Notes under the pieces: generated by a model | Seen by the model: only the letters and a program-made list of their open reading frames with translations | What the model was told of the DNA's origin: nothing | The model's database searches: none | Made by a program: the position numbers and the translations under genes | Part shown: in pieces, positions 1-28,915 of the stretch | Layout of the letters: every line of letters begins with the position of its first letter | Numbering within the stretch: position 1 is the first letter of the stretch | Virus record (IMG/VR): IMGVR_UViG_3300042288_001345 | Coordinates: 1-28,915 of that record | Reading direction: 5' to 3' (one strand) | Source of the DNA: a virus | Length of the DNA: 28,915 nt

Positions 1-28
1 AGGAGGCGGTGATTTGGTGAGTTTCCAT
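1..28 (-). CDS. Possible 5' end of a gene cut by the left window edge
   Basis: An ATG on the minus strand (26-28) opens a frame METHQITAS that leaves the window after nine codons. It lies 11 bases after the stop of the lipoprotein gene, as expected for the next gene of the late operon. No good ribosome site is visible. If the molecule is circular this could be the true start of the giant polyvalent protein whose N-terminus is missing at the other edge, but joining the two ends directly does not keep the frame, so this remains a guess. Confidence 0.25.
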
Positions 29-39
29 GGGGGGTTAGG

Positions 40-417
40 TCATAAGAATTCAGCGGTGAGGATTGGCGCTACGCGCCCGCGTAGGCGCTGGGCGGCGGTG
101 GCGATGTTGATCGGGTCGGCCCAATAGGCGCGGGTATGCCAGGAGCCCTCGTAGTCGTAGGTGTAGAGGGTGTTGCTGCCGGGCGGGTAGAGGTAGGCGG
201 TGATCGCGTGGCCGACGTTGCGGCCGTCGCGCTGGTAGGAATAGCGCACGACGCGGGCGGAAATGCCTTGGCGTTTGAGGCCTTCGGCCATGGCCACGGC
301 AGTCGGGAGGCAAGCGTTCCGCTCGCGGGCCATCCACGCCTCCGCATTGCGCGGAGGGGCGCTGCAGGCGCTGAGGGCGAGGGCGAGGGCAAAGGTTGCC
401 ACGGTGCGGGCACTCAT
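40..417 (-). CDS. Lipoprotein with papain/transglutaminase-like Cys-His-Asp pattern
   Basis: A 125-aa protein. Residues 1-18 form a lipoprotein signal peptide (MSARTV, hydrophobic ATFALALAL core, lipobox LSAC with Cys18), so the mature protein should be anchored in a host membrane. After it come NACLPTAVAMAEGL (Cys36 at the start of a helix), GHAITAYLY (His70) and YTYDYEGSW (Asp88). This C-H-D order and the secondary structure it implies resemble transglutaminase-like/papain-fold cysteine peptidases; this is inference from pattern only. The start at 417 is chosen over an upstream in-frame ATG because AAGGAGGAG lies just before it and it overlaps the stop of the 55-aa gene (ATGA). It ends the visible late operon, so a role in lysis, envelope alteration or exclusion is possible. 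No endolysin is recognisable nearby. Confidence 0.7.
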   Translation of the reverse strand: MSARTVATFALALALSACSAPPRNAEAWMARERNACLPTAVAMAEGLKRQGISARVVRYSYQRDGRNVGHAITAYLYPPGSNTLYTYDYEGSWHTRAYWADPINIATAAQRLRGRVAPILTAEFL

Positions 418-581
418 GGATTCTCCTCCTTCTCTTCCCCCGAGACGATCACGCGGGAAATCGTCGGCGAGCACTCTTCAGCTTGGATTTCGTCGCCCTC
501 CAGCTCGCGGAGGTCAGGCGTTTCGCGGGTCAGCTCGAACCCTTGAAAAACACGTTTAAAATAGCGGTAGAATATATTCAT
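414..581 (-). CDS. Small hypothetical protein, 55 aa
   Basis: It starts MNIFYRYFKRVFQGFEL and ends in an acidic tail EEKEENP. The amphipathic basic/aromatic N-terminus (about residues 1-17) could associate with a membrane; the C-terminal half is acidic. AAAGGGA lies about 8 bases before the ATG, and the stop overlaps the next gene's ATG as ATGA, so the two are probably translationally coupled. It sits between the last fibre-like gene and the lipoprotein, where phages often keep lysis genes, but there is no clear transmembrane span and I do not recognise a family. Confidence 0.6.
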   Translation of the reverse strand: MNIFYRYFKRVFQGFELTRETPDLRELEGDEIQAEECSPTISRVIVSGEEKEENP

Positions 582-584
582 TAT

Positions 585-1922
585 TCAAAATCCCTTTACG
601 AGCACATACCCGGCAGTCACGCCCGAGCCTGCTGTAGAGACTCGTGCCCGCAGAAGTTGCGCGTTAATGTTGGCTGCCGCAGTCTGCACGGTGCTGTTTG
701 CGCTTGCCGTGAGCGGCGAGCCGATCGGATACCATGACAATGCATTGTCGTCGCTGCCCTCCAGTTGCAGCGCGGGCGCGGTCGTTGCGGCCCCGATGTT
801 CACGACAAGTTGCACGTTTCGGCAGTTCTGCGCCTGGATAGCCGGCGTTGTGGAATTGCTCGTCGTGAGAGCCACCGTGCGGTCGATGAGTTGCCTCAAG
901 GCCGGAGCGGCGTCGTTGAACTGGTGCCGACTTATCGTGCGTCCAAACGACGGCGAGGTACCTCCCACGGTCTGCACATAGCGCACGCGGTTGCCAGAGT
1001 TTGGCAGTCGCGGCGAGCGGTACTGCCCGGTGCCGGTGATGCGGGGAAAATCGTAAACTTTGAACCATGTCTGCGCCGTGTCGTCGCTTTCTTCGATGGC
1101 AATATCCAGCGTCTGTCCGGTGCCGCTCGAAGCGCTTATGTTCACAAAAACCGAGTAGCTGAGCCCTGAGGCGGGAGAGACCGTCGAGCTAGTCGTGGTC
1201 GTGGTGATTGTTGCTGATGTCAGATCGGCCGCTAAAACAGCAACAGCCTGCCCGGTGAGCGTGCCGGTTTCTAGTCTAACAGCCTGGACGCCTGCGGCAA
1301 ACGGGCAGTCTGGCCTTGTCTCCACGTTCACCGTCGTCGTGCCGGCAGACGTGCCCGTGCTGAGTCGGATGCGGAAGTAGCGGTTATAGACCGGCGTCAC
1401 GAGCGAGCTTGCCGCTTGGGTGGCCCCAGGACCAGAGCCCGTGCCAGAGGTTGTCGAGAGCAGCGACGCGGTATTCCAGTTCGCGCCGTCAATCGACCAC
1501 TCGGCGACCAATGCGCCGCCAGTGCCGATGCTTACCGTCTGGACGGCGACCATGCGCACATTTTGGCAGTCAAGCGAGATGATCGGCCCCGCCGCAATCG
1601 CGCCGGTCTGGGAAAACGTAGTCACGGTCGGCGTGGCTGGCAGATCGCTCACGGGCTGTGGTGTGGCATCTTCGTAAATGACTTGAAGCACATCGCCAGA
1701 GCTGTGTCCAGTCGTGTCGGCAAAAAGCGTCAGCGTCGTGCCAGACAGTGCCGTGTAGCGAGTGTCGGTCGAGCCCGTCGCGTAGATCACCGTCCCTCGA
1801 GTCTGGTTGATAATGGCTACCAGAAATTTGACGTTGAACCCCGCGATGCCGCTGAGGTTGACCGTCCCGACTCCAGAGGCTCCAGGCGTGAATGTGTAGG
1901 CGGGTGTGATGAATGATTTCAT
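585..1922 (-). CDS. Virion/tail fibre-like protein with repeated beta domains
   Basis: A 445-aa Ser/Thr/Gly-rich protein with no signal peptide or membrane span. It looks modular: residues 1-85 (SFITPAYTFTPGASGVGTV) form one beta-rich unit. Later units share a pattern such as DCQNVRMVAVQTVSI...AEWSIDGANWN and NCRNVQLVVNIG...LQLEGSDDNALSWYP, with a third related segment (IAIEESDDTAQTWFKV). Each has an N-C-[QR]-N-V strand or an S/ESDD...W turn, as in jelly-roll repeats of phage appendages. It is the last large gene of the late run after the fibre genes, so a distal fibre, spike or head-decoration role is likely. No catalytic residues are seen. Confidence 0.65.
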   Translation of the reverse strand: MKSFITPAYTFTPGASGVGTVNLSGIAGFNVKFLVAIINQTRGTVIYATGSTDTRYTALSGTTLTLFADTTGHSSGDVLQVIYEDATPQPVSDLPATPTVTTFSQTGAIAAGPIISLDCQNVRMVAVQTVSIGTGGALVAEWSIDGANWNTASLLSTTSGTGSGPGATQAASSLVTPVYNRYFRIRLSTGTSAGTTTVNVETRPDCPFAAGVQAVRLETGTLTGQAVAVLAADLTSATITTTTTSSTVSPASGLSYSVFVNISASSGTGQTLDIAIEESDDTAQTWFKVYDFPRITGTGQYRSPRLPNSGNRVRYVQTVGGTSPSFGRTISRHQFNDAAPALRQLIDRTVALTTSNSTTPAIQAQNCRNVQLVVNIGAATTAPALQLEGSDDNALSWYPIGSPLTASANSTVQTAAANINAQLLRARVSTAGSGVTAGYVLVKGF

Positions 1923-1928
1923 AATGTT

Positions 1929-2156
1929 TTATCCAAAAATGAGGGCGTTGAGGATGGAGTCTGTTATTGATGCTTTGCCATCGAGGGCGGCCTGCGTGGC
2001 ATTCGAGATCGGCTTGGCGGCGTCGCTGGTGTTGTTCACGTTGCCCAGGCCGAGATTAGCTCTCGCCGCTGCCGCCGTAGCCGCTCCCGTGCCGCCTCCT
2101 GCGAGGGTGCGGACGCCATCGGTCTCGACTGTTGTTCCGTTGAATTTTCTGTCCAT
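1929..2156 (-). CDS. Short tail fibre-type protein (GGTGA-ANLGL motif)
   Basis: A 75-aa protein with LAGGGTGAATAAAARANLGLGNVNNTSDAAKPIS, split here as GGTGAATAAAARANLGLG and NVNNTSDAAKPIS. This is the familiar repeat found near the ends of many tail fibres, usually as part of a much longer chain. Here it stands alone, seven bases before the following virion gene, so it may be a detached fibre segment, an adaptor, or one subunit of a heteromeric fibre. Its start MDRKFNGTTVETDGV also resembles a fibre repeat. The function as a fibre component is supported by motif and location only. Confidence 0.7.
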   Translation of the reverse strand: MDRKFNGTTVETDGVRTLAGGGTGAATAAAARANLGLGNVNNTSDAAKPISNATQAALDGKASITDSILNALIFG

Positions 2157-2159
2157 GAT

Positions 2160-2393
2160 TTATGTCGTTGAAATAACGGTGATCCAGCTTGGCAGTGTGG
2201 TTCCCTCCGGCAGCATTGCGCTCCATGTCCACTCGGTTGGGTTTTCAGGGTCGTTAGGCGTCGGAACAAGCGTGACGCCCCATTCCATCGGGCGTGTGTC
2301 GTTTCCTGTGGTCGTGTCCCAGCAAAACCACGGCAGGCTGTTGTTTTGCAGCGCGGTTGCGCGGTAACGCGGCATGGGAGGGTTTGCGTTCAT
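2160..2393 (-). CDS. Hypothetical small virion-associated protein, 77 aa
   Basis: Starts MNANPPMPRYRATALQ and contains many Trp and Pro residues (PWFCWDTTTGNDTRPMEWG, ENPTEWTWSAMLPEG). The ATG overlaps the stop of the 552-aa spike (ATGA), so it is coupled to it, and the fibre-type 75-aa gene follows three bases after its stop. The aromatic-rich, proline-rich composition suggests a small beta domain that caps or binds the spike, perhaps an assembly chaperone. No family is recognised. Confidence 0.6.
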   Translation of the reverse strand: MNANPPMPRYRATALQNNSLPWFCWDTTTGNDTRPMEWGVTLVPTPNDPENPTEWTWSAMLPEGTTLPSWITVISTT

Positions 2394-4048
2394 GGCAGTC
2401 CGAGTCCTTGGCCGAGAGTTTGTTTTGCAAGATTGTAAATATCCTGCATTTTTTGTGCGGTCATTCCAATGTTGGGCTGGAATGCCAGTAGGTAGCTAAC
2501 CCGAGAAGTTGCGGCAGCGGTTGTGTTGTTACGACCTGCCGTTTGAAGCGTATAGTTTCCGTTTGTGGGCGTAGAAGAAACAAAATTGAATGTTGTAATA
2601 TCAGACCCGCTGGTTTGCAGCGTTAGCGTATCAGCATTCCAGCCATAACCTACGTTTCCTGAAATTGGCAGATTTGAAGTAGAATTAAAATACCTGTTCC
2701 CGTTGTAATTTCTAGACTGAGGTAGCCACGTTGTCCCGCTGTTTACGCCCGTAGTGATAACGTTCTGAATCCCAGTAATGGTTGAGCCCGTCGAACCAAA
2801 TAAAACAAACGCTCCCTCTCCAGAGCTAACGTCCACCCCGAGTCCACTCCATACGGCGTGAACCGAATATCCACCCTCAGTAAAATCGACTGCAAATTGA
2901 GGGCTATACTCGATCCGTTGCGTATTGCCTCCAAATGAAATCCCATGCGCCCCCCAAGTCGGCCCGTTTACGAGCGTTCCGTTGTATGTCCCCAGCCCGC
3001 CCAGCGAGTAAACGATTGAGCCGGTCCCTGCGTTCTGGCGGAACGGCCAGCATACCATGCTGCTCCAGAGGCCGAGTTGTTTCACGCCAAGCACAAAGGC
3101 ATGTAATTGGAGCTTCGCTGTATTGTCCGTAACTCCCGCTGTGGTGAAAAAAGAGCTGGCGTCTGGATCGTATATCCCATCCGCATCGAAGACATTATAG
3201 TCCGCATCCAAGCAAGACCTCATTTTGCCTGGGATATATATTGTGGGAAACGAGCCCGTCGTGAGCCTGCAATTTGCAAATAGGCCGCTGGCTACGCCTA
3301 CGCCGCCGAAGCTATCGACTCCCCCGGAGCAGTCTGTAAATGTGCCGCTTGCGGTGCTGATTAGAGCGCCGCCGCCGAAGCTGGAAGCGCCCCCGGCGCA
3401 GTTCTCAAAAACTTGCAATGGCTTGTCGCCTGTAATTTTGAAAGGCTGACTGCCAACAGAAAGGCCGCTCACGCGCACATTGTTCGCGCTGACATTTAAG
3501 GTGTTGCCAGCGATGAACACGGCAGGATTTCGCGTCTGCGCTCCAAGGCCGATCACATCGACAAACTCGGCGTCAATCGCCAGCTCGGCGGTGAGCGTGT
3601 AGGTGCCGGGGAAAATGATAAGGTGGGCGCGGTTTGTGGCAGATTTTGCCGCACCGTTGGGAGTCAGTGCCTTCGCTGCGGTATATTTAGTGGCAAGGTC
3701 GTCTCCCGCCGTGGCGATGATGTAGTTGCTTTCGGACAGCGGCAAGCCCCCCCCTCCCCCTCCTGTTGGCGTCTGCGGAACCCACGCTGCGCCGTTCCAA
3801 GTGGCTACTTGGTTGGTCGCGGCTCCGCTCTGGGTTAGGTCGCTGAGCGCTATTACGACATCTCCGGTTCTACCCGCCACGCTCGAAACCGCGCCGCTGG
3901 GCGTCTGCGGCACATACTCGTCGATGGAGGACGAGTAAACCAACGTCTGCCCGTTTGCGGGCTTTAACCCCGAGACAGGCGTGCCGTTGATCTTCAGCGC
4001 GTCCGCCGTTCCCGAGTCAGGATAGAGGGGCGAGGTGGAGAATCCCAT
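2390..4048 (-). CDS. Tail fibre/spike, beta-helix plus lectin-like C-terminus
   Basis: A 552-aa protein. Residues 1-90 carry fibre-type anchor motifs (ALKINGTPVSGL, SSVAGRTGDVVIALSDL), followed by a glycine hinge PTGGGGGGLPLS near residue 100. Residues about 105-310 repeat short strands with Asn/Gly turns (LNVSANNVRVSGLSVG, ISTASGTFTDCSGGVDSFGG), as expected of a right-handed beta-helix. From about 330 a separate domain (GSIVYSLGGLGTYNGTLV, RIEYSPQFAVDFTEGG) resembles a concanavalin/LamG-type sandwich that would bind host surface glycan. The C-terminal part of the gene is clearly richer in A/T than its neighbours, which suggests recent exchange of the receptor-binding part. The codons of the glycine hinge contain an 8-base homopolymer that could slip. 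Confidence 0.8.
   Translation of the reverse strand: MGFSTSPLYPDSGTADALKINGTPVSGLKPANGQTLVYSSSIDEYVPQTPSGAVSSVAGRTGDVVIALSDLTQSGAATNQVATWNGAAWVPQTPTGGGGGGLPLSESNYIIATAGDDLATKYTAAKALTPNGAAKSATNRAHLIIFPGTYTLTAELAIDAEFVDVIGLGAQTRNPAVFIAGNTLNVSANNVRVSGLSVGSQPFKITGDKPLQVFENCAGGASSFGGGALISTASGTFTDCSGGVDSFGGVGVASGLFANCRLTTGSFPTIYIPGKMRSCLDADYNVFDADGIYDPDASSFFTTAGVTDNTAKLQLHAFVLGVKQLGLWSSMVCWPFRQNAGTGSIVYSLGGLGTYNGTLVNGPTWGAHGISFGGNTQRIEYSPQFAVDFTEGGYSVHAVWSGLGVDVSSGEGAFVLFGSTGSTITGIQNVITTGVNSGTTWLPQSRNYNGNRYFNSTSNLPISGNVGYGWNADTLTLQTSGSDITTFNFVSSTPTNGNYTLQTAGRNNTTAAATSRVSYLLAFQPNIGMTAQKMQDIYNLAKQTLGQGLGLP
3747..3760. repeat. C8-T-C5 homopolymer tract in the fibre gene
   Basis: The plus strand has eight C, one T, then five C (G tracts in the coding sense), encoding the glycine hinge of the 552-aa spike. 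Such tracts are prone to slipped-strand changes. Confidence 0.8.
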
Positions 4049-4051
4049 GTT

Positions 4052-4843
4052 TTAGACGAAAAGCGCGGTCATGTGGAGGTTTGCCGAGCCGAGAGTCTTG
4101 GTCGGGCCGGTCGTGGAGTTCGTCACCGCGATGCCAGCGGAGAGCGGGATGCCCACAAGCCCCGCGTTGAAGGAAAAGGTCGTCTGGGCTGGCACGGCCA
4201 GCACCATCACAGGCGCGGTGCCGTCGGCCGGGATCGTGGCCGAGTTGAAGAGGTGGATGAATTGTGCAGGTCCCGAGTTGTAGCCCGAGATCGAGTAGAG
4301 CGTGCCAGCCGAGTTCTTGAATACGCGGCCGCCTTCGTAGGCTGTGCTATTGCCCAGCAGGACGGCGCTTGGCGTCACTGGCAGGGGCGTGCCGGAGGCG
4401 GAGCCTTGCACGGTGAGGACATCCACGCTTGGCGTGCCAGCCGTGCCTAGGGCAGGTTGCTTGGCAGCAGTGGCCGCACCGGCAGGCAGGGCGGAGCTGG
4501 AGACAACCACCGCGCCGGTATTGCAAGCCGTCACCTTGCCGTCGAGGCTGGTCAGGCGTGTGGTCTGCGTGGTTTGAGCGGCTTCCGTGGCAGGAGCGGT
4601 GATGATCTTGGCCAGGATCGCGGCCGAGGTCGTTTCCGTGGCAGCGCCGGTGGGAAGAGTGGAGGATTTTACTACGACGCCATTGGTCGTGCCAGCGGTC
4701 GTCTGGTCGATAGAGACCGTGCCGATTGAGACCGTGCCGGAAAAGGCCAGGCCGACATCGAGTTTGCCTTCGGAAGTGACAGCGACTGGGCGCACGATGC
4801 CGGATGCGTCGCGGCCAGCAATGAGGGAGGTGGGGTTGCTCAT
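4052..4843 (-). CDS. Virion protein, probable fibre/tail component, 263 aa
   Basis: Begins MSNPTSLIAGRDASGIVRPV, then alternating strands with the repeated phrase VVVKSSTLPTGAATETTSA / VVVSSSALPAGAATAAKQPA, showing at least two copies of a short unit (about residues 53-75 and 111-130). The C-terminal 100 residues (GGRVFKNSAGTLYSISGYNS, FIHLFNSATIP) form a compact beta domain. There is no signal peptide or catalytic motif. It lies between the adaptor and the large spike and only three bases separate it from the spike start, so the two are probably co-translated. The likely role is a fibre shaft or an attachment protein joining the spike to the tail; the evidence is position and composition. 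Confidence 0.65.
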   Translation of the reverse strand: MSNPTSLIAGRDASGIVRPVAVTSEGKLDVGLAFSGTVSIGTVSIDQTTAGTTNGVVVKSSTLPTGAATETTSAAILAKIITAPATEAAQTTQTTRLTSLDGKVTACNTGAVVVSSSALPAGAATAAKQPALGTAGTPSVDVLTVQGSASGTPLPVTPSAVLLGNSTAYEGGRVFKNSAGTLYSISGYNSGPAQFIHLFNSATIPADGTAPVMVLAVPAQTTFSFNAGLVGIPLSAGIAVTNSTTGPTKTLGSANLHMTALFV

Positions 4844-4878
4844 GGGTTAATTATAGGTAGGGGTTGTCAAGTGGGGGG

Positions 4879-5586
4879 TTATTGGAAGGTGGCGGAGTAG
4901 CGGCGAACCTCGCCTCGGCGGAGCCAGGCGTCGTCCATGCGCTGAAGCAAGACGCCTTCGGCGCGGACGAATTGGAACTGGCTCTTGTCGTATTGCCCGT
5001 CCTCGGCCAGCGTCTCGGCCACGGCGTAGAATTTAATGTAGTCCGCCAGGAAAGTCGGGATGCGGTGGCGAAGCCAGAACGTGGTATCTGTCGGGAGGTT
5101 GCCGGTCGTGGCTTGGATTGCCTCGTAGCAGTCGCCGGTCGTGTTGTAATAAACCAAGTCGCCCTTGGCATAAGTCGTGCCGGAGCTAAAAGCCGTGTCG
5201 GTAAACCGGGGAACGGGCAGGGCAAAGAACACATACACATCGCCGGTCGTGTAAGCCGCGTCTGTGATCGTGAGGGCGTCATCCGTGACAACAAACTCCA
5301 GCTCGACGGCGATGCCCGTAGCGGCGGGGTCCGAAGCATACACAGCCGAGACAGCGCCAATCGGCGTGAGGCCAGTTTGGTAGAGCGCAATGCTCCCTGC
5401 CACCACCGCTCTCTGCTCGATTTGCGTGGTGTCGGGCCAATCATAAAATCCCCAAGCCAGCGCGGCCGCCGTCGTCGCATACTCGGCAATGGCCGATGCC
5501 TGCGAAGGCAGCAAACTCTGCGCGGGGTCGATGCCCATGCGCTGAATCACACCATCACGAATCGTGCGGTAGGGAGTGGTCTTCAT
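4879..5586 (-). CDS. Head-tail adaptor/neck protein with carbohydrate-binding-like insert
   Basis: A 235-aa protein whose start overlaps the portal stop (ATGA), the usual place for head-completion or adaptor proteins. The N-terminus (TIRDGVIQRMGIDPAQSL, then an Ala-rich helix) and the C-terminal helices (FLADYIKFYAVAETLAEDGQ) resemble helical neck proteins of podoviruses. In between, about residues 60-165, is a beta-rich part containing YAKGDLVYYNTTGDCYEAIQ and a following TTFWLRH. That order, aromatic-xx-GD-V-x-Y...CYEA...W, is the signature of ChtBD3/CBM5-12-like carbohydrate-binding modules. An adaptor with a surface glycan-binding insert is the simplest reading. Confidence 0.7.
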   Translation of the reverse strand: MKTTPYRTIRDGVIQRMGIDPAQSLLPSQASAIAEYATTAAALAWGFYDWPDTTQIEQRAVVAGSIALYQTGLTPIGAVSAVYASDPAATGIAVELEFVVTDDALTITDAAYTTGDVYVFFALPVPRFTDTAFSSGTTYAKGDLVYYNTTGDCYEAIQATTGNLPTDTTFWLRHRIPTFLADYIKFYAVAETLAEDGQYDKSQFQFVRAEGVLLQRMDDAWLRRGEVRRYSATFQ

Positions 5587-7748
5587 TGCGTGGCTCCTTG
5601 TTGCAACGCGGGCAGCGTGCCTTGTCGGCCGATCTGCGCGTTTTGTTGTTGCTGCATCTGGAAGTTAAAACCCTTCATGCGGGCGTCGATCATGTTGCGG
5701 AAAATCTCATCTTGCTGGTAGCGCTGCTGCACGGCGGGGTTGGCCTGTATGATACCTTGCAGGACTTGGGCGCGGAGCTGGTGGTTCTGCCCTTCGCCTG
5801 GGAGTTCCGGCTCGGTGCCTGCGGCGATCTTCGTGTAGGCCAGTTGCTCCTCGTTGGCCTCGATAGCGGCGGCGGGTCCGGGGTCGCGCACCAACAGGTC
5901 GGCAAGGTTGGGATCCACGGCGGCCATGATAAATTTCACAAGCCCGGCACGGTCGATGACACCGGCGACATCCATTGGCACGATGGCCTCGGAGATATAT
6001 TTCAACTTCACCCCAAGCGCTTCCGCGTCGAGGTTGCGGGAATCCCAATCCACCATGAGGTCAAACTTGCCTTGGATGCTTTCGCGGTCGGCTTCAAAAG
6101 GAATCGACTGCCCGCCAGAGACGCGCAGGATTTGCACCGGCAGCATGTATTGCTGCATGAGCTGGTAGGTTTGGGTGATGATGGCTTTGAAGTCGCGTAG
6201 CCAGCGGTCCACCGTGTCCTGTGTGACGAGAGCGACATAGTTGGGGTCAACTCCCTCGCCTGCCATGCCGAAGTATTCATTCACATCGCGGCGCACGGCG
6301 CGTTCGATCTCGATGGTGCCCTGGTCAAAAGGCGGCGGCTGCATCCAGCCAAACTCATTCGGGCGGCGTTCGGGGATTTGCACGGCCGGTCCAAGGATGA
6401 TGTCCAGCTTGCCACGGTTGGCAGGCACACGCATCGGCGGGAGGATGGCAATTCCGGCGCGGTCTGTGCGGTAGTCGCGCTGGGTCTTAATCTCCGCCTG
6501 CATGGTCGAAACAATCTCAGGGATGCCCCGGGCTTCAAGGATGCACCGGCTCACACGCTCGCGGGCCAGCTCGATGAAAGGATATTCGCCGTGTGTGTAG
6601 GGGGATATCTCCTCCTTGGCAAAGATGTCCACATTCGGGTGCATGACGCGGCACATGACCTTTGTCGCGCCGGTCTTCTCGTCGGTCTCCTTGCTGTAAA
6701 CATGCCAGATCTCGATCAGGTCGCGGTGGTCTTGCCAGAGGATTGAGTCGCGGCGGTTCTGGTTCTGCTGCGAATAGACGGGCCACAGGCTTGCGCCTTT
6801 GTAGTTCTCGGCCTTCTCGTAAAACTCCTGGGGGTAGCCTTCGGTAAGCGTGCGTTCTTCCAGCTCCTCGCAAGTCACCATTTCGCGGCGGGCGATCCAT
6901 GGGGCACGCTGCAAGTCATAGGTGGCAGTCGGGAAAATAATGTCGTTGAAGGGCTCAAGGGCCGTCCACTCGGGCTTGCTCTCGAAGATGTAGGGCTCGG
7001 TGTATTCCACCGTGCCGCCTTCGCGCAGCTTGCGGATATTCGCGGCGGTGCCGGTGCCGGGGGCGAATTGCTCGGCCAGCTCAATGGCGACTTCCTCTTG
7101 GAGCGGGTCCAGAATCGCACCGATAAACATGGCGAGCGGTGAGTTTGGGTCGCCCTGCTCTTGGGCCATCACGATGATGTCTTCGAGGCTGATGGATTTT
7201 TCCTCAATGCGTGTCGTCGTTTTCCAAAACACGCCCATCACGGCGAGACCGTAGGTGGCGCGGATGTTGAGGGCGAGTTCCAGTTCGCGCCGGAGGTCGG
7301 AGGCGCAGTGGGTGAAGAGCATCCATTTCAGCACGCTCTCAGCGGCCGTGCGCGACATAGCGTCGGTTGACTCCACCGGCATCATCTGCAAGCGGGCGGC
7401 AAAGGTGGAGGTAAGGCAAAGCTGGGTCTCGCGGTTGCAAACAAGGTCGGCGAGGCGGATGCGGCTGTCGCTCGCGCCTTCCCAGGGGAAGACATTTTTG
7501 CCGAGGTTCTCAGCCCACTTGCGGCCGTCGGAGGACTGCCCATCCCAGAGCGACATGCGGGTGTCATAGTTCCGGCTGCGGACGCTGGAGAACCAACTGC
7601 CATCGGTGGCGGCTTGCGTGAGCTCGCCCACCCAATACTTTGTGTCGCGGTCTGGCTCGTCGTCTTCGGTCATGTGGAGAAAGAGTTGCCAGAGGCCGCT
7701 TTTGATGCGGTTACGGCCTGCGCGAAATAAATAACCAGGGAAAAACAT
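5583..7748 (-). CDS. Portal protein (P22-like)
   Basis: A 721-aa protein, close in size to the roughly 725-aa P22 portal family. It forms the dodecameric ring at one capsid vertex through which DNA is packaged and ejected. Visible landmarks: an N-terminal helical section with SSDGRKWAENLGKNVFPWEG; a central stem/wing region with WTALEPFNDIIFPTATYD and EIWHVYSKETDEKTGA; PFIELARERVSRCILEARGI; and a Gln-rich C-terminal helix (FQMQQQQNAQIG), which matches the long barrel helix of P22-like portals. The first 25 residues (MFFPGYLFRAGRN) look unlike the rest, so translation may start at the internal Met26 (7673); neither start has a strong ribosome site. A tRNA gene lies just upstream. Confidence 0.9.
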   Translation of the reverse strand: MFFPGYLFRAGRNRIKSGLWQLFLHMTEDDEPDRDTKYWVGELTQAATDGSWFSSVRSRNYDTRMSLWDGQSSDGRKWAENLGKNVFPWEGASDSRIRLADLVCNRETQLCLTSTFAARLQMMPVESTDAMSRTAAESVLKWMLFTHCASDLRRELELALNIRATYGLAVMGVFWKTTTRIEEKSISLEDIIVMAQEQGDPNSPLAMFIGAILDPLQEEVAIELAEQFAPGTGTAANIRKLREGGTVEYTEPYIFESKPEWTALEPFNDIIFPTATYDLQRAPWIARREMVTCEELEERTLTEGYPQEFYEKAENYKGASLWPVYSQQNQNRRDSILWQDHRDLIEIWHVYSKETDEKTGATKVMCRVMHPNVDIFAKEEISPYTHGEYPFIELARERVSRCILEARGIPEIVSTMQAEIKTQRDYRTDRAGIAILPPMRVPANRGKLDIILGPAVQIPERRPNEFGWMQPPPFDQGTIEIERAVRRDVNEYFGMAGEGVDPNYVALVTQDTVDRWLRDFKAIITQTYQLMQQYMLPVQILRVSGGQSIPFEADRESIQGKFDLMVDWDSRNLDAEALGVKLKYISEAIVPMDVAGVIDRAGLVKFIMAAVDPNLADLLVRDPGPAAAIEANEEQLAYTKIAAGTEPELPGEGQNHQLRAQVLQGIIQANPAVQQRYQQDEIFRNMIDARMKGFNFQMQQQQNAQIGRQGTLPALQQGATQ

Positions 7749-7780
7749 AACCCCGCCGCAATGCGTAAGCTGGCAAAATG

Positions 7781-7854
7781 TGGTAGCAGGCCACGGAATT
7801 GAACCGTGTTCTCAAGGGTATGGGCCTTGCGAGTTGCCGTTTCTCTCGCCTGCA
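7781..7854 (-). tRNA. tRNA with CAT anticodon, initiator-like features
   Basis: The minus strand folds as a cloverleaf of 74 bases with encoded CCA. Acceptor pairs 2-7 (GCAGGC with GCCTGC) are perfect, while 1:72 is a T-T mismatch. The D arm is GAG/CTC with GG in the loop, the anticodon stem is CAAGG/CCTTG around loop CCCATAC, the variable loop is AGAA, and the T arm is CACGG/CCGTG with a canonical TTCAATT loop. An unpaired 1:72 position and the A11:U24 pair are hallmarks of bacterial initiator tRNA. Odd points are C33 instead of U33, G8 instead of U8 and only three D-stem pairs. It sits inside the late operon just before the portal gene and is not the source of the attachment site at 22.8 kb. 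Confidence 0.85.
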
Positions 7855-7869
7855 ATGTGAAAATTGGAA

Positions 7870-8217
7870 TCATGCTGCTTTGAGGCCCGGCATGAGGATC
7901 ATGGTCTTGCCTGTGCCACCGCACCGCACGGTGCATTGCGGGAAGTTGCGCTTGAACCAGGCAATGAAATCGGGATCGTTCCAGCAACCGGGCACTTTCC
8001 AGTTCCAGAAGTGGTAGATCTGTGGGTCCACGGAAAGCGTCATAGCGCCCACGCCCTCAATCGAGCGCAGGTCCTGCTTGGCATGGTCGGCAGCGATGAG
8101 GTGCTGGCGGGCGTCGGCCTGCACAGCCTGGGAGTTCCACTGCGCGAAGAGTTCGTTCTTGGCCCCTTCGGCCACTTCGCCAGGGATGTCGCTAAGTGCT
8201 TCTTTGAGGATTTCCAT
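7870..8217 (-). CDS. Hypothetical protein between capsid and portal genes, 115 aa
   Basis: Begins MEILKEALSDIPGEVAEGAKNELF, a helical N-terminus; the C-terminal half has IYHFWNWKVPGCWNDPDF and FPQCTVRCGGTGKTMILM. The GGTGKT string looks like a P-loop at first sight but occurs only 15 residues from the end with no room for a nucleotide-binding fold, so I do not call it an ATPase. AGGGGA lies upstream of the ATG. Its position between major capsid and portal fits a small head protein or assembly factor. Confidence 0.6.
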   Translation of the reverse strand: MEILKEALSDIPGEVAEGAKNELFAQWNSQAVQADARQHLIAADHAKQDLRSIEGVGAMTLSVDPQIYHFWNWKVPGCWNDPDFIAWFKRNFPQCTVRCGGTGKTMILMPGLKAA

Positions 8218-8238
8218 AAAATAAATCCCCTGCCCCGT

Positions 8239-8273
8239 TTGCCGGCGGCCATCGTCGAGACGGCCACCGGCAA
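8239..8273 (-). terminator. Strong hairpin after the capsid gene
   Basis: Arms TTGCCGGCGGCC (8239-8250) and GGCCACCGGCAA (8262-8273) pair over 12 positions with one mismatch on DNA (G-U in one RNA sense) around an 11-base loop. It follows the capsid stop by 16 bases. There is no T run after it on the minus strand, so it is more likely an RNA-stability or attenuating hairpin than a classical intrinsic terminator. Confidence 0.6.
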
Positions 8274-8289
8274 GGGCTGGGGGGCGGGA

Positions 8290-9300
8290 TTACGTGGTCG
8301 CTGCGAATTTTCCGAGGACCGAGGGGTTCGAGACCGCTACGCCGAAGATGGCGTCGCAGAAGCCACGGCGGCCACCGCCGCGGTCTTCAAGCTCTTCCAT
8401 GCGGGGCTTGCGGTTGAATCCGATGGAGACGAGATCCATGTCGAGCACGTAGCCACGGGCAGCGGAGACCGCTGATGCCGCGCCATTGGCGAGGTAGGTG
8501 GAAACGTGAAGAGCCAGGATGCCGAAGTCGCCTTCGTAGATGTCAATCGTGTTCACGATCTTCTTGTCTTCCGCGTTGGAATTGAAGGTGCGCACGGTGC
8601 TCATCACGTTGGTCGATGCCGTTGCCGTGCGGATGAAGTTTGTGAACGCACGCTTGAGGGCGACGCCGCAAACAAGGTCGTAGTTGCGGCGGGCACGGCG
8701 CACACTGTAGATCGACTGGAGCACGTCGATCACGTTGCTCTCGGTGAGAGAAGTCGTCGCGGTCGTGTTGATCGAGGCGGCGGGGGTGCGGAACGTGGAG
8801 TCCACGGCGGTCGCGGTGTCGGCCTGCGCGGTGGAGCTGATCCATGAGCCGATGCCACGGGTCTTGTAGGGGTTCGAGCCGGACTGCACTTGGCTGTCGT
8901 TGTCGGAGCCCATGATGGCCTCGATGTCGATTTTCAGCTCAACAAGCGCCTTGGCTGCCGCCTTGTTGAAGGCTTGCTTTTTGCCAACGCCTGCGAGGTC
9001 GGCGACATTCTCAACAAGGTCGTCCACTTGGAACGCCCGGCGCACCTTTTGGATGCGGCCCGAGAGGAGAACGCGGTTGGCGTGCTCGTCGTCGTAGCTG
9101 GAAACGTCGTCGTTAGCGAGGACGCCTGTGGTTTGCGGGTCGGAGTAGCGGTCGGCTGGCCATTGGAAAAGCACGTTGGCTGGTTCCTTGGACTTTTTGC
9201 ACATGGAGAACAGAGGTGTGTCGCCGGGCTCGATGAGAACCATCGCGTCGGAGATGTCCTCGCGCTGGCCTTTGACTGTGGTGATGGGGGTTGCTGCCAT
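8290..9300 (-). CDS. Major capsid protein (SU10/DUF5309-like, HK97 fold)
   Basis: A 336-aa protein forming the icosahedral shell. The start MAATPITTVKGQREDISDAM followed by IEPGDTPLFSMC is the typical opening of the SU10-like/DUF5309 capsid family. Further matches are FQWPADRYSDP, RVLLSGRIQKVRRAFQVDDL (E-loop/N-arm region), LVELKIDIEAIMGSDN, and SNPYKTRGIGSWISS. The C-terminal part (FGILALHVSTYLANG, GYVLDMDLVSIGFNRKPRME, GRRGFCDAIFGVAVSNPSV) fits the A-domain and final strands. Its gene follows the scaffold gene directly, the standard scaffold-capsid order. It likely assembles with the scaffold into a procapsid. Confidence 0.88.
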   Translation of the reverse strand: MAATPITTVKGQREDISDAMVLIEPGDTPLFSMCKKSKEPANVLFQWPADRYSDPQTTGVLANDDVSSYDDEHANRVLLSGRIQKVRRAFQVDDLVENVADLAGVGKKQAFNKAAAKALVELKIDIEAIMGSDNDSQVQSGSNPYKTRGIGSWISSTAQADTATAVDSTFRTPAASINTTATTSLTESNVIDVLQSIYSVRRARRNYDLVCGVALKRAFTNFIRTATASTNVMSTVRTFNSNAEDKKIVNTIDIYEGDFGILALHVSTYLANGAASAVSAARGYVLDMDLVSIGFNRKPRMEELEDRGGGRRGFCDAIFGVAVSNPSVLGKFAATT

Positions 9301-9345
9301 AGTAGTGGTTTTGGGGGGTTAGAATTTATGGATCATTGGGGTTGG

Positions 9346-10404
9346 TTAGTTGAAAAGTGAGGCGACGAAATTCTCGGCGGCATCACGGTTGCCAGACTTC
9401 TTCAGGGCTTCGAGCGGATCGGATTGGGATTTGGTCTTGGGGGCGGCTGAGGGACTGACAACCTTGGGTGCCATAGCTGGCTTGGCGGCTGCCGGTGCGG
9501 CAGGCTTAGCCTTGGCTGTGGCGGCTTTCTTCTGGATGGCCTCGGCTTGCTGGAAGCGCAGGGCTTGTCCACGAATGGCGTCACCTATGACGAGTTCCAG
9601 ATTCGGTAGCTTGCCGATGCCGGGATACGCTTTCAGCGTAGCCATCATCATCTGGCGGGCTTGGGAATCATCCTGGAACAACTCGGGGTAAGCCTGCCGG
9701 GCTTCAGCCTGGAAACTCTCGCGCTGGGCGAGGTACGTCCGGCGGGCAGGCTCGGCCTTGAGAATCTGGCGGGCAAGGCGCAGGCGTTCTTGAAGCTCTT
9801 GCTTCGTAAACTTGCGCGTGCTGCCGTTTCCCATAGGCACTTCCACTTCGCCGCCTTCGTAGTCCGCCTTCGCAATAAGGTCGGGCACATTGTCGAGCAC
9901 GGTATTGGCTGCGGCCAGTCGGCTTTCCAGCGCCTCGGGCGTGGTGACATCCGCCAACGGATCGGCGGCATCTTGCACCACGATAGGTTGGGCACGGGTG
10001 AGAGCGTCCTTGGCGGCGGTGAGTTCGGCTTGCAGGCTGGTGGCTTGCTCCTCGGCGCTCTTAGCGCGGGCGGTGAGCTTGTCCACTCGCTTGGCGAGCT
10101 TCTTCACAGCGGGGGCTTCGGCGGCTTCGGGGTCTTCTTCTGCGGCGTCGTCTTCGTCCTCGGTGGCGTCTTCGGGTTGTTCGGGATCTTCCGTGGAATC
10201 GGCGTCCGTTTCCGGCGCGTCGGTTTCCTCGGTCTGGTCCTCGGGGTTTATGTCAGTGTTAGTCTCATCCGCGACTGCTTCCTGTGCGGCCTCTTCGGTC
10301 GCCGGAGTCTCATCAATGGTCGGGAGCTTGACTCCCAGCGCGTCGATGACTTCGCCGATGCTGAATCCTGTTTCTGTCTGTTCCATGGTTTTTGTTGCGT
10401 CCAA
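9346..10404 (-). CDS. Capsid scaffolding protein
   Basis: A 352-aa protein. Residues 30-100 are extremely acidic (TEETDAPETDADSTEDPEQP and on). A coiled coil follows (VKKLAKRVDKLTARAKSAEE, LQAELTAAKDALTRA), then a helical section with the Gly-rich turn VEVPMGNGSTRKFTKQELQE, and a basic Ala/Lys/Pro-rich tail ending in a helix (RDAAENFVASLFN). This acidic-coil-basic order immediately upstream of the capsid gene is typical of internal scaffolds, whose basic C-terminal helix contacts the capsid protein. No protease motif is visible, so removal before DNA packaging may be by exit rather than cleavage. Confidence 0.85.
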   Translation of the reverse strand: MDATKTMEQTETGFSIGEVIDALGVKLPTIDETPATEEAAQEAVADETNTDINPEDQTEETDAPETDADSTEDPEQPEDATEDEDDAAEEDPEAAEAPAVKKLAKRVDKLTARAKSAEEQATSLQAELTAAKDALTRAQPIVVQDAADPLADVTTPEALESRLAAANTVLDNVPDLIAKADYEGGEVEVPMGNGSTRKFTKQELQERLRLARQILKAEPARRTYLAQRESFQAEARQAYPELFQDDSQARQMMMATLKAYPGIGKLPNLELVIGDAIRGQALRFQQAEAIQKKAATAKAKPAAPAAAKPAMAPKVVSPSAAPKTKSQSDPLEALKKSGNRDAAENFVASLFN

Positions 10405-10589
10405 GTCGCGGTGTCAGAACTGAGGTCTGGTGCGGGTCCGACATTTTCACGGGCTCGCGGCGAGCAGTTCAGCACTCGCGCTGATACGGGATATGCCTGC
10501 AAAATTTGCAGACTGAAACACACCCGCGCCGGAACCGACCGGAACCGACAGAAAACGACAGAAACCGCCCGTAAATTTATTGCGGAACG

Positions 10590-10617
10590 ATCATTTTCGC
10601 GGCGTCACGAAAATGAT
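10590..10617 (-). terminator. 10-bp perfect inverted repeat after a small gene
   Basis: ATCATTTTCG (10590-10599) and CGAAAATGAT (10608-10617) are perfect complements around an 8-base loop and touch the stop codon of the 78-aa gene. The roughly 210 bases from here to the scaffold start hold no supported gene. No T run follows on the minus strand, so intrinsic termination is uncertain; a protein-binding operator or RNA-end-protecting hairpin is equally possible. Just beyond it there is a short run of GGAACCGAC-type repeats (about 10530-10560). Confidence 0.55.
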
Positions 10618-10853
10618 TATTTCTTTGCAAGAAATGCCTCGGCGCGTGTGCGCTCGATTTCATTGCGCAAGGTGCGAAGGGCTTCCAAGCCGCCTGCGCT
10701 GTGGGCGAGCAGGCCGGGGTTCTGCGCCGTCTGCCACATGCAGGTAATCTCCGCCGCGTCCTCAATCGCGTCGCTTAACTTTGCCAACACAGCACGAAAC
10801 CAAAGCTCCTCCTGCGGCACACACCAAGCGGCTTGTAGGTCTTCAGCACTCAT
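10617..10853 (-). CDS. Hypothetical protein, 78 aa
   Basis: Starts MSAEDLQAAWCVPQEELWF and continues as helices (LAKLSDAIEDAAEITCMWQ, LEALRTLRNEIERTRAEAF). AAGGAG lies eight bases before this ATG; longer in-frame starts run through a CACAGAG-rich repeat and are rejected. It lies in the packaging/head block between terminase and scaffold. No family is recognised; an all-helical small protein here could be a terminase partner or a DNA-binding accessory. Confidence 0.6.
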   Translation of the reverse strand: MSAEDLQAAWCVPQEELWFRAVLAKLSDAIEDAAEITCMWQTAQNPGLLAHSAGGLEALRTLRNEIERTRAEAFLAKK

Positions 10854-10868
10854 TGTAAAAACTCCTTT

Positions 10869-10889
10869 TCTGTGGTCTCTGTGTCCTCT
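10869..10889 (-). repeat. CACAGAG-rich dispersed repeat, copy 1
   Basis: On the minus strand this reads AGAGGACACAGAGA then CCACAGA, matching copy 2 (13906-13926) at 20 of 21 positions. It lies immediately upstream of the ribosome site of the 78-aa gene. Confidence 0.75.
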
Positions 10890-10917
10890 GTGGTCAAAAT
10901 TTTTGAAGAGTTCATAA

Positions 10918-11172
10918 TCAAAAAGGAATCTCCGGCGACTCGGCCAGCGGCACGGCCACTCGCTCTGCGGCTGGTTCGCCCTCTGTTTTCTTCGCTTCAA
11001 AGTAGAGCTTGAAATACTTTTCTCCCGAGTCGCGGTTTGTGTTCACAAAAGCGCTGATCCAATACGGCACGCCAGCAATCGTGCATGAGCCTTTATGCGA
11101 AGGCTGCGTTGACTTTTCCTGCTTCTTGTTCCGGCTCAGAGAGCCCACAAAGTCTGTGCGTTTCTCGCTCAT
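10918..11172 (-). CDS. Hypothetical protein, 84 aa
   Basis: Starts MSEKRTDFVGSLSRNKKQEK, highly basic and polar, then a beta-rich core (GSCTIAGVPYWISAFVNTNR, KYFKLYFEAKKTEG) and an acidic/proline tail ending ESPEIPF. The start overlaps the stop of the HTH gene (ATGA), so translation is coupled. A basic N-terminus plus small beta core and acidic C-terminal tail ending in an aromatic residue resembles single-stranded DNA-binding proteins in general form, but the core is short and I do not claim it. Confidence 0.55.
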   Translation of the reverse strand: MSEKRTDFVGSLSRNKKQEKSTQPSHKGSCTIAGVPYWISAFVNTNRDSGEKYFKLYFEAKKTEGEPAAERVAVPLAESPEIPF

Positions 11173-11321
11173 GCCAGTTTTTCCAGATCGCTTGAGCGAT
11201 ACCAAGCGCGACTCCCGCGCTTGCGTATGGGTTTAATCAACGCACTTTCGACAAGCGTTCGGAATTGTCTCTCAGTAACCCCAAGACGGGCCATGACATC
11301 GCGGCGGCGGAGAAGTTTCAT
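11169..11321 (-). CDS. Small helix-turn-helix protein, 50 aa
   Basis: Starts MKLLRRRDVMARLGVTERQF and ends AWYRSSDLEKLA. The pattern RRDVMARLGVTERQFRTLVE ... YRSSDLEKL is that of excisionase/MerR-like winged HTH (HTH_17) proteins, where a small helix pair is followed by a short wing. It lies directly after the large terminase gene. Longer in-frame upstream starts lie inside terminase and have no protein-like composition. It could be an excisionase, a regulator or a minimal terminase small-subunit-like DNA binder. Confidence 0.65.
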   Translation of the reverse strand: MKLLRRRDVMARLGVTERQFRTLVESALIKPIRKRGSRAWYRSSDLEKLA

Positions 11322-11347
11322 GTTGTTTCCATTATAGGGGAGGCGTG

Positions 11348-13051
11348 TCAATAGCTCCCTCCTGGGCGGGCTCGCAGCATGGCAGGGTCTTCGTAGCCCA
11401 CGCCGGAAAGCGTGATGTAGCGGAGGATGTCGATCCAGTCTTTGGTGGCTCCCTTTTTGCCGTCGGCACCGGTCCATGTTTTCAGCGCATAGATGAGATT
11501 CTGACAGCGTTCGGAGATGTAGAGGCGAGGCGAGTTCAGCGCATCCACTGGCGCGTCTTCGTTGTAGGCGAGCCAATCGTTGATGAGCGTGACACCTTCC
11601 ACAATCGCCTGCCCGCTGGTGGCGCGGAAGTCGAGGCCGATGCGGTCGCTGCATTGCTCGATGAGCGTTCGCACGCCTTCCTGCGTCATCGTCGGCGTGT
11701 TGCCGTAGCGGCTATCCATCCAACGCTCAGAGGGCTCGGCGGAGTCGGCTTTCTCGGCAGCGTCGATGATTCGTTTGTAATCCTCAAAGCCAAAGCCCGC
11801 GCAGGCTTTTTGCGCTGGCCCAGGGCGGCCGTCTTGCAGCCTGCCATCCGCCTCAGCCCACGCGCCGGGGTAGCCTACGCCCTCGATGTATTCGATCTGG
11901 TCAGGCCACTCGCGGTAAATCCAGCACCGGCCATCCGGCGTGTAGCGGATCCAAAGCATCGCCCAGGTCTTGCCCTCGCCGGGGTCCACAAAGTGAAAGA
12001 CCGTGCCATCGCCCGGCACCTTGTCGGCAGGCACCACATGCACGCCTTCGCGAAATTTGGGAAACATCGACATCCGGGCCTTGGTCGGAACGCCATAAGC
12101 ACGCATCAGGATGCGCTCGCGGTTGCTCCCGCGTAGCTCGGTCTCCATGGCCTCGGGGTTGCCGTAGGGGTTGTCGGCGGTGTGGAAATAAACGACGCGG
12201 GCTTTCTCGCGGGTGCATTGCTGGATGCGCGGGACTTGCTCCAGGCCGATGAGGTTGCCATCGCGGTAGCGCGGCAGGAGCGGGGCGTCGCATTCTTCCA
12301 AAGTCTTCGCGCCGTCGAGGTATTCTTTGACGGTTGTCGTGTAGCCTTCCACCGGAGTGAAGCCGATGCCGAGTTCACCGTCTCGCGTAAGCAAACGAAA
12401 GCGCAGGGCTTCAAGCCAGTCCGGCGTCACCAATTCGTCGGCCCATACAAAATTCAACTCGGCACCTTCAATCGAGGAAACATCCATCGAATAGAACTTG
12501 AACCAGCACTGCGAGCCATTCGGCAGCACGAAGCTGTTTTCGGTGAAACCGCCCTTCTGCGAGTAGGTGATATTCGCCACCGCGCCCTTCTTGAGCTTGC
12601 CGCTGGCGGAGGGCTTCCACTCTTTCGGCAGGTATTCCCACAAATAGGGCTGTTGGTTTTGAATGGATGCCGCTTCGGTGGATTGCAGGCACCACACTTT
12701 CGCGCCCGGCGTGTTCACCAAATGCTGCATCGCCTTCCTCGCAAAGTAGCGCGACTTGCCCGAGCGGTTGCCGCCCAGGATAAGCAGCTCCGTGACGCCC
12801 TTGCGAAACTTCTCCCGCAGCTCCGCATAAGCCGCATCCGCCCGCTCCCAGGCGGGGTTCAGCCAGCCATAGCGCCAAGGGTCTTCGACCATGCGAGCGA
12901 TCTGCTCCTCCCGCTCGCGGTGTATGGCGAGCAACTGCGCCTCAGTGGCGGCGACTTTCTGGCCTTGATACCGAACAACAAACCGCCCATCGGCCAACCG
13001 GCCTTCGACCTCGATGAGCGGGATAACTGGGTTTTGCGTTTGGGGAATCAT
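11348..13051 (-). CDS. terL: Terminase large subunit
   Basis: A 567-aa DNA-packaging motor. The ATPase domain has Walker A GGNRSGKS (93-100), Walker B FVWADE (201-206) and coupling-type residues LLTRDGELGIGFTP (221-233). The C-terminal RNase H-like nuclease shows FVDPG (Asp356), RWMDSRYGN (Asp446) and DWIDILRY (Asp541), the three-acid pattern expected for headful or cos cutting. It docks on the portal and cleaves concatemers. It starts three bases after the stop of the 94-aa gene. No small-subunit gene is recognised with certainty; the small helical or HTH proteins on either side are candidates. Confidence 0.93.
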   Translation of the reverse strand: MIPQTQNPVIPLIEVEGRLADGRFVVRYQGQKVAATEAQLLAIHREREEQIARMVEDPWRYGWLNPAWERADAAYAELREKFRKGVTELLILGGNRSGKSRYFARKAMQHLVNTPGAKVWCLQSTEAASIQNQQPYLWEYLPKEWKPSASGKLKKGAVANITYSQKGGFTENSFVLPNGSQCWFKFYSMDVSSIEGAELNFVWADELVTPDWLEALRFRLLTRDGELGIGFTPVEGYTTTVKEYLDGAKTLEECDAPLLPRYRDGNLIGLEQVPRIQQCTREKARVVYFHTADNPYGNPEAMETELRGSNRERILMRAYGVPTKARMSMFPKFREGVHVVPADKVPGDGTVFHFVDPGEGKTWAMLWIRYTPDGRCWIYREWPDQIEYIEGVGYPGAWAEADGRLQDGRPGPAQKACAGFGFEDYKRIIDAAEKADSAEPSERWMDSRYGNTPTMTQEGVRTLIEQCSDRIGLDFRATSGQAIVEGVTLINDWLAYNEDAPVDALNSPRLYISERCQNLIYALKTWTGADGKKGATKDWIDILRYITLSGVGYEDPAMLRARPGGSY

Positions 13052-13054
13052 GGG

Positions 13055-13339
13055 TCAGCGTTTCCTTCCAAAACGAAGTGATGCGCAGAATAGGTTGCGG
13101 CGATTCTCGGATTCAGACATTGGCTTCATACCGAATTTTTCCGCCAACTCCCGCGCTGATGCGCGTTTGAAAAGAGGCTGCAAAATTTTCGCTTTCGTTT
13201 TGTAGCCAAGCCGCACGCAAGTTTCGTGAGCTTCACGCAAAACAGCGCTCTCAGGATAAACGCCCGTCATGCGGAAATACTTGGTTTGAACCCGGAAATC
13301 ATCAGCGGATGTATGCACCAGACAATCTACTTCTTTCAT
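13055..13339 (-). CDS. Hypothetical protein, 94 aa
   Basis: Starts MKEVDCLVHTSADDFRVQTK. Helical stretches PESAVLREAHETCVRLGYKT and KRASARELAEKFGMKPMSES, with a basic C-terminus (SLRFGRKR), resemble a DNA-binding fold; the middle ASARELAEKFGMKP could be an HTH recognition segment. Being directly upstream of the large terminase (three-base gap), it is a candidate small terminase or packaging accessory, but this is only positional. The start overlaps the preceding gene's stop (ATGA). Confidence 0.6.
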   Translation of the reverse strand: MKEVDCLVHTSADDFRVQTKYFRMTGVYPESAVLREAHETCVRLGYKTKAKILQPLFKRASARELAEKFGMKPMSESENRRNLFCASLRFGRKR

Positions 13340-13518
13340 TTTGCAGCCCTTTTTAGTTCGTGTTCATGCAGGCTCAACCAAGCAACGGCCTTCCCAGCAT
13401 CGCCGACATCATCGACCGTCACGCACAAGTCAGAAATCACCCCGGCATCTTGCAGGAGGTTCAGCGCATGGGTGGCGTCGATCCGGCGGAAAGCGATGTA
13501 GTCGCGCAGGGAGTTCAT
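13336..13518 (-). CDS. Hypothetical protein, 60 aa
   Basis: Starts MNSLRDYIAFRRIDATHALN, with helices and a short beta strand (ISDLCVTVDDVGDAGKAVAW). The start at 13518 is chosen because it overlaps the previous stop (ATGA); an ATG five codons upstream is also open. Both ends are stop-start overlaps, so it belongs to a coupled run of small genes. No function is recognised. Confidence 0.6.
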   Translation of the reverse strand: MNSLRDYIAFRRIDATHALNLLQDAGVISDLCVTVDDVGDAGKAVAWLSLHEHELKRAAK

Positions 13519-13934
13519 TTGGATTTCTTCCAACGCTTCAACGCAGCGGCAATTTTTATGGCGGCGTCAGTCGATTCGTGTTCATGCCAACCAAGGCAAT
13601 GCGCAGCGACGCTGGCCAACTCGTCGGCAACAGCCCGTGCCTCGTTGCGTTCTTGCTCCAGCCTCGCCAGCTCCTTAGTCGAACGGAGTTCCAATCCGGA
13701 CAATTTGTCCACCAGCACAGCGACATCCTGCACAGCTCTCGCCGCCATTTTCTTAGCCTCAGACACGCGCCTGTCAGCATTTTCTACTTGTAAAAGCCAA
13801 TCGACAGCAGATACTTTCCGCACTGCTATCGCCTCCTCGAACTCGCACCTTGCCTCACGCAAAAACTCCCACGCCGCAAGTTCACATTGCAAATCGTTCT
13901 CCCTCTCTGTGTTCTCTGTGTCCTCTATAGTCAT
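13515..13934 (-). CDS. Coiled-coil hypothetical protein, 139 aa
   Basis: Starts MTIEDTENTEREND, an unusual peptide encoded by the second copy of the CACAGAG repeat, followed by long helices (WEFLREARCEFEEAIAVRK, SAEAKKMA-type heptads, LEQERNEARAVADELASVAA). A coiled coil covers about residues 50-115. It ends with a basic helix (LKRWKKSK). The start overlaps the upstream stop (ATGA). Function unknown; helical accessory proteins are common at this place in phage genomes. Confidence 0.65.
   Translation of the reverse strand: MTIEDTENTERENDLQCELAAWEFLREARCEFEEAIAVRKVSAVDWLLQVENADRRVSEAKKMAARAVQDVAVLVDKLSGLELRSTKELARLEQERNEARAVADELASVAAHCLGWHEHESTDAAIKIAAALKRWKKSK
13906..13926 (-). repeat. CACAGAG-rich dispersed repeat, copy 2
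   Basis: On the minus strand this reads AGAGGACACAGAGA then ACACAGA, differing from copy 1 (10869-10889) at one position. It overlaps the first codons of the coiled-coil gene and encodes EDTENTE. Confidence 0.75.
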
Positions 13935-14185
13935 AATTCGCTTTCAAAAGTCCGCGCCTTCACCACCAAGCGCCTTGCATTTTCCAGCAGGTCAAAATAA
14001 ACCTCCTGCGCTCCCGGCCAGTTCCGCGTATGTTCCGGAGGCTGCGCATAATGCAACACAGCCCGCAGAGTCGCCGCCAAGTCCGTTGCTAGCTTGCATG
14101 TGTGAGCCACGCCCGGATGGTCCTGCCACTCACGGTGGCAGGACGGGCAGGCTATCGCTGAATCAGATACTATTGTCATATTCAA
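13931..14185 (-). CDS. Hypothetical protein with Cys-rich (zinc ribbon-like) start, 84 aa
   Basis: Starts MNMTIVSDSAIACPSCHREW, and the sequence CPSCHREWQDHPGVAHTCKL gives C-x2-C and later H-x-C ligands, suitable for a small zinc-binding knuckle. The rest is helical (ATDLAATLRAVLHYAQPPEH, VYFDLLENARRLVVKAR). Coupled by ATGA overlap to the coiled-coil gene downstream. No known family can be assigned. Confidence 0.6.
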   Translation of the reverse strand: MNMTIVSDSAIACPSCHREWQDHPGVAHTCKLATDLAATLRAVLHYAQPPEHTRNWPGAQEVYFDLLENARRLVVKARTFESEL

Positions 14186-14201
14186 TAAATTGTTAAGGGT
14201 T

Positions 14202-14474
14202 TCACTTCAAAAGACTCAACTCGATCCGGTGAATCTCACTCTCGATCTCCGCCAGCATCGACCATTGTTCGCGGGTATAGGTGCCCTTGAACGGGAAATC
14301 GCACCGAGAAAATTTGCCGTTCTCAAAGGTAATCGTCACTTTACTTATAGGGCTTGGAGCCGTCACCCCCACTGCGGCAACGTAAGGAGAAAAGCAAGCC
14401 AACTCGGGCTTGTCTGGAATGAGGTCAAAATGATACTCGGTGATGTTCTTTGTGGATTTATGTTTGATGTTCAT
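14202..14474 (-). CDS. Hypothetical protein, 90 aa
   Basis: Starts MNIKHKSTKNITEYHFDLIP; strands VGVTAPSPISKVTITFENGK and CDFPFKGTYTREQW, then a C-terminal helix (SMLAEIESEIHRIELSLLK). A small alpha-beta protein of unknown role just downstream of the helicase gene (11-base gap). Confidence 0.55.
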   Translation of the reverse strand: MNIKHKSTKNITEYHFDLIPDKPELACFSPYVAAVGVTAPSPISKVTITFENGKFSRCDFPFKGTYTREQWSMLAEIESEIHRIELSLLK

Positions 14475-14485
14475 GGTGTTATTTT

Positions 14486-15853
14486 TTACTTCTGTCTTTC
14501 GTTCTGGTTGTTGCTGTAAGCCTTCTCGGTCACATTTTTGAAAAGCGTGTGCTGGCCGATGAAGTTCATTTTTATCTCGGGCGTCGGGCCGTTTCTTTGT
14601 TTTGCAAGGATGAGCAAAGTGTTGTGATCCATCGGCTCATCGTCGGCGTCGGATTTTTTCTTGTTTTTGTCCAGGCGGTGGATGAGGAGGACAGTATCAG
14701 CGTCTTGCTCGATGCTGCCGGATTCGCGGAGGTTGGAGAGCTTCGGCTTCGAGCCCTCGTCGGCGTCGCGGTTGAGCTGCGCCAGGGCGATGATGGGGAT
14801 GTTGAGTTCCTTGGCCGTGGTCTTGAGCGCCTTGGAAATCTCGCTCACTTCCAGCGCCCGGCTCTCACCCGCCCGCTTGGAGGATCCGTGCATGAATTGC
14901 AGGTAATCGACGACGATGAGGCCGAGGCCGTGCTTGGATTTTTCCCGTCGCGCCCGGCTGCGGAATTGCGCCACGGTGAGCCCCGGCGTGTCGTCCAGGT
15001 AAAGCTTGCTCTGCACCAACCGCGTTGCCGCGCCGGAGACATTCCCCATGGCTCGCCCGTCAAAAAACCCGTCGCGTGTGCGCTGGAGGTCCAGACCGGC
15101 TTCGGAGCAAATGGCGCGGGTCATCAGCTCGACGCTGGGCATTTCGACCGAAAAAACCAGTGTCGGCACGGCCTTCTGCATGGAAGCGTGCAGGGCTATC
15201 TGCATGCCAAGGGCTGATTTGCCGCACGCAGGGCGAGCGGCGATGACGATTAACTGCCCGCCGAGGAACCCGCCGGTCGAACGGTCCAGATCGTGGATGC
15301 CGCTTTCGAGCCCCACGGTTTCACCCCGGCTGTGATACACCTTCTCGATATGCTCCACAGCGGCCAGCACGGCGTTTTTGCAGTGCGAGACAGGGTTTTC
15401 CCTTGTCGAGTGGTCGCGGAGGGCATACAGGGTTTGCTCGCAACGCTCTTGGGCATCCTCCGTGGTGAGCGCATAGTCGTTTGCCGCCTCGGCCATGGCG
15501 AGGGCCGCTTGGCGCATGGCACGGCGTTTCCACACATCCAGCACCTCGGCAGCGTAGTGCCGCCAATTCATCGTGATGGCGACTTCCTGCACCAGCTCAG
15601 TCACACCGGCATAGCCGCCACACTCCTCAAGCTGGCCCGCCTTCTCCAGCTCAGTCGTCACCAGGATAAGGTCCACCGGCCGGGCAGCCTGCCGCATGGC
15701 GGCGACGATACCCATGATCGTCTGGTGCGCGGGCAACACAAACTGCTCGGGAGACAACGCCTCCAGCACGCTATCCGCCGTGCGGCCATCGGTGATCGCT
15801 GCGCCGACCACGGCTTTTTCGGCGATTTGATTTTCGGGAAGGATGCTTTTCAT
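14486..15853 (-). CDS. dnaB: Replicative DNA helicase (DnaB family)
   Basis: A 455-aa hexameric helicase that unwinds the phage fork. The N-terminal domain has PENQIAEKAVVGAAITDGR and FVLPAHQTIMGIVAAM, typical of DnaB-N. The RecA-like C-terminal domain has IVIAARPACGKSALGMQIA (Walker A about residues 206-214), VFSVEMPSVELMTRAI, LIVVDYLQFM (Walker B about 311-318), ALAQLNRDAD and NLRESGSIEQDADTVLLI (arginine-finger region). The start at 15853 is preferred because it overlaps the stop of the upstream gene (ATGA) and matches the usual DnaB opening; a longer in-frame version to 15937 has an unlikely N-terminus. Confidence 0.95.
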   Translation of the reverse strand: MKSILPENQIAEKAVVGAAITDGRTADSVLEALSPEQFVLPAHQTIMGIVAAMRQAARPVDLILVTTELEKAGQLEECGGYAGVTELVQEVAITMNWRHYAAEVLDVWKRRAMRQAALAMAEAANDYALTTEDAQERCEQTLYALRDHSTRENPVSHCKNAVLAAVEHIEKVYHSRGETVGLESGIHDLDRSTGGFLGGQLIVIAARPACGKSALGMQIALHASMQKAVPTLVFSVEMPSVELMTRAICSEAGLDLQRTRDGFFDGRAMGNVSGAATRLVQSKLYLDDTPGLTVAQFRSRARREKSKHGLGLIVVDYLQFMHGSSKRAGESRALEVSEISKALKTTAKELNIPIIALAQLNRDADEGSKPKLSNLRESGSIEQDADTVLLIHRLDKNKKKSDADDEPMDHNTLLILAKQRNGPTPEIKMNFIGQHTLFKNVTEKAYSNNQNERQK

Positions 15854-16179
15854 TTTCTTGGCAAACGGGAAGCGGCCATGGCTGTGGCCTTGCGGAGCGA
15901 GGATCCAAAGCCCAGAAGGTGGAAGACCTTGCAGCACACACTTGGGTTTTGCTCATAGCCGAGTAAGCGGAATTGCTCCGCCCCGTCCGCGCTCACCACC
16001 GGCGAGCCATCCGGATGCGTCATCGGCGTGTAGATGGGGTCATCCATAGGGCGGCTCTCGTAAGTGCCGACCTGCCAGCGGAGAAAGTCATTCACAGCCT
16101 CCTCGTTATGTCGTGTCACGACGCACAGGAGCCCCAATTCGGTGGCTCTCGTTTCAAATGTTTCGATCATATTTATCAT
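15850..16179 (-). CDS. Hypothetical protein, about 109 aa
   Basis: Starts near MINMIETFETRATELGLLCV; the C-terminal part has YEQNPSVCCKVFHLLGFGSS and ends ATAMAASRLPRK. The exact start is open: a GTG at 16227 is possible but would overlap the upstream gene by 30 bases, and no clear ribosome site supports any option. It is coupled to the helicase by an ATGA overlap. Its place between initiator and helicase suggests a helicase loader or regulator, but no loader motif is visible. Confidence 0.55.
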   Translation of the reverse strand: MINMIETFETRATELGLLCVVTRHNEEAVNDFLRWQVGTYESRPMDDPIYTPMTHPDGSPVVSADGAEQFRLLGYEQNPSVCCKVFHLLGFGSSLRKATAMAASRLPRK

Positions 16180-16195
16180 GTTGGTGTTTTTGTTT

Positions 16196-17113
16196 TTATG
16201 CTGCGGCGAGTTCGCGTTGTTTTTCACGAACCCAAAATTTCATGCTGTCGGGAAGTTGCGCCCAGGTGGTGAGGTTCACTTCGGGAAATTCTGTCTCGAT
16301 AAGATCACGCCATCCATCGGGTTCCGTGGATACAGGAGCCGTCGCGCTCACGCTTGCCCCGCTGCGTGCTGCCCAATCCCTCGCCCGGCTCACTTCGGTG
16401 AGAATGTTATTCAAAAGCGTAGCTAAGTCCTTGCGGCGAAACTGCGCCGCCGCGCCTTCTTTTTGCCGATAAGCCCATTCGAGAAACCGCCAATCCTCTT
16501 CGCTCACGGCCGCCGCCGCTTTTTTATTTTTTTCCCAAGCACGGCTCGAGGAGGCATCAAGAGGAGTCGATTCTCGAAGGTTGAAGAGGTTTCGGAATCG
16601 GGTCAGGGCAGGATGCGTCGTTTCTGGCTTTGAAGTCTCAGTTTCGAGTAAAAGAGTTTCTCCTTCTCCTTCTATTTCTCCTTCTCTTTCTCTTGTAGCT
16701 TCCAAGGAGCTACCAAGCTCCTTCGGAGAGGAAGGTAAGGAGCCTTCAATTTCTGGATATTCTTGAAGGATGAGTGCCTGAATTTCCTCCGGAGCATCAG
16801 CAATCTGCTTGCGCAGACTCTTGGACATATGAGAACGCGCAAGTGATTGTCCGTGACCGAATTGCTTGCGAATATAATTCCGGCACCAGACGCCCCTTGG
16901 AGTTAAGACAAAGCTCCTTGGCAATTTTTCACAAGCTCCTTCAAGGTGCTTAAAAGGTGCTTCCATGTCCCTTGCAAGTTTGCGAGGAGTAGCTTCGATC
17001 CAGCCAAGCAGGTTGCATTTTGTCAGCACCCAAAAGATGCAGAGTTTTTCCGCATCCAAGAGCTCCATGAAATCTGGATCATCCCAAATGGCGGATGTTA
17101 TTTTTGTAGTCAT
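16196..17113 (-). CDS. Phage replication initiator/organiser-like protein
   Basis: A 305-aa protein starting MTTKITSAIWDDPDFMELLD. Residues 10-110 (EKLCIFWVLTKCNLLGWIEA, GVWCRNYIRKQFGHGQSLAR) look like the winged-helix N-terminus of phage replisome organisers, including the characteristic 'IWDDPDF' start. A polar, acidic linker (EREGEIEGEGETLL) follows, then a C-terminal helical part (WEKNKKAAAAVSEEDWRFLEW, DLATLLNNILTEVSRARDWA) that could contact the helicase. Its DNA contains iteron-like repeats, as the lambda O gene does. The start at 17113 overlaps the upstream stop (ATGA) and has GGAAAG before it. Confidence 0.7.
   Translation of the reverse strand: MTTKITSAIWDDPDFMELLDAEKLCIFWVLTKCNLLGWIEATPRKLARDMEAPFKHLEGACEKLPRSFVLTPRGVWCRNYIRKQFGHGQSLARSHMSKSLRKQIADAPEEIQALILQEYPEIEGSLPSSPKELGSSLEATREREGEIEGEGETLLLETETSKPETTHPALTRFRNLFNLRESTPLDASSSRAWEKNKKAAAAVSEEDWRFLEWAYRQKEGAAAQFRRKDLATLLNNILTEVSRARDWAARSGASVSATAPVSTEPDGWRDLIETEFPEVNLTTWAQLPDSMKFWVREKQRELAAA
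16704..16723. repeat. 8-bp perfect inverted repeat in the initiator gene
   Basis: AAGGAGCT (16704-16711) and AGCTCCTT (16716-16723) flank ACCA. The right arm, extended by one base on its left, is a copy of the AAGCTCCTT unit found at 16911 and 16933, so this is probably a head-to-head pair of the same sites. Confidence 0.7.
16911..16962. repeat. Iteron-like AAG[CG]T[CG]CTT repeats, candidate origin
   Basis: Four 9-bp units: AAGCTCCTT at 16911 and 16933, AAGGTGCTT at 16943 and 16954. Start-to-start spacings are 22, 10 and 11 bases, near whole helical turns and not multiples of three, so they are not simply protein repeats. An AT-rich stretch (CAATTTTTCAC) lies between the first two. Resembles initiator binding sites inside a replication gene. 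Confidence 0.55.
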
Positions 17114-17316
17114 TGATTTTTTTTCTTTCCAAATTGCATCCGATTTTCTCCCCAAGCGCCCCGCGTCCGGACCCCTCGACTTTCCAGCATGCGGTCGCAG
17201 GCAGCCGAGAACGCCCGGCTGTCGCGCACCGTCATCCACCCCACCCGTGCATCGTCCGGCCCGAGCGAGGGCACGCTCCGGTGTTGGCTGGACTTCTCGT
17301 AACCCTCCAGGCTCAC
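17110..17316 (-). CDS. Hypothetical protein with GTG start, 68 aa
   Basis: Starts at GTG (VSLEGYEKSSQHRSVPSLGP) and ends GENRMQFGKKKNQ. The GTG overlaps the exonuclease stop (GTGA) and AGGAGG stands eight bases before it, which fixes the start; the stop overlaps the initiator ATG (ATGA). The protein is basic, with a helical centre (VRDSRAFSAACDRMLESRG). It may assist replication, but no family is recognised. Confidence 0.65.
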   Translation of the reverse strand: MSLEGYEKSSQHRSVPSLGPDDARVGWMTVRDSRAFSAACDRMLESRGVRTRGAWGENRMQFGKKKNQ

Positions 17317-17897
17317 GCCACGGCCTCCTGTGTGCGCGGAGACATCTCGACAAGCCTCCGCAGGCGGTGGAAGCACGCCAACGTCATCAGCGCATCCTCG
17401 AGCGCATTGTGCGTCTTGCCAGATCGGGAGAAGCCCAGCGCCGCCGCAATGTGGTCCAGATTCAGCCGAGGCTGCCCATCTTTACCCACCGGCAGGGCAA
17501 GAGCGTCCGCCTCGTAGGCGAGCCACGCCGCTGCTTGCAGGTCCACCATCTTGCCCATAGGCCAAGTCAGAAAGTTGCGAGCAAACGCCGCCCGCAGAAA
17601 GTCACGGTCGAAGGCGACATTGCAGCCAGCCATCACCGAGAACCGACGCGTGCCCAGCCACAAGGCGAGATCCTGCATCACATCCAGTTCCGGCCGCCCG
17701 TTTTTTTCCAGAAAATCCAGCGTAAAGCCATTCTTCGCCAGCGCCTCCGGCTCGCAAAGCCACTCCGGATTCGGCTTGATAATCGCAGTAAAAGCCTCGT
17801 TATCCAAAGAATCCACCGCCGCCACGCTCAAAAGCGCATTCTTCGAGGGGTCAAAGCCCCCCGTTTCCACATCAATGACAATCAATCGCGTCTTCAT
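17313..17897 (-). CDS. DnaQ-like 3'-5' exonuclease (DEDDh)
   Basis: A 194-aa protein. Exo I motif IVIDVETGGFDP gives Asp9 and Glu11; Exo II motif MAGCNVAFDRDFLRAAF gives Asp97/Asp99; Exo III motif KTHNALEDALMTL gives His163 and Asp168. Two metal ions bound by these acids would cut DNA or RNA from the 3' end. LNLDHIAAALGFSRSG between them matches the usual position. No polymerase is encoded nearby, so it may proofread for the host polymerase, trim recombination ends or degrade host nucleic acid. It is the middle gene of a stop-start coupled run. Confidence 0.9.
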   Translation of the reverse strand: MKTRLIVIDVETGGFDPSKNALLSVAAVDSLDNEAFTAIIKPNPEWLCEPEALAKNGFTLDFLEKNGRPELDVMQDLALWLGTRRFSVMAGCNVAFDRDFLRAAFARNFLTWPMGKMVDLQAAAWLAYEADALALPVGKDGQPRLNLDHIAAALGFSRSGKTHNALEDALMTLACFHRLRRLVEMSPRTQEAVA

Positions 17898-17989
17898 TTT
17901 TTCAAGGCTGTTTTTTTTTGCTCAAGAAAACGGCGATAAAGCGCAACGCTCACAGCCGCAGACTGAAACAGGGTTGTTGTTTTTTTCAT
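17894..17989 (-). CDS. 31-aa leader-like peptide gene
   Basis: MKKTTTLFQSAAVSVALYRR then FLEQKKTALKK. Both its start and its stop are ATGA overlaps with the neighbouring genes, so the whole interval between the 95-aa gene and the exonuclease gene is translated. The central hydrophobic stretch (TLFQSAAVSVALY) with basic ends could let it insert in a membrane. It may equally serve only to keep ribosomes moving to the exonuclease gene. Confidence 0.6.
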   Translation of the reverse strand: MKKTTTLFQSAAVSVALYRRFLEQKKTALKK

Positions 17990-18273
17990 AAAGTGCCAAT
18001 AGCAGGGGAGAATCGTTGTTTGAGTGGAGACCAAATGTCCCGCTCATCAGGCATTGCCGGGATCATCTCGCCAGGGCGGTAGAACCGGCTGTCCTTCACA
18101 CGCATCAGCGCCACGCGCATCGTGCCCGCCTCGCCCGTAGGAATCTGCACTTGCAACAGGTAGCGGTTCGGAGTCGGGCGATACACCTTCACCTTCACAG
18201 GCTCCGGCGTCACCGCCTCCGGAGTCACAGCAGCGGCCACCGCCGCGTTTTTTTTATTTTTTGAGTCAGCCAT
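17986..18273 (-). CDS. Hypothetical protein, 95 aa
   Basis: Starts MADSKNKKNAAVAAAVTPEA, a flexible Ala/Pro/Val-rich section to about residue 28, then a compact basic domain (VKVKVYRPTPNRYLLQVQIP, MRVALMRVKDSRFYRPGEMI) ending RFSPAIGTL. The stop overlaps the 31-aa gene. The composition suggests a small RNA- or DNA-binding beta barrel with a flexible N-terminal arm; function unknown. Confidence 0.6.
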   Translation of the reverse strand: MADSKNKKNAAVAAAVTPEAVTPEPVKVKVYRPTPNRYLLQVQIPTGEAGTMRVALMRVKDSRFYRPGEMIPAMPDERDIWSPLKQRFSPAIGTL

Positions 18274-18276
18274 AGG

Positions 18277-19134
18277 TTAGTTAGTTGAAAGCTCCTCAGC
18301 GGCCTCCTGCGACGAAGAGGCCCCTTTGCATAAAATTTTCTGCTCATCCAAATCAGTGGGTGTCATAGGGGGGGTGTCCAAAAATCCAGACCCCCTCCCC
18401 CCCTCCTGATCGACCGGCCGGGCGTCGGCCTCGACCGGCTCGACGGCCTGACCTTCGGCCATGTGGCCCCTCAAAGTGGCCCCTGCATCGGCGGTCAGTA
18501 GGTCAATGGCCCCTGAAACAGTTGATCCTATATCAATGCAGCCCTCAGCGCCCACCGATCCGGCACCCGGCAACGCCGCCGGAGCCTGCCCCTTTTGTCC
18601 CGACCCGCTCCCGATTGGACCGGTTACCGGCATGACCTCAGCCTCGAGCACCGGCAACGACGCCAGCATCTCAGAGAGTTTGTCCTGGTTGACCTCCACG
18701 CGCTCCACTCGGGCGGTGGCCTCGCCGCTCAGGAGTTGGAGTTTGTCCACCATCACGGCCGCCACGATGGCCGCGTCCTTGGCGTTGTTGATCGACGGAA
18801 CCAACTCAACGACCCGCTCGACCGACAGCCTCGCCGCAGTCCTCACATTGCGCAGCAACTCCTTTTTATGCTGCTCTATACAAATTCCTTCCCGCTCTTG
18901 GACAGCCGCCACCGTATTGCGGCTGACTCCCAGAGCCCGAGCCATTGCCGACATACTCAGCCCCTCAGCGCTCATGCGGCAGATCGCCCGGTAAACCTCC
19001 GGCCGGCGGGCAATCAATCGCTCACCGCTAAACTCTCCAGTGGCCTCGAGCTTCTCAGCCCCGATTTCCGCCTCCAAAAATAAAAAAGGGGCGGCAGATT
19101 CCAAGGCTTCGGCTTTCATCAAAGGGGATTCCAT
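18277..19134 (-). CDS. HTH DNA-binding protein, possible small terminase or regulator
   Basis: A 285-aa protein. Residues 44-85 (EVYRAICRMSAEGLSMSAMA, RALGVSRNTVAAVQEREG) form a homeodomain-like HTH with recognition helix SRNTVAAVQE. It is followed by a helical dimerisation-like part (VRTAARLSVERVVELVPSIN, AAIVAAVMVDKLQLLSGEA) and a long low-complexity Gly/Ala/acidic C-terminus. That order (HTH, helical oligomerisation domain, disordered tail) fits some small terminase subunits, but it lies far from the large subunit and next to replication genes, so a replication or lysogeny regulator is equally possible. The C-terminal coding region contains G7, C5 and C7 homopolymers and an imperfect copy of the integrase-arm repeat (18463-18483). 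Confidence 0.6.
   Translation of the reverse strand: MESPLMKAEALESAAPFLFLEAEIGAEKLEATGEFSGERLIARRPEVYRAICRMSAEGLSMSAMARALGVSRNTVAAVQEREGICIEQHKKELLRNVRTAARLSVERVVELVPSINNAKDAAIVAAVMVDKLQLLSGEATARVERVEVNQDKLSEMLASLPVLEAEVMPVTGPIGSGSGQKGQAPAALPGAGSVGAEGCIDIGSTVSGAIDLLTADAGATLRGHMAEGQAVEPVEADARPVDQEGGRGSGFLDTPPMTPTDLDEQKILCKGASSSQEAAEELSTN
18463..18483. repeat. Extra copy of the attP-flanking repeat
   Basis: Plus-strand GTGGCCCCTCAAAGTGGCCC plus one C matches the 22749-22768 repeat except for one inserted C; the 14-base core CTCAAAGTGGCCCC is identical. It lies inside the HTH gene, about 4.3 kb from attP. Confidence 0.7.
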
Positions 19135-19155
19135 AAAAAAACAAAACGGCGGCGG

Positions 19156-19371
19156 TCAGGCGGCGACGCCCGGCCGGGTCAATCGACGAGTCGGCGCAGG
19201 CCCGAGTCGGTGCGTCTCCAGGTAGTCCAAAATCGCCGACTCGGGAATCAGCAGCCGGTGCCCGAAACTCACATGGCCAATGCGACCCTCAGTTACAAAT
19301 TTGTGCACCGTGCCATGAGACACGCCGAGTTTTGCCGCCAGCTGCCGGCAGGAATAATGTTGCTCGATCAT
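19156..19371 (-). CDS. Excisionase-family HTH protein, 71 aa
   Basis: Starts MIEQHYSCRQLAAKLGVSHG. The sequence YSCRQLAAKLGVSHGTVHKF, then EGRIGHVSFGHRLLIPESAI and LDYLETHRLG, is the classical excisionase/HTH_17 pattern: helix-turn-helix, basic wing, closing helix. Such proteins bend DNA at attP to direct the integrase to excision, or act as repressors. GGAGG lies eight bases before the ATG, which also overlaps the stop of the 35-aa peptide gene. Placed early in the leftward operon, it is the best excisionase candidate. Confidence 0.75.
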   Translation of the reverse strand: MIEQHYSCRQLAAKLGVSHGTVHKFVTEGRIGHVSFGHRLLIPESAILDYLETHRLGPAPTRRLTRPGVAA

Positions 19372-19475
19372 TCCCCGATCCTCCAGGCGAGCAACGCCAG
19401 CGCAGCGGCCGGTCCGAGAGCGCACAACGCCTCCCAGGTCCAACCGATGAAATGAATCGCGTCAGGGGTGATCAT
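19368..19475 (-). CDS. 35-aa single-pass membrane peptide
   Basis: MITPDAIHFIGWTWEALCAL then GPAAALALLAWRIGE. Residues 8-32 are almost wholly hydrophobic and end in Arg, a clear transmembrane helix. Start and stop are both ATGA overlaps with the flanking genes, which supports translation. Possible roles: a small holin-like or exclusion peptide, or an inhibitor of a host membrane protein. Its position in the early operon argues against a standard late holin. Confidence 0.65.
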   Translation of the reverse strand: MITPDAIHFIGWTWEALCALGPAAALALLAWRIGE

Positions 19476-19618
19476 TTGTCCACCTCCACCAAATGCGGCC
19501 GCAGTCCGAAAATTTCAAAAAAACGCGCCCACGCATCCTCCCGGCTCGAGGCCCACACATAATCGCCAAACGGGCCGCGCAGCGGATCAGTTGCCCGGCA
19601 ATAAAAAAGGCGTCTCAT
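19472..19618 (-). CDS. Hypothetical protein, 48 aa
   Basis: MRRLFYCRATDPLRGPFGDY then VWASSREDAWARFFEIFGLR and PHLVEVDK. AGGAGG lies seven bases before the ATG and both ends are ATGA overlaps. It is aromatic-rich, with a compact strand-helix pattern (YCRA...VWASSREDAWARFF) like small domains that bind partner proteins. Function unknown. Confidence 0.65.
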   Translation of the reverse strand: MRRLFYCRATDPLRGPFGDYVWASSREDAWARFFEIFGLRPHLVEVDK

Positions 19619-19767
19619 AATTGACCCTCCTGAGCTTTGGCTTTTGCCACGGCCTTTACCAGCAACTGCCGCACGATGGCGGCCCGGCTCACCATCTGGC
19701 TTTTGGCCAGGGCGGTGATGATTTCGTCAACCTCTGCGGGAATTTTGGTTTGAACAATTTTTGTCAT
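19615..19767 (-). CDS. Ribbon-helix-helix repressor (leftward), 50 aa
   Basis: MTKIVQTKIPAEVDEIITAL then AKSQMVSRAAIVRQLLVKAV. The order strand (IVQTKIP), helix, turn (MVSRAA) and helix (IVRQLLVKAVAK) is the CopG/Arc ribbon-helix-helix fold, which binds operators as dimers of dimers. It is the first gene of the leftward operon and faces a second RHH gene across about 100 bases. The start at 19767 is the family-like one; an upstream ATG lies inside the regulatory spacer. Confidence 0.75.
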   Translation of the reverse strand: MTKIVQTKIPAEVDEIITALAKSQMVSRAAIVRQLLVKAVAKAKAQEGQL

Positions 19768-19870
19768 AACAAGTGGGGTGAAATACTCACTTCTCACCAT
19801 TTCCTGTCATGTTCTAATTAGAATCGCAACAAAAAAATTTATTTTAGTAAAATTTGATTTATATTCAGAC
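19768..19870. promoter_or_regulatory. Divergent regulatory region between two RHH genes
   Basis: About 100 AT-rich bases between divergent genes. It holds the perfect palindrome TTCTAATTAGAA (19812-19823) and ATTTTAGTAAAAT (19841-19853), the size of ribbon-helix-helix operators. A TATATT box lies just before the rightward start. Clear -35 boxes with standard spacing are not visible, so the promoters themselves are not placed. Confidence 0.6.
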
Positions 19871-20191
19871 ATGCCAAAAAGAAAAAAACCGCCAAATGGT
19901 CCCGGCAAAGGGATGGCAAATGTGAGCACAACGATTGATGATGAAACGAGCGCCGCAATAGACCGGCTCGCCGCAGCAGGCGGAGTTTCCCGCAGCCAGT
20001 GGGCTCGGCAGGCTCTTATGGAAATTGCCGCTGAGGCCACGATTTACGGCATCACTAAGAAAACAGAAGTAACAAAAAAATCGGGAAAAGCCACGCCCCA
20101 GGATACTGCCCCGAATGTCATCACACCATTAAGCAACTCAGGTATTGGATCCTCAACAGCGAATCGCCCGAACTCCCGCCAGGCTGGATAG
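19871..20191 (+). CDS. Ribbon-helix-helix regulator (rightward), 106 aa
   Basis: Starts MPKRKKPPNGPGKGMANVST, a basic arm, then VSTTIDDETSAAIDRLAAAG and GVSRSQWARQALMEIAAEAT: strand, helix, turn (GVSRSQ) and helix, the RHH fold. The C-terminal 45 residues are polar and disordered. Its divergent partner is also RHH, so the pair probably controls the lysis-lysogeny or early/late decision. The start at 19871 may be replaced by the internal Met15, directly before the strand. Confidence 0.75.
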   Translation: MPKRKKPPNGPGKGMANVSTTIDDETSAAIDRLAAAGGVSRSQWARQALMEIAAEATIYGITKKTEVTKKSGKATPQDTAPNVITPLSNSGIGSSTANRPNSRQAG

Positions 20192-20210
20192 CAGAAATCC
20201 ACGACCTCAC

Positions 20211-20335
20211 CAGCCACCAGCCACCAGCCACCAGCCACCAGCCACCAGCCACCAGCCACCAGCCACCAGCCACCAGCCACCAGCCACCAGCCACCAGCCA
20301 CCAGCCACCAGCCACCAGCCACCAGCCACCAGCCA
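20211..20335 (+). repeat. 7-bp tandem repeat (CAGCCAC), about 18 copies
   Basis: Seventeen exact copies of CAGCCAC, then CAGCCA fused to the ATG of the lipoprotein gene. The whole interval from the RHH stop to the lipoprotein start is this repeat plus about 20 bases; there is no ribosome site. Copy number in such repeats changes by slippage. Confidence 0.95.
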
Positions 20336-20748
20336 TGAAACCGCTCCTCGCCCTGCTCGCCCTCCTCCTTGCGGCCTGCGCCAGCCAGCAGCCCGAGACC
20401 TACGCCCCGCGAGCCCTACCAGTCGCGGCCCCCATGGAAATCCTCATCGAAACCAGCCCGCCCGGCGGCGTCGTCGATTGGAATGGCAATGTTCTGGGCG
20501 CTGCCCCCGTCACGCTAAAAATCCGGCCAGACCTCACCCCAAACAGCCGCCCACGCTGGCCCGACACCGGCGCAAACGCTCACATTTTCCGCGCCCGCTG
20601 GCCCAACGGAGCCCGCGCCGCCGAGATGTTCATGGACGACGAATTACCTCCCCAACACATCGCCATCATCTGCCCCGAGGCCCGCAATCCCCTCCTCGAA
20701 ATCATCGCCGCCGAAAATAAAAAGCTCACGCAAAAGAAAACACCGTGA
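20335..20748 (+). CDS. Lipoprotein with PEGA-like domain
   Basis: A 137-aa protein. MKPLLALLALLLAACASQQ is a lipoprotein signal with lipobox LAAC (Cys15). Residues 34-65 (MEILIETSPPGGVVDWNGNV, LGAAPVTLKI) match the PEGA motif (strand, SPPGG, G.V.G..P..L), a small surface-exposed beta domain. The C-terminal part has WPNGARAAEMFMDDELPPQH. Lipoproteins carried near a phage repressor often act in lysogenic conversion or superinfection exclusion; that role is inferred. The start codon touches an 18-copy tandem repeat and has no ribosome site, so expression may vary with repeat number. Confidence 0.75.
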   Translation: MKPLLALLALLLAACASQQPETYAPRALPVAAPMEILIETSPPGGVVDWNGNVLGAAPVTLKIRPDLTPNSRPRWPDTGANAHIFRARWPNGARAAEMFMDDELPPQHIAIICPEARNPLLEIIAAENKKLTQKKTP

Positions 20749-20947
20749 CCCGCAGAGCCCCATTTTATCAGCCTCCGCGAGTGTCAAGCATTTTTTGAGA
20801 AAATATTTTCAAAAAAAATAAAAATAATTCTTGCACTTATTTTGAATCTTTATAGATTCAATCCCCAGCGAGCCACAACAGGCCCGCCTCGATCCAGCGA
20901 AACTGGAAATACAAAAACCGCGCCGGACGAAATCCGGCACCAAAAAA
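20749..20947 (+). promoter_or_regulatory. AT-rich intergenic region with hairpins
   Basis: About 200 bases without a supported gene. AT-rich from 20795 to 20870, with the inverted repeat GAATCT-TTAT-AGATTC (about 20847-20862) and possible promoter-like boxes (TTCTTG, TATAGA) that I cannot confirm. It ends in the GC hairpin described separately. Confidence 0.45.
20922..20938 (+). promoter_or_regulatory. Start-proximal hairpin, copy 1
   Basis: GCCGGA (20922-20927), loop CGAAA, TCCGGC (20933-20938), ending nine bases before the ATG at 20948, where a ribosome site would normally lie. Copy 2 at 22308-22324 has the same stem and position relative to its start codon. Confidence 0.7.
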
Positions 20948-21142
20948 ATGATCCAAAAAATCGAAAAAATAGACGCCCGGCTCATTGCCGCAGCCCCCGA
21001 GTTGCTGGAACTCGTTTTGCAGGCCTACGATAGATTTACAAATAACGATTTCATGCCCCCAAACGAAAAATTAAGTTTGTGGTTGGAAAAAGCCGAAGCG
21101 CTCTTCATTCCCATCACCGCAGCCACAGGAGGCGCAAAATGA
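20948..21142 (+). CDS. Hypothetical protein, 64 aa
   Basis: Starts MIQKIEKIDARLIAAAPELL, continuing ELVLQAYDRFTNNDFMPPNE and a helix (KLSLWLEKAEALFIPITAAT). The phrase ARLIAAAPELLE is common at the start of small phage proteins. A hairpin replaces the ribosome site. The stop overlaps the RadC-like start (ATGA), so the two are coupled. Function unknown. Confidence 0.65.
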   Translation: MIQKIEKIDARLIAAAPELLELVLQAYDRFTNNDFMPPNEKLSLWLEKAEALFIPITAATGGAK

Positions 21143-21753
21143 GCACCGAGCTATTCACCGCCGACGAAATGCCATTCAACCTCATATCGGACCCTATCGC
21201 CGCCCCCGTCAAAATCCTTTCATCCCGGGAGGAGGAAGCAGCCCGCGCCGCCACCGTGCGCGCCGGCGGTTACGAGCACACACCGTCAATGTTTGATGTC
21301 GCCCCGAGTTACGAAATAAAAATCAACCGCGTCCGCGAATGCCCCGGCATCATTTGCAACCAGGCGGAAAATGCCCTCGACTACTGGCACAAATCCATAG
21401 CCACAGCCGACTGGTTCAGCCCCGAGCGAGAAAACATGGTTGTCCTCATGCTCAACACGAAACTGCATGTGACCGCCCATTCCATCGTAAGCATTGGCAC
21501 GCTCAACGAAACACTCTGTCACCCCCGCGAAGTATTTAGAACAGCAGTGGCATTGAATGCATACGCCATTTATGTCATGCACAATCACCCGAGCGGAGAC
21601 CCAAGCCCAAGCGCAGCGGATTTCAAAATCACCCGCCGACTCCAAGAAGGCGCGCACATTTTAGGCATCACCCTCATCGACCATATCGTCGTCGGCGACT
21701 ACGCCGGCGGCAGATCCCCAACATTCTCGTTTAAAGAGGCCAATATTATTTGA
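21139..21753 (+). CDS. RadC-like JAB/MPN metalloprotein
   Basis: A 204-aa protein. The C-terminal 110 residues are the RadC-type JAB domain: ERENMVVLMLNTKLHVTAHS, then HNHPSGDPSPSAADF with His148, His150 and Asp161 as the zinc-binding JAMM pattern. Cellular RadC is about 220 aa and has an HhH domain before it; here the N-terminal 75 residues are unrelated. They include the peptide RAGGYEHTPSMFDVAPS (41-57), which recurs in the giant polyvalent protein on the other side of attP. Known JAB domains cut peptides or isopeptides, or act on DNA; phage and plasmid RadC-like proteins are mostly uncharacterised. The start overlaps the upstream stop (ATGA). Confidence 0.85.
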   Translation: MSTELFTADEMPFNLISDPIAAPVKILSSREEEAARAATVRAGGYEHTPSMFDVAPSYEIKINRVRECPGIICNQAENALDYWHKSIATADWFSPERENMVVLMLNTKLHVTAHSIVSIGTLNETLCHPREVFRTAVALNAYAIYVMHNHPSGDPSPSAADFKITRRLQEGAHILGITLIDHIVVGDYAGGRSPTFSFKEANII

Positions 21754-21806
21754 CCACTCAGCCAACCATTGACACAAACCCAAAAACCAACCAAACCAAA
21801 CCGAAA

Positions 21807-22079
21807 ATGAAAAACATACTTATCAGCGAACAGGACGACGGATATGGAATTTGCAGCGACGCACAAATTGAGGCCGTCAAAACACGCATGGAAATTATCT
21901 GCGATAAAATGGGATTCCCCTACCGTTACGACAACGGAGCGCAAGATTTTCCCGAGGATATGCACGACGAAACCGAACTGGTTTTCGAACTGGCTATGGA
22001 CTGCCAAATTAACACTCCCGCAAACTACGCCGCCGCAGTAGAGGCCGCAAACAATCAATGCCCGCTGCCGCAGGAATGA
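21807..22079 (+). CDS. Hypothetical protein, 90 aa
   Basis: Starts MKNILISEQDDGYGICSDAQ, then AVKTRMEIICDKMGFPYRYD and acidic FPEDMHDETELVFELAMDCQ. The start is uncertain: a TTG at 21750 overlapping the RadC-like stop would add a polar 19-residue arm. The protein is small and acidic; no family is recognised. The stop overlaps the next ATG. Confidence 0.6.
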   Translation: MKNILISEQDDGYGICSDAQIEAVKTRMEIICDKMGFPYRYDNGAQDFPEDMHDETELVFELAMDCQINTPANYAAAVEAANNQCPLPQE

Positions 22080-22294
22080 CACCCGAGCAACTCAACCGCG
22101 CCGCTTCCTCGATGGAGGCGGCGCTTGCCCGTCTCGACATCGAGCCCGGCATCACCACGGCGGCCGAGCTGGCCGCCGACGACGCCGAAATTCTGCCCGC
22201 CCTGGTGGATGGCCAGCCGGTAATTACCCCCGAGCCTAATTCGGGCATGTCTGAAGGGCGCGAAATTTCAGCCCAAACTCACCCCACCCCATAA
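22076..22294 (+). CDS. Hypothetical protein, 72 aa
   Basis: Starts MTPEQLNRAASSMEAALARL at an ATGA overlap with GCAGGA upstream. N-terminal helix, then AAELAADDAEILPALVDGQP and a disordered tail. Function unknown. Confidence 0.6.
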   Translation: MTPEQLNRAASSMEAALARLDIEPGITTAAELAADDAEILPALVDGQPVITPEPNSGMSEGREISAQTHPTP

Positions 22295-22307
22295 AAACTC
22301 AACCCGC

Positions 22308-22324
22308 GCCGGACGATTTCCGGC
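22308..22324 (+). promoter_or_regulatory. Start-proximal hairpin, copy 2
   Basis: GCCGGA (22308-22313), loop CGATT, TCCGGC (22319-22324), ending nine bases before the ATG at 22334. Copy 1 (20922-20938) is the same apart from two loop bases, and both are preceded by CGC and followed by ACC. Confidence 0.7.
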
Positions 22325-22333
22325 ACCCCATCA

Positions 22334-22507
22334 ATGGACACCTTAAAAATCTACAACGCCCTGGCATTACTTACCGACACAGCCAAACTCGTCTTGCGCG
22401 ACATCCAGAACCCTTCCAGCCTCGCCGCCAACCTCGACTACCTCGCCCAAACAGTAGCCAGCGCCGAGAAAATCCTGTTACAACATCCCATCCCATTTAA
22501 TCAATGA
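22334..22507 (+). CDS. Hypothetical protein, 57 aa
   Basis: MDTLKIYNALALLTDTAKLV then LRDIQNPSSLAANLDYLAQT and VASAEKILLQHPIPFNQ. Three amphipathic helices are likely. It begins nine bases after hairpin copy 2 and has no ribosome site. The stop overlaps the next gene's ATG. No function is recognised. Confidence 0.65.
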   Translation: MDTLKIYNALALLTDTAKLVLRDIQNPSSLAANLDYLAQTVASAEKILLQHPIPFNQ

Positions 22508-22746
22508 CACCCGACCTCAACGAACCCCACGGCAACACTGGCAACCGCAACAACGCCCGCGACCCCGAAGGAGCCGAAAACATGACCAGCAAAATCCTTT
22601 TCTTCTGCTACCCCGAAGAAAAGAGCGCCTGGGTCCGAGCCGCCAAGCCCGAAAAACTCAGCGCCTGGATCCGCCGCCAACTCAACACCGCCACCGGCCG
22701 CCCCGAACGCCCCGACCCCGAAGAGTGGCGACAAATCCGAAAGTAA
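22504..22746 (+). CDS. Hypothetical protein, 80 aa
   Basis: Two starts are possible: 22504 (MTPDLNEPHG), overlapping the previous stop, or 22582 (MTSKILFFCYPEEKSAWVRA) with GAAGGAG upstream. The conserved-looking part is the second one: SAWVRAAKPEKLSAWIRRQL, a pattern seen in small phage DNA-binding or RHH-like proteins. It is the last gene before the attachment site. Confidence 0.6.
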   Translation: MTPDLNEPHGNTGNRNNARDPEGAENMTSKILFFCYPEEKSAWVRAAKPEKLSAWIRRQLNTATGRPERPDPEEWRQIRK

Positions 22747-22748
22747 AA

Positions 22749-22768
22749 GTGGCCCTCAAAGTGGCCCC
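22749..22768. repeat. Probable integrase arm site, left
   Basis: GTGGCCCTCAAAGTGGCCCC, itself two GTGGCCC units 12 bases apart. It lies 38 bases left of the attP core. The right-hand copy at 22956-22975 differs at two positions. Confidence 0.6.
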
Positions 22769-22806
22769 ATTTCTCATAACCCATTATCCATCAGCAAAAA
22801 TCCTCC

Positions 22807-22853
22807 GACTCTTAATCAATTGGTTCCGGGTTCGAGTCCCGGGGGGCGCACCA
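22807..22853 (+). other. attP core: 3' part of tRNA-Lys(CTT)
   Basis: From GACTCTTAATCAATTGG to the encoded CCA this matches the 3' portion of a bacterial tRNA-Lys with CTT anticodon: anticodon loop CTCTTAA, T arm CCGGG/CCCGG with loop TTCGAGT, and acceptor end GGGGCGCACCA. The 5' half is absent, since the bases before GACTCTT do not pair. This is the classic attP arrangement that restores the host tRNA gene on integration. Phage genes lie on both sides, so it is attP rather than attL or attR. Confidence 0.8.
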
Positions 22854-22903
22854 CTTAAAGCGGCCCCTTTGGCCCTTTTACTGGGAGAAATAATCAACTG
22901 AGC

Positions 22904-24121
22904 TTGACTTTCGGGCGTCTAATACGTCTATTCCTTCCGATGAATCCAAACACAAGTGGCCCTCTTAGTGGCCCCCGAAAGGCACAGCGCAAGCATGGTG
23001 AGGCGACGGTTTATTGGGATGAGGAGAAAGGGGCTTGGTATTATCGCGTGCAGGTGGATGGCAAGCGCTACAAACGCAGCACGGAGATTCGTTCCAAGGC
23101 GGAGAAGAAGACGGCGGAGCGCAAGGCGGCCGTCTTAGCGAAGGCGATTCTTGAGAAGGATCAGGTGGCGCTCGACGCGGTAGTGGCCCGCCCAGGGTTT
23201 TCCACGGTGGGGGAATTATTGGACCGCTGGGAAAAGGCAGGCCCGATCAAGAGCGCGCCGGCGGTGTCGGGCCGGTTCGAGCGATATGTTGCGACGGCGC
23301 TTCAGACGGCGCACCCACGCGAGGAGAAGTTGGACCGTGCTCTCGATGGCGAGGTGTTCCGCAAGTGGACGCAGGCAGCGGCGGCGGCGGGGAGGGGAGA
23401 GGATGGCATTCGTTCCGATGTCAATTCCATCAAATCCGTTTTGCAGCCCAGCGTCATGTATGCCTATGCCGATCTGAAATTGCCACCGGTGGAGGCATTT
23501 CGCAGCGTTGTGTTCAGCACCCGGCGCCGCGAGTCGAAGGGCGCTGTGAAGCGTGCCGCTTTCGTGTGCATCCCCGCCGACGTCTTGGCGAGGATGGAGG
23601 CTGCTGCCGAGGCTTTGCGCACCAGCGAGGCGCTGGAGGATCGCCAAGTGTGGGCGGTCTTCGCGCTCATGCGTTGGTGCGGCCTGCGCAACCATGAAAC
23701 GATTGACCTGCGCTGGGATTGGGTTCGCCAAGGCAAGAAAAGTCAGGTCCTCGATTTTACCACCCGCGATCTAGGCGGGGGAAAATTTTACTACCCCAAG
23801 GGGCGGGCAGGTGCCGTGCCAGTGAGGGCCGAGTTGCTTGAGCAGCTACGGGCGGCGTTCCCCGAGAGCGCAGAGTTTGTCATCGCCCGCGAGTTCCAGA
23901 CCGACGCGGAGAAAATCTGCGAGCGGGCGGTGAATCGTTTCGTGGAAAAATTCCTGTCCCGTCGTGGTAAAAAACTGGCCTACAATTTGCGCATGCAGTT
24001 TGGCGCGGAGGTCGCCATGCGCGACGGCTTGGAAGTGGCAAGCCGTATGCTCCGCCATGCCAGCACACAGACAACTTGGGCTTATTACCACGACTTAGTT
24101 ACTGAGCCGGATCCGCTTTAG
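22904..24121 (+). CDS. int: Tyrosine integrase
   Basis: A 405-aa protein. The N-terminal arm-binding part has VYWDEEKGAWYYRVQVDGKR, YKRSTEIRSKAEKKTAERKA; a core-binding helical domain follows. The catalytic domain has box I RWCGLRNHETIDLRW with the first Arg in GLRN, box II YNLRMQFGAEVAMRDG, then MLRHASTQTTWAYYHDL with His and the nucleophilic Tyr. In box II the usual His of HxxR is replaced by Asn (NLR). It lies 50 bases from the tRNA-Lys core, the usual place. An internal Met13 (22940) is an alternative start. The 5' coding region carries the right arm-type repeat, so bound integrase could repress its own gene. It ends overlapping the convergent polyvalent gene by four bases. Confidence 0.92.
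   Translation: MTFGRLIRLFLPMNPNTSGPLSGPRKAQRKHGEATVYWDEEKGAWYYRVQVDGKRYKRSTEIRSKAEKKTAERKAAVLAKAILEKDQVALDAVVARPGFSTVGELLDRWEKAGPIKSAPAVSGRFERYVATALQTAHPREEKLDRALDGEVFRKWTQAAAAAGRGEDGIRSDVNSIKSVLQPSVMYAYADLKLPPVEAFRSVVFSTRRRESKGAVKRAAFVCIPADVLARMEAAAEALRTSEALEDRQVWAVFALMRWCGLRNHETIDLRWDWVRQGKKSQVLDFTTRDLGGGKFYYPKGRAGAVPVRAELLEQLRAAFPESAEFVIAREFQTDAEKICERAVNRFVEKFLSRRGKKLAYNLRMQFGAEVAMRDGLEVASRMLRHASTQTTWAYYHDLVTEPDPL
22956..22975. repeat. Probable integrase arm site, right
   Basis: GTGGCCCTCTTAGTGGCCCC, 18 of 20 bases the same as the left site. Inside the 5' end of int (encodes SGPLSGP), 103 bases right of the core. A partial related copy (GCGGCCCCTTTGGCCC) lies between at about 22860-22876. 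Confidence 0.6.
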
Positions 24122-27100
24122 CGTTGCTTGTAGTATTCGCTTTCTTGGACGAGGGAGCGGATGGCGCTTTGGGCGCTTGAGCGGTTGCCGAGTTCCATGG
24201 AGGTTTCCACTTCGTCCATGGCGTTTCGATAGGCTCGGTTCCACATTCCCAGTTCTTGGTATCTAAATTCCTCACGCTCGCTGCGTTGTTCGCTGCGGGT
24301 TTTGAGGTAGTTGTATTCGGTGCGGAGCCCGTTGACGAAATCTGGAAGGGAGAGACGCACCTTGGCCATGTCCCGCTCGTCGGCCTGGTTCAGCTTGAGA
24401 TCGTTTTGGTAAACTCCCCTGTCGCTGATCTTGAGAAATTTATTCAGCACCGGCGTGGCGCTGATTGTCATTTCCGTGAGGGTGTCGGCCTCGGTGTCGT
24501 AGTTGAAGAAATTTGTGATGCCGGTGGCGCCGAGGGTCCAGCCGAGCATGGGCTTGGTTGCTTCCCATCCCCCGGCGAGCCATTGATCTTCGGAGAGGAT
24601 GTTGCGGTTGCGGAAATCATCCCTTGGGTTGCGGCCGGCCAAGAAGGTTGTCCAGTTTTGGCCGACCTCGATGAGCGTGTTTTGTCCTGGCACTTGCGAG
24701 CTGATGCCTGCGAAGACATCGCCAAGCTGCGGCGCGGTGGGGTCGCCTTTGGCGGAGCGGATCGAAGCGCTTAGGACTTTGCCGACGACGCCATTGATGA
24801 CGCGCAGCCCTTCATCCTGCGGCAGCCGGAGGTAGGCTGTCTTGCCGCCGGTGTCTCCAGTAGAGACATTCCCCAGGGGAAGGACGGCAAAGTTGGTCAT
24901 GTCCCAGTTTGGCACGCGAGAGTAGAGCTTCTGCAATTCTTCGCCGAGGACGCCTTCCTTGGCGAGTGTTTGCATGACGGCTATCAGTCCACCGCCGGTG
25001 AAGAGCCAGGCGAGCCACCATTCCTTGGCGTTCATGTTACGCTCCGCCCCACGGAAATTGCGCTGGAGGGATTCGTAGGAGCGGAGAAAAATGTTGAGGA
25101 ACGGCACAATGGCCCCGGCTGATTGAGCGTGGCGGCCTTTCTTGTAGTAGTTCGGGATGCCGATGTGGTTGCGGATCGTGTTGGCGGCTTGCGGTGCGGG
25201 CATTCCCATATCCTTGACGAGCACCTTGTAGGCCGACGCCTTGGGAAGCATCTGGAGAATCTGCCCGGCAAACTCGATGGCTTTGAGCGGGGCCATGATT
25301 GCCCTGGTTAAAAGATTACGGCTCTTGGAATCTTGGAGGTGAAACTTCCGCAGGATCGCGTCAATACTGTCATCATCGCTCCCCATGCGGCCACCGAAGG
25401 CCGAGTGCGGCCCGCCGGTAGCGGCGCTCTCTACCATCTCGCGCATGAGTTGAGTCTTTCCCACATCTCCTTGAGCCCAATCAATGGACGCTCCCCAGGT
25501 CTCGGGATCGAGGAGGCGCATGACAAACCTTGCCCGGCCTTTAATGCCGCCTGGCATGTTGGTGAGCGAGCGTTGCAAGTCGCGGGCTGGCGACATGAAG
25601 AGCTGGAAAGCGGGGTTGTAGCGAATGATTGCGCCATAGACGAGGCGCTGAAACCCTGTCGAGAGCAGGCGGAGGATCGCATCACGCTCGGCGGGCGACT
25701 TGTCTTCCCACATGGCGGCGTAGCGTTTGGGGATATGAGCGCCCACACGCTGGCCATTTACTTTCCACTCCACCATAGACAATGCCGAATCCTTGGGAGG
25801 CTGCGGCTCCATGGTTTTGCCGTTGTATTTCATCGGCGCAGCGGTGACGAGCTCGGGCGATGTCTGCCTGATTACCCGCACGGCCTCCCGGGTGAATCGG
25901 TTGTTCTGTGCGGCGCGGTGGATGCTTATGACCTTGAGCACCGTTTGCTGGAGAGGGTCGGCGATTTCCTTGAAGGTGCCCACCTGCTTGCGGATCGTTG
26001 AAGGAAGATACTCTTGGACATATTCCAGCGGAGTGAACGCGGCGTAGTTGTCCTTGTTTGCGCTGATCGTCTTCCACAGCTCTGCGGAGAAAAGGCCGGA
26101 TTGATTCGCGTCTTCCATGATGGAATAAATGACATCACGAAACCCGCTTACGGCGGTTTCCAGCGCGGCGTAGCCCTCGGGACCAAGCGTTACTTGCAGC
26201 CTGGCAAGCGCTTCCCTTGCTGTCCGGTCTGTCTCGCCGCCGGGGTTGAACATGACTGCGCGGCCGGTCTCGCCGACGACTTCCATTTGCCCGTCGATCT
26301 CTCGGGTTACTTCGAGGCGCTCATTGGCGATGCGGTGGTATTTGAGGAAGATACCGAAGTTTTCGCGGGCGACACCGGCTGCATCGAGGCTTTGGTAGAG
26401 ACGGCCTATGTCGGCCAGCTTGACTTGAAGTTTACTTTCGGCGAGCGGATGCTCCTCGGTGAGCCAGCGGATGCTGTCCTCTTGCGCTGGCGTGATCTTC
26501 CCGGCAGCGCGTGCCTTTGCGGCAGAATCAATGATTGGCTGGTAGATATTCCAATACTGGTCTTTGAGATTTTCCCACCATCCGGTGAGGCTGGCGCGGC
26601 GGGCTTGAGCGGCGGCGCTTTTGCTAATGAAAATCTCGGCACCGGCTTTGAATGCCTCCATGTCTCGGGCGAGGCGCTTATCCAGCACGGCGTCGCGGCC
26701 TTTGCTGATGCGGTCGTAGATGTCCACCAGCTTGGCTTTGACTTGGGGGCGGGAGTCGAGGTTGTTCCAGAAGGTATCGTAGAAAATCGGGGCGCGGGCT
26801 TTGAGGTCGGCGGGGCTGTTGAGGAGCACGCTCATGGCGTCGGCGAAGAGTTCCTCGGAGCTGAAGCGGTAGGCGAGGTGTTGCGGCGTGGCTCGAGTAA
26901 TGTCGAAGGGCTTCCACCATTTTGTCAGGTCGATGAGTTCTTGGCGGATGTATTTGAGGTCGGCCACATTTCGGGCGTTCATCTCGGCACGCATGGCGGC
27001 GTGGAAGGCTTCGCGGAGTTCGTCTTGGGTGGGCTCGCGTCCGCCGACGGTCTGCGTTTCCTCGCGGGTGTTGGTCCCGATCTGCTCGCCTTGCACTTGG

Positions 27101-28915
27101 AACTTTGCCAGGCGTGAGTCGAGGATTCCTTTCATGGCCTGCTTGACGATGTTGGCTTTGGTAGCTCCGTCTTGCCGGGCGAACCAATCGTAGAGTTCCG
27201 GCCACTGTTCGCGGGCGTCGAGGCCGAAGAGTCCTTTGACGATTTCGGGGGTCACGCCGCTCTGTGCGTAGATGGGTTCGTTGACGATTACCTTGCGCAC
27301 TTCGCCTGCGAGAGAGGCGCGGAGGTCGGCTTCGGCTTTCTGGCGTATGGCTTCGCGTTGCTTGCTGGTGATGGGATTGCCTGCCGCTTCATTTGGATCC
27401 AGCGGCACGCTGTGCTTGAGCGTCTTCACCCCCGCAATGATTCCCAGGAGATTCCCCTTCTGCATGCGGAAGTCATCCATGAATTGGATGAAATGCCCGA
27501 TCTCGTGCATGAAGGTCATCATGGCCGAGGCTTCGCCCCCGGCTTTGATGAGGTCGGGGTGCAGGGTGATGACGCCTTGGCCGTTCGGGCTGAAACTCCC
27601 CAGCGCATTCTGCTTGCGTGGCACGCGCACCGTAGGAAAGTCGCCGGAGAGGGATTTGACAAACTCCACCGCCTCGGGCATCTCCACCACCGGCACTTTG
27701 TCCAGGCCGCCGAGTATGAGCGGCATGGTCCAGGTGCCATTCATGGCCCGCACTACGCCCACGGCATCGGGGTAGTCGGCGAAAACTTGGGCGTCGTTGT
27801 AGGTATTGAGCGCGGGCTTGGGGATGGTGGCCGCTGCGGGCATGATTGGCGCTTGTGGTCCGGCGTCGGCCATCGACTTGCTGCGAGGGCGGGACGGGCC
27901 TGCGTCAAACATCGAGGGCGTGCTGTCGTAGCCGTCCTTGATTGCGGCGGCGCGGCGGGCGGCCTCGGTGTCTTCGGCGCTGGCAGGGGTGGCTGGCGGC
28001 GGCGGCTCGCTGGTGAGGTTGAACGGGTCTTGCGTCGGCGTGAAAAGCGGCACTTGCTCTTCCCCAAATGCCAGCACTCGCACCTCGGCCAGCGTAGCCG
28101 GATCGTCGAGGAAGTTTACATACCTTTCGCGGGCCTGTTGCAGCTCGGCGATCTTTGCCAGGATGGCCTCGGGATTTTTGACATCCACTCCCATTTCGCG
28201 GGCGGCTTCGGGTCGTTTCACAGCGCCTTTTACGCTGAGAATTTGATTGTCGATGACTTGGATGCGGGCTTGGCTGGCCTTTACCAATGCGACGGCCTTG
28301 TTGAGGTTGTCATCCGAGTTGCCAAAGAGGTCGCCTTGCTTGGCGGACGGAGACTTGGCCCGCTGGCTGGTGCGGATGAGTTGAGTCAGCGCCTCGGGGG
28401 AGAAGTCCTTGGCGTAGGTGATGCCTATGCGTTGCAGCTCGACATCGCGGGGGGCAGCGACGGCTATAGCTTCGGCTTTTGCGTCGGGTATTCGCCCTCC
28501 TTGATGTAGCGCGTAGAGATCATCCGTGCCCATCGCCCCGATTGAGAATCCGGCACGTCCTTTAGCCCTCGAAAGAAGGCTTCTCTCTGTTGCTTGGTCA
28601 TAGGTGAGTCCGGCGTTTCGGAAGTAGCTGGAGTAGTCTTTGGTAGTTCCTTGTCCATCACGGATATTGAGTTCTGCATCTAATGTTAGTGCGTCTTGTT
28701 TGGTAAAGCCATCGGCTTCATTAAAAATTTGGGTAGGTATTGTCTCCTCTTGATTTCTGCGGAAGAGGTCCAGCCGGTGGCGGCCACTTATAACTTCGAC
28801 ATCTCCATTGAGTCTTCGCCAGGCAATGATTGGAGCAAGTCCACGCCTATCAACTTTCCCCTGTAGAGCTTCGCCCTGCACTACACCAGTCTTTGGGTCG
28901 GCATTCTCCTTAAAA
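24118..28915 (-). CDS. Giant polyvalent protein (ParB-like, HExxH peptidase, helical C-terminus), 5' end missing
   Basis: More than 1590 residues; the frame stays open to the right edge (FKENADPKTGVV precedes the first internal GTG at 28881), so the true start is outside. Numbering from that GTG: 10-110 is ParB-like (EVISGRHRLDLFRR with GRHR, as in ParB-type CTP/nuclease folds). 300-330 is a linker with DGYDSTPSMFDAGPS, shared with the RadC-like protein. 440-470 carries MMTFMHEIGHFIQFMDDF, a zinc peptidase HExxH, with a likely third ligand in SEELFADAMSVLL (about 676-684). The rest is long helices, one near-hydrophobic stretch (WWLAWLFTGGGLIAVMQTLA), and a section resembling 'large polyvalent protein-associated' domains (NHIGIPNYYKKGRHAQ). 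Polyvalent proteins are described as being ejected with the DNA to counter host defence. It ends convergent with int, sharing four bases. Confidence 0.85.
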   Translation of the reverse strand, partial: FKENADPKTGVVQGEALQGKVDRRGLAPIIAWRRLNGDVEVISGRHRLDLFRRNQEETIPTQIFNEADGFTKQDALTLDAELNIRDGQGTTKDYSSYFRNAGLTYDQATERSLLSRAKGRAGFSIGAMGTDDLYALHQGGRIPDAKAEAIAVAAPRDVELQRIGITYAKDFSPEALTQLIRTSQRAKSPSAKQGDLFGNSDDNLNKAVALVKASQARIQVIDNQILSVKGAVKRPEAAREMGVDVKNPEAILAKIAELQQARERYVNFLDDPATLAEVRVLAFGEEQVPLFTPTQDPFNLTSEPPPPATPASAEDTEAARRAAAIKDGYDSTPSMFDAGPSRPRSKSMADAGPQAPIMPAAATIPKPALNTYNDAQVFADYPDAVGVVRAMNGTWTMPLILGGLDKVPVVEMPEAVEFVKSLSGDFPTVRVPRKQNALGSFSPNGQGVITLHPDLIKAGGEASAMMTFMHEIGHFIQFMDDFRMQKGNLLGIIAGVKTLKHSVPLDPNEAAGNPITSKQREAIRQKAEADLRASLAGEVRKVIVNEPIYAQSGVTPEIVKGLFGLDAREQWPELYDWFARQDGATKANIVKQAMKGILDSRLAKFQVQGEQIGTNTREETQTVGGREPTQDELREAFHAAMRAEMNARNVADLKYIRQELIDLTKWWKPFDITRATPQHLAYRFSSEELFADAMSVLLNSPADLKARAPIFYDTFWNNLDSRPQVKAKLVDIYDRISKGRDAVLDKRLARDMEAFKAGAEIFISKSAAAQARRASLTGWWENLKDQYWNIYQPIIDSAAKARAAGKITPAQEDSIRWLTEEHPLAESKLQVKLADIGRLYQSLDAAGVARENFGIFLKYHRIANERLEVTREIDGQMEVVGETGRAVMFNPGGETDRTAREALARLQVTLGPEGYAALETAVSGFRDVIYSIMEDANQSGLFSAELWKTISANKDNYAAFTPLEYVQEYLPSTIRKQVGTFKEIADPLQQTVLKVISIHRAAQNNRFTREAVRVIRQTSPELVTAAPMKYNGKTMEPQPPKDSALSMVEWKVNGQRVGAHIPKRYAAMWEDKSPAERDAILRLLSTGFQRLVYGAIIRYNPAFQLFMSPARDLQRSLTNMPGGIKGRARFVMRLLDPETWGASIDWAQGDVGKTQLMREMVESAATGGPHSAFGGRMGSDDDSIDAILRKFHLQDSKSRNLLTRAIMAPLKAIEFAGQILQMLPKASAYKVLVKDMGMPAPQAANTIRNHIGIPNYYKKGRHAQSAGAIVPFLNIFLRSYESLQRNFRGAERNMNAKEWWLAWLFTGGGLIAVMQTLAKEGVLGEELQKLYSRVPNWDMTNFAVLPLGNVSTGDTGGKTAYLRLPQDEGLRVINGVVGKVLSASIRSAKGDPTAPQLGDVFAGISSQVPGQNTLIEVGQNWTTFLAGRNPRDDFRNRNILSEDQWLAGGWEATKPMLGWTLGATGITNFFNYDTEADTLTEMTISATPVLNKFLKISDRGVYQNDLKLNQADERDMAKVRLSLPDFVNGLRTEYNYLKTRSEQRSEREEFRYQELGMWNRAYRNAMDEVETSMELGNRSSAQSAIRSLVQESEYYKQR

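Follow-up and report, generated by a model that had tools for sequence, protein, structure and literature searches.

An initiator-like tRNA gene with an altered anticodon loop among the head genes of a phage likely to infect Verrucomicrobiota

Introduction

The tRNAs of phages are usually discussed with regard to elongation codons. A solitary initiator tRNA in a late operon, if functional, would act on the first step of every protein, and the presence of such a gene raises the question of what it is and what it does there. The gene considered here lies in a 28,915-nucleotide stretch of viral DNA (the window; positions 1 to 28,915 of IMG/VR record IMGVR_UViG_3300042288_001345). From its sequence it is best read as an initiator of the fMet type in its Verrucomicrobiota form, and a function in initiation, all variants taken together, is the reading held with fairly good confidence. 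Initiator-like tRNAs of phages are already known as such. As far as the open-access literature shows, a Verrucomicrobiota-type initiator with C33 is new, and earlier reports may exist. Also new are the recurrent placement of a C33 tRNA beside the capsid genes of three types of phage, the gain and loss of this tRNA at a single site, and a wide but pair-avoiding variation at 1:72.

The tRNA gene and its surroundings

ARAGORN finds a single tRNA in the window, a tRNA-Met(cat) on the minus strand, which bears out an earlier note that had called a tRNA(CAT) at 7781-7854. An Rfam search of the stretch and record places the tRNA family RF00005 at 7854-7784 with 42.7 bits, where the gathering score is 29. 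The default whole-window gathering scan missed it, which means that detection depends on the search filters. Since a record-wide RF00005 search also missed a second allele, presence and absence were scored by ARAGORN together with sequence patterns, and Rfam-type family counts of phage tRNAs may be too low. The features to which the argument refers are as follows.

11348..13051, minus: terminase large subunit (phrog_2, E 4.9e-21; Pfam Terminase_6N)
9346..10404, minus: probable scaffold protein gene (by position; phiM5 has the same arrangement upstream of its capsid gene)
8290..9300, minus: major capsid protein (phrog_1328 major head protein, E 1.1e-33)
7870..8217, minus: 115-aa gene directly upstream of the tRNA (ORF conserved in nearly all relatives)
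7781..7854, minus: putative initiator-type tRNA(CAT) with CCA encoded at 7783-7781 (ARAGORN; RF00005; conserved in relatives)
7680..7780, minus: conserved spacer that separates tRNA and portal and contains an inverted repeat (arms 7770-7776 and 7686-7692; intergenic comparison)
5583..7748, minus: portal protein ORF, 721 aa (homologue in Phage C75C1, 28% over 702 aa; matching records annotated 'portal protein')
22807..22850, plus: probable attP core (43/44 match with the 3' part of a tRNA-Lys(CTT) from the host)
22904..24121, plus: tyrosine integrase (phrog_1, E 1.5e-16; Pfam Phage_integrase)

The minus strand thus runs from the terminase through the probable scaffold, capsid and 115-aa genes to the tRNA and the 721-aa ORF. 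As that ORF is a portal homologue, the order head gene, tRNA, portal on one strand stands as first described. Neither the scaffold candidate nor the 115-aa gene matched a PHROG or Pfam family. The true start of the portal is probably Met26, at 7673, with homology beginning at residue 32, and the ORF looks 25 residues too long owing to the spacer at its start. This spacer, with its repeat TTGCCAG...CTGGCAA and an inner repeat of GGCCG.../...CGGCC type, is kept in many relatives that have no tRNA, and the stability of its predicted hairpin was not above that of shuffles. The minus strand of the tRNA region yielded no sigma-70-like promoter, and we therefore infer that the tRNA is co-transcribed with the operon. 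On the plus strand, the attP-like stretch sits 53 bp before the integrase; further on, an ORF of at least 1598 aa (24118-28914) runs off the end of the window, with only a weak ParB-like PHROG match and no Pfam match above the cut-off.

Structure and identity of the tRNA

Read 5'-3' on the minus strand, the gene is TGCAGGC GA GAG AAACGGCAA CTC G CAAGG CCCATAC CCTTG AGAA CACGG TTCAATT CCGTG GCCTGCT A CCA. The unpaired U1·U72 and the A11:U24 of the GAG/CTC stem, the two hallmarks on which the earlier note had relied, can be read directly, as can A73 and the CAU anticodon. The anticodon arm has A29:U41, G30:C40 and G31:C39 below a CCCAUAC loop (C33, C38), so that two of the three classical G:C pairs (30:40 and 31:39) are present and 29:41 is A:U. 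The core is irregular: G8 replaces U8, A13·A22 is unpaired, the D stem has 3 bp, the variable loop has 4 nt and A15 faces a purine at 48, so the U8, R15:Y48 and 4-bp D stem of general tRNA are all absent. The D arm is open in the minimum-energy fold and the Rfam score is low relative to host tRNAs; the cloverleaf and T arm are intact despite the irregular core. The fold is more than chance, since the whole gene is identical in nine other contigs (exact 33-mer search), occupies one synteny position and shows a compensatory change from A28:U42 to G28:C42.

The host phylum is likely Verrucomicrobiota, as judged from the relatives of the capsid gene, the initiator signature and an attP that copies a tRNA-Lys of the host. 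Among genomes collected at one per GTDB species, capsid relatives occur only in two Verrucomicrobia MAGs, an assignment subject to the caveat of MAG binning. The tRNA-Lys(CTT) that matches the attP belongs to one of these two, and the 30-nt attP core occurs in 2 of 59 sampled Verrucomicrobiota genomes. One of the patterns used on host initiators left positions 32, 33 and 38 free. In the 49 Verrucomicrobiota loci obtained, 1:72 is U1·U72 (35), C1·U72 (11), C·C (2) or U:A (1), and hence unpaired in 48. All 49 have A29:U41, A73 and the loop CTCATAA, with U33 and A38, so the rule of three G:C pairs at 29-31:39-41 fails in these initiators. On this comparison U1·U72 and A29:U41 belong to the host type of initiator and C33 and C38 are peculiar to the phage; the C33 noticed earlier is thus real and phage-specific. 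The suspicion that C33 might be a host trait came from one locus (L153), whose tRNA proved to lie among phage genes. The chromosomal tRNA(fMet) genes share with the phage tRNA the U1·U72 or C1·U72, A11:U24, A29:U41/G30:C40/G31:C39, A73 and CCA, and differ from it in U33, A38, U8, C13:G22 and a 5-nt variable loop. Animal initiator tRNA also has C33 instead of U33 (PMC9023262), a one-base convergence with the window tRNA and not relatedness.

The case for an initiator is built on the match of U1·U72, A11:U24, A29:U41 and A73 to Verrucomicrobiota initiator genes. In the same MAGs, the genes for elongator Met and Ile2 tRNAs carry G1:C72 and C11:G24, the elongators (L109, L143) with GGGGG...CCCCC and the Ile2 genes (L130, L141) with GCCAGGG...CCTGGC, whereas the phage tRNA has neither pair; both identities were rejected on these grounds. 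Identity over the whole sequence discriminates weakly (49 identical positions with the host initiator over 75 aligned, 46 with the elongator, 41 with Ile2), and the assignment consequently rests on the identity elements. The initiator type proposed earlier from two hallmarks is therefore strengthened by A29:U41, A73 and the comparison with 49 host fMet loci. One further observation concerns a 57-kb Verrucomicrobia MAG contig (G021:C79), which carries two different initiator-like tRNA(CAT) genes (L241 230-303 and L154 8581-8651), both among phage-like genes.

Gain and loss in the capsid family

The sample comprised 79 capsid relatives and the window, of which 74 phages were readable at the tRNA site. 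The tRNA is present in 20 and absent from 54, always at one site, and empty sites are visible when the intergenic regions of tRNA-less relatives are compared. The capsid tree demands 11 gains or losses, at least 9 of them forced by well-supported branches, a count that recombination may inflate. When the window is compared with six relatives that carry the identical tRNA, 28-39% of the fourfold sites in the capsid gene differ; taken over every pair with identical tRNAs, the difference averages 26% and reaches 47% at most. Such identity in the face of capsid divergence points to purifying selection, recent cassette exchange, or both, and recent recombinational spread could contribute to it. Four alleles occur in the family, differing by the compensatory change at 28:42, by C33 or U33 and by C38 or A38. 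Each allele keeps C33 and/or C38 (L013 has U33, L039 has A38). One tRNA-less relative (contig L127) has a PIN-domain, VapC-like gene (1052-1618; G020:C4, about 45.2 kb) some 8 kb upstream of its terminase.

Initiator-type tRNAs in other phages

IMG/VR was searched with a pattern in which the A11:U24 stem and anticodon were fixed and 1:72, 73 and 38 were free, yielding 89 stretches and about 60 distinct intact initiator-type tRNAs. The earlier statement that such tRNAs are uncommon in phages is fair in that, out of 50,697 phage records, 345 contain a match to the E. coli initiator (E<=1e-3), which reaches >=80% identity in 147; it needs to be qualified by the roughly 60 distinct forms in IMG/VR. 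Stems covary across the set. Position 1:72 is CU (15), CA (13), UU (10-11), AA (6), UA (6), GA (3), UG (2), UC (2), AC (2) or CC (1), a mismatch in 53/61 and otherwise U:A or U·G, never G:C, C:G or A1:U72. A73 is found in all 60 tabulated tRNAs, and position 38 is A in 36, C in 20 and U in 4. The phages thus provide a natural mutational test, in which 1:72 varies widely and strong pairs are avoided as the formylation rule predicts. Pair avoidance and universal A73, both demanded by formylation, count for an initiator. The anticodon loop is normal in 27 of the 60; among alleles with a 4-nt variable loop it differs from that of the host in 11/11, as against 0/49 host loci. L164, L180, L184, L225 and L228 are nearly identical A1·A72 initiator-like tRNAs with the loop TTCATAC, several on contigs with isolate-type IMG numbers that are probably prophages.

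All ten C33 alleles have U72. One such tRNA (L154) lies beside a phrog_3437 capsid gene in an HTVC010P-type phage, and three others (L168, L222, L231) lie just downstream of phrog_1005 capsid genes, with a terminator-like hairpin after the tRNA; searched for in Verrucomicrobiota, the phrog_1005 capsid had distant matches only. These four resemble the window tRNA in C33, an unpaired 1:72, A11:U24, a short variable loop and capsid-side placement, and differ in the loop CCCATAA (A38), in U8, in an intact A13:U22 and in their unrelated capsid families. The wider set does not support a place beside the capsid gene as typical of phage initiators in general, the recognisable flanking genes being mostly regulators, methyltransferases and ParB-like genes; such a place is claimed only for the window's family, the two other C33 phage types and phiM5. 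In L186, L213, L214 and L219, a C33 tRNA and a terminator-like hairpin lie among genes with a repeated 'NLKPALRELAARS' peptide in common, and this looks like an expanding cassette of gene and tRNA.

The sole annotated match of the DNA search was Sinorhizobium phage phiM5 (MF074189, 7352-7426), a LUZ24-like podovirus with a solitary annotated tRNA-Met directly downstream of its major capsid gene. Its tRNA is unlike that of the window, with U1:A72, G11:C24 in place of A11:U24, U33 and U31·U39, and its host belongs to the Alphaproteobacteria. Larger phages (Caulobacter CcrSC, Stenotrophomonas QDWS359) likewise carry initiator-like tRNA-Met or tRNA-fMet genes, which are closer to normal bacterial initiators than is the window tRNA.

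Function of the tRNA

Raised late initiation and the replacement of a cleaved host initiator, both suggested in the earlier note, are plausible candidate roles. The explanation preferred here, at not quite even chances, is that the gene encodes a functional phage initiator that supplies late initiation and whose C33/C38 loop escapes a host nuclease. The tRNA would be co-transcribed with the capsid and portal genes and then cut out of the late mRNA, charged by MetRS by way of CAU and A73, and formylated by a formyltransferase acting through the unpaired 1:72 and A11:U24. It would then enter the ribosomal P site at start codons late in infection, with C33 and C38 probably shielding it from a VapC-like nuclease of the host that cleaves the initiator loop. 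We infer all of these steps, from operon transcription through charging, formylation and initiation to nuclease escape. In favour of this explanation are the covariation of stems, the encoded CCA, the identical tRNA in phages with divergent capsids and the recurrence of C33/U72 tRNAs beside unrelated capsid genes; the irregular core, the low Rfam score and the absence from 54/74 phages count against it.

For nuclease escape in particular, the uniform CTCATAA loop of the host can be set against the C33 and/or C38 of the window's family, together with the PIN proteins of the two MAGs that have capsid relatives (8 and 22). Against this, PIN proteins are common, and we know of no nuclease acting on the initiator in Verrucomicrobiota. 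The cut that enteric VapC makes in the initiator lies between A38 and C39 (PMC4105405), and the phage's C38 falls at this site, a nuclease of that kind in the host being hypothetical. Phage tRNAs elsewhere carry anticodon-loop changes at nuclease sites, and phages are reported to avoid tRNA-fMet in general where it is a target of VapC (PMC10264068). The window tRNA is like those nuclease-evading tRNAs in that its loop is altered relative to the host; in contrast to the reported avoidance, initiator-type tRNAs are here carried by many phages, often with a changed loop. Both kinds of evidence, the enteric site and the loop-changed tRNAs of other phages, speak for escape, while the fact that neither loop change is obligatory (U33 in L013, A38 in L039, normal loops in 27/60) speaks against it.

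The phage tRNA may keep protein synthesis starting when the host initiator is scarce or cut. A bolder extension, possible but speculative, is that a capsid-linked initiator lineage with C33, and often C38, moves among unrelated Verrucomicrobiota phages and replaces a destroyed host initiator, late translation then running on a private, nuclease-proof initiator. With C33 tRNAs recurring beside capsid genes and loops altered at the VapC site, the depletion of initiators as an antiphage strategy becomes open to direct test.

Ranking close behind nuclease escape is a working initiator that provides extra dosage only, a tentative alternative in which expression together with the capsid gene enlarges the supply of initiator at the peak of late translation, and C33 and C38, unconnected with nucleases, are either tolerated or serve to tune decoding. 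This would fit a tRNA that adjoins the capsid gene, or is separated from it by one gene, in the window's family, the phrog_1005 and HTVC010P-type phages and phiM5, and the normal loop of nearly half of the phage initiators; it leaves unexplained the consistent loop change in alleles with a 4-nt variable loop, and most relatives do without the tRNA. It is unlikely that the fold serves purely to process or stabilise the late mRNA, as in tRNA punctuation by RNase P/RNase Z, with a role in translation unnecessary. The intergenic place next to capsid genes and the hairpin in phrog_1005 phages would suit such an element, yet it needs no CAU anticodon, unpaired 1:72, A73 or CCA, the first three of which are kept across diverse phages. 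A decaying, drifting tRNA captured from the host is still less probable: the irregular core, low score and frequent absence would be expected of one, but no substitution has accompanied large fourfold divergence of the capsid gene, and the change at 28:42 is compensatory.

That the tRNA reads internal Met codons, or Ile AUA after lysidine modification as the earlier note had allowed, would fit its CAT anticodon and is nevertheless very improbable, as the phage tRNA lacks the G1:C72 and C11:G24 carried by the host's elongator and Ile2 genes. Finally, the phage has an integrase and tRNA genes are common attachment sites, but a role of this tRNA as the prophage attachment site is scarcely credible and was rejected, because its longest unbroken match to any host initiator locus is 13 bases and a better attP, the 43/44 match to host tRNA-Lys(CTT), adjoins the integrase.
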